A stretch of DNA of 64,000 bases, taken from NCBI RefSeq assembly GCF_900107435.1, contig NZ_FNPZ01000004.1, forward strand, positions 1-64,000, given 5' to 3'. The first letter of the stretch is position 1. Each line of letters begins with the position of its first letter. A program made the translations under genes and the position numbers. Below are positions 1 through 64,000 of this stretch, piece after piece. This stretch comes from Herbiconiux ginsengi (GTDB taxonomy: Bacteria; Actinomycetota; Actinomycetes; Actinomycetales; Microbacteriaceae). A model generated the notes under the pieces. The model did not search any database, had not been told where the DNA came from, and saw nothing but the letters and a program-made list of their open reading frames with translations.

Positions 1-3000
1 CTGAGGGTGCGCGTTCGTTGTCGTTGGCGTATGACGTTTCGGGTGGGCAGGCGGAGATCCAGCCGGTTTCTAGTTTGGTCGTGCCGTCGGGGTTGTATTC
101 GGCGTTGAAGCTGGATCTCAAGGGTGATGGCACGTGGAATACCGTGTATTTGACTATGACGGATTCCACGGGCGAGGTCTTCATCTACCGGGTGGATTCG
201 ATCAATGTCACGACCTGGAAGACCGTGACTGTTGACTTGACGAAGGCGCCGGTTTCTTCGGCGGGGGGTAATGCGGACAAGGTCTTGGATGGCCCGATTG
301 CTTTGACGAAGATCTATTTGACACGGAATGGTAGCCAGCCGCCGACCGGGACGGTGTTGCTTGACAACATCCGGGTGGTGGGTGATGGTTGGTCCGTTCC
401 TGCGAGTTCTCGCTCGTATTTCACTCCATCTAATGGGGAGTCGACCTCGTTCACGTTCTCTGCTGGTTCAGTGGGGGATTATGCGTTGCAGCTAAAGGAC
501 TCCTCGGGTCGTGTCCGAGTGCTGTCCGGGACGGTTTCGGCGGCTGGGACTCAATCGGTTGATTGGGACGGCAAGGATGCCGGGGGTAGTCAGCTGCTGG
601 GCGTGGTGAACGCTGTTTTGAGTTATGACTCGGTGCCGGATGGGGTCTTGGCTGCTCAACCCGTTTCGGGGGGCGTGGTGGGGATCACTACGGTTGCGGA
701 GCCGGTGGGTGCCGCAGCCCTTCTGTTGGACTTTGAAGACAGTGGGGCGTCGTGGAAGAAGACTGCCGGTTCGGTGACGCTCGGAGGATCGACGAGTCGG
801 ACACAGGGCGCGACGTCGCTGTCCTTGGCGTATGACGTTTCAGGTGGGCCGGCCGAAATCAGGCCGGTTGCGACGCCGATTTCTGCACCGATGAATGCGT
901 TCTCGGCTCTGAAGGTCGATCTGAAAGGGGATGGTACGTGGAACACCGTCTATTTGAATGTCACTGATGCAACAGGCGAGGTATTCAACTATCGCGTCGA
1001 TTCGATGAACGTGACGACGTGGAAAACAGTCTCGGTGGATCTGACGGTGGCTCCGAGCACGACATCGGGAGGGAACGCGGACAAGGTTCTGGATGCACCG
1101 ATAGCGGTAACCAAGATCTACTTGACCCGAAACGGAACGCAGCCGGCCACAGGGACCATCTTCCTCGACAACATTCGAGCCGTCGGCGACGGCTGGACCA
1201 GCCCCACCAGCGTAAACCCGAACAACCAAGACAATTTCGTACCTTCGGCCGGGCAGTCGACGGAGGTGCGATTCTCTAGTGCCACTTCGGGAGACTACGA
1301 GCTCGTCGTCTACGACTCAACTGGGCTTAGTCGAACCTTCAGAGGTACTGCAGCGTCGCCTGGGATGATCAGCCTTATTTGGGACGGTCGGAGTGATTCC
1401 GGCACAGTAATGGCAGGAAGTATCAGTGGAAGACTCTCCAACGACACTTCTGCGGACGGCACCTTGTCAACTACTTCCCGAAGCATCGGGGTGACGCCAT
1501 ACTTGACAGGGATCGCGGCACGCATAGAAGACCCGAACAATCCATCACTCGTTGGAGTTAGCGCCGATATTGCATACGCCGCCCTGCCGGTCGATGCGAA
1601 CGCGCGTGCGAAACTGGCTGAGGATGCGTTCGTTCACTACGACCGCGAGGAATTCGGGTGGGACACGATCGAGCCCTCAAAAGGGTATTTCACGTGGGGC
1701 CGCAGTGATCAGACCGTTGCAGCCGCTACCGCGAGAAACCTCGCCATCGTAGGGAGATTGGGATTTAGTGCCCATTGGGCTTCATCTGCTCCGGTAGGAA
1801 CCCCCGAGGCAGACATCGCATCGTATCCACCGTCGAACCTGAATGACTACGTCGCCTACGCAAGAGCCGTCGTGAACCGCTACAAGGCTGATGTTCACGT
1901 GTGGGAAGTCTGGAACGAGCCGAACGGTCCTCTCTTCTGGCGTCCAGCGGAGGATCCGGTTGCCTACGCCAACATGCTGAAGGCAACGTATGCCGCAATC
2001 AAAGCGGAGGATCCGACGGCAATCGTGATTTCCGGGGGACTCGCAGGATTCGATTACGACTTCATGGAAGTGCTGCGTCAACAGGGCGCCCTGAGCTCAT
2101 TCGACGCTTTCGGTCTTCATACATTCGTGAACAATGCGCCAGAAAAGAGCCAGTCAGGAACATGGATAGATAGCGCGGAGTCCTATTTAGCGAAATATGC
2201 GCCAGGGAAGAAGATCTGGATCACCGAGTTGGCCTGGTCCACGTGCACCCCGGGCGCGGGATGTGACAGCGGTGTGACGGAGGCGCAACAAGCGAGTTAT
2301 CTCTCTCGGGCCTATCTCGATGCCGCAGCGCGTGGCATCGCGGGCATCGTGTGGTGGAACCTTGTGGAGTTCGGAAACACGAACAATAAGCTTGACAATT
2401 ACGGGCTTGTCGACAGGTCTGGCCGTGCCAAGCCGGCGTATACAGCGCTTGCAAAGGTCGGCGCTGCTCTAGACGGAACCACAACTGCAGGCGTCATAGC
2501 ACCGACCGCGGATGGTGGCTCCCTACTGCTTAGCGATATGGCGGATTCGTCATCGGGAAGCCTCGTGAACCTCAACGGCACCACAAGTACCCTCTCATTT
2601 GGATCGGGCAGGCACGGGGGAGTGGCGGGCGCGAGCGTTGCCTACAACTTCGGCGCGCGCGGAACGGGTGTCCGCTACGACATGAATTATCCGATCGTGG
2701 GTCAACCAACAGCGGTGTCGGTGTGGACATACGGCGATTCGACCAATTCACCGATCTATCTCAAAGTGACCGATGCGACCGGAGAGTCCTTTGCCGGCTT
2801 GATAGGCAACTCGGCCGGGCCGGTGTGGAAGCGAATGTCGCTCTTCTTAGACGGGAGCAATCCGGATTTTACCCACTCGGGTGGGGACAACGATGGAACG
2901 ATCGACTTTCCAATCAAGGTGACAGCAATCACCATTTACAAGTCGACCGTTTCAGGGCAGGCCAGCGGACGCGTGTACCTTGATGACCTTTCCGCGCATT

Positions 3001-3494
3001 TCGGGCCAATTACAAGGGGTGTGATCGCTGTGGGCAATGGGGTTACGACGAAGGCGATCTACTCATTGAACTCGACCACGGCGACCATCCCGGTAACAGG
3101 TGCGACCGCATTCTTGAGGGTCGGGAAGAGCGCAACACCCCTGACAATCTCTGGTGGTGGCGTTAGCGTAACGTACGGGCAAGACCCGATATTCGTCACC
3201 TCCGCGCCGGGGGTTTCTGCAGTGGCGTCACGGACTGGCGATGCGGTCACGTTCACTTGGGACAACGGAGATCGAAGCGATGTGTCGATCAGTGTCGTCT
3301 CAAGCACTGGATCAGTCGTCAAGACTCTGCGAACGCACACGCTGTACGATTCCGGCACCGCAAAAGTCGTGTGGGACGGAACCAATTCTGGGGGTGTGGC
3401 GACCGGTGCCGGTGACTATCGGTTCCGCCTCACGGTCTATTCTTTGAACGGTCGTTCCTCGACTGTGTACGTTCCAATAACGCGCACAAACTGA
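1..3494 (+). CDS. Multidomain secreted glycoside hydrolase (GH39-like), 5' partial
   Basis: The gene is cut by the left window edge: the frame is open from base 3, and the residues before the first possible start (TTG at 18) still match the internal repeat. Numbered from that TTG (1158 residues): carbohydrate-binding-like jelly roll at about 1-125, FlgD-like Ig domain at about 136-215, a second copy of this pair at about 234-395 and 403-490, a clan-A glycoside hydrolase barrel at about 500-830, a third binding-like domain at about 835-995 and a final FlgD-like domain at the C-terminus. Probable acid/base is Glu634 in WEVWNEPNG and probable nucleophile Glu737 in IWITELAW. The two repeat pairs are very similar, so duplication looks recent, and more copies may lie upstream. 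Bases 1-700 are visibly richer in TTG leucine codons than the rest. A role in trimming or binding the polysaccharide made by the neighbouring locus is inferred; the substrate is unknown. Confidence 0.85.
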   Translation, partial: EGARSLSLAYDVSGGQAEIQPVSSLVVPSGLYSALKLDLKGDGTWNTVYLTMTDSTGEVFIYRVDSINVTTWKTVTVDLTKAPVSSAGGNADKVLDGPIALTKIYLTRNGSQPPTGTVLLDNIRVVGDGWSVPASSRSYFTPSNGESTSFTFSAGSVGDYALQLKDSSGRVRVLSGTVSAAGTQSVDWDGKDAGGSQLLGVVNAVLSYDSVPDGVLAAQPVSGGVVGITTVAEPVGAAALLLDFEDSGASWKKTAGSVTLGGSTSRTQGATSLSLAYDVSGGPAEIRPVATPISAPMNAFSALKVDLKGDGTWNTVYLNVTDATGEVFNYRVDSMNVTTWKTVSVDLTVAPSTTSGGNADKVLDAPIAVTKIYLTRNGTQPATGTIFLDNIRAVGDGWTSPTSVNPNNQDNFVPSAGQSTEVRFSSATSGDYELVVYDSTGLSRTFRGTAASPGMISLIWDGRSDSGTVMAGSISGRLSNDTSADGTLSTTSRSIGVTPYLTGIAARIEDPNNPSLVGVSADIAYAALPVDANARAKLAEDAFVHYDREEFGWDTIEPSKGYFTWGRSDQTVAAATARNLAIVGRLGFSAHWASSAPVGTPEADIASYPPSNLNDYVAYARAVVNRYKADVHVWEVWNEPNGPLFWRPAEDPVAYANMLKATYAAIKAEDPTAIVISGGLAGFDYDFMEVLRQQGALSSFDAFGLHTFVNNAPEKSQSGTWIDSAESYLAKYAPGKKIWITELAWSTCTPGAGCDSGVTEAQQASYLSRAYLDAAARGIAGIVWWNLVEFGNTNNKLDNYGLVDRSGRAKPAYTALAKVGAALDGTTTAGVIAPTADGGSLLLSDMADSSSGSLVNLNGTTSTLSFGSGRHGGVAGASVAYNFGARGTGVRYDMNYPIVGQPTAVSVWTYGDSTNSPIYLKVTDATGESFAGLIGNSAGPVWKRMSLFLDGSNPDFTHSGGDNDGTIDFPIKVTAITIYKSTVSGQASGRVYLDDLSAHFGPITRGVIAVGNGVTTKAIYSLNSTTATIPVTGATAFLRVGKSATPLTISGGGVSVTYGQDPIFVTSAPGVSAVASRTGDAVTFTWDNGDRSDVSISVVSSTGSVVKTLRTHTLYDSGTAKVVWDGTNSGGVATGAGDYRFRLTVYSLNGRSSTVYVPITRTN

Positions 3495-3510
3495 CAGAGC
3501 GACCGCCACC

Positions 3511-4722
3511 CTACCCGAGAACAATGTTCGCGACGGAAAGGACCAACACCAGGGCTGACAGGATTGCAGTCCATCGGTACCTCAAGTAGATCCCGCACAC
3601 TAGAGTCGTCACTGCTTGCGACAGAGTGAACACGCCGAAATATCCCTGGACGCTCGGATTGGTGAACAACCAAACCGCTCCCAAAGACGAAAGGCTAAGG
3701 TCAACGCCTACCTTGACGGCGATCGCTTTGACGAGCTTTCTCGAGTTCGTCTCTCGTAGGATGACCGCCGATGCCACGAGCATCGCAATCCAACTGATAA
3801 CCATGCAAACGAGCGTTCCCACCTCCGACTCGATTGCCGAGAGGGCAAGACCGATGACTAAGCCAGCCGCGGCCAGAGCCACGAGCGGGCGCGTCAACGG
3901 CTGTACGTTTCGTGCTGGAGAATTCCAGCTGTAACGAACCAGCAGAACTGAATTGACTCCCAAGCCGACAATTGAAGTTGCAATACGAGTGATTAGGAAG
4001 ACTACTGACGTTACGCCACCAGGCAGCTGGGTAATCGCCGCGATATAGAACGTTGGGAGTACCGTACTGGCAATGACGCCTAACGACAGCGCTCCAATGT
4101 GGCTCAGCTGGCTGCGGGCGGACTCGCCTTCTGCCGTTGTGGGATATTCGTATGAACCTCTCCAGAACCAGGCAGCCTGCGCTAGCGCCACCAGCGCCCA
4201 GCAGATTCCTGGCAGAAGCATCGGGGCCCCGAAGAGAAGTACACATAGAAGAGAGAGCAGGAGAGCCGTGGCGGGCAGGAGGTTCACGCTCGCAAGTGGC
4301 AGCGCGTTACCATGGCAGGCCGCACGCACAGCCCCGCAGCCGCCCACGGCCAGGCCAATCCCACCGATCGTGAATGTCCCGAGCAGGAGCAGTCCTTGCA
4401 GGCCAAGCGTGCTTACAGCGCCTCCCCCTGAATAGACCAGGATGCCGGCTACGATTCCTAATCCAATGGAGAAGATTGATGCGGCGGCAGCAGCCGTTCT
4501 CCAACGGTTGAATCCGCGCCTACCAATCGCGATGTTGTAGACAACGCCAATTACCACGCCGCCCAGGGCGGAGCTGCCGACTTGGATGGAGACCGAGTAG
4601 ATATCCGACCAGGCGACGGTCAAGGTGAAAGGAATGAGGAGCAGACTTGCGGCATTGATGGCCTGCGACGTCATGGTCATTCCCATGACCGGGCCAAATC
4701 GACGCAATAGACGGATCAGCAT
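3511..4722 (-). CDS. Polysaccharide flippase-like polytopic membrane protein
   Basis: A 403-residue, almost entirely hydrophobic protein with about 10-12 predicted membrane segments separated by short basic loops. Layout and neighbours fit a Wzx/MOP-type flippase that moves lipid-linked repeat units across the membrane. The start is set at the ATG at 4722, directly before the first helix; the frame is open to 4848 but the extra 42 residues look non-coding. The ribosome binding site is weak. It converges with the glycoside hydrolase (16 bp gap) and diverges from the glycosyltransferase at 5021. No signature residues confirm flippase over another polytopic family, so the call rests on topology and context. 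Confidence 0.65.
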   Translation of the reverse strand: MLIRLLRRFGPVMGMTMTSQAINAASLLLIPFTLTVAWSDIYSVSIQVGSSALGGVVIGVVYNIAIGRRGFNRWRTAAAAASIFSIGLGIVAGILVYSGGGAVSTLGLQGLLLLGTFTIGGIGLAVGGCGAVRAACHGNALPLASVNLLPATALLLSLLCVLLFGAPMLLPGICWALVALAQAAWFWRGSYEYPTTAEGESARSQLSHIGALSLGVIASTVLPTFYIAAITQLPGGVTSVVFLITRIATSIVGLGVNSVLLVRYSWNSPARNVQPLTRPLVALAAAGLVIGLALSAIESEVGTLVCMVISWIAMLVASAVILRETNSRKLVKAIAVKVGVDLSLSSLGAVWLFTNPSVQGYFGVFTLSQAVTTLVCGIYLRYRWTAILSALVLVLSVANIVLG

Positions 4723-5020
4723 GGAACTCGTCGAAGAATCACAATATGTCACCTGTCGTTCGTGAGGATGGACTGCTGTGCCGAACTGCTGAGCGACGTG
4801 TCGATACCCGACGAGCCGATATCTACGTCCCAAATGGCCTCGAAGCATCGTCGATTCCCACCGGAAATGATCCTAAACGATGCGTGGGTGAAGAGCCGCC
4901 TGAACTCTGGCATTGTTGAGAGTGGGCGGCGTCGCCCGTAGCCCGCGACGAGCTTGTTCCATCGTTGCGAGATCTATGAGATTGCAGTAGCTGGCAACGA
5001 CGATTTGGAGTTTTCGCAGC
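4723..5020. other. Divergent intergenic region of the polysaccharide locus
   Basis: 298 bases between the flippase-like gene (leftward) and the glycosyltransferase at 5021 (rightward). It must hold both start signals. I see only a GGAG about 12 bases before the GTG at 5021 and no convincing -10/-35 pair, palindrome or small gene. Confidence 0.5.
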
Positions 5021-6133
5021 GTGACTAACCAGAACTCTCAATTCTGCGCCCGCTATTACTATGTGGCGCGCACGGTTCACCTCGAGCGGCTCGCGGACTA
5101 CCATCCGGCGTGGTTCTTTTACACTAAAGTGCGAGCGGATTTTGATCCTGAACTTGCGGCTTCGATGCCGTACGTGCAGCAGAGAGGTGCGCTTAGTGTG
5201 GCGTGGTTCGTAGCCCGGAATCGCATCGATGTTCTCGAACTGCCCGAAGCTCTGGCGGTCCGAGTGTGGCCTCAGGCCTTCGCAATTCATATGGTTGTGG
5301 CCATGTCCAACGTCTTCAAGAGGCGGAAAACACGAATTGTCACGTACGCAATTGAGAACTATCCGGCGGACCGAAAGCTGGCCTACTTCACGAAAATGCC
5401 AATCGGGATCGCTCGACTAATCACAAAGGTTTTGGCAGGTTTCCTGCTTCACACAACTGCACGAGTAGTTTTCGGTACGCGGGATGCGGAGGAGAACTAT
5501 GCTCGCCAGCTTCCGGGCGCGATTTCACGTCCCACGCTTGAGAAGGACCTCATCTGGGCTCTACCTTCCCAACTCGAAGGTGTCACCGGTGCAGATAGGC
5601 AAGATCAGGTGGTGTTTCTCGGCACCTTTGAAGAACGAAAGGGCATCTTCAAACTGATCGAGTCCTGGCCGGCGGTCCGGTCGCAGATGCCTGACGCCCG
5701 ATTCCTGATCATGGGCAAGTCGGGAGAAATCGAGCGAGTGAGAGAGTTTGCACGGGCGCATGAGGAAGTGCAACTTATCGAAGACCCGTCCCGTGAGCTG
5801 ATCTTCGGAAACCTGAGAGCGTCTAAGACACTGGTTCTCTTTTCACAGCAATCTGGGATATGGAAGGAGCAAGTCGGGCTGCCGATACTGGAAGGACTAT
5901 CCTGCGGATGCGAAATCGTGAGTTCGGATCAGACGGGGATCGCCGGTTGGCTGGCGTCCAACGGTCACGAAGTAGTCGCCTGGCAAGCCGAGCCGTCTGT
6001 ACTGGCCAACGCCATCGTTCGGTCCCTCCGAAACGAACGGGGTCCACTAACAATCGCAGCGTCCCTACCGCGCGTTGATTCTCGACTTGAAGCGGATCGC
6101 GTCCTGTTTTCACCTGACTCTCTGAGACAGTGA
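5021..6133 (+). CDS. Glycosyltransferase, GT4-like
   Basis: A 370-residue GT-B type glycosyltransferase. The C-terminal half shows the donor-binding part of family 4: FLGTFEERKGIFKLIESW (about residues 198-215) opens it, and LPILEGLSCGCEIVSS carries the glutamate-rich donor loop. No signal peptide or membrane helix, so it probably acts on lipid-linked intermediates at the inner face of the membrane. It is the only rightward gene in the 3.5-13.4 kb block and overlaps the last bases of the convergent Wzy-like gene. GTG start with GGAG upstream. Sugar specificity cannot be read from the sequence. Confidence 0.8.
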   Translation: MTNQNSQFCARYYYVARTVHLERLADYHPAWFFYTKVRADFDPELAASMPYVQQRGALSVAWFVARNRIDVLELPEALAVRVWPQAFAIHMVVAMSNVFKRRKTRIVTYAIENYPADRKLAYFTKMPIGIARLITKVLAGFLLHTTARVVFGTRDAEENYARQLPGAISRPTLEKDLIWALPSQLEGVTGADRQDQVVFLGTFEERKGIFKLIESWPAVRSQMPDARFLIMGKSGEIERVREFARAHEEVQLIEDPSRELIFGNLRASKTLVLFSQQSGIWKEQVGLPILEGLSCGCEIVSSDQTGIAGWLASNGHEVVAWQAEPSVLANAIVRSLRNERGPLTIAASLPRVDSRLEADRVLFSPDSLRQ

Positions 6134-7366
6134 CTCTCGCGCATTTGGCAGAGCCACAGGCTCTCCGTCGCGCGGCCTCACTTGCTTGAAGAGCGCGAAG
6201 CTTGCGAATGTGATGAACAAGGCCGAAGTGGCTGCCCAGTTAAGAACGTCGAAACTGAGGAACATCAACACTAGGGCCAGAAGCGTCACGCGGGCTGATC
6301 CGCGAGACTTGAGCAGGAGCCCGATGATAAAGGCGAGGAAGCATACGATTCCTATACCGCCGGCGACGACGATTACCGTGGTGAACTGGTTGTCAATAGC
6401 GAAGAAGTTGTCGTTGATCAGAACATTTCGTTGGTACATCAGCTCCTCGGATCCCCAACCGGTTCCGAAGAGCGCCTCCACCGGCGATCGGGAGGTGAAG
6501 AGCCTCGGTATCGCCAAGAACGAATTGGCGCGGTGAACAGAGTTCTGGTTCGATACATCAGCCAGCAGACCACTCGGAACAAGGGAAAGTGTCGCGACGA
6601 AGAAAACGACGACGCCGGCGAGTCCCACTCTGGCGATGCGCGAATTGGATCCGCCCGACACGATGAACCCCGCGATCACAGTGAATGCTGCCGCAATGAT
6701 CGCGCTCGTACTCCCCGTCGAAATGACGCCTGCAGCCAGCAAAGCAACGACCAGCAACTTTGACCCCACGCGAAACCTTAGGGTCAGGGTAAAGCCGATC
6801 CCAATTAGCATGACCATCGCTGCCACTAGCGGGTGCCCCAACGTTGCCTGGGCTCTGATCGATTCCGGAAACAGGGGGCTCAACCCGAACGGAGTCGCAA
6901 CGAAAAGCGGTCGGTTGATTGCAAATGCCTCGACAAGGCATAAGACCGCGACAAGCGCGGCCAAGACCGTTGCTCCCACCCTGACGATCAGCCACTCCTC
7001 ACGGCTGAGGGTGCCGCATACTACGACGAATACAATTCCCGAGAGCGCCACAAGCACAGGGAATCCGACTTCGCCGGTTGTGATGATTGCACCAATCGAC
7101 CCGAGTAGAACAACGACGATGTACAGGGCGAACAGTCGGTCAAATCGCAGAGGCCTGAGCGTCGACAAACTGAGGGCGGTCATCCACGCGGCTGCGACGA
7201 TAATGCTATCCGCGGCACCCAAAGGCCCAAATCCGAGAGATCCCGGTACCACGAAAATCAGGATCGCCAACCCTCCGATGACGGCGATACCGATCCGATA
7301 GCGTACTGGGGCGAGTAGGCTGCCAACGAAACCTAGCGCGAGGGCTATCCCGGTGATGAACTGCAT
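6110..7366 (-). CDS. O-antigen polymerase/ligase-like (Wzy-like) membrane protein
   Basis: A 418-residue polytopic protein with about 11-12 helices and a larger loop in its C-terminal half, as in Wzy/WaaL proteins that polymerise or transfer polysaccharide repeat units outside the membrane. The ATG at 7366 is chosen because AAGGGAG lies just before it and the first helix starts at once; the 49 extra codons upstream lack coding character. It ends the leftward run that begins at 13370, with a 37 bp gap to the preceding GT2 gene, and its tail overlaps the convergent gene by 24 bp. Polymerase versus ligase cannot be settled from sequence alone. Confidence 0.75.
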   Translation of the reverse strand: MQFITGIALALGFVGSLLAPVRYRIGIAVIGGLAILIFVVPGSLGFGPLGAADSIIVAAAWMTALSLSTLRPLRFDRLFALYIVVVLLGSIGAIITTGEVGFPVLVALSGIVFVVVCGTLSREEWLIVRVGATVLAALVAVLCLVEAFAINRPLFVATPFGLSPLFPESIRAQATLGHPLVAAMVMLIGIGFTLTLRFRVGSKLLVVALLAAGVISTGSTSAIIAAAFTVIAGFIVSGGSNSRIARVGLAGVVVFFVATLSLVPSGLLADVSNQNSVHRANSFLAIPRLFTSRSPVEALFGTGWGSEELMYQRNVLINDNFFAIDNQFTTVIVVAGGIGIVCFLAFIIGLLLKSRGSARVTLLALVLMFLSFDVLNWAATSALFITFASFALFKQVRPRDGEPVALPNARESLSQRVR

Positions 7367-7403
7367 GCGCTCCCTTCGTTGATAACGGTGGGCTGATGGC
7401 TCA

Positions 7404-8369
7404 CTACGTTCTCGTAGCTCGGCGAGCCGGTGCCGCACGCAAGAGTGCTGTCGCGAACGCTCTATATCGAGAAACGTTAGCATCGGCCGATCGCCGTGCA
7501 GACGGCCTAACAATCCCCTGGAGCCGGAACGCGGCTGCCCTTATCAGGAAACCACTGGCAACCGTCCATTTCCAGACTAGGCACGCGACGCGGCTTGAAG
7601 CCATGGTGGAGCAATACAGGTCATACAAATTGACAATCCAAACTGTATTGGTGCTGCCGGCGACGTCTTTGCTGCTGCCGCCAAAATCGTGCACAGCGAT
7701 CGCACCAGGGTCGAGGATCACCTTCGTTCCGAGCTGTCGGGCTCGAAGGCAGAACTCCACGTCTTCCGCATACATGAACCACCTTGTCGTCAGACCTCCG
7801 AGAGCTTCCCAGACGCTTCGCCGCACAAGCATGCAGCCCCCGGAGACCCAATCAAGCTCTCGTACACTGTCGAGGTTGGAGTCTCGATAGAGGTGATGCC
7901 CCTCCAGCTTTTGATTCCGAGGAGCGACCCTTGAGATCCCAAACCCGTGCAGAGCCATGTTCTTGATGGTTGGCGCGAATCCGGCTCCGAGCACTTTGAA
8001 AGCACCGTGCGAATCCGTCATCAGTGGGGCTGCGATGCCGATCGACGGATCTGTTTCCATATCGCGGAGGAGAGTTACGATTGCGTTCTCCTCAATTCGA
8101 GCGTCTGGATTGAGGAGAAGCAGGTAGTCGCCATGCGCGTGCTCAGCGGCGAGATTGACCGCCCTTGCGAAGCCGGCGTTAGAAGAGTTTGCGATCACGA
8201 TCGCTTGAGGCCGCACTTGCGTCACCTTCTCGATACTCAAGTCCGTAGAGAGATTATCCACTACGAGTACTTCTGAATCAGAAGGCAATGGGAGTAGGCA
8301 ATCCTCGACTACGTGATCGCTGTTATACGTGACGATAAGCACTGAAACGCTCGAAGTGTCAATTCCCAT
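7404..8369 (-). CDS. Glycosyltransferase family 2 (rhamnosyltransferase-like)
   Basis: A 321-residue GT-A enzyme. SVSVLIVTYNS at the N-terminus is the typical first strand, and LLLLNPDARIEENA carries the metal/nucleotide-binding Asp region. WVSGGCMLVRRSVW and WFMYAEDVEFCLRARQ in the second half are typical of dTDP-rhamnose transferases, which fits the nearby rfbB. The ATG at 8369 is preferred for the GAAGG before it; this gives an 11 bp overlap with the upstream glycosyltransferase, so the two are probably translationally coupled. The donor sugar is inferred from family similarity only. Confidence 0.85.
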   Translation of the reverse strand: MGIDTSSVSVLIVTYNSDHVVEDCLLPLPSDSEVLVVDNLSTDLSIEKVTQVRPQAIVIANSSNAGFARAVNLAAEHAHGDYLLLLNPDARIEENAIVTLLRDMETDPSIGIAAPLMTDSHGAFKVLGAGFAPTIKNMALHGFGISRVAPRNQKLEGHHLYRDSNLDSVRELDWVSGGCMLVRRSVWEALGGLTTRWFMYAEDVEFCLRARQLGTKVILDPGAIAVHDFGGSSKDVAGSTNTVWIVNLYDLYCSTMASSRVACLVWKWTVASGFLIRAAAFRLQGIVRPSARRSADANVSRYRAFATALLRAAPARRATRT

Positions 8370-9447
8370 GTGCGGCCTTCGATCGTTGAGCAATGAGTGA
8401 AGCCATTTCACCTCGGATTGCACGGACGACATTCGGCCAGGAATAGCGTCCATCGTCTTCGGTTTTGGCCCCGTTTCTGGGTTGGACTTGATTCAGCGCG
8501 CGAGAAAGCGCCGGTTCATCTCTCGGATCGACAAAGGAGGCGCTCGATCCAGCCACCTCTTTCATCACAGGGATGTCGCTGGTTACGACGGGTGTTCCGA
8601 ACCATTTCGCCTCAAGCGGAGGTAGGCCGAAACCTTCGTCGAGTGTCATAAACACAAACGCCGCGGCGTTCCGATAGAGCCACACCAATTCGGGGTTTGA
8701 CACGTGGCCTAGAAAGACGATCCGTCCATCCTCGACCCCTCTACGGATTTCGTCTGAGAGGACGGTGGAGCGACCCTGGTACCCGCCCGCGATCACAAGC
8801 GGGAACGTAGGAGACACACGATCGGACGCTAACGCTGCAGTACATGTGAACTCCAAGTTCTTACGGACGTTCAGCCGACCAACCGTGAGAATGAAATGGC
8901 CAGGCCTTGCGTTGAGGTCCGGGCGGACCCCTTCCAACGTCTGAAGCTCGCGATTCATCGCGAGGCCCACAGGTACGACCTTCTTGGGCCCTCGAATGTT
9001 TGTCCGGATTCGCGCCGCTTCAGAGTGGGACGACGTCAACACGACATCTGCGAATCGCGAAGTGAATGGCATCAGGCTGAAATAGAGCAACTCCTTGCGT
9101 GTGAACCACTCAGGATTAGTCACGAATAGCACGTCGTGCAGGAAGACCGCAGACGTCCCAAAGAGGGGGGTGAAGTTGTGACTGAACGTCACGTCGGCCT
9201 TCACGCGACGTGCAAGAAAGGGTAGCTCGAGAATGGCGCTAATCCCTTGAGGTGCGAGTCGAGTTGCAACGAGTTCGACCGAAGGGTCGAAGGTAGCCCG
9301 CACGACATCAATATCTCTTCCTCGTACTGCGAGCACCAACTCATCCTGTGGAAATTGCTGGCTCCAGGCCAAAACGATCTCGTGCAAGACCTGCCGGTTC
9401 GACACCGGACCATTTACCCACCAGAACGCGTCGAACAGGACTCTCAT
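8359..9447 (-). CDS. Glycosyltransferase family 4
   Basis: A 362-residue GT-B enzyme of the mannosyl/glucosyl-transferase group. It shows the acceptor-side N-terminal fold, then ILTVGRLNVRKNLEF at the start of the donor domain, and DEGFGLPPLEAKWFGTPVV, the EX7E-type donor loop. A soluble cytoplasmic enzyme acting on lipid-linked precursor is expected. It sits in the leftward seven-gene run, 41 bp after the acyltransferase and overlapping the GT2 gene. The ATG at 9447 starts directly at the first beta strand (MRVLFDAFWW). Confidence 0.85.
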   Translation of the reverse strand: MRVLFDAFWWVNGPVSNRQVLHEIVLAWSQQFPQDELVLAVRGRDIDVVRATFDPSVELVATRLAPQGISAILELPFLARRVKADVTFSHNFTPLFGTSAVFLHDVLFVTNPEWFTRKELLYFSLMPFTSRFADVVLTSSHSEAARIRTNIRGPKKVVPVGLAMNRELQTLEGVRPDLNARPGHFILTVGRLNVRKNLEFTCTAALASDRVSPTFPLVIAGGYQGRSTVLSDEIRRGVEDGRIVFLGHVSNPELVWLYRNAAAFVFMTLDEGFGLPPLEAKWFGTPVVTSDIPVMKEVAGSSASFVDPRDEPALSRALNQVQPRNGAKTEDDGRYSWPNVVRAIRGEMASLIAQRSKAAHGN

Positions 9448-9488
9448 TCAGTCTCCACAATGTGGATCATCAAGGCCGATCGTGGCGG

Positions 9489-10178
9489 TCAAAGGATCTT
9501 CTCGCTCGCGACTCGAGTTCGGAGCACGCGAGCAGGAACCCCGGCCACCACCACGTTATCGGGCACATCCTTCGTCACAACACTTCCAGCTGCAACTACC
9601 ACGCCGGTTCCGATGGTCACCCCAGCCGTGATTGTGACCCCGCTTCCGATCCAGCAGTCGTCTCCGATGGTGACGGGAGCGAGGGTGACCCCTTGGGACT
9701 TGATGGTCGACTTCCCGGAGTCGAAATTGTGGTTCTCGCCGAAAATTCGAACTCCCGGACCCATCAGGACATCGTTTCCGATCGTAATCTGACCGGAACA
9801 TCCGATGTACCCACCTGGACCGATGCTCGAGCGGTCACCCATAACGAGGCCTTGACCCACCGGGCCGCCGTAATAGCCGGTGGGACGAATCTGCACGCCG
9901 CGGCCAATCGAAATCTCGTCACCGAACACTATTCCCCCTTGAGAGAGGCAATGGATTTCTGCAAAGTCTTCGATGATCACTCGGCCCGTGTGGGAGAACT
10001 TCTGGGGGTTCTTGATTCTCGCGCCGCGTCCTACGAACAAGCGGCCACTCGAGCGCCCTAGAAATGGTGAAACCAGTAGTCCGCGAAGAAGCATCGGCAC
10101 CGTGCGAAGAGCCATTTGAATCGACGCGACTCTATTCGACGACTCGTCGATTCCCGTGAAGCGGTTCAATGCACCCAT
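9489..10178 (-). CDS. Left-handed beta-helix acyltransferase
   Basis: A 229-residue protein whose C-terminal half is made of hexapeptide repeats of the [LIV]-G-x-x-x-x kind (IGNDVLMGPGVRIFG, IGDDCWIGSGVTI, IGTGVVVAAGSVV). The end, VAGVPARVLR, is the usual closing motif of the NodL/LacA/CysE group. It probably O-acetylates a sugar of the polysaccharide; GENHNFDS holds the histidine expected for catalysis. ATG at 10178 chosen for the GAGGGAG nine bases before it; the frame extends to 10277 without support. Fourth gene of the leftward run, 25 bp from the preceding gene. Confidence 0.85.
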   Translation of the reverse strand: MGALNRFTGIDESSNRVASIQMALRTVPMLLRGLLVSPFLGRSSGRLFVGRGARIKNPQKFSHTGRVIIEDFAEIHCLSQGGIVFGDEISIGRGVQIRPTGYYGGPVGQGLVMGDRSSIGPGGYIGCSGQITIGNDVLMGPGVRIFGENHNFDSGKSTIKSQGVTLAPVTIGDDCWIGSGVTITAGVTIGTGVVVAAGSVVTKDVPDNVVVAGVPARVLRTRVASEKIL

Positions 10179-10203
10179 TGTTTGTCTCCCTCTGACGGTG
10201 GGC

Positions 10204-11070
10204 TCACGCGCCGAAGTACTCGTCGACCAACTCTTTCGTGTTGCGAATATTCGCTCGGCTCGAGGCCCCAAAGACAATTGACTTCAAGTTGGGAACCTTG
10301 CTGACCCATTCAATCGCTTCTCGAGGTGGAATCGCACCTGACGCGAACACGGACATCGCAATGGCATCGAAATTGTGAGTGCGCAACGCCTCTTCGTATG
10401 CGTCCACGCCTCCTCCCGACATGCGGAAACCAACCTTATTGATGTTCGAGCACACAACCGGGTTCTTAACACCCACCTTTGCCAGTCGCTCCAACAGCAT
10501 CGGGAGGTTCATCGTGATGAAGCCGGGCTCCGCGTTGTACTTGGATCGGACGTGGTCCGCGAAGATGCGGAACGCTTCATCGAAGCCGAGCCCGAGCAGC
10601 AGATCGACGACGACATTCTGCAAGAAGATGACCGGTGTCTTCATACCCGCGAACATCTTCATCTCGGCATCGATCAAGAGCGTCGTGATGCCCTCGATGT
10701 CCTTCTTGGCAACGGACATCCCGCCCTTGAAGGCGGCGTCAAGGAGACCGCCGTCAGGAAGGAAGCGCTTGATCGCGCCGACCATGCCGTCTTCGGTCAT
10801 CGCGTTCGCGTACTTGTGCGCGTACGGCATGCACGGATAGAAGACCTGCTCGGCATAGCGCTCGGGCTGCTGGCGCATGTGTTCGACGATTTCGCCCACG
10901 CGATCGTGGGTGGTGCACATGAAGGTGCGCACGCCTTCGTCGTAGGCGGCATCGAGAACCGAGATGATGGCGTCGAGATCCTGGAATTTGATCGACTGCG
11001 CTCGGGCCTTTTCCTCGGACATGTGGTTGACGCCGAAGAACTGGTTGTCGCCGAAAAGCAACTTATCCAT
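10204..11070 (-). CDS. TIM-barrel-like protein of polysaccharide loci, function unknown
   Basis: A 288-residue soluble protein beginning MDKLLFGDNQFFGVNH. It has regularly spaced strand/helix units and ends SIVFGASSRANIRNTKELV, a pattern resembling aldo-keto-reductase or aldolase-type barrels, but I see no complete catalytic set (no clear D-Y-K-H tetrad). It lies between a Gfo/Idh/MocA oxidoreductase and a sugar acyltransferase, so a role in making or modifying a nucleotide sugar is likely. Gaps to the neighbours are 51 and 25 bp. I do not recognise a named family. Confidence 0.75.
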   Translation of the reverse strand: MDKLLFGDNQFFGVNHMSEEKARAQSIKFQDLDAIISVLDAAYDEGVRTFMCTTHDRVGEIVEHMRQQPERYAEQVFYPCMPYAHKYANAMTEDGMVGAIKRFLPDGGLLDAAFKGGMSVAKKDIEGITTLLIDAEMKMFAGMKTPVIFLQNVVVDLLLGLGFDEAFRIFADHVRSKYNAEPGFITMNLPMLLERLAKVGVKNPVVCSNINKVGFRMSGGGVDAYEEALRTHNFDAIAMSVFASGAIPPREAIEWVSKVPNLKSIVFGASSRANIRNTKELVDEYFGA

Positions 11071-11121
11071 GGTGCGAACTCCTTCGAGTCATGAGTGCGG
11101 GAACACGATTGTGGAAGCCCA

Positions 11122-12219
11122 TCAGACTCCCTTGCGACGCCGGAACAGGCCCTGACGCTCGGCGACGGCCGGAGCCGACGGTGCGGTCGATGCGTCGGCA
11201 TAGTCGCGCTGTGAGTCCCTGAGGATCATGTCCAGCACGATGTCGGCGCCTGTGGCGCTGGCGAAGCTGTTCTGCCCCTCGACTTCACTCGCCTCGATTC
11301 GCTTCACGAAGGCATCCAGCTGCGCGCTGTATTCCTCGCCGCGAACATAGAAATACACTTCATCGGTCAGATCGGTGGTGTACCGCGCATTCCATCCCTC
11401 GCCGTACCCCTCAGGCGCGCTCGACGCGTCGCTGATATAGGTCTGGCACTCCTGGCGGTCGGCGTGGATGCGGCCGTTGCTCCCGAACACGGTGATCTTG
11501 GTCGACATCTTGCGCTCTGACGGGTCTGACCAGCTCACGGAAAGATGGGCGGTGCGTGAGTCGGGCCACAACAGCGTGCTGAACACTTCGTCATCCGTCT
11601 CTTTCGAGAAGACGTGACCGAGCACCGATCCGCGAGCCTCCGAGGGCACGCCGAGGTACCAGTTGATGAGATCGATGGGGTGTGCCGCGTAATCGTAGAG
11701 GCTTCCACCGCCTTCCGACTTCTTGCTTCGCCAGGTGCCGCCCTTGGGCTTCAACACAACTGGTCCGTAGGCCTCGGCGATCACGTGGCTGACGGTGCCG
11801 ATCGCGTTGAGGTCGAGCAGTCGCTTGACCTCCTTGAAGGCCCCTACGAAGCGGTAGTGGTATCCGACCTGCGTCACCAATCCCTTTGCCTGGGCTGACT
11901 CCGTGAGCTCGCGCGAAACGGCTGGATCGAGGCTGAACGGCTTCTCACAGAAGACGTGTAGGCCTGCCTCGAGTGCTGTCCGCACCATCGAGGCATGCAA
12001 GACAGAGGGCGTCGAGATGATCACGGCGTCGAGTTCGGCGGCGGCGATCATCTTGCTGAGGTCGGAGAAGGTCTGCACCCCGGTGTAGCGGTTCATGACG
12101 CCTAGGAGGTACGCGTTGGAATCGCAGACTGCCACCACCTCTGCGTTGGGGTGCGCATTGATCATCGAGTAATGCGACAGGCCCATCTTGCCGAGCCCGA
12201 CCATGCCGATTCGTATCAC
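11122..12219 (-). CDS. Gfo/Idh/MocA family oxidoreductase
   Basis: A 365-residue NAD(P)-dependent sugar oxidoreductase. The N-terminal Rossmann motif is IGMVGLGKMG (residues 3-12), and HVFCEKPFSLDP carries the Glu-Lys-Pro motif with the catalytic lysine of the family. The C-terminal alpha/beta domain spans about residues 125-335. It probably oxidises or reduces a nucleotide-linked sugar for this locus. The start overlaps the stop of the upstream glycosyltransferase by four bases (12216-12219), so translation is likely coupled. The last ~30 residues are a basic tail. Confidence 0.9.
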   Translation of the reverse strand: MIRIGMVGLGKMGLSHYSMINAHPNAEVVAVCDSNAYLLGVMNRYTGVQTFSDLSKMIAAAELDAVIISTPSVLHASMVRTALEAGLHVFCEKPFSLDPAVSRELTESAQAKGLVTQVGYHYRFVGAFKEVKRLLDLNAIGTVSHVIAEAYGPVVLKPKGGTWRSKKSEGGGSLYDYAAHPIDLINWYLGVPSEARGSVLGHVFSKETDDEVFSTLLWPDSRTAHLSVSWSDPSERKMSTKITVFGSNGRIHADRQECQTYISDASSAPEGYGEGWNARYTTDLTDEVYFYVRGEEYSAQLDAFVKRIEASEVEGQNSFASATGADIVLDMILRDSQRDYADASTAPSAPAVAERQGLFRRRKGV

Positions 12220-13370
12220 CGTTCTCCAATCTTCGCCTTGCGGGTCCCAGCGGGACCTGTGTTCTCGCGTCGAAGGAATCGCGAAAGAACCTGTTCGTAC
12301 TGGGAGGCGACGTGCTCCCAGGTGAATTCGGACTCGTACCGGCTCGACGCCGCGCGGCTCAGGCGCCCGGACACGTCGGCGTCGGTCAAGAGCGTCTCGA
12401 TCTGGGATGAAATGTCATCCACCGTCGAGAAGTAGAGGGCGGCGTCGGCGGCCACCCAGCGGTTGTAACCGTTGTCCTGAGCGATGACCGGATTCCCGGC
12501 CGCGAGGGCTTCGACCAAGGATGGATTCGTTCCGCCGACCGTGTGGCCATGAAGGTACCCGCGCGAGAAGAATCGCAGCGCCTGAACGTGTCGACTGTCG
12601 AACACTGCGCCCGGAAAGATCACTTCGTCGCTGGCCGAGGCGACAACATCAGCGTGGTACGCGTCGTCGTCCGGCTTGAATGAACCCAACACCACGAGCT
12701 TGACGCCCCTGCGCTGGCGGGAGAACCCACGTACCAGCTCGAGAATCGAGTTCTCCGGGATCGGCCGTGCGATAAGGGTGAGGTACTCGCCGCGAATGAG
12801 TCCGTACTCCGAAAGGACACTCTCATCAGGATCGACGATCGGGTGTGCTCCGTAGGTGATCGTGCTGATCTTCCGCTTGGGTGCTCTCGTTCGCAGATAC
12901 TTCTCGATGAGCGGATGATCGGCGATCAAGTGGTTTCCGAACCCGGCGGCGAAGCGCTCGTTGACGTACAGAATCGCCTGCTTGAAGAAGCCCCAGCGCT
13001 TCCGTGCCCATTCGATGCCGTCCATGTTGATGACGTTGGGAATGCCGCGAACTCGCTGCATGAAATTGAAGACGCCGGTGTTGTAACCGAAGGTGAGACA
13101 GACGTCCCGGAATCGTGATGCGTGACGGATCGATATCCAATCGAACTGAGAGGTACCGAGCCAGCCTTCTCGATCGACCGGAATCCTGACCCGTTCGATG
13201 CCTTCCCAGACATCCTCGACGATCGGCCCGGATCCCTCATCCTGACAGTAGACGACGACTCGCCAGCCGTGGCTCACAAGGAACTTCGCGACATTCTCGG
13301 CAGCCGTCTCGAAGCCGCCGTAGTTGGCCGGCACGCCGTGCGTTCCTAAGATCCTGACGGTCTTATCCAC
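12216..13370 (-). CDS. DUF1972-type glycosyltransferase
   Basis: A 384-residue GT-B protein. The N-terminus (RILGTHGVPANYGGFETA) is typical of DUF1972, a domain found in rhamnosyltransferases of surface polysaccharides; the C-terminal half is GT4-like, with HTVGGTNPSLVEALAAGNPV as donor loop. It is the first gene of the leftward seven-gene run and may transfer the second sugar of the repeat unit. It diverges from rfbB across 184 bp that should carry promoters for both. Confidence 0.87.
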   Translation of the reverse strand: MDKTVRILGTHGVPANYGGFETAAENVAKFLVSHGWRVVVYCQDEGSGPIVEDVWEGIERVRIPVDREGWLGTSQFDWISIRHASRFRDVCLTFGYNTGVFNFMQRVRGIPNVINMDGIEWARKRWGFFKQAILYVNERFAAGFGNHLIADHPLIEKYLRTRAPKRKISTITYGAHPIVDPDESVLSEYGLIRGEYLTLIARPIPENSILELVRGFSRQRRGVKLVVLGSFKPDDDAYHADVVASASDEVIFPGAVFDSRHVQALRFFSRGYLHGHTVGGTNPSLVEALAAGNPVIAQDNGYNRWVAADAALYFSTVDDISSQIETLLTDADVSGRLSRAASSRYESEFTWEHVASQYEQVLSRFLRRENTGPAGTRKAKIGER

Positions 13371-13476
13371 GCGCCATCCGGAAAGTCATCGATTTCATTG
13401 TGTTGTCCCCACCCGCTGCGCTCGGCTTGCTCGTCTCATGTTGATGCGTGCTGTGTGTTGCGCGTTGGAATCGTAG

Positions 13477-14553
<1,077 letters not shown>

Positions 14554-14601
14554 CTTCCACCCGACCGGCCATTCCGGCCCTTCTCGTGAATTGAGGACTG
14601 A

Positions 14602-15918
14602 GTGAAGCTCTCTGTAATCGGCTGTGGATACCTTGGCGCCGTGCACGCGGCATCGATGGCGGAATTGGGGCACGAGGTCGTCGGCATCGATGTCGACCAG
14701 CGCAAGATCGAGGCACTCGCCGCTGGCCGCGCGCCCTTCTTCGAGCCCGGGCTGCCCGAGATCCTGACGAGCGCCAGCGCCTCGGGCCGCTTGAGCTTCA
14801 CCACCGACATGGCGGCTGTCAGCGGCGCGACCGTGCACTTCGTGGCGGTCGGCACGCCCCAGAAGGCTGGCTCGTACAGCGCCGACATGACCTACGTCGA
14901 CGCGGCGATCGACGGGCTGATCCCGTTTCTCAAGCCAGGCGACCTCGTAGTCGGCAAGTCGACCGTGCCGGTGGGCACAGCCGCGCGATTGGCGGAGAAG
15001 ATCCGGGCCGCGGTGCCCGGCGCGGACCTCGCCTGGAACCCCGAATTCCTGCGCGAGGGCTTCGCCGTGAAAGACACCATCTCACCCGACCGCCTCGTCT
15101 ACGGCGTGCCGTCCGACCCTGAGGCCGGTGCCCGTGCCAAGGCGCTCCTCGATGAGGTCTACGCGAAGGCACTCGGCGAGAACACGCCGCTCGTGGTCAC
15201 CGACTACGCCACCGCCGAGCTCGTGAAGGTTTCGGCCAACGCCTTCCTCGCCACGAAGATCTCTTTCATCAACGCGATCGCCGAGATCGCCGAGGTGACC
15301 GACGCGAACATCACCGAGCTCGCGGATGCGATCGGATTCGACGCCCGCATCGGGCGACGCTTCTTGAACGCCGGCGTCGGATTCGGTGGCGGCTGCCTAC
15401 CGAAGGACATCCGGGCGTTCGGGGCGCGCGCCGAAGAACTCGGGCGAGGCGAATCCCTCGCCTTCCTCAAAGAGGTCGACGCCATCAACCTCCGTCGCCG
15501 TCAGCGGGTTGTCGACTTGGTCGTCGAACTGCTCGACGGACAGGCCTATGAGAAGAAGGTCGCTGTTCTCGGTCTTGCCTTCAAACCCGACTCCGACGAC
15601 ATCCGGGACTCGCCTGCGCTCGACGTCGCCGTGCAGCTGCACGGCCTCGGCGCCGATGTGAAGGCCACCGACGTGGAGGCGATCGCGAACGCGCACGCCA
15701 AGCATCCGCAGCTCGTCTTCGTCGACTCGGTCGACGAAGCGGTGGCCGATGCCGAAGTGGTGGTGCTCCTGACCGAATGGAAGGAATACCGGGCACTCGA
15801 TCCCAACGCGGTCGGTGCCCTAGTGGCCGAGAAGCAGATCATCGACGGCCGGAACGTGCTCGATTCGGCCGCGTGGCGAGCCGCCGGATGGACGTACCGC
15901 GGGATGGGCCGTCCGTAA
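14602..15918 (+). CDS. ugd: UDP-glucose 6-dehydrogenase
   Basis: Oxidises UDP-glucose to UDP-glucuronate with two NAD+. 438 residues. The N-terminal Rossmann motif is VIGCGYLG (residues 5-12); the catalytic cysteine is Cys265 in FGGGCLPKD; the C-terminal UDP-binding domain includes GLAFKPDSDDIRDSPA. GTG start with AGGA about seven bases upstream. Together with rfbB it supplies acidic and deoxy-sugar precursors for the polysaccharide locus to the left. A strong terminator follows at 15987. Confidence 0.95.
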   Translation: MKLSVIGCGYLGAVHAASMAELGHEVVGIDVDQRKIEALAAGRAPFFEPGLPEILTSASASGRLSFTTDMAAVSGATVHFVAVGTPQKAGSYSADMTYVDAAIDGLIPFLKPGDLVVGKSTVPVGTAARLAEKIRAAVPGADLAWNPEFLREGFAVKDTISPDRLVYGVPSDPEAGARAKALLDEVYAKALGENTPLVVTDYATAELVKVSANAFLATKISFINAIAEIAEVTDANITELADAIGFDARIGRRFLNAGVGFGGGCLPKDIRAFGARAEELGRGESLAFLKEVDAINLRRRQRVVDLVVELLDGQAYEKKVAVLGLAFKPDSDDIRDSPALDVAVQLHGLGADVKATDVEAIANAHAKHPQLVFVDSVDEAVADAEVVVLLTEWKEYRALDPNAVGALVAEKQIIDGRNVLDSAAWRAAGWTYRGMGRP

Positions 15919-15974
15919 CGGGGATGTAAACAAATCGACACCGTGGTGCGCGGCGCGATACGATCGGAGCACAT

Positions 15975-16036
15975 CACGGGGGTCAAACAGCGTCGGTTTG
16001 AAATCTAAACCGGCGCTGTATTTTTTTGCCCCCGTG
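15975..16036 (+). terminator. Rho-independent terminator with outer inverted repeat
   Basis: A 13-bp stem (15987-15999 with 16007-16019; one G-T pair, 7-nt loop) is followed by seven T residues at 16021-16027, a textbook terminator for ugd. Outside it CACGGGGG (15975-15982) and CCCCCGTG (16029-16036) form a second, perfect pairing that spans the T run. Confidence 0.85.
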
Positions 16037-16074
16037 TCGATGACTGACGAACTGATGGATGGGGATCCGAAGAC

Positions 16075-16362
16075 ATGGTCAGGAAGACACTCGCAGGTTT
16101 GATCATCGCGGTGGCCGCTGTGGGGGTGACTCCGATTGCCGCCTCTGCAGCGGTCGATCCGGTGTCACACAGCGAGCAGGCCTCGAGCCAGACCGGTCGC
16201 GTGACGCCCGAGGCCGCCGACCCGACCGGCGGAATGATGCCGATCATCGGACTCTGGGCCGGGGTGGGAGTGCTCGGTCTCACGGGCGGAATGGTGACCA
16301 TCGCGGCCATCAGCCGCAAGCAGAAGCCGGCCGTCTCCCGGGTCGCTGCAGCGATGTCCTGA
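16075..16362 (+). CDS. Small secreted/membrane protein, unknown
   Basis: A 95-residue protein with a clear Sec signal peptide (about residues 1-26, ending AASAA), a short polar linker, a second hydrophobic segment at about 52-77 (GMMPIIGLWAGVGVLGLTGG) and a basic tail. It is probably anchored with a small outside loop. The ATG at 16075 has GGGGATCCGA-type purine sequence before it. It lies between the ugd terminator and mqo and is probably its own unit. No family recognised. Confidence 0.7.
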   Translation: MVRKTLAGLIIAVAAVGVTPIAASAAVDPVSHSEQASSQTGRVTPEAADPTGGMMPIIGLWAGVGVLGLTGGMVTIAAISRKQKPAVSRVAAAMS

Positions 16363-16408
16363 AGCTCTGTAAAGAACGGCGGTTATTGCTCCGCCATGCG
16401 GTCCCGCC

Positions 16409-16420
16409 CTTGTATACAAG
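16409..16420. promoter_or_regulatory. 12-bp perfect palindrome upstream of mqo
   Basis: CTTGTATACAAG is a perfect palindrome 18 bases before the mqo start codon. It resembles GntR-family half-sites and also contains a TATACA that could act as -10 element. Function is inferred from symmetry and position only. Confidence 0.45.
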
Positions 16421-16437
16421 CAGCGTAAAGTGGACGT

Positions 16438-17913
16438 GTGAGCAATAAAAGCGTCGACGTCGCCCTGATCGGCGGGGGCATCATGAGTGCCACCCTCGGA
16501 ACCATGATCAAGCAGCTTCAGCCCGACTGGTCGATCATGATCTTCGAGCAGCTGAGCGAAGTCGGCCAGGAGAGCTCGAACCCCTGGAACAACGCCGGCA
16601 CCGGCCACGCGGCCCTGGCGGAGCTCAACTACATGCCCGAAGCGCCCGACGGCACGCTCGAGACGTCGCGCGCCGTGAACATCAACGAGCAGTTCCAGGT
16701 GAGCCGGCAGTTCTGGTCGTCGCTGGTGGCGCAGGGCGTACTCGCGCACCCCGGCTCCTTCATCAATCCCACTCCGCACATGACGTTCGTGCGCGGCGAG
16801 GAGAACGTCGACTACCTCCGCCGCCGTTACGAGTTGCTGAAGACGGAGCCGCTCTTCGAGGGCATCGAATTCAGCGACGACCCGAAGGTCATCTACCAGT
16901 GGGCCCCGCTCCTCGTGCGCCAGCGCGAGAAGGACGAAAAGATCGCTGCCACGCGCGTGAACGCCGGCACCGACGTCGACTTCGGATCGCTCACGCATCA
17001 GCTCATCGACAACCTCGTGCAGAACGGCGCCGTTCTCCGCACCGAGACCGAAGTGAAGAAGCTCAAGAAGCAGAAGGACGGATCGTGGAACATCACGGTT
17101 CGCGACCGCGTCGGCAACACCCCGCACACCGTCAACGCGAAGTTCGTGTTCGTGGGCGCTGGCGGACACGCACTTCCGCTGCTGCAGAAGTCGGGCATTC
17201 CTGAGATCAGGGGCTTCGGTGGATTTCCGATCAGCGGACAGTTCTTCCGCACCGACAACCCAGCCGTCGTTGCGCAACACCAGGCAAAGGTCTACGGAAA
17301 GGCATCGGTCGGCGCTCCACCGATGTCGGTACCGCACCTCGACACGCGTGTGGTCGACGGCCAGTCATCTCTTCTGTTCGGCCCGTACGCCGGATTCAGC
17401 CCGAAGTTCCTGAAGTCGAGCTCGTGGACTGATCTGCCCGCGTCGATCCGCCTGCACAACATCGGTCCGATGCTCGCGGTCGCACGGGACAACTTCGATC
17501 TCATGAAGTACCTCATCGGCGAGCTGCTGGCGAGCAAGAAGAAAAAGTTGGCGGCGCTGCAGGAGTTCATGCCCACGGCGAAGGCGGAGGACTGGTATCT
17601 CATCACCGCCGGCCAGCGCGTGCAAGTGATGAAGAAGGACGCCAAGCGCGGGGGAGTCCTGCAGTTCGGCACGGAGGTCGTGACGGCCGCTGACGGCTCG
17701 ATCGCGGGATTGCTCGGGGCTTCCCCCGGAGCCTCGACGGCAGTGCCGATCATGATCGACCTGATTCAGAAGTGTTTCCCGGCAGAGTATCCGCGATGGG
17801 AGAAGAAGCTGGCCCAGCTCATCCCGTCGTTCGGCAAGAAGCTCAACCCCGACAAGAAGGCCAGCGAGAAGACGATCGCGGCGACGGCGAAGGTGCTCGA
17901 GCTGACCCGCTGA
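16438..17913 (+). CDS. mqo: Malate:quinone oxidoreductase
   Basis: A membrane-associated FAD enzyme that oxidises malate to oxaloacetate and passes electrons to the quinone pool, used by many actinobacteria in the TCA cycle. 491 residues, the normal length. The FAD-binding motif is IGGGIMSATLG (residues 11-21), followed by the family motif SSNPWNNAGTGHAALAELNY; the C-terminal part has the GASPGAST motif. GTG start at 16438. Single gene by spacing (76 bp before, 73 bp after). Confidence 0.96.
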   Translation: MSNKSVDVALIGGGIMSATLGTMIKQLQPDWSIMIFEQLSEVGQESSNPWNNAGTGHAALAELNYMPEAPDGTLETSRAVNINEQFQVSRQFWSSLVAQGVLAHPGSFINPTPHMTFVRGEENVDYLRRRYELLKTEPLFEGIEFSDDPKVIYQWAPLLVRQREKDEKIAATRVNAGTDVDFGSLTHQLIDNLVQNGAVLRTETEVKKLKKQKDGSWNITVRDRVGNTPHTVNAKFVFVGAGGHALPLLQKSGIPEIRGFGGFPISGQFFRTDNPAVVAQHQAKVYGKASVGAPPMSVPHLDTRVVDGQSSLLFGPYAGFSPKFLKSSSWTDLPASIRLHNIGPMLAVARDNFDLMKYLIGELLASKKKKLAALQEFMPTAKAEDWYLITAGQRVQVMKKDAKRGGVLQFGTEVVTAADGSIAGLLGASPGASTAVPIMIDLIQKCFPAEYPRWEKKLAQLIPSFGKKLNPDKKASEKTIAATAKVLELTR

Positions 17914-17986
17914 TCGCGGGCTTGCTCGCGGCTCACACTCGCCGTTCACCCAGGTGGGCTCACCAGGGGCTCGGTAGTATTGCGCA

Positions 17987-19846
17987 GTGACCGACGAGAT
18001 GCCGACCCGCCGATCCTTGAAGAACGAAGCCGCCGCGAGCGAGAAGCCGCAGAAGCGCGCTCGACGCCGTCGGTGGCCGTGGATCGTCGGTGGAGTCTTC
18101 CTTCTCTTGGTTGTCGTCGGTGCCGGTGCGGCCTGGGTGGGGATGAAGGCGTTCACCGTCAAGGACGAGCTCGAGGCCGCGAGGCCGCTGCTGTCGTCGG
18201 TGAAAGACAAGGTGCTCGCCGGACAGGCGTCGAGTGCACAGGGTGATGCCGACGCCCTGGCGGAGCACGCCGACAAGGCACGCGAAGCGGCATCCGACCC
18301 GCTGTGGATGTTCGCTGAGAACGTGCCTGTAGTAGGACCGAACCTCACCGCGGTGCGGACCGTTGCAAACACCGTGTCCGATGTGGTTGACCAGGCAGTG
18401 GTGCCCGCAGTGGGGTTGGGCGACACATTGTCGCCGGCCGTCTTCAAGCCAGTTGACGGTGCCGTGAACCTGGCCGCGATCGAATCGGTGTTGCCAGTGC
18501 TGGAGCAGTCGAGCACTGTGCTGACGAGCGCTAAGGAGAACGTTGGAGCGATAGACACCACATCTCTCATAGGCCCCGTGAAGAGTGCCGTGACCGAGAT
18601 CAACGGTCTGGTGGGGGAGATCGAGCCGGCGCTGGCCACGGCGAAGTCGTTGGCCCCCGTGCTGCCAGGACTGCTTGGGGCCGATGGGCCGAAGAACTAT
18701 CTGCTCGTATTCGAGAACTCGGCCGAGGCTCGTCCGTTAGGCGGAATCGCGGGCGCGCAGATCCTCGTTACGGCCGATCAAGGAAAGATCAGCATTGCGC
18801 AGCAGACATCAGGACGCGATTTCGCATTCGAATCCGAAGAGTTCGCGAACAGCCACGTTCCGCGCGAGGCGCGCGACCTCTTCTTGGTGCCCTTCGGAGT
18901 CCAAAGCCAAAACAACACACTGACTCCTCGAGTCGATGTCGCCGCTGACCTTACGCGATCGATGTGGCAGAACCAGCGAGGCGTGACCGCAGACACAGTG
19001 ATCTTCATCGACCCGTTCGCTCTGTCGTATGTGCTCGCGGCTACCGGTCCGGTGGCGCTCCCCGATGGGTCGACCCTGTCCGCCGACAACGCTGTGGACG
19101 TGTTGATGAACGGCGTGTACCAGCAATTCAACGGCCCACCGAACGGTGATTCGCCCGGCCTTCAGGACGCCTATTTCACGGGAATCGCAGGAGCGACCTT
19201 CGGGGCGATTATGAACGGGAACGTGGACGTCCCCAAGTTCATTGAAGCAGTGCAGAAGGCCGGGGAGGAGCGGAGGATCGTCGCATCCAGTACGGAACCA
19301 ACGATCCAGGATCTCTTGGGCGAGGCCGGGCTGACGGGGCGGATGCCTCAGGAGACTGACTCGGCTCACCAGGTCGGCGTCTATTTGAGCGATTACCAAG
19401 GCTCGAAGATGGACTACTTCCTCCGCACGTCGGTAGCCGTGGGACAGCAACAGTGCGCTGACGGCTCTCGCCGCCTGCGCGTACAGATCTCTGCGACCAA
19501 TGCGCTGGACCCAGCGGCCGTCGATGGACTCTCGATCTACGTGAGCGGCAACAGTGGTAACGGATTCGGGGTGCCTGTGGGAGATCTGCGCGTCTTCACG
19601 TACGTGTACGCGCCAGTGGGGTCGAAAGTCATCGATATCACCGGCAGCACGAGCCAGCAAGATTCACTGGTCGGCGCCGACCGTGAATATCCTGTCGCGC
19701 GCGGCGTCATTCAGGCTGCTCCCGGCGCGACGCAGACGGCGACCATTGACATCGACGTGAGCGGCCTGCCGGAGAAGCAGATCGAGACGCTCGTGGGTCC
19801 GATGCTCTCCAACCCCGAAATGTCGGAGTTGCAGTTCACCTGCTGA
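17987..19846 (+). CDS. DUF4012 domain-containing membrane protein
   Basis: A 619-residue protein with a basic N-terminal tail, one helix at about residues 31-52 (IVGGVFLLLVVVGAGAAWVG) and a large outside domain of the DUF4012 family (LLVFENSAEARPLGG is the recognisable core). Such proteins are common in actinobacteria near polysaccharide genes, but their biochemical role is not known. GTG start at 17987. The gene is bounded by 73 and 144 bp gaps. Its position after the polysaccharide locus suggests a cell-surface function. Confidence 0.8.
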   Translation: MTDEMPTRRSLKNEAAASEKPQKRARRRRWPWIVGGVFLLLVVVGAGAAWVGMKAFTVKDELEAARPLLSSVKDKVLAGQASSAQGDADALAEHADKAREAASDPLWMFAENVPVVGPNLTAVRTVANTVSDVVDQAVVPAVGLGDTLSPAVFKPVDGAVNLAAIESVLPVLEQSSTVLTSAKENVGAIDTTSLIGPVKSAVTEINGLVGEIEPALATAKSLAPVLPGLLGADGPKNYLLVFENSAEARPLGGIAGAQILVTADQGKISIAQQTSGRDFAFESEEFANSHVPREARDLFLVPFGVQSQNNTLTPRVDVAADLTRSMWQNQRGVTADTVIFIDPFALSYVLAATGPVALPDGSTLSADNAVDVLMNGVYQQFNGPPNGDSPGLQDAYFTGIAGATFGAIMNGNVDVPKFIEAVQKAGEERRIVASSTEPTIQDLLGEAGLTGRMPQETDSAHQVGVYLSDYQGSKMDYFLRTSVAVGQQQCADGSRRLRVQISATNALDPAAVDGLSIYVSGNSGNGFGVPVGDLRVFTYVYAPVGSKVIDITGSTSQQDSLVGADREYPVARGVIQAAPGATQTATIDIDVSGLPEKQIETLVGPMLSNPEMSELQFTC

Positions 19847-19990
19847 TACGTGGATCATGCCTCGGACCGAGACGGCTAGGCGAAGCAGAAGGACGTCCGT
19901 AGTTGTCCAGGAGCCGCACCCATCTGCTCGTGTCGGGATTTCCATTGGTGAGCTTCGCCACAGGTGTTGGGTTGCGCTAGAGTCTCGGTC

Positions 19991-20608
19991 ATGGGGGAAG
20001 AGAATGAGGTCAGTCGTCGTGCCGCGCTCTCAGTTGCTGGGGGGCTTGCGGCAACAGCCGCTGTAGCCACCGCGATCGGATCTGCTGATGTCCGGGCGTG
20101 GGCTGCGCCCGCGGTGCGGCAGGTGATTGGGGTGCCGGCGGCTGCGGCGTCGACCAATGCGTCGGTGACGATCACTCTCATCAGCCCGACACCGTTCGAG
20201 GCATCGAGTGACCCGAATCAAGGAAACTCGATGCTGATCCAAATCACGAACACGGGCGGGGTGGCGTTGGACAATTACCTGCTCGCTGTCCAATACGGGG
20301 GGCCTGTGTACGGAATGGGCGTGATGCCCTCCGAAACGACACTCGAGATTGCCGGCACGACATACCCGCTCTCGAATCCTACGTTCGTTGACCGGTCGGT
20401 GTTTGAGTCACGCCTGTACGAGAACACCGCGGGGCTGGCCGAGGACGGAGTGGACTTCGTGGCCGTGAGAATTACGGGCTTCATCGAGGGGGGCGGGTAC
20501 AGCGAGAACTGTACTCTTAGCGTCTTGCTAGGCGACCCATACGCGGAGTTCCCGAACTTTGAATTCATTGGGACCAGCCCGCAATTTGTCATGAAGTTCG
20601 TGCCGTAA
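19991..20608 (+). CDS. Tat-exported protein, unknown
   Basis: 205 residues. The start carries a twin-arginine signal (SRRAALSVAGGLAATAAVA) and a long alanine-rich h/c region; the mature part is beta-rich (NSMLIQITNTGGVALDNY), suggesting an Ig-like fold. ATG at 19991 is preferred over an upstream TTG/ATG because it gives a normal short n-region. One cysteine only (near residue 170). It is followed 78 bp later by another Tat-exported protein. Function unknown. Confidence 0.65.
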   Translation: MGEENEVSRRAALSVAGGLAATAAVATAIGSADVRAWAAPAVRQVIGVPAAAASTNASVTITLISPTPFEASSDPNQGNSMLIQITNTGGVALDNYLLAVQYGGPVYGMGVMPSETTLEIAGTTYPLSNPTFVDRSVFESRLYENTAGLAEDGVDFVAVRITGFIEGGGYSENCTLSVLLGDPYAEFPNFEFIGTSPQFVMKFVP

Positions 20609-20686
20609 GCGGTCGATCCGGTTGCTGAGTGCTTCGTGCTGTTGTGCAGTTGTTGAGGTGTCGTTCGCAGCCATAGGCTGGCGAGC

Positions 20687-22435
20687 ATGGGAAGTTCGGG
20701 GGAATCGTCCACACGTACGCGACGCAATCTGCTGATCGGGGGCGGCCTCGCTGTCGCAGGCGTCGCGCTGGTCGCTGAGCCGGCGCACGCAGACGTCGAG
20801 TACATACCGACGACGGAGAAGGGCGCAGCTTCCGGCGTTGCGACTCTCGATGGCGGGGCGAAGGTACCGGCTACGCAAATACCTGACTCGGTGAAAAGTC
20901 GCAGTGGCAGCAAGCCCGTTGGGCAGGGTGAGCAGGTTTTCAACGTGCGCGACTTCGGTAACGCCGTGTCACCGGGTTACGTGGTCGGTTCGGGCGGCGA
21001 TGACACGCTCGCCTTCCAGGCCGCAATCGACACCTGCTACAACTATGGCGGCACGGTGTTCGTGCCACCGGGCAACTTTCGAGCCGAGAACCTCGTCGTA
21101 ACGCGCTTCACCGTGCTCGAGGGGGTCGGATCAGGCTCCCGCTTCGGCACCACGAACGCTGGTCAGGGCTCATCCTCGTCCATCGTGCGTCCCACCGGCT
21201 CTGACGGCACCGCGCCAATGATAACGGTCGTCGGGCCCGCATCGGGGCTGCGCAGAATCTACGTGAACGGCGCGATTCAGGGCGCCCCGACACCGACGTA
21301 TGGCACCGGGCCGGGAATCATCATGCAGGGTTTCGAGAGCATCCTCGACGATGTCAGGATCATCTACGTCGACGGCATCGGCATCGACGTCCAGCGAGCC
21401 AACAACCCTCGGTTCACAAAGATCCGGGTTGACAACTGCGGCTCGACGACCGAGGCGGCTGTGAAGATCTGGTCGAGGAGCCGCACCGCCACGACGCCCA
21501 ACCTGGGCTCGAACGAGACCAACACCGTCGACTTCTACGACCTCACGATCGAACGATCGAGGAACCGGGCGCTCGACATCGCATACGGCACGACCCAGGA
21601 GTACTGGGCCGAGTGGATTCGCTTCTACGGGCTTCATATCGAATCGTCCTACCTCGACCATGCCAACGACGACCCGCTAGTCGCGATCGGCCAGGTGCGC
21701 GGCATCGAGTTCTACGGAGCGATGATCTACGGCGGTCCAGGCCGGATTGTCCGGCATCAAGTCCGCGGGGTCACTACCGACCCCAATACGACGACGCTTC
21801 GCAGCTACGGAAACGGCGGTATCCGCTTCATCGGTGGGTCGATCAACGGATCTGATGCCACCATCGACGAGGATGGCGCCGGTAATCCTGTCACCGCCCT
21901 GCCGACTCCGGTTGCCTTCGACCTCGTAGCCGGTGGCGACTTCATGGTGATCGGCACCCGGATCACACGCATCACCACTCGGGTGTTCTCGGTGCAGACG
22001 GCCTACGGTAAGTACAGCTACCGTGACCTCCACACCGACCTGTACGACCCGAACAACAGGCTCGGCATCGTCAACGCCGGGGTCGAGATCGTCGGCGCTC
22101 CTACTATCGCGGCGAACGGCAGCGCGGGCGTCAACGCAGCGTCGATGAATACGCGATCAGATGACGTCTCCGGGCGCGTGTTCTTCGGCACGAATGCGTC
22201 GCCGACGGCGGGGATCATGGTGACCGTCACCCGGTACCACAACGACGGACGGGACTTCACGATCCAGCTGACACCCAAGACAGCGGCCACCGCGGCACTC
22301 GGACTCTATGCGGCAGTTCAGGCTGACAAGAGCGCCTGGACGATACGCGCCGCAAACCCACCGGCTGCATCCCAGGCTGCCACCGCGTTCCAAGTGGACT
22401 ATGCGCTGACACCCGTCGGTTCCGGGTCGATCTAG
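20687..22435 (+). CDS. Tat-exported right-handed beta-helix protein (pectate-lyase-3-like)
   Basis: 582 residues. Twin-arginine signal TRTRRNLLIGGGLAVAG, then a short linker and a domain starting FNVRDFGNAVSPG with ALAFQAAIDTC-like sequence (DDTLAFQAAIDTCYNYGG), the hallmark of pectate-lyase-3/GH28-type beta-helices. Repeated short strands continue to about residue 480, followed by a beta-rich C-terminal domain. It may bind or cleave a polysaccharide, but no catalytic residues can be assigned. It converges with the VanZ-like gene, 60 bp apart. Confidence 0.75.
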   Translation: MGSSGESSTRTRRNLLIGGGLAVAGVALVAEPAHADVEYIPTTEKGAASGVATLDGGAKVPATQIPDSVKSRSGSKPVGQGEQVFNVRDFGNAVSPGYVVGSGGDDTLAFQAAIDTCYNYGGTVFVPPGNFRAENLVVTRFTVLEGVGSGSRFGTTNAGQGSSSSIVRPTGSDGTAPMITVVGPASGLRRIYVNGAIQGAPTPTYGTGPGIIMQGFESILDDVRIIYVDGIGIDVQRANNPRFTKIRVDNCGSTTEAAVKIWSRSRTATTPNLGSNETNTVDFYDLTIERSRNRALDIAYGTTQEYWAEWIRFYGLHIESSYLDHANDDPLVAIGQVRGIEFYGAMIYGGPGRIVRHQVRGVTTDPNTTTLRSYGNGGIRFIGGSINGSDATIDEDGAGNPVTALPTPVAFDLVAGGDFMVIGTRITRITTRVFSVQTAYGKYSYRDLHTDLYDPNNRLGIVNAGVEIVGAPTIAANGSAGVNAASMNTRSDDVSGRVFFGTNASPTAGIMVTVTRYHNDGRDFTIQLTPKTAATAALGLYAAVQADKSAWTIRAANPPAASQAATAFQVDYALTPVGSGSI

Positions 22436-22494
22436 AATCCATGCCGTTTCCCTCGGATGCTGTGCCGAGCAGAGAGGTACGTCGTGGCTCCGGC

Positions 22495-23013
22495 TCACCT
22501 GCTGATCGGCGTGGGGCGGCGGAGCCAGGCGATCGCGATCACGGCGGCGAGCATTCCGATAGCGCCGCCGGTCGAGTTCGCGACGACGTCACGGACTGTG
22601 GCGTAGCGGTCGGGCAATAGCAGGTACTGGTAGAACTCGATCGAGACCGAGAGCGCGGCGCAGACGAAGAAGGCCGCCCACCACCACCGCGGGCCGAACA
22701 ACAGGGCAACCAGCAGGCCCAGCGGGATGAACATCGCGATGTTGGCGCAGAATTCGACGACGTTGTAGTTCACGAACTCGGGGAGCCCACGACGATGCAG
22801 CGCACCGAGCACGCGAAAGATCAAGCCGCGCGAGCTCTCGTCGACCGGTGTCGGCCACGCCACCACAAAGAGCACGGCGAATCCGTACAACACCAGGAGC
22901 ACGGTCGCGATTCGCCGTACTTTCGGGGATCTGTACAGGATGCCTCCTCGGGCTGACCTCGATCCTATCGAGGCGCCGCTGCGTGGGTGCTCAACCCAAC
23001 ACAATCTCCTCAC
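22495..23013 (-). CDS. VanZ-family membrane protein
   Basis: 172 residues with four helices. YNVVEFCANIAMFIPLGLLVALLFG and SVSIEFYQYLLLPDRYATVRDVVANSTGGAIG (shown in parts here) are the VanZ core: the Asn/Phe-rich helix and the R-D-x-x-x-N-x-x-G loop. The role of stand-alone VanZ proteins is unknown beyond low-level glycopeptide resistance in one case. The GTG at 23013 overlaps the stop of the upstream ribbon-helix-helix gene as GTGA; the first 30 residues look weak, so a later start (for example TTG at 23004) is possible. Confidence 0.75.
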   Translation of the reverse strand: MRRLCWVEHPRSGASIGSRSARGGILYRSPKVRRIATVLLVLYGFAVLFVVAWPTPVDESSRGLIFRVLGALHRRGLPEFVNYNVVEFCANIAMFIPLGLLVALLFGPRWWWAAFFVCAALSVSIEFYQYLLLPDRYATVRDVVANSTGGAIGMLAAVIAIAWLRRPTPISR

Positions 23014-23156
23014 TCCACCTCGATGTAGCGCTGAAGGGCCTCGCGCACTACGTCGGTGAGGGTGCGCCCCTCGCTCTCGGCTTTCGCCATCGCAGCGTGG
23101 TAGAGGTCCGAGGGTATCCGGAATCCCCTGATAGGAGTCTTGGGCAGGTTTGGCAC
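23010..23156 (-). CDS. Small ribbon-helix-helix (CopG/Arc-type) protein
   Basis: 48 residues, GTG start at 23156, stop at 23010. The sequence PIRGFRIPSDLYHAAM has the beta strand and first helix of an RHH domain, and GRTLTDVVREALQRYI has the second helix with the typical T-x-x-x-V-R-x-A-L pattern. It should bind DNA as a dimer. The stop overlaps the next start as GTGA (23010-23013), so it may be coupled to the VanZ-like gene. It faces a divergent zinc-ribbon gene; no toxin partner is visible. An AbrB-free, antitoxin-like regulator is one reading; a free-standing repressor is another. Confidence 0.7.
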   Translation of the reverse strand: MPNLPKTPIRGFRIPSDLYHAAMAKAESEGRTLTDVVREALQRYIEVE

Positions 23157-23192
23157 GAGGTCATGATGGCACGAACACGGCGAGGATTCCTC

Positions 23193-23221
23193 TGGTTACC
23201 TGTAACAACATTGAGTATAAT
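23193..23221 (+). promoter_or_regulatory. Promoter of a leaderless transcript with overlapping inverted repeat
   Basis: A perfect TATAAT at 23216-23221 ends six bases before the ATG at 23228, so the transcript should start at or next to the start codon. The expected -35 region (23193-23198) overlaps the inverted repeat GTTAC-CT-GTAAC (23195-23206), a possible operator for the divergent RHH protein. Confidence 0.6.
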
Positions 23222-23227
23222 TCAGGT

Positions 23228-23407
23228 ATGACAGAACGAAAACGTCGCGTGATGCCACATCCGACCGTGCGGTTCACTTCCCGCCTTCGCCGGTGCCGGA
23301 ATTGCGGCATCCGGGTGCGGCGTGAAGACATGGTCTACAACGCCCGTGCGTGCTCGGAGGACTGCGCCGATGAGCTCTGGATTCAATCGCAGGACTGGAC
23401 GGAATAG
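23228..23407 (+). CDS. Small zinc-ribbon-like protein
   Basis: 59 residues, basic, with the cysteine pattern C-x2-C...C-x3-C (CRNCGIRVRREDMVYNARACSEDC, in parts), which suggests one structural zinc site. No ribosome binding site, but the promoter position indicates leaderless translation. It diverges from the RHH gene at 23156, 71 bp away. No family recognised; nucleic-acid binding is a guess from the fold and charge. Confidence 0.65.
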   Translation: MTERKRRVMPHPTVRFTSRLRRCRNCGIRVRREDMVYNARACSEDCADELWIQSQDWTE

Positions 23408-23416
23408 AGGGCCGGC

Positions 23417-23604
23417 CTAGTCGACCTCACCCAGCACCGAACGGGTGGCCGCGATGACGCCCTCGGGGTCGGCGGCTGACAGGGAGGCGCGCAATCGGGG
23501 GCGTGGGCCGGCCGTGAACGTGAGAGTCGTGGGTGGTGGGTGTCCGGGATCCACCGGCCACGGCTGGTCTCTCCTGCAGTGAAAGAGACGAGAAGCGTCT
23601 CGAA
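23417..23604 (-). other. Gene-poor stretch with possible 3' gene remnant
   Basis: About 190 bases between the zinc-ribbon gene and the small membrane protein at 23605. Reading leftward there is a frame ending at 23417 whose last ~35 codons (TLTFTAGPRPRLRASL, then DPEGVIAATRSVLGE) look protein-like, but no start or ribosome binding site is found. It may be the end of a broken gene. A hairpin (23585-23601) lies at its upstream edge. Confidence 0.3.
23582..23604 (-). terminator. Weak hairpin terminator
   Basis: On the minus strand GAGACG-cttct-CGTCTC is followed by TTTC, directly after the stop codon of the small membrane protein gene. The stem is only six pairs. Confidence 0.4.
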
Positions 23605-23781
23605 CTATGACGCCTCTTTGAGGGGAGCCTGTTGGCGATGGGTGGCGATGGTTTGTTGTTCGTGCGTGATGACGGCAGCGGTCCAGGCGGTGCAGGCTCC
23701 GAGGACGAGGATGATCGAGACGATCGCGCTGGTAACGAGCTGAGCTCTGGATTTGGGTCGTGCGGGCATGAGGTCGGTCAT
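23605..23781 (-). CDS. Small single-helix membrane protein
   Basis: 58 residues: a polar N-terminus, one helix at about residues 14-36 (LVTSAIVSIILVLGACTAW) and a polar glutamine-rich tail. Its ATG at 23781 overlaps the stop of the upstream gene (ATGA, 23778-23781), which argues that it is real and coupled. It is the last gene of the leftward run that starts with the TatA-like gene at 25481. Function unknown. Confidence 0.65.
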   Translation of the reverse strand: MTDLMPARPKSRAQLVTSAIVSIILVLGACTAWTAAVITHEQQTIATHRQQAPLKEAS

Positions 23782-24212
23782 GATGCTGGTTCCTGAGGTG
23801 ACGCGGCTGTGGCATCGGTGGGGGAAGATCGGTCTGAGGGAGTCGGGTCGGTTCCGTCGGTAGTGTCTGGGTGCAGGGCTGAGTTGAGCGCCGCGAGGAC
23901 GACGATGAGGTCCGCTAGTTCCCGGCGGGGAAGGCGGTGCAGGCTATGGGTTTGCTGGTCGCGGTCGTGTGAGATGGTGAGGGTTCGGTCGGGAACATTG
24001 ATGCTGATGGTGGCGCGCCCAAGTTGCCACAGCTGTGTTTGAGCGCGGCCGTTGTGACGGATTCCGGCGTACACCCAGGTGTCGTTGATATCCAGCCACA
24101 GCACGGTTGCGAGCTTGCTCCGCCAGGGGACCGGCCAGGGAATCCGGCGTGCACGGAACGACATGGTCGTCATCGCCGTGCCGCGCGGCAGCCAGTCGTG
24201 CAGGTCAGCCAT
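23778..24212 (-). CDS. Hypothetical protein of accessory cassette 1
   Basis: 144 residues, soluble, basic N-terminus, polar low-complexity C-terminus rich in Thr, Ser, Asp and Pro. The middle (ATVLWLDINDTWVYAGIRH, then ATISINVPDRTLTISHD) is beta-rich. ATG at 24212 chosen because GAGGAGG lies just before it. It overlaps the next gene by four bases and follows the Wzz-like gene by 76 bp. No family recognised. Confidence 0.6.
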   Translation of the reverse strand: MADLHDWLPRGTAMTTMSFRARRIPWPVPWRSKLATVLWLDINDTWVYAGIRHNGRAQTQLWQLGRATISINVPDRTLTISHDRDQQTHSLHRLPRRELADLIVVLAALNSALHPDTTDGTDPTPSDRSSPTDATAASPQEPAS

Positions 24213-24288
24213 CACCCTCCTCGGCTTGTGTGGTCACCCGTTCGCGCAGCGGCGATCAGGTCCTGCTCGATGCCCGCTTCCGGGCTTC

Positions 24289-24915
24289 TCATGCGCTTCG
24301 GCGGCGCCGTCTCCTGATCAGCACGACGATCAGGATGCCGAGGACAAGCCCGATGATCGCGCCAGGCAGCACGGCGAGCAAAGTGAATGGTCCGTCCGGG
24401 CCAGGCGCGGCGGAGCGGAGTGTCACGAGTGTGTATTTCGGGTCGAGGTTCTCGGGCACATGCTCGGCGATCACCGCGGTCCAGGCGTTGGCCTCGGCGG
24501 CTGCGCCCTCGAAGTTCCCGCCGGTGGTGCGGACGGTCAGGATCGGGGTCGTGCCGTCGGTGACAAGCGTCATCCTGCCGGCGAGGTCGCCGGCGGTGGC
24601 TGACGTGTTCAGACTCTTCGCGACTTCCTCCGCGGCGGCGTCCGATCGGGCCGCGGTGAGGAACGTGTTCTCCGACACCGAGATCGCGGCTTTCTCCACC
24701 GCTGCGGTGGATGCGTCCGATGAGCTGTTCTCCGGGGTGAGTGTGAGATAGCTGATGGTCTCCGCGGTGTGGTGTTGGCTCTCCGCCACGATCGCTAAGA
24801 CTCCGTTGGCGATGGCACCCAGCAGGGTGAGGGCCACGATGATCGCGGTGGAGTTCACGCGCCGCCGCTTGGGCCTGCTCCGCTCGGGGGTTGCTGCGGC
24901 GTCCGTCGTGGTCAT
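24289..24915 (-). CDS. Wzz/YveK-like polysaccharide co-polymerase-type membrane protein
   Basis: 208 residues with two helices, one near each end (about residues 23-43 and 180-202), and an extracytoplasmic Ala/Glu-rich region between them, ending in a run of arginines. This two-helix layout is that of chain-length determinants (Wzz) without a kinase domain. It is not in the polysaccharide locus but in accessory cassette 1, between a 45-residue protein and a hypothetical protein. AAAGG stands six bases before the ATG. The call rests on topology, so confidence is moderate. Confidence 0.6.
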   Translation of the reverse strand: MTTTDAAATPERSRPKRRRVNSTAIIVALTLLGAIANGVLAIVAESQHHTAETISYLTLTPENSSSDASTAAVEKAAISVSENTFLTAARSDAAAEEVAKSLNTSATAGDLAGRMTLVTDGTTPILTVRTTGGNFEGAAAEANAWTAVIAEHVPENLDPKYTLVTLRSAAPGPDGPFTLLAVLPGAIIGLVLGILIVVLIRRRRRRSA

Positions 24916-24949
24916 CTTCTGCCTTTCGGGCGTGGGGAGTGTGTTTCGT

Positions 24950-25087
24950 TTAGGGCTGTACGGCGAACGCGATGATCGTCAGCGTCACCGCGGCGATGGC
25001 GGACACGACCAACGTCGTGACCTTGACTGCGACGAGAAACCGGGGGTTGGGTGTCCGGCGTTCGTGGGGAGCGGTATTCGTTGTCAT
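24950..25087 (-). CDS. QP microprotein 1 (single-helix protein ending Gln-Pro)
   Basis: 45 residues: polar, basic N-terminus, then one helix (VTTLVVSAIAAVTLTIIAFA) that runs to the C-terminal VQP. Two further proteins of the same design end in LQP (34468) and IQP (51611) in the related cassettes. ATG at 25087 with GAGG nine bases before; the longer frame to 25183 is rejected. Preceded by the hairpin at 25147-25183. The helix probably sits in the membrane with the last residues at the outer face. Function unknown. Confidence 0.7.
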   Translation of the reverse strand: MTTNTAPHERRTPNPRFLVAVKVTTLVVSAIAAVTLTIIAFAVQP

Positions 25088-25146
25088 TTCGGGTACCTCG
25101 GGCGAGAGTGTTCGGGTTCGAGTCATGGTTCTACGTCTTGTGTTGC

Positions 25147-25183
25147 GTGGTGGCCGCCCACTTGGGGATGGGGCGGCCACCAC
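25147..25183 (-). promoter_or_regulatory. Hairpin leader of QP gene 1
   Basis: Perfect 13-bp stem (25147-25159 with 25171-25183), loop of 11 with CCCCAAG on the minus strand. It lies about 60 bases before the QP1 start. The stem arms GGTGGCCGC/GCGGCCACC, the CCCCAAG loop and an upstream CGGGTACCC are shared with the leader at 34386. Confidence 0.65.
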
Positions 25184-25289
25184 CGGGACCGGGGTACCCG
25201 AGCCCGGTCCCTGCCCGGCTGACCCAGCCGGGTGTCGGTTCCGGAGTGGATGGGGGTCCTGCCGCGGAACCGGGTCATGCGGCCGGCGG

Positions 25290-25481
25290 TTATCGAAGGG
25301 GCGGGGCTGATGCCGGGTCGCTGTCCGGAGTGTCAGCGGTGTCGGCGCGCGATTCGTTCTTGAAGATCCGCATCGATTGGGCCATGGATTTGCTCAGGGC
25401 AGGGAGCCGGGTGGCGCCGAAAAGCAGGAGGATCACGGCGAGGAGGATCACCAGGTGCCAGCCGTTGAGGTTACCGAGCAT
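25290..25481 (-). CDS. TatA-like twin-arginine translocase subunit
   Basis: 63 residues with the TatA pattern: an N-terminal helix (WHLVILLAVILLLFGATRLP), the Phe-Gly hinge, an amphipathic helix (ALSKSMAQSMRIFKN) and an acidic polar tail. The second of two adjacent ATGs (25481) is preferred because GGAG stands five bases before it. It is alone, without tatB, tatC or a Tat operon, and heads the leftward run of cassette 1, while the cassettes at 30.8 and 50.0 kb encode Tat substrates. A dedicated pore component is plausible; a remnant of a Tat operon is the alternative. Confidence 0.75.
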   Translation of the reverse strand: MLGNLNGWHLVILLAVILLLFGATRLPALSKSMAQSMRIFKNESRADTADTPDSDPASAPPLR

Positions 25482-25804
25482 CATGTCTCCAGAAATGGGC
25501 GGCCCCCAGACACGCAAGTGGCGGCCGGGGGGAGTGGCGCTGATTGAGCCCCGTGAGCCGGGCTCCAGCCACACCCTAGAGGTCCCATTACCCGCCTTGT
25601 GGGGTGCGGCTGATTTTGGAGCGGAAACAGTCTGGCAGAGGTTTCGTTTTCGGCCGGGATGGGCGTGATGGCTTGTCTGAGCTGCTTCGAAGGATGCAAG
25701 AGAATGGTCATCTGGACCGTGAACCATTCTGGAACTCCGTCCGGTTGCTGGTTCCCTTCCGAGACGGCTCGGGGCATGGAAGGCGTTATGGAGGTTTGGC
25801 TGGC

Positions 25805-27325
25805 GTGAGTGGTTCGAGGTCGATTGCGGAGAAACTCGCTTCAGCGGTCGCCGCGGATGACTGGGTTCTGGTCTTTGCTGTGTTCGATCAGTCGTGGAAC
25901 GAGTTGTTTCACTCGCATCCTGCGGTGTTGTTGGATGCGCTGGAGCGGATGCCGGATGCGGTGATCGATCAACAGCCGAAGCTTCGCCTGGCGATGGAGT
26001 ACATCGGCCGCAACGTGAAGGGCGAGGGATACTCGACCTCCTACCGCAACTCGGTCACATTGCCGGACCATCTGGATGCCGTCAATCAGCTTGCCGCGTG
26101 GACGGCGCAGGTGGCCGGTGCCAGGGAGTCCGGACGTTCGGCAGAGGCAGCGCGGCTCGTGGCCGGCGCCCAGACATTCCTGAAGCAACAGCCCACCGAG
26201 ACGGAGCCGTTGCTGGCCGCAGCGTTGCCGGAGTTCCATTTTCAGTGGGGGCTCGCTCTGGAGCTTGCTGGTGATTTCGATGGGGCGATGGCGGAGTACA
26301 ACGGCGCCTACGACTGGGCGGTATCGACCGATCACTGGATGATCGAGTCCAGCGCCGCCGGTGCGATCGCCTTTCTCCATGCACTGCACGGCCGGAATGC
26401 CCTCGCCACCGCGTGGCGTGGGCGCGTCCCGGACGATTCGGTCGCCGGTTGGTGGTCCACCGCTGCCGCGATCCCCGCACTCTTGGCGGATGCGATGATC
26501 CGGCTGGACAGCCTCGACTTTGTCGGCGCAGCCCGCGCGATGGAGCAGATCACTCCGGGTAGTGCGGCGGAGCGGTGGGCTCCGTATTTCTTGCTCCGCG
26601 CCGCGACGGAGACGCAACCTGCCCGCGTGCGGGTGGTGATGAGCGAACTGGATTCGCATCTCGAGACGATACCCGTGGACCGCCGCGAGTCCGGATCCAA
26701 CGGCGAGTATCTCGCATTGACGCGGATCATCTTGAACCTCGCCCTTCGCCGTCCGATCGGCGAAGAGACTGCTTTCGCCGGTGACAGGCCGACCGCGAAA
26801 GCGTCACTGCTTCGCCAGTACGGCGCCATTCTGCGTGCTCTCCGGCTCCAATCCGCGGGGAAGATGAAAGACGCCCGCCGTCTCGCTGCGCCGCTTCTTC
26901 GCACCGATGGGTCCCGGCCTCGGGTGCTGATCGGAGCGTTGGCCGCCAGCGGCGATGAAAGCAATCCGCAACTGGAGGAAGCTGCGGAGCTGGCCCGCGC
27001 ACACGCAAGCTTCGGCATACTGGCCCTTGCGTCTGCCAGCGTCCGTTCCCGCGTCGCCGAGTTGCTGCCGAGCACAAGCGCCGTTGCCAAGGCGCTGACT
27101 CACGTCGATGCCGAAGACGCACGTCCGGCAGGGCTGGCGTTGCTCTCCGCTCGGGAACGAGAGGTCGCCGAACGTGCCGCGACCGGAGAATCGGCCACCC
27201 AGATCGCGGCGTTCTTACACGTCAGCCCGAACACGGTGAAAACACAGTTGCGGGCCAGTTACCGCAAGCTCGGGGTCAAGAGCCGCGCCGAACTGTTCGA
27301 AGCACTCCACCACGTCAATCGCTGA
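25805..27325 (+). CDS. Cassette regulator LuxR-1 (long helical domain plus LuxR HTH)
   Basis: 506 residues. A long all-helical, TPR-like region (about 1-430) with the paralogue signature ALPEFHFQWG, then a GerE-type HTH at 447-506 (REREVAERAATGESATQIAA...VSPNTVKT). There is no receiver domain and no P-loop, so it is neither a response regulator nor a classical MalT/LAL protein. Start: GTG at 25805 with GGAGGT nine bases before; the frame is open to 25604 without support. It diverges from the TatA-like operon. Paralogues lie at 29070 and 53821 and a fragment at 34830. Effector unknown; control of the cassette genes is inferred. Confidence 0.8.
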   Translation: MSGSRSIAEKLASAVAADDWVLVFAVFDQSWNELFHSHPAVLLDALERMPDAVIDQQPKLRLAMEYIGRNVKGEGYSTSYRNSVTLPDHLDAVNQLAAWTAQVAGARESGRSAEAARLVAGAQTFLKQQPTETEPLLAAALPEFHFQWGLALELAGDFDGAMAEYNGAYDWAVSTDHWMIESSAAGAIAFLHALHGRNALATAWRGRVPDDSVAGWWSTAAAIPALLADAMIRLDSLDFVGAARAMEQITPGSAAERWAPYFLLRAATETQPARVRVVMSELDSHLETIPVDRRESGSNGEYLALTRIILNLALRRPIGEETAFAGDRPTAKASLLRQYGAILRALRLQSAGKMKDARRLAAPLLRTDGSRPRVLIGALAASGDESNPQLEEAAELARAHASFGILALASASVRSRVAELLPSTSAVAKALTHVDAEDARPAGLALLSAREREVAERAATGESATQIAAFLHVSPNTVKTQLRASYRKLGVKSRAELFEALHHVNR

Positions 27326-27480
27326 CCGAGCAGACCGGATGTGAGCACCCGCCGGAGAAGTCTGAGGGCGGGCCGCAGAAGGACGTCAAGAAGGGTTACG
27401 AAGGCGCTAAGTAGCTTGATTTCCTAGTAAAATTCCCTAAAGTGGCGGCTCCGAGGGGCGCCTCCGCGGGGAGGTTGGCG

Positions 27481-27753
27481 ATGGAGCAGATACGGCTCAT
27501 CATCGGTGACGCAACGTGGGATCTCTCCAGCGCGCAGGACCTCGTGAAGCTTCGCGAAGGCATCTCGGCAGTGATGGCTGCTGATGGCGGTTTCCTCGAC
27601 TTCGTGGATTCCAGCCACACGCTTCGCAGCGTCGTCGTCACTCCCTCGCTCGTGGCGACCGTGAAGATCATCACGAACACCGTCGACGAGCCGTCGAGTC
27701 TGTCGCTCCTGGTCGTGGTGGCCCACTCCACACTCTCTGAACCAGTTGCATGA
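27481..27753 (+). CDS. Hypothetical 90-residue protein
   Basis: Acidic protein starting MEQIRLIIGDATWDLSS, with alternating hydrophobic residues suggesting a small alpha/beta fold (LRSVVVTPSLVATVKII). ATG at 27481 with GGGGAGG before it. It stands alone between the LuxR-1 and AraC-1 regulators, 155 and 214 bp from them. No family recognised. Confidence 0.6.
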   Translation: MEQIRLIIGDATWDLSSAQDLVKLREGISAVMAADGGFLDFVDSSHTLRSVVVTPSLVATVKIITNTVDEPSSLSLLVVVAHSTLSEPVA

Positions 27754-27967
27754 TTTCGGCAGGGTCGCTCATTCTGGGTCGGAATCCGTCGACGATGGTT
27801 TCGTTTTCCGCGCCCCGGCCGTGGGCCGGGTGATCTTTGTGCCTCCATCGGGTGATTTCGGGTGCGCGCAAGGGTGAACTGTGCAGTGTGCAGAGTGGGG
27901 TTAGCCGTTTGGGGCTCCTGGCGGATGCGCTGGGGAACGAGTAGCCCTGGAAGGATGGCACCGCCTG

Positions 27968-28972
27968 ATGACTCTCCGCCGCCGAACCATCGACCCGGCG
28001 GCACAGGTGCAGCGTGGGGTTGCGTTGCAGGATTCTCCAGCGTATGACTGGTTCGCTCAGCGCGGCACCGTCGTCGAGGGCTCTTATCCGTTCCGGGTGT
28101 TCGCTGACACGGCACGCGGTGGAGGCTTGGAACTCGCGCGGATCTGGCACACCTCGACATCTCTGACCCGAGCCACTTCTGCCGGAACCGGCGACGGGCT
28201 GACCGTCCTGATCCAGGTCGAGGGCGACGCGCACATCACGCTTCCGGATGCTCAGTCGCCCATGCCGGTCGGATCGATGGCGCTGATCCCAGACGGTGTG
28301 GCGTATGAGCTGTCCTCGGACAGCCCCGTGGCCCGGGTGGAGATTCGATTGCGTCGCACTGCCGGTCTCGTTCCCGGCGGAGACGCTCGGCTCCTCTCGG
28401 AGAGCCCGTATATCCGGGTGTTGCTGGCGACGATCAATGCCGCACTGTCCGCGCCACCGGTCGACCCGACCGGTCCGGGATTCGCGCACGTGGAGGTCGC
28501 TGCCGGGCACCTGATCGCCGCGATCGCCAGCAGCCCGACATCGGCGACCGCTTCGTCGACCGACCCGGACATGCCGGCGAACCTGCGGCGGGGTGAGGCG
28601 GCGCTGTTCGCCCGGGCCAAGGCCGTCATCGAACGTGACAGCACTGACGCGGATTTCCGGGTCACCGGCCTTGCGGCCGAACTCCAGGTATCACCGGCGT
28701 ATCTGCGACGGGTGTTCGCCCGAGCCGGCACCAGCCCGTTGAGAGAGATACGGGAAGCGCGGGTGCGCACGGCGCTGACCCTCCTGGCCGAGCCTGCCGG
28801 CGCGGACGTCGAGCGGGTGGCCCGGCTAGCCGGGTTCCCGAGCGCCCGGAGAATGCGGGAGACGATCACCGAGAGGAAGAACACGAAACCCCACCCGACA
28901 GGGGCAACTATCATCGATCTCACTGGCCTGTTGGATGAAACCGATTTGGAAGGCCGGGAGCTCTCGGGCTAA
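27968..28972 (+). CDS. AraC-family regulator 1
   Basis: 334 residues. N-terminal cupin-like sensing domain (about 40-140) with GSMALIPDG, then an AraC-type double HTH at about 210-310 (LAAELQVSPAYLRRVFARAG). The second HTH is shortened and less typical at the end (MRETITERK), and a 25-residue polar tail follows. It lies between LuxR-1 and LuxR-2 in the same direction. A second cassette regulator of the same layout is at 51894. Target genes are not visible from sequence, though the cassette operons are likely. Confidence 0.75.
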   Translation: MTLRRRTIDPAAQVQRGVALQDSPAYDWFAQRGTVVEGSYPFRVFADTARGGGLELARIWHTSTSLTRATSAGTGDGLTVLIQVEGDAHITLPDAQSPMPVGSMALIPDGVAYELSSDSPVARVEIRLRRTAGLVPGGDARLLSESPYIRVLLATINAALSAPPVDPTGPGFAHVEVAAGHLIAAIASSPTSATASSTDPDMPANLRRGEAALFARAKAVIERDSTDADFRVTGLAAELQVSPAYLRRVFARAGTSPLREIREARVRTALTLLAEPAGADVERVARLAGFPSARRMRETITERKNTKPHPTGATIIDLTGLLDETDLEGRELSG

Positions 28973-29023
28973 TCTCGCCCTTGACCGCACGACCCCACTC
29001 TGGGGGATCACGAGGGTGCGATC

Positions 29024-29056
29024 GGTCACCGTGTGGTTTCGCGCCAAGCGGTGACC
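29024..29056 (+). promoter_or_regulatory. Inverted repeat before LuxR-2
   Basis: GGTCACC (29024-29030) and GGTGACC (29050-29056) pair perfectly across 19 bases, ending 13 bases before the LuxR-2 start codon. It may be an operator or a leader hairpin that hides the start region. Confidence 0.45.
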
Positions 29057-29069
29057 ATGGGGGTATCTG

Positions 29070-30737
29070 ATGACAGCTGATTCGGCGCGCTCCTGGCCGC
29101 GCCACGGCAGAGGGAGCTCCCCGCTCGAGACCCTGACTCACGCTGTGCTGGGCGAAGACTGGCAGGCGGTGCTGGTTCTTCTGGGCGCTAACTGGCCTCA
29201 CTACATGAACCGGCACCCGGCCGAGCTCCTCGATGCCCTCTCTGCGCTGCCGGCTGCGGTGCTGGCGGAGAATCCGCGGCTGAAAGTGGCCCGCGAGTAC
29301 GTCGCTCGCACCCTTTCCGCCCAGGGGCGTCCGCTCGTGTTCCGGGAGGCGGTGAGCAGCGACATGCTTCGCACTCCGCTGGACCGGTGCGCCGAACTCA
29401 CCGCGCAATCCGTCGCGCTCCGGGCTGCCGGCCGGTTCACCGACGCGGTCGCCATGGTGGACACTGCCAAAGAGGTTCTGGCGGGCCTGCGGCATCAGGA
29501 GCTCCAGGATGTCGCTCGGGCACTCCCCGAATTGCGATACCAGTGGGGTCTCACCCGTGAACTCGCCGGGCAGTACCACGCCGCATTGACCGAATACACC
29601 AGCAGCTTCGACTACGCCACCGCGACCGAACACACCAGGATGCAGGCCATGTCCGCCGCCAGCGCCTCATGGATCCACGTGCTCGCCGGCCGCACCCGCG
29701 CCGCCCGGCAATGGCTCGATCGCATACCCCCGTCCACCCCCGACGACTGGTGGCGCCACCGCACGCCCGCACCCGCACAGTTCACCCGCGCCATCCTCGC
29801 CATCGATGCACTGCAGCCCGAGACCGCGGAGCACCTGATCGACCAGGTCGATATCCGCCAATCCGCCGAGCATTGGGCGCCGTACCAATTCGTCCGCGGA
29901 GTCGTCGCCGTCTATCGCGGCGGCGCCCGCACCCAGCTCGCTGAGCTGGAAGCCTTCATCGCTGAGATCCCCGAACAGCAAGCCGCGACCGGCGGCAATG
30001 CGGCCCTACTCGGCCTCACCAGGCACACCCTCTTCACCGTCTTGGGTCAATCCGCCAACGCCCACAACGCCCTCCACGACGACCGCCTCACCCCGGCCGG
30101 GTCACTGCTCACCCAGCTCGCCGCCGTGATCGAAGCCCGCTGGCTCGCCCACAACCACCAGTTCGCCGCCGCGCGAAAGTTCGTCGTCCCTCTGATCGGG
30201 GCCGCGACAGCGTACCCGCGGGTGCTCGTGCCGGCTCTGTTCATCGCCGGCATGGCCTACCGCGCCGACGGCGACACCACGACCGGCAACGAGTACATCA
30301 TCGACGCATTGAACCTCGCCCCCGCCTACGGCCTCTTCGGCAGCATCACCACCAACATGCGCAATGTCATCGATGACATGATTGCCGAAGGTGCTCTCGA
30401 CCCGGCCGCCGCCGACCCGATCCGGCACGCCCCCGCCTCCGGCGTCACCGGCAGCCCATTCGTGGCCCTCACTCCCCGAGAGCATGAAACCGTCACCCAC
30501 GCGGCAGCAGGCGCGACCGTGACCCAGATCGCAGACGCGATGTTCATCAGCCCGAACACCGTCAAAACACTCTTGAAGAACGTCTACCGGAAGCTCGGCG
30601 TCCACACCCGCACCGAACTCACCACTCTCGCCCACGCGCACGGCTACCCGCCCTTCACCCGCCCTGTGCCGAAAAACGAAACCGGTACAACACGGGAACC
30701 GCTCCAAAACAGGCTTCGGCCTTCTCGACACCAGTAG
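29070..30737 (+). CDS. Cassette regulator LuxR-2
   Basis: 555 residues, paralogue of the proteins at 25805 and 53821. Helical TPR-like region with ALPELRYQWG at about residues 150-160, and LuxR HTH at 467-526 (VTQIADAMFISPNTVKTLL), followed by a 30-residue basic, proline-rich tail that the paralogues lack. No phosphorylation or nucleotide-binding site. ATG at 29070. Directly upstream (52 bp) of the Tat-propeller gene, so it may be co-transcribed with, or control, the cassette 2 operon. Confidence 0.8.
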   Translation: MTADSARSWPRHGRGSSPLETLTHAVLGEDWQAVLVLLGANWPHYMNRHPAELLDALSALPAAVLAENPRLKVAREYVARTLSAQGRPLVFREAVSSDMLRTPLDRCAELTAQSVALRAAGRFTDAVAMVDTAKEVLAGLRHQELQDVARALPELRYQWGLTRELAGQYHAALTEYTSSFDYATATEHTRMQAMSAASASWIHVLAGRTRAARQWLDRIPPSTPDDWWRHRTPAPAQFTRAILAIDALQPETAEHLIDQVDIRQSAEHWAPYQFVRGVVAVYRGGARTQLAELEAFIAEIPEQQAATGGNAALLGLTRHTLFTVLGQSANAHNALHDDRLTPAGSLLTQLAAVIEARWLAHNHQFAAARKFVVPLIGAATAYPRVLVPALFIAGMAYRADGDTTTGNEYIIDALNLAPAYGLFGSITTNMRNVIDDMIAEGALDPAAADPIRHAPASGVTGSPFVALTPREHETVTHAAAGATVTQIADAMFISPNTVKTLLKNVYRKLGVHTRTELTTLAHAHGYPPFTRPVPKNETGTTREPLQNRLRPSRHQ

Positions 30738-30789
30738 GGGATCGCCATCATCGGGAGCAATACCTGTTACCGAGCCGAAGGACAACCCC

Positions 30790-32337
30790 GTGAGCGACGA
30801 AATCAAACGAGTCCCCGAGAACGCCCCCGACTGGACCATCCCGACCGACCTCGGCGGTGTCCCCACCGCCCCCGGCGTCAAAGGCCCTGGTAAGGGTGGG
30901 CCGAGCCGCCGCACCGTTCTGGCTGGCGCGGCCTGGACCGTGCCCGTGATCGCCCTGGCCGTCGCCACCCCACTCGCAGCCGCCTCCACCTCGGAGCTGA
31001 CTCTCACCTTCGTCAACGGCCCGTACTCCGCCGTCGCTTGTGGACCTCTGGATGACATCACGATCCACGCGGCCCAGGGCGGCGCCCCCGCCGCTGGCGC
31101 CCTCGTCACGGTCACCCTTCCTGCCGGGATCACCTGGTCCGACGGGACGACCGGGCCGCGAGTGATGACCGCGGATGCCAGCGGCAACGTGGTCCTCACC
31201 GGGTTGAAGGCGCCGAACCAGAACGGTGACTTCGCTCTCGTCGCTCAGAGCGGCACCGCGACCGCGACCACCGTGGTTACCAGCGTCGGCGCCGACCGTG
31301 GCGTTATCTCCACCTTCGGCGGCAGCTTCCTCCCCTCCTTGCCGGCTGGCGTTCTCATCGAGGAAATGGAGACGAACACCACCAGTTCAGGCGTTTACAC
31401 GATCATTCGGGGGTCTGATGGCAATGCCTACGTCTCCTCGCTGGCCAATGGTGCGTCCACCTGGTCTGCCTGGTCGAAGAGTGTGTCCTCGCTCGCTGGA
31501 TCGATCACGAATGTCGCGATCTCCAATCAGGGATTGACGAACGTTCTAGCAAGCGATACCCAGATAAGTCTGTTCGGTGCCGGTACGACGTCGACACCGC
31601 TGCCGGGTGGTGCGACCATCCAGGAGCTTGAGAGCTACACCGCCGCCGGGCCCGTCGCTGTGGCGGTGGTGCTCGGTTCAGACGGGCGGGCGTACTCGAA
31701 CAGATTCGTCAGCGGTGCCTGGTCGGGCTGGGCGCCCACTGCGTTGGCCGGTGCGACCCATATCGCGGTCAGCGAAACGGGTAACGGGGCGGTCGTCTCG
31801 AGCTCGAACAGGGTCGCCCCTGTCGGTGGCGGCGCAGCGTCCCCGGTGCTGCCGGGTGGTGCGACGATCCAGGACGTCACCACCAACGTGAACGCCAGCG
31901 GTGTGTACGGTGTTGCCGTTACCGGTTCCAACGGCCAGGCCTACACGGCCTCCTACAACTCGACGACCGGAACGTGGACCAACTGGACGGCCGCGACATC
32001 GTCGCTGAGCGGTTCGATTCAGCACATCGCGCAGTCCAAGAGCACCGGCACCAACGTGTTCCTGGGAAGCAGCAACCGGGTCAGCCTCTTCGGTGCCGGC
32101 CCGACCACCCCGCCGCTGCCGAACGGCGCAACCATCGTCGACATGGAAGGAACCACGGTCGGTGGTGTCCCGTCCATCGCTGTGCTCGGCTCCGACGGCC
32201 GCGCCTACAACTCTTCCTTCCAGAACGGCGCCTGGACGGCGTGGACGGCATCCCGAACGGGGCAGTCGAACCTCGAGTTCATCTCTCGCTCCGAGACAGG
32301 CGCCGTGACGCTGGTCGCGGGCAACCCGCTCTGCTGA
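30790..32337 (+). CDS. Tat-exported Ig-like/propeller-like surface protein 1
   Basis: 515 residues. Twin-arginine signal with Arg40-Arg41 (GPSRRTVLAGAAWTVPVIAL), then an Ig-like domain at about 65-165 (VTLPAGITWSDGTTGP), then about five repeats of ~55-60 residues at about 170-510 with the core GSDGRAYSNRFVSGAWSGW, as in tectonin/PLL-type beta-propellers. Exactly two cysteines: Cys84 and the last residue, Cys515. Processing is expected after ATPLAAA. GTG start with GAAGGA upstream. First gene of the cassette 2 operon with the MauE-thioredoxin protein. A paralogue is at 49968. Ligand binding (glycan or lipid) is inferred from the fold; unknown in detail. Confidence 0.8.
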   Translation: MSDEIKRVPENAPDWTIPTDLGGVPTAPGVKGPGKGGPSRRTVLAGAAWTVPVIALAVATPLAAASTSELTLTFVNGPYSAVACGPLDDITIHAAQGGAPAAGALVTVTLPAGITWSDGTTGPRVMTADASGNVVLTGLKAPNQNGDFALVAQSGTATATTVVTSVGADRGVISTFGGSFLPSLPAGVLIEEMETNTTSSGVYTIIRGSDGNAYVSSLANGASTWSAWSKSVSSLAGSITNVAISNQGLTNVLASDTQISLFGAGTTSTPLPGGATIQELESYTAAGPVAVAVVLGSDGRAYSNRFVSGAWSGWAPTALAGATHIAVSETGNGAVVSSSNRVAPVGGGAASPVLPGGATIQDVTTNVNASGVYGVAVTGSNGQAYTASYNSTTGTWTNWTAATSSLSGSIQHIAQSKSTGTNVFLGSSNRVSLFGAGPTTPPLPNGATIVDMEGTTVGGVPSIAVLGSDGRAYNSSFQNGAWTAWTASRTGQSNLEFISRSETGAVTLVAGNPLC

Positions 32338-32364
32338 TTCGACCGTCCCACGAAGACCGCAGGG

Positions 32365-32402
32365 CCCTCGCTGTTTCCCGCCGTTCGGCGGGGCAGCGAG
32401 GG
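32365..32402 (+). terminator. Intra-operon hairpin (attenuator-like)
   Basis: CCCTCGCTG (32365-32373) pairs with CAGCGAGGG (32394-32402), with an inner CCCGCC/GGCGGG stem. No T run follows. It lies between the propeller and MauE genes and may lower expression downstream or protect the propeller mRNA. Confidence 0.55.
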
Positions 32403-32423
32403 TTCTCGCAGTAAGGAGGGCTG

Positions 32424-33395
32424 ATGGGTGCTTTCGCCGTGTTTCCGCTGTTGACCGCGGTTCCGTTGCTCGTCGCCGGTGTTGCGAAGTTCCGTGATGT
32501 CGCCGACACCCGGGAGACCCTTCGACGGTTCGGGTTCCCGGGGGTGGTGGTTCCGGTCGCTGCCGTCCTGGTGCCGGTCGCGGAGGTCGTGGTCGCGCTG
32601 GTGCTGCTGCTCGGTGGCCCACCGATTTTCGTGGTCGGTGGTGTCGGGGCTGTGGTGTTGACGGGTGGGTTCTGTTTCGTCGTGGTGCGTGCGCTGCTCC
32701 GGGGTGACGATTTCGATTGCGGGTGCTTCGGCAGGTGGGGTCGCACCCGCATCACTCCTCTGCTCGCGGTGCGGAACGCGGCACTGTTGCTGATCGCGGT
32801 CGCGACCGTCGTGGTGGGTGTCGGTGGTTTCCCGGGGGTGCCGGTCGTCGTGTCCGGCGTCACGGCATCCGGAGCGCTGTGGGCACTCGCTCTTCTCGCG
32901 GGGATGGTGCTGACGGCGCTCTTCATGGCCGCTGCGACGTCATCACCGCGCACCGAACCGGCGGGCCCGACCCCCGCCCAGGGGAACGCCGCTGATTCGG
33001 AAGTCGTGACCGCCGACGGGCGGGTCGTCCGGGTGCGGGATCTCGCCGTGCGGCGACCTCATGTGCTGGTGTTCGTCCAGCCCGGCTGCGCGAGTTGTGA
33101 GACCATCCTCGACCAGCTCGCGACCAGCCTTCTGGATGACTCGGACGTGCGGATCGCGGTGTCCGGAGCCAGGGCTGTCTTCGAAGCCGCCCGCCCAGAG
33201 TTGGCGCCGCTCGCTCTCTACGCGGTGCAGTCGACCCGTGCCGCCCTGGGCATCCACCGGACGCCCGCCGCGGTGACCGTGGGTCTCAACGGTGTGCTGG
33301 GCGCTCCTGTTGCGGGGGCGGCAGCCGTGACACGCCTCCTCGCCGATCACGCGACCTTCGCGCAGTCCGGTTCCGGCGGAAGAGCTGTGCCGTGA
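32424..33395 (+). CDS. MauE-like membrane protein fused to a thioredoxin-like domain (copy 1)
   Basis: 323 residues. About four to five helices form a MauE/DoxX-type core with Cys99-Gly-Cys101 in FDCGCFGRW, the MauE signature. After residue ~190 a thioredoxin-like domain follows with Cys222-Ala-Ser-Cys225 (VQPGCASCETI). This combination suggests electron flow between quinone or an outside thiol and the CxxC pair, hence disulfide formation or isomerisation outside the membrane. GTAAGGAGG precedes the ATG. Stop overlaps the M23 start (GTGA). Likely client: the two-cysteine propeller protein next to it (inference). Confidence 0.8.
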   Translation: MGAFAVFPLLTAVPLLVAGVAKFRDVADTRETLRRFGFPGVVVPVAAVLVPVAEVVVALVLLLGGPPIFVVGGVGAVVLTGGFCFVVVRALLRGDDFDCGCFGRWGRTRITPLLAVRNAALLLIAVATVVVGVGGFPGVPVVVSGVTASGALWALALLAGMVLTALFMAAATSSPRTEPAGPTPAQGNAADSEVVTADGRVVRVRDLAVRRPHVLVFVQPGCASCETILDQLATSLLDDSDVRIAVSGARAVFEAARPELAPLALYAVQSTRAALGIHRTPAAVTVGLNGVLGAPVAGAAAVTRLLADHATFAQSGSGGRAVP

Positions 33396-34174
33396 TGCGG
33401 GCCGACCGGCGGCATGCACTCCCGGCCCGGGCGTCGGTCACGCTGGTCCTCACTGCCCTGCTGATCGCTGGCATTTCGCTACCCGCCCTCCCGTTCCAGG
33501 GCACGGTGACTGGTGCGCCGAGCGCCCAGACCGACAGTGAGCCGGCGTCGCAGCAGCTGACGACCGCTGCGATCCAGGGGCCGGTGGTCACCCGTGACGA
33601 CTACACCGTCAGCGTCAAGCCGGAGTCGCCGGCCGATGCGGATGCGGCGCGGGCGGAACGGTTGGCGCAGTTCGCGGCGCTCGTCGGGTATCGCACCGCG
33701 CCGACGTTCATCAACTATCCGGATAGTGCGGTGCAGTGGCCGTTCCCGGTGGGGGTGCCGATCAGTGACGGGTTCGGGCCGCGGGCCTCACCGGGTGGTA
33801 TCGGGAGCACGAACCATAAGGGGGTCGATTTCGTGCCGGGCGATGGCACCCCGATCAACGCTGTCGCGGCGGGGGTTGTGTCGCGGGTGCAGCGAACCGA
33901 TCAGGGTGGTCTCGGGGTGTTCGTGGTGATCGATCACGTGATCGATGGGCAATCGGTGAGCAGCTGGTACGGGCACATGCGGCAGGGTTCTCCGGTCGTC
34001 ACCGAAGGGCAGACGGTGTATGTCGGGCAGCAGATCGGGTTGTCCGGTAACACCGGCACCTCGACCGGCCCCCACACCCACCTCGAGATCCACCTCGGAG
34101 ACATCCCGATCGACCCGATCCCGTGGCTGCAGGCCCACAACGTGCCCCCCGCCGTGGGTGCCGACCAGTGGTGA
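33392..34174 (+). CDS. M23-family peptidase, secreted
   Basis: 260 residues. N-terminal signal/anchor helix (about 13-33, SVTLVLTALLIAGISLPALP), a linker, then an M23/LytM domain at about 110-250. Metal ligands are visible: His142 and Asp146 (NHKGVDF) and His228-x-His230 (PHTHLEIH); all are present, so it should be an active Zn endopeptidase of peptidoglycan cross-links or glycine-rich bridges. GTG start overlapping the MauE stop, hence coupled. Only cassette 2 has this gene. It might open the wall for display of the propeller protein (inference). Confidence 0.85.
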   Translation: MMRADRRHALPARASVTLVLTALLIAGISLPALPFQGTVTGAPSAQTDSEPASQQLTTAAIQGPVVTRDDYTVSVKPESPADADAARAERLAQFAALVGYRTAPTFINYPDSAVQWPFPVGVPISDGFGPRASPGGIGSTNHKGVDFVPGDGTPINAVAAGVVSRVQRTDQGGLGVFVVIDHVIDGQSVSSWYGHMRQGSPVVTEGQTVYVGQQIGLSGNTGTSTGPHTHLEIHLGDIPIDPIPWLQAHNVPPAVGADQW

Positions 34175-34467
34175 GGACCGGCCTGGGTGAAGTTGTGATT
34201 TCTCGCGTCACGATTCTCAGGAGCGGTGGTCTCTTCTGTTGAGAAGCACCTGTTCTCGCCCGGTGGGCGGGTGCGGCGGCTTCTTTCCGATGACGGCCCG
34301 AACGTGGAACCCCAATTCTCGTTCGGGTGATCCCGGTGAACGCCCCAACGTTCCCGGGTGAGGCCGGGATTCGGGTACCCGGCCTGGTGGCCGCTCACAC
34401 CCCAAGGTGAGCGGCCACCGCCTCGGTAGAGGTGACGCCTCTGCTGCCCGTAGAAGAAGGACTCAGG
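34175..34467 (+). other. Leader region between the M23 gene and QP gene 2
   Basis: 293 bases without a gene. It holds several short inverted repeats, three CCCCAA motifs and, near its right end, the strong hairpin at 34386-34419. No terminator with a T run is seen after the M23 gene, so a separate promoter for the QP genes is likely but not identified. Confidence 0.5.
34386..34419 (+). promoter_or_regulatory. Hairpin leader of QP gene 2
   Basis: Perfect 13-bp stem (34386-34398 with 34407-34419) with the 8-base loop ACCCCAAG, ending 48 bases before the QP2 start. Upstream CGGGTACCC, the stem core and the loop match the leader of QP gene 1 on the other strand at 25147-25183. Confidence 0.65.
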
Positions 34468-34608
34468 ATGAACAAGGCTCCGGTCGGCTCCGAAGCCGAA
34501 TACCGTGCCCGCCGCCGCCAAACAGTCGTGGTGAACAGTGTGCTCCTCGGAGCCTGCGCGATCGCGGCGGGCGGCCTGACAGTCATCGCGCTCGCTCTTC
34601 AACCCTGA
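34468..34608 (+). CDS. QP microprotein 2
   Basis: 46 residues: charged N-terminus (EYRARRRQ), then one helix (VLLGACAIAAGGLTVIALA) ending in LQP. Same design and length as the proteins at 24950 and 51611. ATG with AGGACTCAGG before it. Nine bases separate it from the next small membrane protein gene, so they are one unit. Function unknown. Confidence 0.7.
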   Translation: MNKAPVGSEAEYRARRRQTVVVNSVLLGACAIAAGGLTVIALALQP

Positions 34609-34616
34609 AGGACCAC

Positions 34617-34817
34617 ATGCAGATCGTCAACGTGCTCATCGCGATCGCGCTTGCTGTGAGCTTCTTCATCTTGGTGGGTGTGCTGATCCACTCGATTCGG
34701 GCTCACCGTGCCGCCACAGCGCAACTCGATGCCGCCTGGGTCGTGCTGGAAGCAGCCCACCCCGAACTCTTTCCTGGCGCCACGCACCCGCCATTTCCCG
34801 ACACCACCACCTGGTGA
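34617..34817 (+). CDS. Small single-helix membrane protein of cassette 2
   Basis: 66 residues: an N-terminal helix (about 4-27, VNVLIAIALAVSFFILVGVL), then a soluble tail with LDAAWVVLEAAHPEL and ending PPFPDTTTW. Only nine bases after QP gene 2, with GAAGGA before the ATG. The last ~25 codons recur at 38803-38900 as a truncated copy. No family recognised; a small partner of the QP protein or the regulator is possible. Confidence 0.65.
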   Translation: MQIVNVLIAIALAVSFFILVGVLIHSIRAHRAATAQLDAAWVVLEAAHPELFPGATHPPFPDTTTW

Positions 34818-34838
34818 GAACGACCCGAAATGCTCAGA
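34741..34838 (+). repeat. 98-bp diverged repeat, copy A
   Basis: Covers the end of the small membrane protein gene and the following 20 bases. Copy B is at 38803-38900, same orientation, no gaps, about 87 of 98 bases identical counted by eye. Confidence 0.8.
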
Positions 34839-35145
34839 GGAGGTGCCCGTGCGCAGCTCGCCGAACTCGAAGCATTCGTTGCCGACCTCCCGGCCATCCC
34901 GGCCGGATCGCTACTGCGCCAGCTCGCCAGCTCGCCAGCTCGCCAGCTCGCCAGCGCGATCGAAGCGCGATGGCTCGCATACACAGGGCGGCTCGATGCC
35001 GCCCGCCGGCTCGCGGTTCCGCTCATCGCGACTGCAACCGCCTACCCCCGCGTGCTCGTTCCCTCTCTCTTCATCGCGGGTAGGGCCCACCGGGCAGAGG
35101 GTGATACCGCGATCGATACCACCCTCGCCGATCTCATCCGGAACA
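34830..35145 (+). pseudogene. Decayed fragment of a cassette LuxR regulator
   Basis: The translation LRGGARAQLAELEAF, then QLASAIEARWLA, RRLAVPLIATATAYPRVLVPSL and FIAGRAHRAEGDT matches the middle of LuxR-2 (YRGGARTQLAELEAF, IEARWLAHN, ATAYPRVLVPALFIAG). The N-terminal half, about 45 residues in the middle and the whole HTH are missing, and a short tandem repeat (34921-34952) is inserted. After about 35145 the frame is unrelated. It is the relic of a fourth regulator copy, closest to LuxR-2. Confidence 0.8.
34921..34952 (+). repeat. 8-bp tandem repeat, four units
   Basis: Four perfect copies of AGCTCGCC in the LuxR fragment. The intact paralogue has one copy at this site (in QLAAVIEARW), so the array arose by slippage. 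Confidence 0.85.
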
Positions 35146-35272
35146 GCAGAGACCGCACCGGAAAACGCTGGACTGTGCAGGCTCCATCAGTCGTTTCGAG
35201 GCGGATGGGAATCCGCTCCGTGATGAGATCGGTGAACAAGACGTCCCAACATCCTCCACTCGGATTAGACGG

Positions 35273-36211
35273 TCATCCCGAAGTGACCGGGCTCTTGGCG
35301 CGCGCGGTCGTGCGGTATCGCCCGGGCGGGAGGGATCGTTCGCGGTGGAAAGCGCGGCTGAAGGCGTAGACGGAGGTGTATCCGATGTCGGCGGCGATGG
35401 CCTCGAGAGTGTCGTCGGTGTCGCGGAGCCGATGGGCCGCGAGATTCATCCGCCAGCGAGTCAGGTACTCTCCAGGCGTGGTTCCGGCAAATGTCGTGAA
35501 GCGGCGGACGAGGGTCTGCTTGGATGTCGCGACCTCGCGGGCCAGAGCTTCGGTCGTCCACGGGTGGCCCGGGGCTTCGTGGATCCGGGTGACGGCCTGC
35601 AGCAGGAGCGGGTCGCGAAGGACTCCCCACCACGAGGCATCGGCCTCCGGAGAGGCGGCGAGCCAGGTGCGCAAGAACTCGACGAGGAGGACGTCGACGA
35701 GCCGGTCCACGACTAGATGGGTGGCGAGTCCGGGGCGGGTGAGCTCTCTCCCGAGGAGTCGGACGATGTCGGTGAGATTGGCGTCGAGCTGCTGCGCCCG
35801 GAAGTGGATCACGGGCGGGAGGAGAGCGAACACGGGCGTGGATCCGGCCGGGTCGTGGGAATACGAGGCGCCCAGGATCAGGGTCTGAATATCGCCCTCG
35901 CCCAGACGCAGGACGTCGCCGTGACGGCGGGCCTCGTCGGCGGCCGCCATGTCGCACGAGTGGATATCGACACCCGGTGCGCTCGACAGGGCATGAGCGG
36001 CGCCGGTAGCGAGGAGCACGACGTCGCCGGACATCAGGAGCCGCGGTGCGTCGCCCTCGACGGTCAGGTAGGCGATGCCTGCGGTGACGGCGTAGACGAC
36101 CGCGTCCCGGTCGCGGACCCATTCGATGCCCCAGTCGCCGGCTGCTGCGATCCGCGCGCCAGCACTGCCTCGGACGCCGGAGACGTCGAGCACATCGGAG
36201 AGGACATCCAT
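35273..36211 (-). CDS. AraC-family regulator (cupin-type sensor)
   Basis: 312 residues. N-terminal cupin-like domain (about 1-190) with GDVVLLATGAAHALSS, then AraC HTH at about 200-300 with the family motif IAADIGYTSVYAFSRAFHRERSLPPGRYR. It diverges from the monooxygenase gene at 36385, the usual set-up for a regulator of its neighbour. It is of the AraC_binding_2/cupin_6 type and not close to the two cassette AraC proteins, so it need not belong to them. Confidence 0.87.
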   Translation of the reverse strand: MDVLSDVLDVSGVRGSAGARIAAAGDWGIEWVRDRDAVVYAVTAGIAYLTVEGDAPRLLMSGDVVLLATGAAHALSSAPGVDIHSCDMAAADEARRHGDVLRLGEGDIQTLILGASYSHDPAGSTPVFALLPPVIHFRAQQLDANLTDIVRLLGRELTRPGLATHLVVDRLVDVLLVEFLRTWLAASPEADASWWGVLRDPLLLQAVTRIHEAPGHPWTTEALAREVATSKQTLVRRFTTFAGTTPGEYLTRWRMNLAAHRLRDTDDTLEAIAADIGYTSVYAFSRAFHRERSLPPGRYRTTARAKSPVTSG

Positions 36212-36384
36212 GCATCGAATCTTATGGGCGCACGAGCTGGAATGACCAGGACTCGGCGCTCAGTGGTCTTATCGGATATGTTCCTGGCGCCTTCGGGCAT
36301 TGAGCGTGCCATCGAGCGCTTCTAGCGTTGATGTCGTCCGAGGCGCACGCCTTCGGCTGAGAAGACACGAAAGAAGAAGCCATC

Positions 36385-36741
36385 ATGAGCACGACCGAAG
36401 ACACCGTCCCCGACGGCCTGATGCCCGCCGACGTCCTCGCCTCCACTACGCCGGTGGCCGTCTACGGCTTCGCCCGCGCCAAGGCCGGCAAGGCCGAGGA
36501 GCTGGAAGCGGCGATCCGGGCGATCATTCCGACGGTTCGCGCCGAGCAGGGCTATGAGCAGTACTGGGTGCACGCCCCGAAGGAGCAGCCTGGCGCGTTC
36601 GCATTTTACGAGCGTTGGTCGTCGGGGCCCGACATCGCGCGCCACGTGCAGCAGCCCCACATGCAGGACTACTTCGGCAAGATCGCCGACCTCGTCGACG
36701 GCGACCTCGAAGCCGAATGGCTCTGGCCCCTCAGCGACTGA
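36385..36741 (+). CDS. Antibiotic biosynthesis monooxygenase-domain protein
   Basis: 118 residues; ABM dimeric alpha-beta barrel at about 24-105, with the YgiN-like pattern AKAGKAEELEAAIRAIIPTV and FYERWSSGPDIARHVQQPHM. Such proteins act as cofactor-free quinol monooxygenases or handle reactive small molecules. ATG with GAAAGAAGAAG upstream. Divergent from the AraC regulator, 173 bp apart, which probably controls it. A strong hairpin follows at 36922. Confidence 0.8.
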   Translation: MSTTEDTVPDGLMPADVLASTTPVAVYGFARAKAGKAEELEAAIRAIIPTVRAEQGYEQYWVHAPKEQPGAFAFYERWSSGPDIARHVQQPHMQDYFGKIADLVDGDLEAEWLWPLSD

Positions 36742-36921
36742 AACTCGACGTCTCCGATGAGGAGCTGGGCGCCGACGACTCGACCAGACAGATGTGTTCA
36801 TTCGAAACCTCCGTCACGCGTGGTGAGCAGAAGACGCGGACGTCCGCAGACGTTCGATCGTGAGAGACCTGGTTGAGTAAGCCCAGTGGCTGATCCAATG
36901 GAGGCGCGACATCGCCTGTCG

Positions 36922-36963
36922 GCCGCCTCCGGCCAATGCTAGACAGCAGTGGCCGGAGGCGGC
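36922..36963. terminator. Bidirectional terminator-like hairpin
   Basis: Perfect 13-bp stem (36922-36934 with 36951-36963), 16-base loop, between the convergent monooxygenase and DUF305 genes. No long T run, but position and strength fit a shared terminator. Confidence 0.65.
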
Positions 36964-36972
36964 GCCGGTAGA

Positions 36973-37578
36973 TCAGTTGACGTTCAGCAGCACCTTCATG
37001 GCTTCTATTTCTGCGGTCTGGCTGGCGATGATGTTCTGCGCGAGCTTCAACACGTCAGGGTCCTGGCCGTCAGCGACCTCGGATTGAGCCATATCGATGG
37101 CGCCTTCGTGGTGTTGGATCATCTGGTCAAGGAAGATGCGACCGGCGTCGGCGTCGTCGGCGGAATCGAGCGCCGTCATGTCGTCATCGGACATCATGCC
37201 TGATCCGTGTCCCATCCCATCCGTCATCCCGTTCTGATCTCCGACTCCCCATGCATCGAGCCAGCCTCTCATCTCGTTGATCTCGGGCTGCTGGGCGTCT
37301 TTGATCTTCTGTGCGAGCGCGGTGATCGCAGGGTCGACGCCATTCTTTCCGAGGACCAAGTCGGACATTTCGATGGCTTGTTCATGATGGGGGATCATCA
37401 TCTCGACGAACATCACGTCGGCCATGTTGTAGGTGGCATCGGTCGTAGAAATGGTTCTCGTCGGTGCGGGTGTCGCTTCGTGCCCCATTCCAGGCATGGT
37501 CGTCGTGGTGGTGCATCCCGCGAGCATGGCAACCGCGACGGCTGCGCCGGAGGCAAGCATGATGGTGCGAATCTTCAT
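36973..37578 (-). CDS. DUF305 lipoprotein
   Basis: 201 residues. Lipoprotein signal with Cys22 in MLAGCTT, a Met/His-rich stretch (MPGMGHE) and two DUF305 repeats, each with a double histidine: MMIPHHEQAIEM and QMIQHHEGAIDM. A GMTDGMGHGSGMM segment sits between them. His/Met-rich DUF305 proteins are often found with copper-handling genes; metal binding outside the cell is likely but not shown. Followed upstream by the DUF6153-like gene. Confidence 0.88.
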   Translation of the reverse strand: MKIRTIMLASGAAVAVAMLAGCTTTTTMPGMGHEATPAPTRTISTTDATYNMADVMFVEMMIPHHEQAIEMSDLVLGKNGVDPAITALAQKIKDAQQPEINEMRGWLDAWGVGDQNGMTDGMGHGSGMMSDDDMTALDSADDADAGRIFLDQMIQHHEGAIDMAQSEVADGQDPDVLKLAQNIIASQTAEIEAMKVLLNVN

Positions 37579-37659
37579 TGTTCTCTCTTCTCGTGATCGG
37601 ATCGGTTCTTCGCTGTCCTCAGGGATCGCGCACCAGAGCGGCGCGATCCTGAGTGCCGA

Positions 37660-38070
37660 TCACGTTCGACTTATGGAGAGAACGACGAGAGACGGAGGCG
37701 GCAGGGAAAAGCCCCACCCCGGAGAGCGGAGATGGACAAGAAGTCGTGTCTCAGGTAAGTCGAGCGGGCGAACCGGGGACGGGGGTGAGGCGGCGGCGAT
37801 GGCGTCCGCGGTCAGCAAGGCAAGGATGCAGGCGAGCATTGCCATCGATGGCGAGATGTGGAGCCCTGCTTGGTCAGACTGTGCCGTGGCAGAACTGGCG
37901 ACCACCTGGTTCTCGTGACCCATTCCGATCATCGACGAGTCGAGGCCGTGGTCGGCGCTCATACTGTGCATGGCGAGCAATCCGCCAAAGATCGCTGCCA
38001 CCAGGCCAAGCATGACCGCTCGCCAAGCCGAGGAACGCGGAATGTGAACTGTCGGCGATGAATGTGATGT
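37660..38070 (-). CDS. DUF6153-like small membrane protein
   Basis: 136 residues: one helix at about 18-35 (LGLVAAIFGGLLAMHSM), a His/Met-containing outer loop (SMIGMGHENQ), a second helix at about 66-88 and a proline/arginine-rich tail. GTG at 38070 is chosen because AAGGAG stands seven bases before it; the frame to 38118 lacks support. It precedes the DUF305 gene in the same direction with an 81 bp gap; both have Met/His motifs and may share a metal-related role. Confidence 0.7.
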   Translation of the reverse strand, partial: TSHSSPTVHIPRSSAWRAVMLGLVAAIFGGLLAMHSMSADHGLDSSMIGMGHENQVVASSATAQSDQAGLHISPSMAMLACILALLTADAIAAASPPSPVRPLDLPETRLLVHLRSPGWGFSLPPPSLVVLSISRT

Positions 38071-38107
38071 CACGCTGCAACTCCTTCCCGATCCAACAGT
38101 AACGCGA

Positions 38108-38533
38108 TTACCCCACATACCCCCTGGGAGTATCAGCTACAGCTGATCGGGTGCGCGCGAGCGTCGACAAAGCTCTCCGGCTCGTGATGTGTGTCGACGA
38201 CCATCCACAGGTCGGCAAGATCACCAATCCGACGCCGGCTCGGGAACGAGAATTGGAACGCACGAGGGACAGGTCGAGCAGTTCCGGCGGGATGCGGCGG
38301 AGTGTGCCGGCATCGCTGGTCTTCATGTTGAAGAGCTGATCGACGAGGACGTGGACGATTTCACGAGGCGTCGTCTCGAGGGCATCCTGTTCGAGTGCGG
38401 TGAATCTCGACTTCAGTTCGTGGTTCGTGCCGTTCCGGGACCCGCCGGAAACCGCCCCATTCGCGGTTGCCGAGTAGAAGGGGAATTGATTTGCCGCCGC
38501 TCGCGCTTTCATCAACGCGGGTTTCTCGGTCAT
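38108..38533 (-). other. Open frame of doubtful coding value, possible eroded gene
   Basis: A 141-codon leftward frame with one protein-like stretch (LETTPREIVHVLVDQLF, then RRIPPELLDLSLV) but no fold signature, no ribosome binding site and a low-complexity end. It lies in the 38.1-38.9 kb stretch of remnants. I do not recognise it and would not call a function. Confidence 0.3.
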
Positions 38534-38989
38534 GCAGCTTGTCGATCAGGACGGTGATGCAAACCCACTAGAGCTGGCGTCGACGGAGCTCGTTGGGTCG
38601 GCGGAAAGGTGGGCGCTGGGTGTCTGGGTCGCTTGCGGCCGGGCCGACCACGATGATCACACACTCCTCGCCCGCATTGGCGGTGTCTGGTGCAGGCAGA
38701 TACCCGAACAGCACTAACCCGCGAAACCCTGATTCCCCCATGCTCTCGCGGCGGGTGGGCCCTAGATCCGCTATGAAATTGGACGAGTGCGTGCTGGCCG
38801 TCTCGTGTTGGAAGCAGCCCACCCCGAACTCATTCCTGTCGCCACACACCCACCATTCCCAGACACCACCACCCCGTGACGACGACCCGAAATGCTCAGA
38901 CTCAGTTCGCGACTGGGATATTCAACCCCTCGAGGTCTGGGCGCTTGATAGTGGCGTGCTGGATCATCTCCACTTCGTCGGCTGGCCAG
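38534..38989. other. Gene-poor remnant region
   Basis: About 450 bases without a convincing complete gene. It contains copy B of the 98-bp repeat at 38803-38900, the 3' end of a small membrane protein gene whose beginning is lost. Short open frames on both strands have no start signals or recognisable domains. Confidence 0.55.
38803..38900 (+). repeat. 98-bp diverged repeat, copy B (truncated gene end)
   Basis: Reads VLEAAHPELIPVATHPPF then PDTTTP and stop, matching the C-terminus of the protein at 34617. Upstream of the repeat the frame diverges at once and meets a stop at 38763, so the gene is 5'-truncated. Confidence 0.8.
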
Positions 38990-39427
38990 CTATTTGATGC
39001 GCTGGTTGTGCTGTCGTCGCGCCCAGAGGGTCGCCGTTCGGCTGAGGGCCAGGGCGGCCGCGAAGACGAGTGCGGTGAGTTCGAGGATGACGATCACGAT
39101 CCGGGCATCGATCGTGATGGCGCCGATGTCGATGAGGGCGGGGTGCTGGAGCCGGCGAAGCATGTCGAGGCCGGCACCCGCAGCAATGAACGTGGCGATG
39201 ATCGCATCGAACCGTGGCCGGATCGCGACCCAGATGCCTGCGATGACCTGGAGGAGGGCGATGGCCCGCATGAGGAAGCCCTGGCTCACGGTGATGCCGA
39301 AACCGAGTCGAACGGATGTGAACTCATCGACCTGAGGGGTGACCCAGAACGCGATCGCCGCGGATACGAACAACGCGGCTGGGACGGCCCACCGGCCGGC
39401 TCGACCGTACCCGGCCAGCACCGTCAC
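38990..39427 (-). CDS. Four-helix membrane protein, DoxX-like
   Basis: 145 residues, four predicted helices (for example VPAALFVSAAIAFWV and AIALLQVIAGIWVAIR), basic C-terminus. GTG at 39427 is chosen because AAGGAGG lies six bases before it; the ATG two codons earlier is too close to this site. The layout resembles DoxX-type proteins but no motif confirms it. It follows the acyltransferase-like membrane gene in the same direction with a 64 bp gap. Confidence 0.65.
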   Translation of the reverse strand: MTVLAGYGRAGRWAVPAALFVSAAIAFWVTPQVDEFTSVRLGFGITVSQGFLMRAIALLQVIAGIWVAIRPRFDAIIATFIAAGAGLDMLRRLQHPALIDIGAITIDARIVIVILELTALVFAAALALSRTATLWARRQHNQRIK

Positions 39428-39491
39428 GAGCATCCTCCTTCTCGGGAGTACTTCTTGCTCAACGTCATGGCGGCTCCGGTGGATGGTGGCG

Positions 39492-40574
39492 TCAGCGGGT
39501 TCGATCGACTTTTTCGGCGCCCTGCAGGCTGCCGGGCAGCTGCTGGGTGCGCGACTGCGATGGCAGGGAGATCACGCCGATCAGGCGCTCGAGCGGACCC
39601 CGCCCGAGGAAGAGCCGCCAGAGCGTGGCGAACACCAGGCTGCAGAGCGTGAGGGTGAGGAAGGGCAGCCAGCTCTCGGCGCCCGGGGCTCCGAAGCCAC
39701 GCCAAACGGTGAGCGCGAGCACGTGGCCGGTGTAGATGGTGAGAGGCATCGACCCGACGGCTCGGAGAGGGAAGAGGACGAGCCCGGCGACCCGCGCGAC
39801 GACGCCCATCCCGCTCGTCACGAGGAGCAGGGCCGCGATCAGGGCTACCGCGAAGCCGATGGCGCTCACGTGCTCGAGCAAGTCGCCCAGGAAGGTGCCG
39901 GGGGCGCCCGGGAGGGAGGTGGTGAGCACCGCGTCGACCACGGCCGAGAACAGAACGACGCCCCCGAGGAGCAGCAGGAGCTGCGTGCGGCGACGCGAGA
40001 GGTCGAGCCGCGAGATCGCGTAGCCGAAGCCCAGGAATGCGAGCCAGATCAGCACCGGATAGCTGCCCGTCGTGAACCAGTCGAGGAGCTGCAGAAACTC
40101 GGTGTGCACAGCGAGCGTCAGGTTGAGTGAGGTGCCCACCCAGAGCTTCACCGCGGTGCCGACGACGAGGAGAACGGTCGCGCTCACCAGCAAAGCGGTG
40201 TTGCGCACCAGGAGGAACGGCAGGGCGATGAGGAAGAGCAGCCCCCAGGTGTCGAGCACGATGGACACGCCCGACGACATGGTCTGCAGGAACAGACCGA
40301 GGGCGATCAGGAAAACGCCGCGGATGGCGATCGTGCGGCGTAGCTCGCCGATGTCACCACCCCGCCGCAACCCGGAGGCGACGAACAGCCCGAGTGCCAG
40401 CCCGCCGGTGATGGCGAAGAGGGTGCGCGGCCGTTCCCCGCCGCTGGCGATGGTCAGGAGGTGGGCCCATCCGCTGGCCTGGTCGGGCTGGGCGTGGGCG
40501 ATGAACATGGTGAGAACCGCGTAGCCGCGGGCGATGTCGATCGCTGCGATGCGATGGTCGTTGAATACCTTCAT
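39492..40574 (-). CDS. HGSNAT/DUF418-like polytopic membrane acyltransferase
   Basis: 360 residues with about ten helices. The N-terminus RIAAIDIARGYAVLTMFIAH matches the first helix of DUF1624/DUF418 (heparan-glucosaminide N-acetyltransferase-like) proteins, and the C-terminal part has SMPLTIYTGHVLAL, the second conserved region with a histidine. Members are thought to move acyl groups across the membrane. ATG at 40574 starts directly at the conserved part. Likely partner unknown. Confidence 0.78.
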   Translation of the reverse strand: MKVFNDHRIAAIDIARGYAVLTMFIAHAQPDQASGWAHLLTIASGGERPRTLFAITGGLALGLFVASGLRRGGDIGELRRTIAIRGVFLIALGLFLQTMSSGVSIVLDTWGLLFLIALPFLLVRNTALLVSATVLLVVGTAVKLWVGTSLNLTLAVHTEFLQLLDWFTTGSYPVLIWLAFLGFGYAISRLDLSRRRTQLLLLLGGVVLFSAVVDAVLTTSLPGAPGTFLGDLLEHVSAIGFAVALIAALLLVTSGMGVVARVAGLVLFPLRAVGSMPLTIYTGHVLALTVWRGFGAPGAESWLPFLTLTLCSLVFATLWRLFLGRGPLERLIGVISLPSQSRTQQLPGSLQGAEKVDRTR

Positions 40575-40745
40575 GAGCGTCTGTCTCCATAGAGCTGAAG
40601 GCGGCACGTTCGAATCGGCCACGTCTCGTCGATCGTCGATTGTAGATCTGCGGATGCTCACCAGACTACGGCCATGCGCGGTGATGTCCTGAATTGAGGA
40701 CTGCGCCTATGAGCTCTGGATTCAATCGCCCGTCAGGAGGACGTC

Positions 40746-41510
40746 TCACCTGCTCCGCTCTGCCTGCCGACCGACCGGGCTGCGACTCACGACGACCACG
40801 CAGAGAGCAATCGCGACGGCGAGCACCAGACTCACCACTCCCGTGCCGATGCCGACGCCGCCGCGCTCGGGGCCCACTCCCAGCCAGTCGGCGAACGATG
40901 CCCCCACCGGCCGAGTCAGCACGTAAGCGATCCAGAACGCCACCACCCCGTTCAAGCGGAAGTAGCGATATCCGAGCGCGGGCACGGCGATCGCAGCGGT
41001 GAACAGCAACCCGGACGTGAAGTATCCCAGACCGAGAACGGTGGCCGTCAGATCGCCGGCCGCGGTGCCGAGCGCGAAGCTCGTGAGCACGGTGGCCCAG
41101 TAGAAGATCTCCCGGCGCCTCGTGTCGATGCGATGGATCGACAGCGTGCGCTCACTCAGATACCAGGCGCCGAACACGATGGCCAAGGCTGCCGCGAAGG
41201 CTCCGGTGGAGACGGCGTAGGGGATGCCGAACTGCACGTGCGCCACATCGGCGGCCATCGTGCCGAACACGCTCACCATCACCACGGTCAGCCAGTAGAC
41301 CCACGGAACGTACTGCCGGGTGCGGAACTGCAGAGCGAACGCGATCAGGAGAGCCGCGAACGTGAGGGCGACCCCCACCACCGGGTCGATCGTCGTCACG
41401 ATGAAATCGGACGTGGTCTCGCCCATACCCGTGGTGAGGATCTTGGTCGCCCAGAACAATGCGGTGATCTCAGGAACTTTGTTCGCGAGAGTGGCGACCG
41501 GTCGGCGCAC
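40746..41510 (-). CDS. Conserved polytopic membrane protein (COG4705-like)
   Basis: 254 residues, about eight helices in repeated pairs. Motifs such as NKVPEITALFWATKILTTGMGE near the start (read in parts) and VTRPVGASFADWLG-like sequence (YVLTRPVGASFADWLG) near the end are typical of this uncharacterised family. GTG at 41510 chosen for the AAGGAGG four bases before it; a longer frame starts at 41576. Its role is unknown; transport is possible. Confidence 0.72.
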   Translation of the reverse strand: MRRPVATLANKVPEITALFWATKILTTGMGETTSDFIVTTIDPVVGVALTFAALLIAFALQFRTRQYVPWVYWLTVVMVSVFGTMAADVAHVQFGIPYAVSTGAFAAALAIVFGAWYLSERTLSIHRIDTRRREIFYWATVLTSFALGTAAGDLTATVLGLGYFTSGLLFTAAIAVPALGYRYFRLNGVVAFWIAYVLTRPVGASFADWLGVGPERGGVGIGTGVVSLVLAVAIALCVVVVSRSPVGRQAERSR

Positions 41511-41620
41511 GCGTCCTCCTTCGGGATCCAGGGCGATGAGGCCGACATTAGCGTCGTCGTCCGGGAAAGTCCGCACAGCGTCACGAACGCGACGAAGTGC
41601 GACGCGGTGGACGCGCTCGC

Positions 41621-42196
41621 TCAGCTCCCGAGCGAGAAGGCGATGCAGTAGCGGCCGAGGTCGATGTCGTCACCGGTGTAGGCGCCGTTTTCGAACTTCA
41701 CGTTCTGCGTGACCTCGACCTGGATGACACCCGCGTGGCCGTCGGCGTTCGACTCGAAGACCTGGTCGGCGACGCTCAGCGCGCCACCGTCGTTCACCAT
41801 GTTGCCCCCGCCCATCGCGATGACGGCCCCGTCGTCTTGGATGTAGCCGAGTTGGTAGCTGTAGGTGGGCGAAGCACTCTCGTCATGCCCGTCGTACTGG
41901 AAAGCGAGCTCCGACCCGTCGCCGAACACGGCTCCCGGCTCGGGCACCGCACTCATCGCCGGATCGCTGAAGAGCTCCCAACCGGCGGTCTGGATGTCGT
42001 CACAGCCGGCCGCCGCGCCGGCATCGGCCTCCGCGGGGTCGACCGGGGGAGCGTCGGCGGAATCGACGCCCCCGTCTCCCGGCGAGCCGGCCGACGGCGT
42101 CGTGCTCGCACAGCCCGTCATGAACGCGCCGGTCAGCAGGATGAACGAAGCGGCGGCGACGAGCGCGCGTCGGGACGAGAAGCGGGAGTCGGTCAT
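41621..42196 (-). CDS. Secreted lipoprotein, unknown
   Basis: 191 residues. N-terminus MTDSRFSSRRALVAAAS with a helix and lipobox-like FMTGC (Cys29), then an Asp/Ala/Pro-rich linker and a globular domain from about residue 63 with two cysteines (AAGCDDIQ and GRYCIAF), which may form one disulfide. Beta-rich, no known fold recognised. Convergent or neighbouring genes give no hint. It ends 52 bp before the LuxR gene start region in the same direction. Confidence 0.65.
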   Translation of the reverse strand: MTDSRFSSRRALVAAASFILLTGAFMTGCASTTPSAGSPGDGGVDSADAPPVDPAEADAGAAAGCDDIQTAGWELFSDPAMSAVPEPGAVFGDGSELAFQYDGHDESASPTYSYQLGYIQDDGAVIAMGGGNMVNDGGALSVADQVFESNADGHAGVIQVEVTQNVKFENGAYTGDDIDLGRYCIAFSLGS

Positions 42197-42248
42197 ACCG
42201 CCATGATCGAACGGGCGGGTAGGGCAGCGCGGTAGGGGTGCGGCTCAT

Positions 42249-44039
42249 TCATTCCGCGACATCGGGGCCCGCGGATTCGGCCCCTGCGGCTTGCGGGCCT
42301 GCGACATCCGGCCCCAACGCCGCGGCGAACCGCGCGATGCTCACCCGCGACGAGACCTGCCAGCGACGCCGGATGTCGGCCATGTGCTTCTCGACCGCCT
42401 TGACACTGATGCCGAGCTCCGCTGCGATCTGATCGTTGCGCTCGCCGAGGGCCACGTGCCGCGCCACATCTCGCTGGCGGGGTGTGAGCGGTGCCGCGGG
42501 CGCAACCGTGTCGACCGCCAGAAGGCCGATCAGCCGGGCAGCCGCCGCCGTGCGCGACGCCACCCCGAACGCCGCCAGCACCCGCGACACGTGGGCGCGC
42601 GCGGTGTGCGGCGACACGTGCAGCTGCTCGGCGATGCCCGCGTTGTCGAAACCTTCGACGAGCAGCAGGGCCACGGTCTGCTCCCGTGGGGAGAGCCCCT
42701 CCCACCCGCTTCCGGCTCGCGGGCGCAGCCGACGGCCGATGCCTCGCAGCTCGCGGGCCGCCGAGCGCTCCGCCGCCCGGTATCCATCGGGCCGAGCCGA
42801 CGCCGCGAGCGCCTCGAGACCGGCCTGCGCGGCACCCCGCTGTCGCAGGGCCACCTGCGCCCGGGCGCGCACGATCTCGCCCTCGGCGGCCTCGACCATC
42901 CGTCCTTCAGCCTGCGCGCCCGCGATCGCCGACTCCGCGAACCCGAGGGCGTCGCCGGCGTTCCCGCGTGCGAGCGCGACGCGACTGTCGAGGCGGTCGA
43001 CGATCGAGCGCGCGATCGGGTCGGGCGCGATGCTCCGCGCCTGCTCCTGCCACGCCGCCGCGGCCTCCACGTCGTCGGCGGCGAGAGCGGATGCGACGAG
43101 CAGCTCGAAACCCAGCGCCCGGTCGATCACGGGGAGGCCGGCGAGCTCGCCTGGTCCCTCCGCCGCGCCCGCGCCGCCCGCCGCGAGCACGAAATGGGCC
43201 GCCGCGTCGAGATCGGCCGTGGCGACGAGCCCGTAGGCGACGAGGAGGTAGCATCCGCTCGAGACCCGGTCGTCCGGGCTCCCCACCGTGCGGGTGACCT
43301 TCTCGGCCAGCCCGCGCACCGTGCCGCGCTCGGCCGCGTTGCCCTGCGCGAGGCAGAGCGTCGCCTCGGCCAGCAAGCGCATGGCCGGGCCTTCGGCCTC
43401 CGCTGCGGCCTTCTCGCCGAGCGCCACTGCCTCGGCGATGCGCCCGCGGAAGGCGAGCAGCCGCACCCTCGTGACGCGCATCATCCCCAGGTAGGGCGAG
43501 CCCGAGTCGCCCGACGGCAGCAGCGACTCCGGCAGGGCGTCAGAGCGCTCGACGATGCTCTCCGCGAGCTCGAGCCGCCCGCACGCGAGCGCCGCCTCGG
43601 TCAGCACGTGCGCGACGACGGCGCGGATGCCCGGGGCGATCTCGTCGAGCGAGCCCCGTTCCGCGCAGGCGATCGCGAGGTGGTCTGCGCCGACACCCAC
43701 GCCGGCATCGGCGGCCGTCACCGTGCCCGATCGGGCGAGGCCGCTCACCGCCAGCGCGAGCATCCGGCTCAGGGGATCGGGGCGTGCGCCGTCGCCCGCG
43801 CTCGCCACGCACGCCGGGGCCGCCGCCGCGCTCGCTCGCGCCTGTGCCGCGCTTCCCGCGGCAGCCTCGTAGCGCTGCGCGAAGTACTCGGCGAGGGAGC
43901 GGAGCCCCAGCAGCACCGGGTCGGCGGGAGCATGTGCGAGCTCTGCGTCGCACCAGTCCACCGCCTCCGCGGGTACGAGCGCGGCGAGGCGGTCGAGCAC
44001 GGCGCGGAACGCGTCCTCCGTCGCACGGCGCTCCCGCAT
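42249..44039 (-). CDS. LuxR-type regulator with two tandem HTH domains
   Basis: 596 residues. Residues 1-430 are Ala/Arg-rich and helical, as in TPR-like sensor parts; no P-loop. Two GerE-type HTH domains follow: HTH1 at 449-508 (LSPREQTVALLLVEG...VSPHTARAH) and HTH2 at 518-575 (LTPRQRDVARHVALG...ISVKAVEKH). Both keep the R-E/R-Q and recognition-helix patterns, so both could bind DNA. Tandem HTHs are unusual in this family. A 20-residue Ala/Gly/Pro tail follows. It diverges from the HNH gene. Regulated genes unknown. Confidence 0.85.
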   Translation of the reverse strand: MRERRATEDAFRAVLDRLAALVPAEAVDWCDAELAHAPADPVLLGLRSLAEYFAQRYEAAAGSAAQARASAAAAPACVASAGDGARPDPLSRMLALAVSGLARSGTVTAADAGVGVGADHLAIACAERGSLDEIAPGIRAVVAHVLTEAALACGRLELAESIVERSDALPESLLPSGDSGSPYLGMMRVTRVRLLAFRGRIAEAVALGEKAAAEAEGPAMRLLAEATLCLAQGNAAERGTVRGLAEKVTRTVGSPDDRVSSGCYLLVAYGLVATADLDAAAHFVLAAGGAGAAEGPGELAGLPVIDRALGFELLVASALAADDVEAAAAWQEQARSIAPDPIARSIVDRLDSRVALARGNAGDALGFAESAIAGAQAEGRMVEAAEGEIVRARAQVALRQRGAAQAGLEALAASARPDGYRAAERSAARELRGIGRRLRPRAGSGWEGLSPREQTVALLLVEGFDNAGIAEQLHVSPHTARAHVSRVLAAFGVASRTAAAARLIGLLAVDTVAPAAPLTPRQRDVARHVALGERNDQIAAELGISVKAVEKHMADIRRRWQVSSRVSIARFAAALGPDVAGPQAAGAESAGPDVAE

Positions 44040-44125
44040 GCCGCAAGCCTAGAGGTGGGGTTCCGGTATCCGCACGCGGGTTGCTCGAGATCCTCGACGA
44101 CGAGCCCGTGACCACGAGGTGTCAC

Positions 44126-44299
44126 ATGCAAATCGTGACCACCCGCGAACTGCCGAACCGCAGCGGAGAGATCCTGCATCACGTCGAGGCGGGAGAGTCT
44201 GTGAACGCACTGCACCAGGTGCCACTGCCGAAGACAGTTGCCAGGAATCGGGTCGATCGCATGCCGTCTAACCGAGCATTTCTCGACTCCTTTTGGTAA
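44126..44299 (+). pseudogene. Truncated Phd/YefM-like antitoxin
   Basis: 57 codons. MQIVTTRELPNRSGEILHHVEAGESV matches the N-terminal DNA-binding part of Phd/YefM antitoxins (read in parts), but the sequence after GESV departs from the family (no GRPVA) and ends early. No toxin gene follows; the HNH protein starts 10 bases later. Probably a relic of a toxin-antitoxin pair. Confidence 0.45.
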
Positions 44300-44308
44300 G
44301 CTTGAGGT

Positions 44309-45697
44309 ATGCCCATCACCCCCGAACTCGACCGGATTCTCGCGGATCTGCGCGTCGCGGTGGGTGCTGCTTATGGTGGTGTTCCCGATAAGGAACTGCT
44401 GGCCGATCTGGCCGCGGTGGAAGCTGTCGGGCGGGTGGTGGACGCGGCACGCGTGCGGCTCTCTGGCGAAGTGGGCGCACGGTCTCGGCGGGAGCTCGGC
44501 GACGACGGGTTGAGCCGGTCGCAGAACTTCACCAGCCCCTCGAAGCTGGTCTCCGCGGCGACCGGCGTATCAGAGGCTGAGGCCGCTCGCCGGCTCGCGC
44601 TCGGGGGTCGATTGCGGGGTGCGGTGCAGCTCGGCGGGGTGGAGGGGCCGGTGCCGTTCCCGCGAGTGAGCGAAGCGTTGCAGGCAGGGGTGCTCGCGGT
44701 GGAAGCGGCCGGGGTGATCGTGAAGCGGTGCGCACAGCTCGCCGCACGGGGCCTCTCCGGAGTCGTCGTGGCGGAGGCCGAGCAGACTCTCGTCGACGAG
44801 ACCGTGCACGGGTGTCTGACACCGGATGACACGGCGCGGCTCGCGATCCGCCTGCAGGAACTGCTCGACCCGGATGGCGCTGAACCACGCGACGAGGTGC
44901 AGCAACAGCAACGGTCACTCACCTTCGCCGCCTCGTCCGCAGACGGGATGGTACGCGGCAAGTTCGCCCTCACCCCCGAACAAGCCGGTGTCTGGGTGGG
45001 CAGTATCCAAGCGCTGCAGAGCCCCAGGGTCGCCGGCCCCCGCTTCCGCAGCGAGGATGAGTCCGTCGCCGACTTCATCACCGCCGATACTCGCACCCAG
45101 GCGCAGAAGAACGTCGACACCGTCACCGAGTTGATCACGCGCGCGGCGTCGGCGCCGGAGATGCCCCATCTGAACGGGTCGGTCACCACGGTGCACGTTC
45201 ACGCGACCCTGACCGATTTGGAGGCTGGGCGCGGTGTGGGGTGGATCGACGGAGTCGAGGAGCCGGTCGCGATCTCGACGATCGAGCAGTTGCGCTGCCA
45301 CGCCTCCACCGCCACCACCCTCTTCGGCGACCATGGGGAGGTCTTGCACCACGGAAAGTCTCGGCGGCTGTTCAGTCCTGCGCAGAACCGGGCGTTGGCC
45401 GCCCGCGACGGCGGCTGCGTGTGGCGGGGTTGTCAACGGCCGCCATCCTGGTGTGAAACCCACCATGTCGACCCGTGGGGGTCTGACGATCATCCACCAG
45501 GACGTACGGATATCGACAACGGTGTGCTGCTGTGTCACTTCCACCACAGCCACCTCCACAAGAGCGACTGGAAACTCGTCATGCGAGACGGGGTGCCGCA
45601 CCTGATACCTCCGCGCTACCTCGACCCCGAACAGTGCCCGATCGCGACGACCCGCCGCCGCACCACCCTGCCCCCAGAACTCCCCACCGCCGCCTGA
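44309..45697 (+). CDS. DUF222/13E12-repeat HNH endonuclease-type protein
   Basis: 462 residues. DUF222 domain at about 1-330, then an HNH domain at about 365-425 with CVWRGCQRPPSWCETHHVDP and CHFHHSHLHKSDW, containing the Cys pairs for zinc and the catalytic histidines. This family is found in many copies in actinobacteria and often behaves like mobile DNA, but its biological role is not settled. No flanking repeats or intron features seen, and no LexA box upstream, unlike some mycobacterial relatives. Converges with the CWB2 protein. Confidence 0.9.
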   Translation: MPITPELDRILADLRVAVGAAYGGVPDKELLADLAAVEAVGRVVDAARVRLSGEVGARSRRELGDDGLSRSQNFTSPSKLVSAATGVSEAEAARRLALGGRLRGAVQLGGVEGPVPFPRVSEALQAGVLAVEAAGVIVKRCAQLAARGLSGVVVAEAEQTLVDETVHGCLTPDDTARLAIRLQELLDPDGAEPRDEVQQQQRSLTFAASSADGMVRGKFALTPEQAGVWVGSIQALQSPRVAGPRFRSEDESVADFITADTRTQAQKNVDTVTELITRAASAPEMPHLNGSVTTVHVHATLTDLEAGRGVGWIDGVEEPVAISTIEQLRCHASTATTLFGDHGEVLHHGKSRRLFSPAQNRALAARDGGCVWRGCQRPPSWCETHHVDPWGSDDHPPGRTDIDNGVLLCHFHHSHLHKSDWKLVMRDGVPHLIPPRYLDPEQCPIATTRRRTTLPPELPTAA

Positions 45698-45785
45698 AAC
45701 GGCCCCGCCGGTCGGGTCGAACCCGAACCAGGACGTCGAAATCCTGCCCCGCCCGCGAGCGGTGCGGAACTGCAGCGGCGGCAGA

Positions 45786-45831
45786 CGGATGCCCCGCCTC
45801 TCGCGCCGGAACGCGGGGGACGGGGCATCCG
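45786..45831. terminator. Shared hairpin between convergent genes
   Basis: CGGATGCCCCG (45786-45796) pairs perfectly with CGGGGCATCCG (45821-45831) across 24 bases. It sits between the HNH gene and the CWB2 protein gene and can serve both. Confidence 0.65.
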
Positions 45832-45851
45832 GATCAACCGATCCGATCAGG

Positions 45852-48800
45852 TCAGCCGGCCGCGCAGGCGGTGAGCGACTCGACGTCGGTCGACAGCGAG
45901 TTCACCCCGCCGAGCAGCGTCACGCGGGTCGCCCCGAGCGAGGCGATCTGCGCCAGCGTCTCCGCCGGAACACAGGTGCCGGGCACCGTGAACAGCGGGC
46001 CGCCCACCTTCGGCGCCAGAGCCGATCCCGCGAGGGCGTCGGGGAAGTTGGCCCCCGTCGCCAGCAGCACGCGGTCGGCACTGGTGAAGAAGTGCGCGTT
46101 GATCGTCTGCGACGCGGCGTACCGGTCCGCACCTCCCAAACGCACCGTGGCCGCGATCGCCTGGGCGTCAGCCTCGATACCGGGGGAGACGGATGCCTCA
46201 CCACCGGCGATCGCGATCGACGTCACTCCCAGATCGGTCAGCAGCTTCGTGGTGGCGGCGTCGAGACCATCGGCCGAGCCGTCGACCAGGATGACCGGAC
46301 CGGCGGCACCGATCGCGGCACCGGCGGAGAGGGCATCCGGGAAGTTCCGCCCGGTGGCCAGCACCGCGGTGGCCGCACCGGAGGGGAACGCCGCAGCGGC
46401 CACGGCACGAGACGCTGCGAAGCGGTCCGCGCCACCCAGGCGGGTGACCGGCGCGATCGAGCCGAGGGCGGTGCCGACGGCCGAGCTCACGCTGGCCTTG
46501 CCACCGACGATCACGATCGACTCGGGGTCGAGCCGCTCGATCTCGGCCTTCACGACGGCCGGCAGCGAGTCGGGGGCGGTGAGCAGCACGGGAGCGTCGG
46601 CCACGGCCGCAGCGGGTGCCGCGGAGAGCGCATCCGGGAACACGGCGCCCGAGGCGACGTAGACCGTCTTCGCTCCGTCGGGGAACCCGTCCTTCGACGT
46701 GTTCACCGCGACCTCGTAGCGGTCGGCGCCGCCGATGCGGTCAACGGCAGGGCCGACGGTCACGTCGGCGAGCGACGTGAAGCGCGTCCCGGCGCCGGTG
46801 GCGCTGAAGACGGTCGCTCCGAACACCGTGTCGGCCGGAACGGTCGCCTCGAACGAGACGGTGCCGTCGGTGCTCACGACGGTGCCGACGAGCACTCCGC
46901 CCAGGGTGAGGGAGACGGATTCGCCGACCCGGAACCCGCTGCCCGTCACGGTCACCACGTCGCCGCGGTTGAGCGCTGCCGAGGAGACCGTGAGCGTGCC
47001 GGGCGTGGTGAGCGCCGCGGCCTCGGCACAGGCGTCACCCTGCGCGCCGACCTCGGGTGCCGAGGGGAGCGGGGTTCCGTCGCGCGCGACGACCCCGTCG
47101 TCTTCCCGCACCAGGATCTTGCCGAACGAGTCGCCGATCGTGACGCCGCCCTGGGTGTTGGTCGCGTTCGTGATGAAGGACGCGGTCGCGCTGGTCGACG
47201 TGGCCGAGTCGCCCTGCACGGGCACGGTCACCACCTTGCAGACCTCGCCCGGAGCGAACTCCACCTTCTGCATCGCCGACAGCACCTTGCCGCTCGACGA
47301 CGACGGGATCGTGCTCACGAACACCGTCGCGGCCTCCTCGGCCGGCCGGGAGAGCACGACCGGAACGTCGACCGACGAGGCTCCCGCACCTTCCTCCACC
47401 GCGACATCCGGAACCGACACGACCGGACGGGTCGAGACCGTCGGCGTTCCGAGCGTCGGCGCCGTGAACAGGCTCAGGTCAGACAGCAGCACGCCGCCGG
47501 CAGCGCGCGGCTCTGTGAAGCGCACCTGCTGCACGTCGGAGAGGTCCACGCCCTCGAAGGCCGAGACCGGCACCGCGATCTGCTGCAGCAGAACCTTGCG
47601 CAGCGGGTTCGTCGAACCCGGCAGCACGGTGAGGGCGTCGCCGAACTGCGATGCGGTGACGGATGCGCTTCCGCCCGATCCGTCGACCAGCGTCACCGTG
47701 AGATCGGTGCTGCCGCCGATCGCCACCGAGTCATCCGGCGAGACGCGGAACGACAGCTGCTCGAAGCCCGAGAAGTCGGTCGCCGCAGCCGGCACCGGAA
47801 CCCGCAGCTCACCGGCCGCCGCGGACGGCGACGCCGGGGTGCTGTAGGTGAAGTGCAGCGACGGAGCCGAGGGCACCGAGGTGGCGCGGCCGTTGCCGTA
47901 GATGGCGCTGGTGAAGCCGTAGTCGGGTGCCTGCGCGAACTCGAGCTCGGTGACGCAGTACGGCAGGGTCGCCGGCACGTCGAGCGGGCTCATGCTCTCG
48001 CAGTTCTGGTAGGTGCCGGCCCCGACCGCCTGGATGGTGGTGTCGGGCGCGTCGAAGTTCGCGATGTCGACACGGTCGGAGGTGGGCAGCGTCGCCGAGA
48101 CGCGCACGTCGGCACGGCCGGCCGAGGCGGGCTCGGCGTCGGAGCCGTCGAACATCGGCATGAACTGCTGCTCGTCGCCGAGGGTCAGACGGAAGAACCC
48201 GGCGATGTAGGCGTTGCCGAAGGCGTACTGCTCGTCGGCGGTCAAGCGGGTGGGAGCGGATGCGCCACAGGTCGGATCGGTCTGGTTGCGGTCCATGATC
48301 GACCAGTCGTCACTGGTGGCGACAGGGTACTTTCCGGGCGTCCACGCGGTGTTGAAGTAGTTGTGGTTCGTGCCCATCACGAGCACGGAGGAACGCAGCA
48401 CGTCGTCGCCGTAGGCGTGACGCGAGTCGTCGATGTACTTCTGGCCCATCTGGTCTTCGACGTCGCCGTCGCAGTAGGGCAGGATGACCGCGGTCGGCAC
48501 ATCCGGAAGCGTCATGCGCGAGTAGTCGGTGGGCGCCAGCGGAAGCACGCCCTTGATGCCGAACGGCTCGCCCTGCTCCACGTTCAGCAGTGCGGCGCGA
48601 ACGACGCCCTCACCACCGCGCGAGTGGCCCATGAGGCCCACGTTGTCGAGGTCGAGACGCCCCGTCAACGCGGCGGGGAGACCGACGGACTGGCCGTCGT
48701 TCGTCTCGCGGAGGAGCGTCAGGTGGTCCATCACCAGCTGCGCGCGAGCCGCGGCGCCGGTGTCGTCGGCCAGGGAGCCGTCGAGCGCGTTGATCGCGTT

Positions 48801-49619
48801 GGCGGAGATCGACACCACGGCGTAACCCTGCGAGGCGAGGATCTGCGCGGCGTCGTTGTAGCCGAGGTAGCTCTCGACGTCGACCTGCCCGGCGTATCCG
48901 GTGGCCTCGTCGGCCGGGTAGCACGGCCACGCGCGGGCGACGGCACCCTTCGGGATCGCGCCCGCGCACGAGGTGTGCCGGCCGTGCAGGAACACGACCA
49001 CCGGGCGCTCGCCGGGTGCCCCCACGGGCATCCAGACGGCGGCGCGGATCTCGCCCTTGCGGTTGAAGCCGCGGATGTCCTCTGCCTCGTCGCCGAGGTT
49101 GTAGTCGTCGCGCTCGACCTCGTACTGACCGGGGATCGACGGGTCTTCCGACAGCTCCGGAGCATCCGCCTGCGCGAGCGGAACCTGCTCGGTCAGCGAC
49201 CGCAGGTTCGACCGGTCGACGGGCGCGTCGATGGCCGGGTCACCGGCGCCCGACCAGCCCTGGTCGATCACGGTGGCGTCGGCGACCGCGGGGTCGGTCG
49301 TGGTGATGGTGAGGGTCAGGCCGTCGAGCGACTGGGTCGCGATGCCGAGCTCCTCGCCGTCGGCCCAGAGGGTCGGGGCGTCGCTGCGGATCTCGAGCGG
49401 CTCGGCGAGGGTCTTCGTGACCTCGTAGCCGCCGGGGACCTCGACGACCGACCAATCGTCGCCCGAGGCGACGGGTCCGGCATCGGTCGGCGCTGTGGCC
49501 GGTGCAGTGGTGGTCGCGCCGGCGGCGAAGGCCGGCGCGCTGAGAAAGACGGGAGTTGCTGCGACGAAGAGGCTCGTGGCGATGGCCACATTCCTCCACG
49601 CTCTTGCTGATCTGGACAA
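45852..49619 (-). CDS. Large secreted alpha/beta-hydrolase with CWB2 cell-wall-binding repeats
   Basis: 1255 residues. Start: TTG at 49619 with AGGAG four bases before it, giving a normal Sec signal peptide cut after LSAPAFA (about residue 32); the frame is open to 49757. Domains: beta-rich N-terminal part, alpha/beta-hydrolase with nucleophile Ser333 in MGHSRGGEG, beta-rich middle, Calx-beta-like domain at about 740-840 (VDVPVVLSRPAEEAATVFVS), an IPT-like domain at about 870-955, and three CWB2 repeats at about 960-1255 (RIGGADRYEVA, RLGGADRFAAS, RLGGADRYAAS) that attach to the wall. It is likely a wall-anchored esterase or lipase. It diverges from cassette 3. Confidence 0.88.
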   Translation of the reverse strand: MSRSARAWRNVAIATSLFVAATPVFLSAPAFAAGATTTAPATAPTDAGPVASGDDWSVVEVPGGYEVTKTLAEPLEIRSDAPTLWADGEELGIATQSLDGLTLTITTTDPAVADATVIDQGWSGAGDPAIDAPVDRSNLRSLTEQVPLAQADAPELSEDPSIPGQYEVERDDYNLGDEAEDIRGFNRKGEIRAAVWMPVGAPGERPVVVFLHGRHTSCAGAIPKGAVARAWPCYPADEATGYAGQVDVESYLGYNDAAQILASQGYAVVSISANAINALDGSLADDTGAAARAQLVMDHLTLLRETNDGQSVGLPAALTGRLDLDNVGLMGHSRGGEGVVRAALLNVEQGEPFGIKGVLPLAPTDYSRMTLPDVPTAVILPYCDGDVEDQMGQKYIDDSRHAYGDDVLRSSVLVMGTNHNYFNTAWTPGKYPVATSDDWSIMDRNQTDPTCGASAPTRLTADEQYAFGNAYIAGFFRLTLGDEQQFMPMFDGSDAEPASAGRADVRVSATLPTSDRVDIANFDAPDTTIQAVGAGTYQNCESMSPLDVPATLPYCVTELEFAQAPDYGFTSAIYGNGRATSVPSAPSLHFTYSTPASPSAAAGELRVPVPAAATDFSGFEQLSFRVSPDDSVAIGGSTDLTVTLVDGSGGSASVTASQFGDALTVLPGSTNPLRKVLLQQIAVPVSAFEGVDLSDVQQVRFTEPRAAGGVLLSDLSLFTAPTLGTPTVSTRPVVSVPDVAVEEGAGASSVDVPVVLSRPAEEAATVFVSTIPSSSSGKVLSAMQKVEFAPGEVCKVVTVPVQGDSATSTSATASFITNATNTQGGVTIGDSFGKILVREDDGVVARDGTPLPSAPEVGAQGDACAEAAALTTPGTLTVSSAALNRGDVVTVTGSGFRVGESVSLTLGGVLVGTVVSTDGTVSFEATVPADTVFGATVFSATGAGTRFTSLADVTVGPAVDRIGGADRYEVAVNTSKDGFPDGAKTVYVASGAVFPDALSAAPAAAVADAPVLLTAPDSLPAVVKAEIERLDPESIVIVGGKASVSSAVGTALGSIAPVTRLGGADRFAASRAVAAAAFPSGAATAVLATGRNFPDALSAGAAIGAAGPVILVDGSADGLDAATTKLLTDLGVTSIAIAGGEASVSPGIEADAQAIAATVRLGGADRYAASQTINAHFFTSADRVLLATGANFPDALAGSALAPKVGGPLFTVPGTCVPAETLAQIASLGATRVTLLGGVNSLSTDVESLTACAAG

Positions 49620-49967
49620 GATGCTCCTGTTCGGGTGACGGATGGTGTCGCTCACAGGCAGTTTCTTGCCGGATTCATCGGCGGGAAGGTCAGAACCCGC
49701 CAGTGGGCCGAAGCCCAAGATATAAGTCGAGATGTGCAACATATGTCGGGGAAACACGATCGAAACGCATTGTTTACCAGACGCGCGTTTGGGGAGCTTC
49801 GGAGGATGTGCACGCCGAGTCCACAGCGCACGACGGATAAATCTCGCATCTCGACCAACTTCTCTCCAATCTCACCGCCGACCGGAGCTGACGCCGCTGC
49901 GGCCGCCACGATAGCCAGAACCACGATTCAGAACACGAATCGACCAAGCCATCAAGTAGGGGGACCA
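49620..49967. other. Divergent intergenic region upstream of cassette 3
   Basis: 348 bases between the CWB2 hydrolase (leftward) and propeller protein 2 (rightward). It is AT-richer than its surroundings (ATATAAGTCGAG, ACATATGTCGG near 49720-49750), so promoters for both genes are likely here. A rightward frame is open through it to 49635, but its codons look random before the Shine-Dalgarno at 49959-49964. Confidence 0.55.
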
Positions 49968-51362
49968 ATGGGCGGCACAGACGGATTCGGCGACAACGCA
50001 GAGCAGGACGGCGCCGCCGCACACAAGAACGGCATCGAACGCCGGTCACTCGTTCTGGGCGCGGCCTGGAGCGTGCCGGTGATCGCATTGACGGTTGCCA
50101 CACCGCTGGCGGCGGCGTCCGTGCTGACTCCGACGCTGGCATTCGTCAATGGCCCGTACACGGCTGCCGCCTGCGGGACGTTGAACGACGTCACCCTGTT
50201 GCTGACCACAGACGGCACGACCCCGGACCCCGGCAAGGTCGTCACCGTGTCGCCGCCGGCCGGGTTCACCTGGTCGGACGGAACGACGACGGCGCGCAAC
50301 TTCACGACGAACGCGAATGGACGAGTGGTTCTGCCGTCCATGACGGCCCCCACCGAGAACGGCACGTTCGCGCTCAATGCCGTTTCCGGTTCGCTGACCG
50401 CCTCGCAGAACGTGACCGTCTCTGGCGCCACGGCCACCATCTATCACCTCGACGGATCGCCTTACCCGGCGATTCCCGGCGGGGTCACCGTGGACTCGTT
50501 CACCGACAACTACAACGGCACCACTCGGGTCACTGCCTTCTTGGGCAGCGACGGGAACCTCTACCGCTCGGTGAACTCGGGCGCCTGGGCCGTCTACGCC
50601 ACCGGGGTCTCCGACTTCACAGCCAACCAGAACGGCGCCGGTCTCGTGTGGGTCTCGGGCAACACCGTGTTCAGTGACTCCGGTTCCTACCCGGCGACGC
50701 CGGGAGGTCAGACGATCGCCGACGTGCAGGACACCTGGCAAGGTGGTGTGCGCGAGACATACATCCGCACCGCCTCGGGCAACGTCTACTCGTCGGTGAA
50801 CAACGGACCGTGGACCCTCAAGCTCACAGGAGTGACGGTCTGGGCCACAGAGAAGAACTCGCGCGGTGGCGTCGCGGTCAAGGACAACCAGGTGTACCTG
50901 ATCAACACCGGTAACGCCATGGCCGCGACACCGGCAACTGTCACCATCGCGCAGGTCGCCGACTCCGTCGGTAACAACTCGCAGACCCGCACCATCTTCA
51001 TCAGGGGAATCTCCGGCCGCATCTTCGTCTCCACGAACGGCAGCCCCTGGAGCGTGGTGACCAACAGCAGCAGCATGATGGCGCCGAACAACAACAACTC
51101 CGGCGGCGTCTACGTCGACAACAACCAGGTCATCACCATGAGCGGCACCGCCTTCCCTCCGACACCTGCCGGCGCCACCATCGGGAGTGTCCAGGACACC
51201 TACGACGGAACGGGAACTCGGATCACCACGATCCTCGGCACCGGTGGCCGGCTCTACCGGTCGACGAACCTGGGTGCGTGGACTCTCGTGGCCAACGGAG
51301 TCAGTGACGTGCAGCTGAACGAGAACGCCGCGAGCGGCGTCTACGCCATCCCGAACTGCTGA
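49968..51362 (+). CDS. Tat-exported Ig-like/propeller-like surface protein 2
   Basis: 464 residues, paralogue of the protein at 30790. Twin arginines at 25-26 (IERRSLVLGAAWSVPVIALT), cleavage after ATPLAAA, an Ig-like domain (VSPPAGFTWSDGTTTA), then about five repeats with the core GSDGNLYRSVNSGAW. Exactly two cysteines: Cys69 (AACGTLND) and the last residue, Cys464. ATG at 49968 with AGGGGG before it. First gene of cassette 3, followed by QP gene 3. Signal and Ig parts are much closer to copy 1 than the repeats, which have diverged. Confidence 0.8.
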   Translation: MGGTDGFGDNAEQDGAAAHKNGIERRSLVLGAAWSVPVIALTVATPLAAASVLTPTLAFVNGPYTAAACGTLNDVTLLLTTDGTTPDPGKVVTVSPPAGFTWSDGTTTARNFTTNANGRVVLPSMTAPTENGTFALNAVSGSLTASQNVTVSGATATIYHLDGSPYPAIPGGVTVDSFTDNYNGTTRVTAFLGSDGNLYRSVNSGAWAVYATGVSDFTANQNGAGLVWVSGNTVFSDSGSYPATPGGQTIADVQDTWQGGVRETYIRTASGNVYSSVNNGPWTLKLTGVTVWATEKNSRGGVAVKDNQVYLINTGNAMAATPATVTIAQVADSVGNNSQTRTIFIRGISGRIFVSTNGSPWSVVTNSSSMMAPNNNNSGGVYVDNNQVITMSGTAFPPTPAGATIGSVQDTYDGTGTRITTILGTGGRLYRSTNLGAWTLVANGVSDVQLNENAASGVYAIPNC

Positions 51363-51509
51363 CCGTGCTCGCCGCGCCGGCGGTCGACCCCGAGTCGATT
51401 CGGGCGAACTGAGAGCAAGACCTTCGGCATCGCGGCCTTTCCGCCCGAGTGCGGTGATGCGGCGACGCGAAGGGCGGGCGGCTTTCCCAAGAGCAGCTCG
51501 TCATGAGCG

Positions 51510-51584
51510 GCCCCGCGCGCGATCCATTCTGAATCGGCACCCCACACCCATCGATTCGGACCCCAACCGGACCGCGCGCGGGGC
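51510..51584 (+). promoter_or_regulatory. Hairpin leader of QP gene 3
   Basis: Perfect 12-bp GC stem (51510-51521 with 51573-51584) enclosing 51 bases with a second stem GAATCG/CGATTC (51531-51536, 51552-51557) and CCCCA motifs in the loops. It ends 26 bases before the QP3 start. Similar in position to, but not homologous base by base with, the other two leaders. Confidence 0.55.
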
Positions 51585-51610
51585 ACGCGTTCCCTGCCCA
51601 AGGAGGGCGC

Positions 51611-51757
51611 ATGAGCAGAATTCCTTCGTCGCAGAGGGCTGGCACGCAGAGACAGAACGCGGATCGCGCCCGGACGCTCCTCAGAGCACTGGTCGTGATC
51701 GTCTCCGCGACGGCCGCCGTGACCCTCAGCGCGATCGCTCTGGCGATCCAGCCATGA
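51611..51757 (+). CDS. QP microprotein 3
   Basis: 48 residues: polar N-terminus with several Arg and Gln, then one helix (LVVIVSATAAVTLSAIALA) ending IQP. Perfect AGGAGG four bases before the ATG. Third member of the family (24950, 34468); the stretch SATAAVTLSAIALAIQP is very close to SAIAAVTLTIIAFAVQP of member 1. Placed between propeller protein 2 and AraC-2. Function unknown. Confidence 0.72.
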   Translation: MSRIPSSQRAGTQRQNADRARTLLRALVVIVSATAAVTLSAIALAIQP

Positions 51758-51893
51758 CCTTCCGTACCCCCCGAACTGGGGGTGGGGTTAATTTGATCCG
51801 AATGAGGTGAAAAGGGCGAATCTGCCGGGTTCGTCTTCGGAAGACTGACGCGAGACCGACGACGTTTGCTCGATTCCAATACGGAGGATCGTC

Positions 51894-52787
51894 GTGACCT
51901 TGAACCAGCAGCAACCCATGACCGCGCACCGCGGTCTGGTGGGTGACGATGCCTGGGCGTGGGTCGCGCGAAACGGTTGGTCGGGTTCGGCGCCGTCGCT
52001 GTTGCAGTTGTCGGCGAACCGGCTCAGCACTGAGAGCTTCTCGGTCGCGCGCATTTGGCAGTCGGGCGCCCGTCTGAGCCGTATGCCGGACGGAAAAGGC
52101 GAGGCTGTGCTCATCCTGATCGGCATAGACGGTCTCTCGACCGTCCGGTCCGGCGGCCGGGAGTGGATTCTCGGGCCGAATCGGATCCTCATCGCCGACA
52201 TCTCCGCCCCCATCGAATTGAGGTCGTCGGACCCGACCGCCCGGCTCGAGGTGTTGACGTCCCGACATCGGCTGGGCACGAGTGTGATGCTGCTTCGTGA
52301 GCCGATACTGGCGATGGACATCGAGGACGGCTACTGGAGGACTCTGGCCGCGCTGGTGGTCACGGTGCTCGGCACGGGAATCGACACCGGCGATCCCGGC
52401 TTCCTCTCGCTCCGCACCGCCATCGAAAGCGTCATCACGGCGGCCGTCGCGCAATCGGCCTCGACGCCCGGCGCGCTGAGGCAATCGCACGTCAGCGCGC
52501 TCAGCCGGGCGCAGCGTGCCATTGAAGAGCGATACTCCGACCCAGCCTTCTCGGCGTCCGAACTCGCGCGATCGCTTGCTGTCTCGCCGGCGCAGCTTCA
52601 TCGCCTCTTCGCTCCCACCCAGACGCGTCCGTACCAACTCATCCAGCGACGGCGGGCGACACGAGCGATCGACTTGCTGGCGCAGTCGCCCGATGCAGGA
52701 GCCCACGCCGAACTCGTCGCGAGTCAGAGTGGCTTCCCGTCGGTGCGGACGATGTGGCGTACGCTCAAGCTGATGGACGCGGTCTGA
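51894..52787 (+). CDS. AraC-family regulator 2
   Basis: 297 residues. N-terminal cupin-like domain (about 40-130, IWQSGARLSRM, then WILGPNRILIADI) and AraC-type HTH at about 200-290 (ELARSLAVSPAQLHRLFAPTQ; FPSVRTMWRTLKL). Its layout, including a shortened second HTH, matches the AraC protein at 27968. GTG start with GGAGG six bases before. It stands between QP gene 3 and the MauE-thioredoxin gene in one direction, 35 bp from the latter. Confidence 0.75.
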   Translation: MTLNQQQPMTAHRGLVGDDAWAWVARNGWSGSAPSLLQLSANRLSTESFSVARIWQSGARLSRMPDGKGEAVLILIGIDGLSTVRSGGREWILGPNRILIADISAPIELRSSDPTARLEVLTSRHRLGTSVMLLREPILAMDIEDGYWRTLAALVVTVLGTGIDTGDPGFLSLRTAIESVITAAVAQSASTPGALRQSHVSALSRAQRAIEERYSDPAFSASELARSLAVSPAQLHRLFAPTQTRPYQLIQRRRATRAIDLLAQSPDAGAHAELVASQSGFPSVRTMWRTLKLMDAV

Positions 52788-52822
52788 TCGGTCATGCTGC
52801 TGCTACCGGACGGAGCCGCGCC

Positions 52823-53824
52823 TTGCCCGCACTAGCCATGGCGTCGCTCGTTCTCTCGTCGGTGTTCATCGCGTCCGGCCTCGGCAAGATCGGTCGCGTG
52901 GCGCCGACGCGTGAGATGCTTCGGCGATTCCGCTTGCCCCGGATAGCTTCCGGCAGAGTGGCGGCGACACTGCTCCCGATCGTCGAGCTCGTCGTCGGTG
53001 TCGGGTTGGTGGTGGCCCCGCCGGGCGCATCGAGTCTGATGGCGGCCGCGGCCGTGTGCTTCACCGCGGCATTCGTCGTCGTCACGGGGCGCGCGTGGAG
53101 AAATGGTGACACGTTCGATTGCGACTGCTTCGGCCCATACCACCGAAGCCCTGTCAGTGGTGCTCTGGTGCTGCGGAATGTCGCCTTGCTGGTGCTTGCG
53201 CTCCTTGTTCTGTCGGCCTCCCTCTCTGGGTACGACGGTGTCCTCACGGTCGTCACGGACATCCGTCCGTCGGATGTCGTGTGGAGCGTTGTCGCGGTCG
53301 CTCTCGCTGTCACCGCGGCTCTCTTCGTCTTCTCCGCTCGCTCGGCGACATCGCCGGTGAGCGCCTCCGCGCCATCCTCACGGAAGGGCGGTGTCGCGAC
53401 GATTCCGCCCATCGAGGTCACCACTGCCGTCGGCTCGGTGATGCGGCTCGTCGACCTCGTGGCGATCGAGCCCGTGCTCCTCGTGTTCGTGCGGCCCGGT
53501 TGCACTTCATGCGAACGCGTGATGGAGACCGCGCCGCGCACCCTCACGACGCGGGCGCGCATCGTCTTCGCCGTCGACTCCGCTCCTCAGGTGTTCCGTG
53601 AGAGCCATCCCGAGCTGATGGCGGACGCCGTGTTCGCGGTGCTGAGCGCGAAAGAGAAGCTCGGTGTCACGAAGATGCCGTCAGCGGTGCTCATCGGCCT
53701 GAACGGCGAGTGGATCGCAGGGCCGGTGGCGGGAGTCGCTGAGATCGAGGAACTGCTCGTGAGCGCGACCGGGTACACGGGTGCGACCACGGGAGTCAGA
53801 ACGAACGAGGGGAGTGTCGAATGA
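52823..53824 (+). CDS. MauE-like membrane protein fused to a thioredoxin-like domain (copy 2)
   Basis: 333 residues, paralogue of the protein at 32424. MauE motif with Cys100-Asp-Cys102 (FDCDCFGPY) among four to five helices, then a thioredoxin-like domain with Cys227-Thr-Ser-Cys230 (VRPGCTSCERV). TTG at 52823 is chosen for the GGAG seven bases before it; ATG at 52838 is an alternative. Its stop overlaps the LuxR-3 start (ATGA). The pairing with a two-cysteine propeller protein is the same as in cassette 2, which supports a disulfide role. Confidence 0.8.
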   Translation: MPALAMASLVLSSVFIASGLGKIGRVAPTREMLRRFRLPRIASGRVAATLLPIVELVVGVGLVVAPPGASSLMAAAAVCFTAAFVVVTGRAWRNGDTFDCDCFGPYHRSPVSGALVLRNVALLVLALLVLSASLSGYDGVLTVVTDIRPSDVVWSVVAVALAVTAALFVFSARSATSPVSASAPSSRKGGVATIPPIEVTTAVGSVMRLVDLVAIEPVLLVFVRPGCTSCERVMETAPRTLTTRARIVFAVDSAPQVFRESHPELMADAVFAVLSAKEKLGVTKMPSAVLIGLNGEWIAGPVAGVAEIEELLVSATGYTGATTGVRTNEGSVE

Positions 53825-55368
53825 CGGCAGGGAGTGATCGATCGAACGGGGATCTCGAGCGCCTCTTCCAGGCTGTGGAAGAACGCCAGTGGGACACCGT
53901 GACCGAGGGATTGAGGTCGATGTGGGGCGAGCTCTACGACAACCGTCCCGCCGAGCTCCTCGCGCTCTTCTCGGCCATGCCCGAGGAGGAGTTCGACAAG
54001 GCGCCCCGGCTGCGGATCGCTCAAGAGCATCTCAGGAACAAAGTGGAGGGCAAGCCGTTCTCCCGTGCATACCGAGACATCCTGGGCAGCGATGAGGCGG
54101 CGGATCCGATTGACAGGCTCGCCGCCCTGACCGGTCAACTGGCAGTCGCCCGGGCCAATGGAAGACACTTTGAGAGCGTGAGGATCGCTGAGACGGCCCG
54201 CGAATACCTCCGATCCCTGCCGATCGACGCGATCCCCAAACTGAGCAACGCCTTGCCCGAATTCCACTTCCACTGGGGCGTCACCTTCGAGCAGGCCGGC
54301 CGCACCGAGGAAGCCGTCGACGAGTACATCGAGAGCTTCGATTGGGCCACCTCCATCGGCTCTCGAATGACGATGACCTCGGCCGCGGGCGCGCTCGCCT
54401 ACCTTCGCGCGCTCGCCGGCCAAGACCGCGAGGCCGCTGCGTGGCTCGAGAAGATCCCGGCGCCGCCGAGCGAGGGCTGGTGGTCCGCATTCGCGACCAC
54501 GAAGGCTTTGCTGGCCGACGCCCTGATCAAGGTCGACCGTCTCGACCGGGCCGGAGCTCGAGCGGTGCTCGACACGATCGACATCGCGCAGTCCGTCGAC
54601 GATGTCGGGGAGTACTACTTCGTCTCGGCCCTCGTGACGTCGTCATCGAGCGACGCTCAGCAGCTGCTTGCCGGCATGGACCAACTGCTCGGCGATCTGC
54701 CACGCGGCGAGATGCGGTCACCGGCCACCTCGGAATACCTGTCCGTGGCCCGATACCTTCTCTTGACCGAGCTCGGCCGGACCGCGGGCGCCCTCCGGAT
54801 GATGGAGTCGGAGCAGCTGACGGCCGATGCTCCCCTGATACGGCAGATCGCGGTGGGGCTGCATGTCAGGCGTCTGATCGCGGTGGGCAACCATGCTGCT
54901 GGGCGACGGCTCTCGGATCCGCTCAAGCATGTGGCGAATTCACGACCTCGGGTTCTTGTGCGCGCTCTGCTCGTGTCGGCCGAGACAGACAAGCTCGGGC
55001 GGTACCCGGAGTTGCTCGAGCGCGCTGTCGAGCTGGCTCATTACAATCGGCACTATTCTGCGTTCCGAATGGTTCTCCCGCAGACCAGGCTCGACGCAGC
55101 TGCGCTGTTCCACGAGCTCGGTGATACGGAGGTCTCGATGCGGCTGAAGGCCGCATCCGAGCCGGTCGTCATGCCCGGGGCCGACAGTCTGACCCGCCGC
55201 GAGCGACGGGTGGTCGAACTCGCGCTGAGGGGCCTCTCGAATCCGCAGATAGCCGAGCACCTCGCTGTGAGTGTCAACACGGTGAAGACTCAGATGCGCA
55301 GCGCCTATGGCAAGTTGAGGGTATCGTCGCGCGAGCAGTTGATGCAGCAGCTCCAGTTCGAGGAGTGA
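53821..55368 (+). CDS. Cassette regulator LuxR-3
   Basis: 515 residues, paralogue of LuxR-1 and LuxR-2: helical TPR-like region with ALPEFHFHWG at about 150, and HTH at 457-515 (NPQIAEHLAVSVNTVKTQM). No receiver or P-loop. ATG overlaps the MauE stop by four bases with GGGGAG before it, so it is translated with the operon; this ties the regulator to the redox protein and the propeller protein. Followed 76 bp later by a histidine kinase gene. Confidence 0.82.
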   Translation: MTAGSDRSNGDLERLFQAVEERQWDTVTEGLRSMWGELYDNRPAELLALFSAMPEEEFDKAPRLRIAQEHLRNKVEGKPFSRAYRDILGSDEAADPIDRLAALTGQLAVARANGRHFESVRIAETAREYLRSLPIDAIPKLSNALPEFHFHWGVTFEQAGRTEEAVDEYIESFDWATSIGSRMTMTSAAGALAYLRALAGQDREAAAWLEKIPAPPSEGWWSAFATTKALLADALIKVDRLDRAGARAVLDTIDIAQSVDDVGEYYFVSALVTSSSSDAQQLLAGMDQLLGDLPRGEMRSPATSEYLSVARYLLLTELGRTAGALRMMESEQLTADAPLIRQIAVGLHVRRLIAVGNHAAGRRLSDPLKHVANSRPRVLVRALLVSAETDKLGRYPELLERAVELAHYNRHYSAFRMVLPQTRLDAAALFHELGDTEVSMRLKAASEPVVMPGADSLTRRERRVVELALRGLSNPQIAEHLAVSVNTVKTQMRSAYGKLRVSSREQLMQQLQFEE

Positions 55369-55444
55369 CCCCCGCCGCGCCGGCCTGACGACCGGCTGCC
55401 CGGTCGAAGGTCCGCACCCGTCGTGCGAGACTCGAGGGGGATCG

Positions 55445-56662
55445 TTGGGGGTGCCGATGACGCTGGGGATGCCGCGCGAGGCGAGCGGGCGGAGCGCCGT
55501 GCTCGCCCTTTCGAGCGCCTCGCTGGCGCTGGGCTCGAGCGCGCTCGTGATCGCTGCTGCCCTCGTCGTACTGCGCAACGTCAACTCGCCTTATGACGTG
55601 TGGCTCGCACTGCTCTTCCTGGTGCCGATCGGCGCCTTGATGGTTCTGCGGCACTTCCAGCACTCGCTGTTCGTGGCCATCGCCTACCTGCTCATCGCCG
55701 CGGTGTGCATCGGCTTCTACTCCTCCATCCTCCTCTCCAACGCTCCGGAGGCGATCGTCGAGTCGCCGTTCATCCTCGCCCTGCCGCAGATCGCCGTGGT
55801 CTACACGGTCGCGCCGCGTCTGCTCGGCGTCCAGTCGCTCGTGCTCATCTGCAGCGCCTACGTGGTCGGCCAGCTCGCCGTGACCGCCGCGGCGCTCGAG
55901 GCCGGTCGCTTCCCGACGTTCGACTTCATGACCGCAGCCTCCACCGCCGTCGTGATCGTCATCTGCGCCGCCGATCTGCTGCTGCGCCGTCGCACCCAAG
56001 GCGACCAGCGCGCGGTCGCCCGGGCCCGACGCGACGCCGACGCCATGCACTACCAGCAGGAGCTCGAGTCGCAGGTCGTCGCCCTCTTCCACGACACCGT
56101 GCTGAGCGAGTTGACCGTGCTCTCGCACCAGGTGCCCGGCCCGCTCGGGGAGTCGCAGCGGCAAGCGATCCAGCGCGATCTGGCCTTGATCGCCGAGGGC
56201 TCCTGGTGGCCCGATGAGACAGCAGTGCCGGGAGCGGCCCCCCGCGACGGCGGCTTGCCGGCCGAGCTGGCCGCTGTCGTGGCGGCGAGCCGCTCCGAGG
56301 GCCTCACGGTCGACGTCTCCGGCGACATCGCGTCGCTGCACCGCTTCACGCCCGCCTCCGCCTCCGCCCTCGCCCTGGCGCTGCGGCAGGTGCTCGTGAA
56401 CGTGCGCCAGCATTCGGGCGTCGATCGAGCCGAACTCGTGGTCGACGGCGAGGCGGACGCGGTGGTCGTGCTGATCGCCGACGCCGGCCGAGGCTTCGAC
56501 CCGGCCGCCGTGCCGCGAGACCGCTTCGGGGTCTCGCAGTCGATCGTGGGCCGCATCCGCGACGCCGGCGGGCAGACGCAGCTCTGGACGTCGCCCGGTA
56601 ACGGAACCGCCTTCATGTTCACCCTGCCGGTGGCACCCGAACACGCCTGGGAACCCCGATGA
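55445..56662 (+). CDS. Sensor histidine kinase, NarX/DesK-like
   Basis: 405 residues. Six helices at about 20-185, a short coiled region, an H-box VALFHDTVLSELTVLSH with the likely phosphate-accepting histidine at about 217, and a HATPase domain at about 290-395 (LRQVLVNVRQHSGVDRA is the N-box; DAGRGFDPA the G1 box). No response regulator follows; the next gene is a degenerate kinase-like membrane protein, and the nearest DNA-binding protein is LuxR-3, which has no receiver domain. Start uncertain: TTG at 55445 with AGGGGG, or GTG at 55451, or ATG at 55457. Confidence 0.8.
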   Translation: MGVPMTLGMPREASGRSAVLALSSASLALGSSALVIAAALVVLRNVNSPYDVWLALLFLVPIGALMVLRHFQHSLFVAIAYLLIAAVCIGFYSSILLSNAPEAIVESPFILALPQIAVVYTVAPRLLGVQSLVLICSAYVVGQLAVTAAALEAGRFPTFDFMTAASTAVVIVICAADLLLRRRTQGDQRAVARARRDADAMHYQQELESQVVALFHDTVLSELTVLSHQVPGPLGESQRQAIQRDLALIAEGSWWPDETAVPGAAPRDGGLPAELAAVVAASRSEGLTVDVSGDIASLHRFTPASASALALALRQVLVNVRQHSGVDRAELVVDGEADAVVVLIADAGRGFDPAAVPRDRFGVSQSIVGRIRDAGGQTQLWTSPGNGTAFMFTLPVAPEHAWEPR

Positions 56663-57861
56663 TCGGCTTCTTGGCCTGGCGGGGCATTCCGCAGAGGCTC
56701 GATCCGATCGTCGCCCGCTCGATCTACCCCCTCATCGGCGTGGCCGCCATCGGGTCGATGATCTACGCGATCGTGCGCACCCTCACGGCCGGCGCCGAGG
56801 TGAGAGATCCGTTCTTCGCGGGCGTCGCCATCGCATTCGTCGTCGTCGCCGCCGTGCTGGTGATGCTGGTCACCGATCCGGTGCGCTCCCCGGCGCGTTT
56901 CGGGGGATTGGCCGGCGCGGTGGCTGCAGCGGTACTCGCGAGTGTCGCCTCGAGCGTCAGCACCTGGGGCACCTCGAACGTGATCTGGGACAACTGGGGC
57001 CCGCTGGTGGTGGGCATCGTCATCCTGACGTTCTCCGAGTTCCGGCCGGGCCGGGATCTCGCCCTGGTCACCGCCGTGAGTGCGGTGATCGTCGGCAGCA
57101 CCGCCGCGCTCGAGACCTCCGCCATGCCCGATCTCGCCTCTCCGGTCACCTCGGCGGTGATCGCAGCGACGCCCGTTGTTCTGTTCGGCGTGGGGGCGTC
57201 GGTGTTCTCCTACCGGTTGAGTCTGCTGCTCTCCCGCTCCGCCGAATCCGCACTGCGCGAGCAGAGCGGGCTCAGCCGACGGGTGCGCATCCGTTTGCGG
57301 GAACTGCTCCGCGAATCCGGTCGTGAAGCGCTCTCGGTCGACGTGGTGCCGTTCCTCGAGGGCGTGCTCGAACGCGGCGAGGTGACCGAGGCGGATGCCG
57401 CCCGCGCGCGCCGCATCTCCGCGGTGCTGCGTTCGGTGATCATCACCGACATGGCGCTGCCCTGGCTGCAGCGACTGGCGCGCGCGCATCCGGACGCCCT
57501 GCAGGCCGACGACCCGGGCGACCTCGCGGAGCGCCTCACCATGGAGCAGAAAGTGGCTCTGCGGGCCGTCGTCACGACACTCGTCGCGGTGCGCACGCGA
57601 TCGGCCTCACCCGTGGTGGTGCGATTGCGCGAGGTGGGCCGGCATCGCAGCATCCTGCTGCTCGCGCCCTACGACGGCGGTGAGACCGGCGTGCGTGTGC
57701 GGTTCGGCTCATCCATCGCCGTGATGAACGCCGTGTTCGGGCGCTCCACCGTCAGCGTCGTGGAGGGGGAGCTGCGGATGCTGTTCGCCTTCGAACCGAA
57801 GACCGTTCCGGCACCGGCGTCGGGGCCGGCGTCGGGGCCTCAGTCGTCGATGCCGTCGTAG
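56659..57861 (+). CDS. Membrane protein, degenerate kinase-like partner
   Basis: 400 residues. About six helices (residues 20-190), then a helical linker and a C-terminal domain with a weak HATPase-like pattern but no H-box histidine, N-box or glycine-rich G1 box. The start overlaps the kinase gene by four bases (ATGA), so the two are translated together and probably form a complex. An enzymatically dead half of a two-kinase sensor is my reading. It overlaps the convergent TetR gene by 22 bases. Confidence 0.65.
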   Translation: MIGFLAWRGIPQRLDPIVARSIYPLIGVAAIGSMIYAIVRTLTAGAEVRDPFFAGVAIAFVVVAAVLVMLVTDPVRSPARFGGLAGAVAAAVLASVASSVSTWGTSNVIWDNWGPLVVGIVILTFSEFRPGRDLALVTAVSAVIVGSTAALETSAMPDLASPVTSAVIAATPVVLFGVGASVFSYRLSLLLSRSAESALREQSGLSRRVRIRLRELLRESGREALSVDVVPFLEGVLERGEVTEADAARARRISAVLRSVIITDMALPWLQRLARAHPDALQADDPGDLAERLTMEQKVALRAVVTTLVAVRTRSASPVVVRLREVGRHRSILLLAPYDGGETGVRVRFGSSIAVMNAVFGRSTVSVVEGELRMLFAFEPKTVPAPASGPASGPQSSMPS

Positions 57862-58712
57862 TCGCGGCTGCGCGGCTGCACCACAGGCATCTCGTCGATG
57901 CCGGAGCTGAGCCGGGCGATGGCGGCCTCCGCGTCGTAGGCCGGGTCGGGCACGATGAACGCCATGATGATGGCGTGATATGAGATCGCGGCGAGCGACA
58001 CCTCGGCCGGCCGGCCCTCGTTGTCGACGTTGTAGCGGCCCTCCACCAGGTCGGGGATGGTGGTGCGGGCGATGCCGAGACCCTCGATGATGGCGGCCGC
58101 GGCCACCACCAGGGGGCGGTAGTCGTCGTTGAGGTCGGGGCGGAGGCGGTAGCCCACCGCGGGAACGATGTTGCGGTAGAACACCTCCATCTGATCGAGG
58201 AAGGCGAGCTCGCTGTTGCGAAGAGCCTCGATGATGCGCTCGCGCACGCGCGCATCGGGGTAGGAGAGAGCGGTGGAGGACAGAGCCACGTAGGTGCGCC
58301 ACTGGATGGAGGAGGTGACCGACTCGAAGTTCTGCTCGGCGGCCAGGCCCGTGACATCCACGAGGATGCGGCGGCGGCCCTCGGGGGTGCGCAGCTCGTC
58401 GGCGCGGAATCCGAGGTACTCCCAGGTGGCCACGAGCGACTCCTCGTCGGCCCGGCCGGGGGAGACCTGGTTGGCGACCTCGCTCAGGAGCTCCTCGAAG
58501 AAAGCCTCCTTGGACTCCCAGATACGGTAGACGGAGCTCCGCGGAACACCGGCTTCCTTGATCAGATCGTCCATCAACAGGTGCTCGAAACCGACCGTCA
58601 GACCGTTGGCCTGAACGAGTGCCATGGCGGTGTCGAGGAGCTTCGCGCGCACCTCGTCTTTGGGCACGCGAGTGCGGCCCGCTCCGGCCTTGGTCCAGCT
58701 GTTCTCAGACAT
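57840..58712 (-). CDS. TetR-family regulator
   Basis: 290 residues, long for the family. N-terminal HTH at about 25-70 (MDDLIKEAGVPRSSVYRIWESKEAFF, in parts) and a helical ligand domain of about 200 residues, with an acidic tail. ATG at 58712 with AGAGGGG upstream; a longer frame to 58832 would cover the operator. It diverges from the acyltransferase-ThiF operon, and a 19-bp palindrome lies between them, so it is probably the repressor of both. Confidence 0.87.
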   Translation of the reverse strand: MSENSWTKAGAGRTRVPKDEVRAKLLDTAMALVQANGLTVGFEHLLMDDLIKEAGVPRSSVYRIWESKEAFFEELLSEVANQVSPGRADEESLVATWEYLGFRADELRTPEGRRRILVDVTGLAAEQNFESVTSSIQWRTYVALSSTALSYPDARVRERIIEALRNSELAFLDQMEVFYRNIVPAVGYRLRPDLNDDYRPLVVAAAAIIEGLGIARTTIPDLVEGRYNVDNEGRPAEVSLAAISYHAIIMAFIVPDPAYDAEAAIARLSSGIDEMPVVQPRSRDYDGIDD

Positions 58713-58734
58713 ACGTGCCCCTCTCAGCACCATT

Positions 58735-58753
58735 TTGAGACATAATGTCCCAA
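58735..58753. promoter_or_regulatory. Probable TetR operator
   Basis: TTGAGACATAATGTCCCAA is a 19-bp palindrome with a single mismatched pair, 22 bases before the TetR start and touching the -35 element of the divergent promoter. Position and symmetry fit a TetR operator. Confidence 0.7.
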
Positions 58754-58754
58754 G

Positions 58755-58783
58755 TTGCAAACCCCTTGCCGCACTTCTATGCT
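58755..58783 (+). promoter_or_regulatory. Promoter of the acyltransferase-ThiF operon
   Basis: TTGCAA (58755-58760), 17-base spacer, TATGCT (58778-58783). Expected start about 58790, giving a leader of about 115 bases. The TetR operator abuts the -35 element. Confidence 0.6.
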
Positions 58784-58904
58784 CGGGACAACGGCAGCGT
58801 GCTTCGCGCGGACACGCCGGGCGGCCACCCACCCCCTGAAGACGGAGGATTCGAAGTGCTCCGGACGAAGACTGTCGCTCAGTCGATTTCGCGAAAGTTG
58901 AGCG

Positions 58905-59708
58905 GTGTCACGAATTGATCGCTCCGTAAGCAACGCGGCGGTCATTCCGGTCATCGCGGGTTCCCCCGCGTTCATCGTCGAGCCTGAGGCGCGACTGGCG
59001 ACAGGCATCATCGGCGTCAACGGTGTCGCCCTCCCCGGCTTCGAAGACGTCTATCGGCAGCATTTCGAGTTCCGTCGACGAGTCTACGTGGAGCAGACCG
59101 GGCAACTCGATCCGTCCGATCTCTCCGCCGACGGAACCGACCGCGACGCCGACGACGCCCGCTCCGTGACCTTCGCCGTTCTCGAGAACGCGCCCGAAGG
59201 CGTGCGGATCGTGGGTGTGGCCCGCACCATCATCAAGGGGGCCGACGGCGAGAACCGTCCTCTGCCGGTGGAGGAGTTCTGTCCCGAGCTCTTCGCCGAC
59301 CATCCGCTCGACCTCGGATGCGTCGAGGTCTCGCGCGTCATCGCCCGGCACGAGCGGGTCGCCATGCAGGAACTCATCCAGTGGCACCTGTTCGCCTTGA
59401 TGTCGGCCTACTTCTCGTCGCACGACGTCGGCCGCACCTTCGCCATCATCGAACCCTGGCTCGAGCGGCACCTCGCCGGGGTGCTCGCCATCTCGCGCAT
59501 CGGCGAACCCCGCTACATCGAGCACTACCTCGACTACAACCTGCCGGTCGAGTTCGACCTGGCCGGCTCGGCGGCTCGCATCACCGAGCGCAACGCCACC
59601 ATCCTCGGCACGCTCGAGGCGGCCGACGGCGCACTGGAGTACTTCGGCCGCGTCTCGCGAGCCCAGCGCGCGGCGGCCGTCGTCGACGCCGTGCCCGAAA
59701 GCGGATGA
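58905..59708 (+). CDS. LuxI-/GNAT-fold N-acyltransferase-like protein
   Basis: 267 residues. FEDVYRQHFEFRRRVYVEQTGQLD at about 44-66 (read in parts) and LPVEEFCPELF resemble the autoinducer-synthase and N-acyl-amino-acid-synthase fold, in which an acyl group is passed to an amino acid or its derivative. ELGC-like LDLGCVEVSRVIARHER matches the conserved E-x-S-R-x-x-V region of that fold. GTG start at 58905. Its stop overlaps the ThiF-like start (ATGA). A product that is a small acylated signal or lipid is possible; the substrate is unknown. Confidence 0.72.
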   Translation: MSRIDRSVSNAAVIPVIAGSPAFIVEPEARLATGIIGVNGVALPGFEDVYRQHFEFRRRVYVEQTGQLDPSDLSADGTDRDADDARSVTFAVLENAPEGVRIVGVARTIIKGADGENRPLPVEEFCPELFADHPLDLGCVEVSRVIARHERVAMQELIQWHLFALMSAYFSSHDVGRTFAIIEPWLERHLAGVLAISRIGEPRYIEHYLDYNLPVEFDLAGSAARITERNATILGTLEAADGALEYFGRVSRAQRAAAVVDAVPESG

Positions 59709-60652
59709 AGTCGATCGGCTCGCCCGAGTTCGCGCGCAACTACGGCTTCTGGAGCGAGGCGGAGCAGCAGGCACTCCTCTCCTCGCGGGTCGCGATCGCC
59801 GGAGTCGGAGGAGTCGGCTTCCAGGTGGGCACCAAGCTCGCCCGGATGGGTGTGGCGAGCTTCAGCATCGCCGACCCCGAGGACTTCGAGCCGCAGAACG
59901 CCAACCGCGTGCCCGGGGCGACCACGGCCACCTACGGCCGGTCGAAGGCGGAGGTCTTTCGCGAGCAGGTGCGGGAGATCAATCCGGCGGCCGTGGTGCA
60001 CGTCTACCGCGACGGGGTCACCACGGAGAACGTCGGGGAGTTCCTCGAGGGCGCCGCGCTGGTCTTCGACGAGTCGGAGACCACGCATCCGGAGATCGGC
60101 ACCACCATCGCGCGGCACGCACGGGCGCTCGGCATCCCCGACGTCCTCGTGGTGAACGTCGGCTTCGCCGCCCAGGTCACCTCCTTCCATCCGCAGAGCC
60201 GCTGGACCTTCGAGCGCTTCATGGGTCTGCCGGAGAACGCGTCGCTCGAGGAGATCGCCACCTCGAAGGTCGACTACTCCCGGTTCCTGCCCTACATCCC
60301 GGCCTACAGCGATCTGCGCGGCCTCGTGGCCATGACGACGGATGCGCCCGACGGCTCGAGCGTGTCGCTCCCGTCGATCGCGCCCGGCGTCGACCTCGCC
60401 AGCGCGATCGGCACCACGCAAGCCTTCCTGCACCTGACGGCCGGCGTCTCGAACCGGCGCCGGCGGCCGATCTGGGCGCCGCGGCTGGCCTATCTCGATG
60501 CGTACTCGTTCCGTGGCCGCATCCTGCGGGCAGGGCGCATGACGCACCTGCGGCACGTGGTCGTGGCCGCCGTGCGCGACAGGCTCGGCCGCAATCCGCA
60601 GGGCAGCTACACCCACGCCGACATCGCCCGCCGTGGGGCGGGCGACGCCTGA
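59705..60652 (+). CDS. ThiF/E1-like adenylyltransferase
   Basis: 315 residues with the Rossmann nucleotide motif GVGGVG (33-38) and DPEDFEPQNANR, the Asp and Asn/Arg region of E1/ThiF/MoeB enzymes that adenylate a C-terminal carboxylate. The protein has no cysteine at all, so neither the catalytic thiol nor the CxxC zinc site of classic E1 enzymes is present; adenylation without thioester transfer is expected. Translationally coupled to the acyltransferase, which suggests that the two make one product, for example an acyl-amino acid activated or ligated by ThiF. No ThiS-like protein is nearby. Confidence 0.82.
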   Translation: MKSIGSPEFARNYGFWSEAEQQALLSSRVAIAGVGGVGFQVGTKLARMGVASFSIADPEDFEPQNANRVPGATTATYGRSKAEVFREQVREINPAAVVHVYRDGVTTENVGEFLEGAALVFDESETTHPEIGTTIARHARALGIPDVLVVNVGFAAQVTSFHPQSRWTFERFMGLPENASLEEIATSKVDYSRFLPYIPAYSDLRGLVAMTTDAPDGSSVSLPSIAPGVDLASAIGTTQAFLHLTAGVSNRRRRPIWAPRLAYLDAYSFRGRILRAGRMTHLRHVVVAAVRDRLGRNPQGSYTHADIARRGAGDA

Positions 60653-60668
60653 CTCCCGTCTGGGCCGG

Positions 60669-60911
60669 TCAGCCCGCGAGACGGAGGAGCGGGCCGGTCG
60701 CGTCGGCCGGGGTGTAGCGCTCGATCGCGTCTTCGGGGGCGTCGAACGGCCCCGACCACGCGAATCGATCATGTCGATGGGTGAGTTTCATGTACCAGCC
60801 GTCTTTCAAGAGGTAGACGGTGGCGAGCGGCGCGCTGGTCTTCGGATCTTGACCCGCGAGGCCGAGAGTGGCGATGGTGCCTGTCTTTCGAAGGATCACA
60901 ATATCGTTCAC
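60669..60911 (-). CDS. Hypothetical 80-residue protein
   Basis: Small soluble protein, beta-rich first half (IVILRKTGTIATLGLAG) and YLLKDGWYMKLTHRHDRFAW, which has two histidines and three aromatics in a row. GTG start at 60911. It converges with the ThiF gene, 16 bp away, and no family is recognised. Confidence 0.6.
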   Translation of the reverse strand: MNDIVILRKTGTIATLGLAGQDPKTSAPLATVYLLKDGWYMKLTHRHDRFAWSGPFDAPEDAIERYTPADATGPLLRLAG

Positions 60912-61042
60912 GTCTTCGAGGCTATCCCGCTCAGGTTAGCGGCATGTTACGAGCAGAATACGAATGATGCGCCGGTTCTGCGACGCGGCGCGCGAACCGC
61001 GCGCCAACCTCGCGCAACCTCGTTCGCCGACGGCTCCGACGG

Positions 61043-61172
61043 TGTAATGTGAGGCCAACGGGGACGTCGAGCGCGGGCCTGGTTCATGGCCGTAAGGGTA
61101 ACGGCACCACATGGCAGGCCTGCTGACGTCTCCTTGCGGGATGAGAGTATCGGGTCCTCTCATCCCGCTAAA
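61043..61172 (+). ncRNA. Structured leader or small RNA upstream of the VOC gene
   Basis: A TGTAAT (61043-61048) may be the -10 element. From 61060 the sequence folds into an outer stem GGGGACGTC/GACGTCTCC (61060-61068 with 61125-61133; one G-T pair), an inner multi-part helix (GCCTG/CAGGC, ATG/CAT, CCGT/ACGG) and a separate perfect 12-bp hairpin (61136-61147 with 61157-61168). It lies 35 bases before the VOC start. No known riboswitch class recognised; strand assignment is by the promoter-like element only. Confidence 0.45.
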
Positions 61173-61204
61173 TCGTTCCGGGCCATCCGTGCTTGAATCG
61201 GTTC

Positions 61205-61591
61205 GTGAAACTGAACCGCGTGCACCACATCGCCGTCATCGCCACCGACTACGAGCGCTCGAAGGCCTTCTACCTCGATGTGCTCGGCTGCACGCTGCTG
61301 AGCGAGGTCTACCGCGCCGAACGCGACTCCTGGATGGGCGATCTGGCGCTGAACGGCGAGTACCTGATCGAACTGTTCTCCTTTCCCTCCCCGCCCCCGC
61401 GGCCGACGCATCCCGAGGCCACCGGGCTCCGCCATCTGGCTTTCGAGGTCGATTCGGTGGCGGATGCGCGTGAGGAGCTGCTCGGCAAGGGCGTGGCCTG
61501 CGAAGAGCTCCGCACCGACCCGCACACGGGCAATGCCATGATGTTCTTCGCCGACCCCGACGGGCTGCCGCTCGAGCTCTACGAGGCGTAG
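61205..61591 (+). CDS. VOC/glyoxalase-family protein
   Basis: 128 residues, one VOC pair of beta-alpha-beta-beta-beta modules. MKLNRVHHIAVI at the start carries the first metal-ligand histidine; RHLAFEVDS and ADPDGLPLELYE carry the further ligands (His and Glu), as in SMU1112c/GloA2-type proteins. GTG at 61205 is preferred because homologues start at this point; TTG at 61193 is possible. The stop overlaps the convergent methyltransferase gene. Substrate unknown. Confidence 0.82.
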   Translation: MKLNRVHHIAVIATDYERSKAFYLDVLGCTLLSEVYRAERDSWMGDLALNGEYLIELFSFPSPPPRPTHPEATGLRHLAFEVDSVADAREELLGKGVACEELRTDPHTGNAMMFFADPDGLPLELYEA

Positions 61592-62436
61592 GCGGCCCGG
61601 GGCAGGCTGCACCGGTGCAGCGTCGCTGCGCCCAGGATGAAGAGGTCGCGACGGTGCTCGACGCCGTCGGGGTTCGCCGGGTCGAGCAGCCACTCCAGCG
61701 TCTCGATGTCCTCCTCGGAGAGGTATCTCCGCGTGGCGCCGGTGAGCAGCCGCAGGAGGGTGTTGCGGATGTGCGCCCGCGCATCGTCGGCGACCGGGGC
61801 CGGCACGTCCCAGAGAAAGCTCATCGTCTCCTCCACGACGAGTCCGGCGCGTTCGAGCACCACGTTCCAGCCGTAGCGGGACGTGACCGGATGGTCGAGC
61901 TCGGCGCGCATCCCGGCGTATCGGATGGCCTGTGCCATCACCAGCCGATGCATCAGTCCCGGCGTGCCCCGGCCGAGTTCGAACGGGAGGTAGTGCGTGA
62001 CCAGTCCGCCCTCGCCCACGATCAGCCGGCCGCCGGGCGCGAGCCGGGCGGCGAGCCGGCGCAGGCCGTCGACCTGATCGGGCAGATGCCGCACCATCTG
62101 CCGGGAGACGACGAGATCGAACGGGCCGGGCTGGCTCTCCGGGTCGAGGACATCGCCGTGCTCGATCAGCACCCGGTCGCCGAGTGCGAGGGTGGTCACC
62201 AGGGAGCGCGCGGCGTCGAGCGATTCCTCGTCGTGGTCGGCCCCCACGATGTGTGCCATGGGGGCGATATCGGCCAGGTAGGGCAGGAAGCCCCCGGGCC
62301 CGCAGCCGATGTCGAGGATGGTGCTGTGCGGTTGCGGGGCGATCCACTCCGCCATGGCCGCGTACTGCCCGGCCGACAGGTGGTCGGTCGCCTGGATCTG
62401 GGAAACCCAGCCGCTGTCGTGTCGCACGATGACCAC
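61579..62436 (-). CDS. SAM-dependent methyltransferase, class I
   Basis: 285 residues. Motif I ILDIGCGPGGFLPYL (about 41-55), motif II/III with HGDVLDPESQPGPFDLV and ARLAPGGRLIVGEGG; a helical C-terminal part. GTG at 62436 with AGGAG five bases before. Small-molecule methylation is likely, target unknown. It diverges from the radical SAM gene; the 79 bp between them hold the LexA-like box. Confidence 0.83.
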   Translation of the reverse strand: MVIVRHDSGWVSQIQATDHLSAGQYAAMAEWIAPQPHSTILDIGCGPGGFLPYLADIAPMAHIVGADHDEESLDAARSLVTTLALGDRVLIEHGDVLDPESQPGPFDLVVSRQMVRHLPDQVDGLRRLAARLAPGGRLIVGEGGLVTHYLPFELGRGTPGLMHRLVMAQAIRYAGMRAELDHPVTSRYGWNVVLERAGLVVEETMSFLWDVPAPVADDARAHIRNTLLRLLTGATRRYLSEEDIETLEWLLDPANPDGVEHRRDLFILGAATLHRCSLPRAAYAS

Positions 62437-62491
62437 CGCCTCTCCTGACGCGTGTGGTTACATTGTGGCCCCATCCGCACTTGACCGATAT

Positions 62492-62507
62492 TCGAATGTA
62501 TGTTCGA
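62492..62507. promoter_or_regulatory. LexA (SOS) box before the Rv2578c-like gene
   Basis: TCGAATGTATGTTCGA matches the actinobacterial SOS box TCGAAC-N4-GTTCGA at 11 of 12 fixed positions. It ends eight bases before the ATG at 62516 and overlaps the likely -10 region (TTGACC at 62481 as -35). Confidence 0.7.
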
Positions 62508-62515
62508 ATCTCTTC

Positions 62516-63574
62516 ATGCGCTGGAACGGACAGACCCTCGACACCGAAGCGCCCTCGACGTTGCCCGGGCTCGCGCGGCTGAACAATCTCGTGCGGTCGG
62601 TGCAGACGCCGGAGTTCGCGGGCATCACCTTTCACGAGGTGCTCGCGAAGAGCGCACTCAACCACGTGTCCGGAGCCAGCAAGGTGATGCCTTTCGCCTG
62701 GACGATCAATCCCTATCGCGGCTGCTCGCACGCCTGCGTCTACTGCTTCGCCCGGCCCACCCACGGCTATCTCGAACTCGACGCCGGGAAGGACTTCGAT
62801 CAGCAGATCGTGGTGAAGGTGAACGTCGGCGAGGTGCTCACCCGCGAGGTCACACGAAAGTCGTGGCAGCACCCGTCGGTCGCGCTCGGCACCAACACCG
62901 ATCCCTACCAGCGGGCCGAGGGGCGGTATGCGCTGATGCCGTCGATCATCGAGGCGCTCGCCGGGTCGGGCACACCGTTCTCCATCCTCACCAAGGGCTC
63001 TCTGCTGCGGCGCGATCTGGGGTTGATCGCGTCGGCCGCCGAGGTCGTGCCGGTGAGCATCGCGATGTCGATCGCGGTCTACGACGACGAGTTGCAGCAG
63101 TCGATCGAGCCCGGCACCCCGAGCACCAAGGCGAGGCTGGCCACGGTCACGGCGGTGCGCGAGAAGGGTCTCGAGTGCCAGGTGTTCCTGATGCCGATCC
63201 TGCCGCTGCTCACCGACTCGGTGGAGCATCTCGACCGGGCGCTCGCCCGGGTGGCAGAAGCCGGGGCGTCGAGCATCGTCTATTCGGCGCTCCATCTCAA
63301 GCCGGGTGTGAAGGAGTGGTTCATGGCCTGGCTCAGCCGCGAGCATCCGGAGCTCGTGTCGGCCTATGCGCGCATCTACGCGAAGGGAACCTATGCGCCG
63401 AAGGAATACCGAGAGTGGCTCTCCGAACGGATGCGGCCGCTGGTGCGCAAGCACGGGCTCAACCGCAGCCGGCCGTCGGGTGTCACCGGGGGAGTGGCCC
63501 CGCCGGGGCGGCTCGACAAGCCGGTGGGCCCGAGTTTCGGGCCGGTGGGCGACAGCCAGCCGATGCTGTTCTGA
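62516..63574 (+). CDS. Rv2578c-family radical SAM protein
   Basis: 352 residues. The iron-sulfur motif is Cys70-x3-Cys74-x2-Cys77 (GCSHACVYCFARPTH); the barrel continues to about residue 290. ATG at 62516 is the start because the conserved part begins at once (MRWNGQ) and no protein-like sequence precedes it. The family is found across actinobacteria, its reaction is unknown. The mycobacterial homologue is listed among LexA-controlled genes (established knowledge), and the SOS box here agrees. Confidence 0.88.
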   Translation: MRWNGQTLDTEAPSTLPGLARLNNLVRSVQTPEFAGITFHEVLAKSALNHVSGASKVMPFAWTINPYRGCSHACVYCFARPTHGYLELDAGKDFDQQIVVKVNVGEVLTREVTRKSWQHPSVALGTNTDPYQRAEGRYALMPSIIEALAGSGTPFSILTKGSLLRRDLGLIASAAEVVPVSIAMSIAVYDDELQQSIEPGTPSTKARLATVTAVREKGLECQVFLMPILPLLTDSVEHLDRALARVAEAGASSIVYSALHLKPGVKEWFMAWLSREHPELVSAYARIYAKGTYAPKEYREWLSERMRPLVRKHGLNRSRPSGVTGGVAPPGRLDKPVGPSFGPVGDSQPMLF

Positions 63575-63584
63575 TGAGCGTCGT

Positions 63585-63672
63585 CAGAAAAGAAGAAGAC
63601 CGGCCGCGGGATGGGGAACCAACGGCCGGTCAGGCGACCGATCGCGAGGATGGGGAATCTGCGATCGGTCTG
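63585..63672 (-). ncRNA. Probable 6C small RNA
   Basis: Reading leftward: a perfect 10-bp hairpin (63636-63645 with 63661-63670) and a 9-bp hairpin (63598-63606 with 63623-63631), both with the loop motif TTCCCCATCC, six cytosines each, followed by TTCTTCTTTTCTG as terminator. Two C-rich loops plus terminator is the layout of the actinobacterial 6C RNA, which pairs with G-rich mRNA sites. Confidence 0.62.
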
Positions 63673-63796
63673 CAATTCGGGTGAACTGATGACTCAATGG
63701 TGCGCTGCGAACGGGTACAACTGTGGCGAAACCCGGTCAATTCACCCTCCGGGTCACCCTCGACCGAGGCATGGAGAAGGGGCATAAGGTATTCGG

Positions 63797-64000
63797 GTGG
63801 CGAAACTGTATTTCCGGTTCGGGGCGATGAACAGCGGCAAGAGCACCGCGATGCTGCAGGCCGCCTACAACTACGAGGAGCGCGGTCAGCAGGTGCTCAT
63901 CGCGAAGCCCGCGATCGACACCAAAGGCGACATGCAGATCGTCTCGCGCCTGGGGGTCACTCGCGACGCCGACTTCCTGATCGCGCCCGACACCGACGTG
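63797..64000 (+). CDS. tdk: Thymidine kinase, 3' partial
   Basis: The first 68 codons are visible; the gene runs off the right edge. MAKLYFRFGAMNSGKST carries the P-loop GAMNSGKST of type II thymidine kinases, which phosphorylate thymidine in the dNTP salvage pathway, and VLIAKPAIDTKGD follows as expected. GTG at 63797 with AAGG seven bases before. The start of the family is reached at once, so the start codon is secure. Confidence 0.9.
   Translation, partial: MAKLYFRFGAMNSGKSTAMLQAAYNYEERGQQVLIAKPAIDTKGDMQIVSRLGVTRDADFLIAPDTDV

Follow-up and report, generated by a model that had tools for sequence, protein, structure and literature searches.

A LuxI-type acyltransferase and a ThiF-like enzyme as a candidate two-enzyme synthase of a cyclic N-acyl-amino-acid signal in Herbiconiux ginsengi

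In the 64,000-nucleotide stretch of Herbiconiux ginsengi DNA analysed here (the window), a LuxI/FeeM-type acyltransferase (AT) and a ThiF/E1-like adenylating enzyme are encoded in tandem beside a divergent TetR-family regulator (Table 1). With modest confidence, we read the pair as two enzymes that together make a cyclic N-acyl-amino-acid signal and whose operon TetR represses in Herbiconiux. The two enzymes probably couple an amino acid to a fatty acid and then close a ring. As the fold, residues and relatives of the AT suggest, it would acylate the amino acid on its amino group, with acyl-CoA or acyl-ACP as the donor; ThiF, like its published relatives, would then use ATP to adenylate the carboxylate, after which an internal nucleophile (most likely the oxygen of the amide) would expel AMP and close the ring. 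The product would be a saturated 2-alkyl-oxazol-5-one (azlactone), or else a lactone or lactam if the substrate were homoserine or a diamino acid, and no flavin desaturase would act afterwards, in contrast to the tyz, trz and oxz pathways. Judging from the neighbouring genes, the product or its ring-opened form would be the signal: in Herbiconiux, TetR on a palindrome beside the -35 box would keep the operon repressed until released by a ligand, which plausibly is the product, and in Patescibacteria-type genomes a histidine kinase beside the pair would be the probable receptor. Saturated azlactones are reactive and hydrolyse; such a compound is an odd choice of signal, which we count against the proposed reading.

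Table 1. Features at the AT-ThiF locus in the Herbiconiux ginsengi window
Feature	Position	Strand	Remarks
Kinase-like protein	55445-56662		Adjoins the 400-aa membrane-protein-like ORF
Membrane-protein-like ORF	56659..57861	+	400 aa; convergent end on TetR; neighbour, candidate member only
TetR-family regulator	57840..58712	-	290 aa; divergent from AT-ThiF pair; PF00440 4.5e-9
Probable TetR operator	58735..58753	.	19-bp palindrome TTGAGACATAATGTCCCAA; predicted binding site; conserved core, single genomic site
Pair promoter	58755..58783	+	-35 TTGCAA 58755-58760; -10 TATGCT 58778-58783; 17-nt spacer
Short leader ORF	58856..58918	+	20 codons; GTG start after GGAGGA
LuxI/FeeM-type acyltransferase (AT)	58905..59708	+	GTG start; 267 aa; assigned by AlphaFold2 fold, family profile and invariant residues
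ThiF/E1-like adenylating enzyme, probable cyclase	59705..60652	+	ATG start; 315 aa; cysteine-free; PF00899 1.2e-28

As originally predicted, the AT and ThiF reading frames overlap by four base pairs through a shared ATGA, and this exact overlap recurs in 11 of the 17 related loci (12/18 counting the window). Conservation of the two genes as neighbours across genomes, which had been proposed as a check, was found throughout: the AT lies beside ThiF in all 17 related loci and in all 39 loci of a genome-wide scan, 38 of them found by profile and one (L120) by BLAST cluster. The pair occurs in Microbacteriaceae, Saccharibacteria, Acetobacterium and Uhrbacteria. Its spread is narrow in Actinomycetota, where the AT profile, run over 396 genomes with up to six candidates scored in each, found the Herbiconiux genome alone; in Patescibacteria, the phylum of the complete genome CP011211 (G510), the cassette is likewise rare, with matches in 2/192 genomes at E<=1e-30, the query's own included. 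Among four more distant ThiF matches in other Actinomycetota, a tandem AT-ThiF arrangement was seen in L127 only, an AT-like ORF being differently arranged in L126 and L128/L056 and absent from L057. That a soil actinobacterium and some ultra-small bacteria share the pair is unexpected.

Taken alone, the AT matched nothing in Pfam at a limit as loose as E<=10, and hence not PF00765, so its placement needs relatives, a profile or a model. The original prediction gave it a LuxI-/GNAT-type fold and named failure of this assignment as grounds for rejection; the AlphaFold2 model (pLDDT 80.5) and the family profile instead agree with it. As modelled, the AT has a LuxI/FeeM-type fold, matching LasI with Z 17.4 (2.6 A, 180 residues), BjaI with Z 16.5 and FeeM with Z 16.1 (3.1 A, 179 residues), while the best ordinary GNAT gave Z 14.7 and EsaI, a true AHL synthase, just Z 12.9, under several ordinary GNATs. 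Seven PDB sequences matched the family profile at E<=1, all of them AHL synthases, with BjaI at the top (9.1e-11). Residues R57, Y61, D81, D84, R107, E141, S143 and R144 are invariant in 18/18 rows. The catalytic residues of LuxI AHL synthases are R, F/Y, W, D, D, R, E and R, and all except the Trp are conserved (18/18), a Trp within that stretch being seen in L132 only. PF00765 exceeded its cut-off in 6 of the 13 relatives scanned and the FeeM family PF21926 in 3 of them, and the most divergent members, L120, L127 and L132, scored higher with FeeM than with PF00765.

LuxI-family AHL synthases such as BjaI and LasI are like the AT in its modelled fold and in most catalytic residues, although the window AT itself has no PF00765 match. 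The AT could be a true AHL-type synthase that uses acyl-CoA and SAM, with ThiF acting on another substrate or further modifying the lactone; this would suit the PDB matches, the retention of R57, Y61, D81, D84, R107, E141 and R144, and the PF00765 scores of the relatives. However, the constant ThiF partner (39/39) is foreign to AHL synthases, which to our knowledge need no ATP-using cyclase and work without such a partner, the LuxI Trp is mostly absent, the three most divergent members favour FeeM, an N-acyl amino acid synthase, and no autoinducer-binding LuxR domain was found among the neighbours scanned. We consider an AHL-type synthase rather unlikely, and infer that the AT acts on amino acids.

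The window ThiF contains no Cys, in line with its original description. Its closest NCBIfam models, PRK08223 (156 bits) and PRK14851 (110 bits), are both under their cut-offs, and it reaches neither the 275.25 bits of TIGR02356 (ThiF) nor the 266 bits of NF004281 (MoeB), scoring 69.1 and 45.8 bits. By sequence, the closest solved relatives of the ThiF family are the E1-like proteins AclA (PDB 9egb; 1.1e-28) and TcdA (PDB 4d7a; 1.2e-26). TcdA cyclises a carboxylate using ATP, its substrate being a tRNA; a function for AclA was not found in the literature search. The predicted structure of ThiF is poor (pLDDT 63.3), and its Foldseek list, which agrees with the sequence search, is given no weight of its own. 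In an alignment of 22 rows, two of them mycobacterial TrzS-type domains, R11, N12, G33, G38, D57, N65, N67, R68 and K81 are invariant, leaving the predicted ATP site (R11, R68, K81, D57, G33 and G38) apparently intact. One active-site column holds Asp in the two TrzS-type domains and AclA and Glu in all 20 other rows, so the chemistry may differ. D122 is replaced by Asn in L119 and in the second Acetobacterium ThiF.

Since its fold and sequence are shared with ThiF, MoeB and E1 enzymes, ThiF might activate a protein of the ubiquitin-like or sulfur-carrier kind, and the pair would then serve protein modification. We regard this as very improbable: lacking any Cys, the window ThiF has neither a Cys zinc site nor a catalytic Cys, no ThiS-like ORF was noticed beside it, as originally predicted, and the nearest small ORF (60669-60911) is without a Pfam match. 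An E1/ubiquitin-like or sulfur-carrier role is disfavoured by the missing Cys and carrier ORF, and an anti-phage E1-E2 system was rejected as well; among the best 25 of 27 PADLOC families, matches to ThiF are confined to the nucleotide-binding part that such proteins share (residues about 11-145), and the AT has no PADLOC match.

Better counterparts of the AT-ThiF pair are found among the acyl-oxazolone pathways. As described in PMC10404671 and PMC12856293, the tyz, trz and oxz systems (tyzACB, trzAS, oxzAB) make N-acyl oxazolones by acylating an amino acid, followed by ThiF adenylation and cyclisation, and also use a flavin desaturase; the originally proposed order, in which an acyl-amino compound is followed by carboxylate adenylation and cyclisation, is that of the published tyz and trz chemistry. 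Like the window pair, tyzACB (PMC10404671) combines a LuxI/FeeM-fold N-acyltransferase with a free-standing ThiF-type cyclase (TyzB, 318 aa) that is close in size to the window's but, compared by description only, has in addition the flavin oxidase TyzC; no desaturase was found near the window pair or its relatives. In trzAS, the acyltransferase adjoins the ThiF domain and c-di-GMP genes lie alongside, as in the pair loci of Leucobacter, Agreia and Cryobacterium (PMC12856293). The work in that paper removed the native trzAS from Rhodococcus jostii RHA1 and showed oxazolones to be labile to acid and to alcohol. TrzS, however, is a ThiF-desaturase fusion; the window ThiF is 26-27% identical to the two TrzS-type ThiF domains, has Glu for their Asp at the active-site column, and lies far from TrzS, on a very long branch. 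The N-acyl dehydrotyrosine clusters (stieleriacines, thalassotalic and kyonggic acids) also hold N-acyl amino acid synthase and ThiF genes, but in the genomes covered by the comparative genomics of PMC12479983 their ThiF is accompanied by a nitroreductase gene. Within the literature searched, no description of the desaturase-less pair was found, and an AT-ThiF pair is absent from passages of PMC9765116 and PMC8105983. The window pair has an AT of predicted LuxI/FeeM fold beside a ThiF with an intact predicted ATP site, with no flavin desaturase found fused to ThiF or next to it.

A complete small-molecule pathway, as the original prediction put it, is plausible, yet its characterised relatives also have a flavin desaturase, and the flavin half of PRK14851 has no match near the pair in any of the 24 pair-bearing genomes. 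Because no desaturase was found there, we class the pair as a desaturase-less variant of the acyl-oxazolone pathways. We weighed beside this a full pathway like tyz or trz whose flavin desaturase is encoded elsewhere in the genome, which we think unlikely. It would fit three nitroreductase genes (PF00881; four stretches matched) that the Herbiconiux genome has on other contigs, a flavin-half match of 41 bits in G490 on a contig other than the pair's and a 20-bit fragment in G504 about 38 kb from the pair; moreover, the probe, which gave several matches in its one control genome, the mycobacterial G191, may miss some stand-alone desaturases. Nevertheless, the flavin half is without a match anywhere in 22 of the 24 genomes, and PF00881, a weak desaturase probe since it did not turn up in a TrzS-type fusion, has none in 6/22 genomes, including the complete CP011211.

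The regulatory region bears out the original prediction in that a long TetR diverges from the pair and a 19-bp palindrome abuts the -35 box, with one base between them. TetR is divergent in 15 of the 17 related loci, the exceptions being L032 (contig edge) and L047 (none), and lies on the opposite strand in 26/39 loci of the genome scan (BLAST). The original prediction suggested the product as a possible TetR ligand, by analogy with the gamma-butyrolactone systems of actinobacteria; as regards a ligand domain of that receptor type, TetR_N was the sole TetR family that the protein matched in Pfam, with no C-terminal family, and it scored far below the cut-offs of the NCBIfam TetR models. Position 58712, where the originally predicted range starts, is the first codon of TetR, whose gene lies at lower coordinates outside that range. 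Eight of the nine arm pairs of the palindrome match, and it is the sole site within three mismatches of TTGRGACATNATGTCYCAA in the 4.85-Mb genome, where a reversed control pattern had 0 sites. The operator core TTGRGAC-N5-GTCYCAA is found in 15/16 intergenic regions of Herbiconiux and near kin (14/15 without the window), and both promoter boxes are kept across the intergenic alignment, L046 lacking all of these; in the Leucobacter/Agreia/Cryobacterium set, the core occurs in 0/17 even at four mismatches. We infer that TetR represses the AT-ThiF operon in Herbiconiux. A TetR regulon that takes in a distant desaturase is not supported, the operator occurring once in the genome at <=3 mismatches. 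The leader ORF, present in 14/16 intergenic regions (missing in L043 and L046), ends with a TGA that falls, out of frame, within the first codons of the AT gene, and presumably serves translational coupling. On the other side of TetR, the 400-aa ORF has no Pfam match at E<=0.01; homologues of it and of the kinase-like protein are both beside TetR in 9/17 related loci.

The neighbouring genes point to a chemical signal as the product. The histidine-kinase and c-di-GMP neighbours, like the spread into Patescibacteria and the leader ORF, go beyond the original prediction. A histidine kinase lies beside the pair in 8/8 Patescibacteria-type loci, with a kinase-family gene directly after ThiF in all seven from the scan and directly after the pair in L132; these genomes, 0.7-1.1 Mb in size, have 2-11 HisKA matches each. 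In 6/6 tested Leucobacter/Agreia/Cryobacterium genomes, which have 3-9 GGDEF domains each, one lies within about 4 kb of the pair, and the distant pair of G145 has GGDEF-HD-GYP proteins on both sides. No GGDEF domain was found on the pair's contig in the Herbiconiux genome. In Acetobacterium, no kinase or c-di-GMP gene was recognised within locus L114, and in L118 only a PAS-GAF-HD protein upstream. Owing to shared ancestry, these counts are not independent. ThiF might, on the other hand, do no more than activate, with the acyl-amino-acyl adenylate passed on to an amine, sugar or peptide; the result would be an antibiotic-like compound or a membrane lipid and no cyclic signal. Peptides are modified by E1-like enzymes such as MccB, which figures in both the structural and the sequence matches of ThiF; N-acyl amino acids can also be antibiotics or membrane constituents (discussions of PMC10404671 and PMC12856293). 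We give such a transfer only a small chance, given that, across lineages, the pair has no recurring companion in the form of a third enzyme, a carrier or a peptide and that the recurring, identified neighbour clusters are, by Pfam, mostly regulators and signal transducers.

If the pair does make a cyclic signal, a broader picture can be drawn, which we offer tentatively as the less probable outcome. The LuxI-type AT and ThiF cyclase might form a new class of signal synthase with host-specific receptors: in Herbiconiux the partner would be TetR, in Leucobacter and its kin c-di-GMP proteins, and in the ultra-small Saccharibacteria and their kin a membrane-bound histidine kinase together with response regulators. 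The acyl donor in Patescibacteria-type genomes is a puzzle, because PF00550 (carrier protein) and PF00501 (acyl-CoA ligase) have no match in 7 of the 8 pair-bearing ones; these bacteria would thus need acyl groups from their host, and the signal would tell of attachment to an actinobacterial host lineage that has the same genes, or address that lineage in its own chemical language. Actinomycetota is the phylum of the known Saccharibacteria hosts. A Leucobacter species is host of a Saccharibacteria strain, for which the literature search gave no supporting paper.

Acyl-oxazolone lipids are a recent discovery, and the discussion of PMC12856293 calls their role unresolved. With a desaturase-less form of the pathway lying next to c-di-GMP enzymes and sensor kinases in several phyla, a signalling role can be put to a direct test, and in harmless soil bacteria. 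Should the Saccharibacteria cassette prove functional, ultra-small bacteria would have a chemical-signalling system in common with Actinomycetota.

The gene for the LuxI/FeeM-type acyltransferase (AT) and that for its ThiF/E1-like partner form a pair that diverges from a TetR gene, with a palindrome between them (see table). The -35 and -10 boxes of the pair promoter are spaced by 17 nt. In the genome of H. ginsengi itself (GCF_900107435.1) the palindrome is present once at up to three mismatches (control: zero), and its core, TTGRGAC-N5-GTCYCAA, is found in 15 of 16 intergenic regions, that of the window counted. This palindrome would be bound by TetR as its operator, and the TetR of the window would presumably respond to a ligand. 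A leader ORF is kept in 14 of the 16 regions, starting at -46, -49 or -64 from the AT start in the same frame, and a ribosome site of the AT's own was detected by script in only 4 of the 16. It is possible that the leader ORF couples translation to the AT.

Features in and around the AT-ThiF locus of the window
Feature	Position	Strand	Remark
LuxR-HTH protein	53821-55368		with the next, closest signal gene beyond TetR
Kinase-like protein	55445-56662		
400-aa ORF	56659-57861		tail-to-tail overlap with TetR, 22 bases (57840-57861)
TetR, 290 aa	57840-58712	-	divergent from the pair
Palindrome, 19 bp	58735-58753		one base ahead of the -35 box
Leader ORF, 20 codons	58856-58918	+	good ribosome site; stop within the start of the AT gene
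AT	58905-59708		overlaps ThiF by four bases
ThiF	59705-60652		four-base overlap with AT
Cys-rich ORF	62309-63574	+	radical-SAM-like by appearance; near the pair in 13/17 related loci and two Agreia loci

Some ThiF-family match was found in 77 of 99 genomes (the own genome counted), and a strong orthologue (E<=2e-100; next-best match 1e-14) in 18, comprising 15 of 16 genomes of the own genus, again with the own genome counted, 3 of the 44 further genomes from its family and 0 of 39 in the wider order. In the loci of 17 relatives, the AT adjoins ThiF without exception, the exact 4-bp overlap recurs in 11, and TetR is divergent in 15, the exceptions being one contig edge and one absence. Since four of these loci (L037, L038, L046, L047) have none of the other tested window genes in common, the unit is conserved as such. 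An AT profile run against 396 genomes spanning the phylum matched the own genome only.

The AT (ACYLTRANSFERASE), which the original prediction had described as LuxI-/GNAT-fold, has by itself no match in Pfam at E values of up to 10, and its sole NCBIfam match is sub-threshold, to exosortase-associated acyltransferases (37.6 of 111.95 bits). However, its AlphaFold2 model (pLDDT 80.5) matches AHL synthases and FeeM best (Z: LasI 17.4, RpaI 17.1, TofI 16.8, BjaI 16.5, FeeM 16.1, MesI 16.0), as against a top Z of 14.7 for ordinary GNATs, although the AHL synthase EsaI reaches only 12.9. By this model, the AT has the AHL-synthase/FeeM-type fold. A profile of 18 diverse AT members hit seven PDB sequences at E<=1, every one an AHL synthase, and among 13 relatives scanned, PF00765 was above cut-off in six and FeeM in three. 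Residues invariant in 18 of 18 include R57, Y61, D81, D84, R107, E141, S143 and R144; the invariant residues align with counterparts in BjaI, TofI and LasI, which we take to be catalytic positions, whereas the Trp of LuxI is not conserved in the AT family.

ThiF of the window contains no Cys residue. Among curated models, PRK08223 (156 of 266 bits) and PRK14851 (110 of 1170) come closest to it, and among PDB sequences AclA and TcdA. The ATP-site residues, presumably the ATP-binding positions, are invariant in all 22 aligned rows. One column carries Asp in two TrzS-type domains and Glu in the 20 other rows; AclA also has Asp there. Judged from the alignment, this column may be Asp217, mutated in PMC12856293.

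TyzA, TyzC and TyzB produce an acyl-tyrazolone (PMC10404671) and TrzA with TrzS acyl-tryptazolones (PMC12856293); in these pathways, cyclisation is the ATP-dependent work of ThiF, and desaturation that of a flavin oxidase (PMC10404671, PMC12856293). The tyz, trz and oxz pathways have a flavin desaturase as a defining part, whereas none was found near the pair in the system of the window. With the flavin half of PRK14851 as probe, no match was found near the pair in 24 pair-bearing genomes (the own genome, 22 reached via scan loci, and G635); farther away, only G490 (a match on a separate contig) and G504 (a 19.8-bit fragment at a distance of about 38 kb) showed anything. G191, the mycobacterial control, gave a strong match. 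PF00881 had no match in 6 of 22 genomes. Because the defining part is missing, we file the system as a variant of tyz/trz/oxz rather than a member. In a mycobacterial-type genome (L125, 3164-6033), a TetR gene and an ORF for a TrzS-type ThiF-flavin fusion overlap at the start of the latter, a hint of TetR control of TrzS-type pathways elsewhere.

A scan of GTDB contigs yielded 39 loci with the pair, the AT adjoining ThiF in all (38 via the profile, L120 via a BLAST cluster and a FeeM match). Thirty are Microbacteriaceae-type (Herbiconiux, Agreia, Leucobacter, Cryobacterium, Rathayibacter, unclassified), and all 26 loci with a detected TetR are among them. One of the thirty records, L084, is titled Corynebacterium-like bacterium B27; its locus is Herbiconiux-type (ThiF identity 90-92%), and the label is probably wrong. 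The remaining nine are five Saccharibacteria/Saccharimonadia, among them the complete genome CP011211, one Acetobacterium, one Uhrbacteria and two MAGs (L118, L119). In the ThiF tree, which has several long branches and a midpoint root for drawing only, one Saccharibacteria row falls beside Acetobacterium (support 100/96), which speaks for transfer between phyla. Of four more distant ThiF matches in other Actinomycetota (L054-L057), one is part of a tandem pair (L127), two are accompanied by an AT-like ORF arranged otherwise and one has none. The Acetobacterium dehalogenans locus (L114, 4313-9905) holds two AT-ThiF pairs and an additional AT ORF; one AT reading frame is broken across two ORFs (5197-5565 and 5474-5977), and the second ThiF (8952-9905) shows an altered glycine motif and carries Asn in the D122 column. 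The Uhrbacteria ThiF ORF (L120, 2395-3744; 449 aa) has a hydrophobic C-terminal extension unseen in other rows.

Seven of eight Patescibacteria-type pair genomes have no match to either PF00550 or PF00501; both are present in G509, the eighth, and in the own genome. Some of these absences could be due to incompleteness, though not the one in CP011211 (G510). Assuming that the AT functions as proposed, the acyl groups of the seven genomes must come from elsewhere.

In all seven Patescibacteria-type scan loci (L106, L110, L111, L113, L119, L120, L121; L119, an unclassified 0.7-Mb MAG, grouped by gene content), a gene from a single BLAST cluster of histidine kinases directly follows ThiF. Pfam, applied to three, found kinase domains in L106 and L121 and, in L120, where the contig end truncates the gene, a 7TM kinase N-terminus. 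In five of the seven loci, the upstream region has CheY-like regulators of one cluster, an identity backed by Pfam for L106; in four of these loci they adjoin the AT, and in L111 they are about 4 kb away. L110, L119 and L121 also have in common a gene cluster upstream of the cassette, FolD-like judging from the L121 sequence. In L132, a distant Patescibacteria pair with the order ThiF-AT, the next genes are one for a kinase, whose N-terminus is of the 7TM type, and two that are regulator-like, of which Pfam confirmed one. Since the eight Patescibacteria-type genomes, of about 0.7-1.1 Mb, hold 2-11 HisKA matches each, chance is an unlikely explanation for a kinase adjoining all eight pairs, although these loci share ancestry. 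A kinase adjoining the pair is missing from the two other non-Microbacteriaceae loci, L118, where a PAS-GAF-HD protein is encoded upstream, and L114, where no signalling gene was recognised. A GGDEF domain lies about 4 kb or less from the pair in all six tested Leucobacter/Agreia/Cryobacterium genomes (3-9 GGDEF per genome), and at least 13 of the 17 loci from those genera include the cluster to which a GGDEF-EAL protein of L098 belongs. The pair of G145, a deep actinobacterial genome, has GGDEF-HD-GYP proteins to its left and right. The own genome has no GGDEF on the pair's contig, both of its matches being on other contigs.

The points against the reading as a signal synthase, namely L114, L118, EsaI, the distant Actinomycetota matches and the G504 fragment, are small in weight and leave the odds unaltered. 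We infer the substrates, the ring closure and the signal role of the pair, and we lean slightly toward its being a two-enzyme synthase of a cyclic N-acyl-amino-acid signal.
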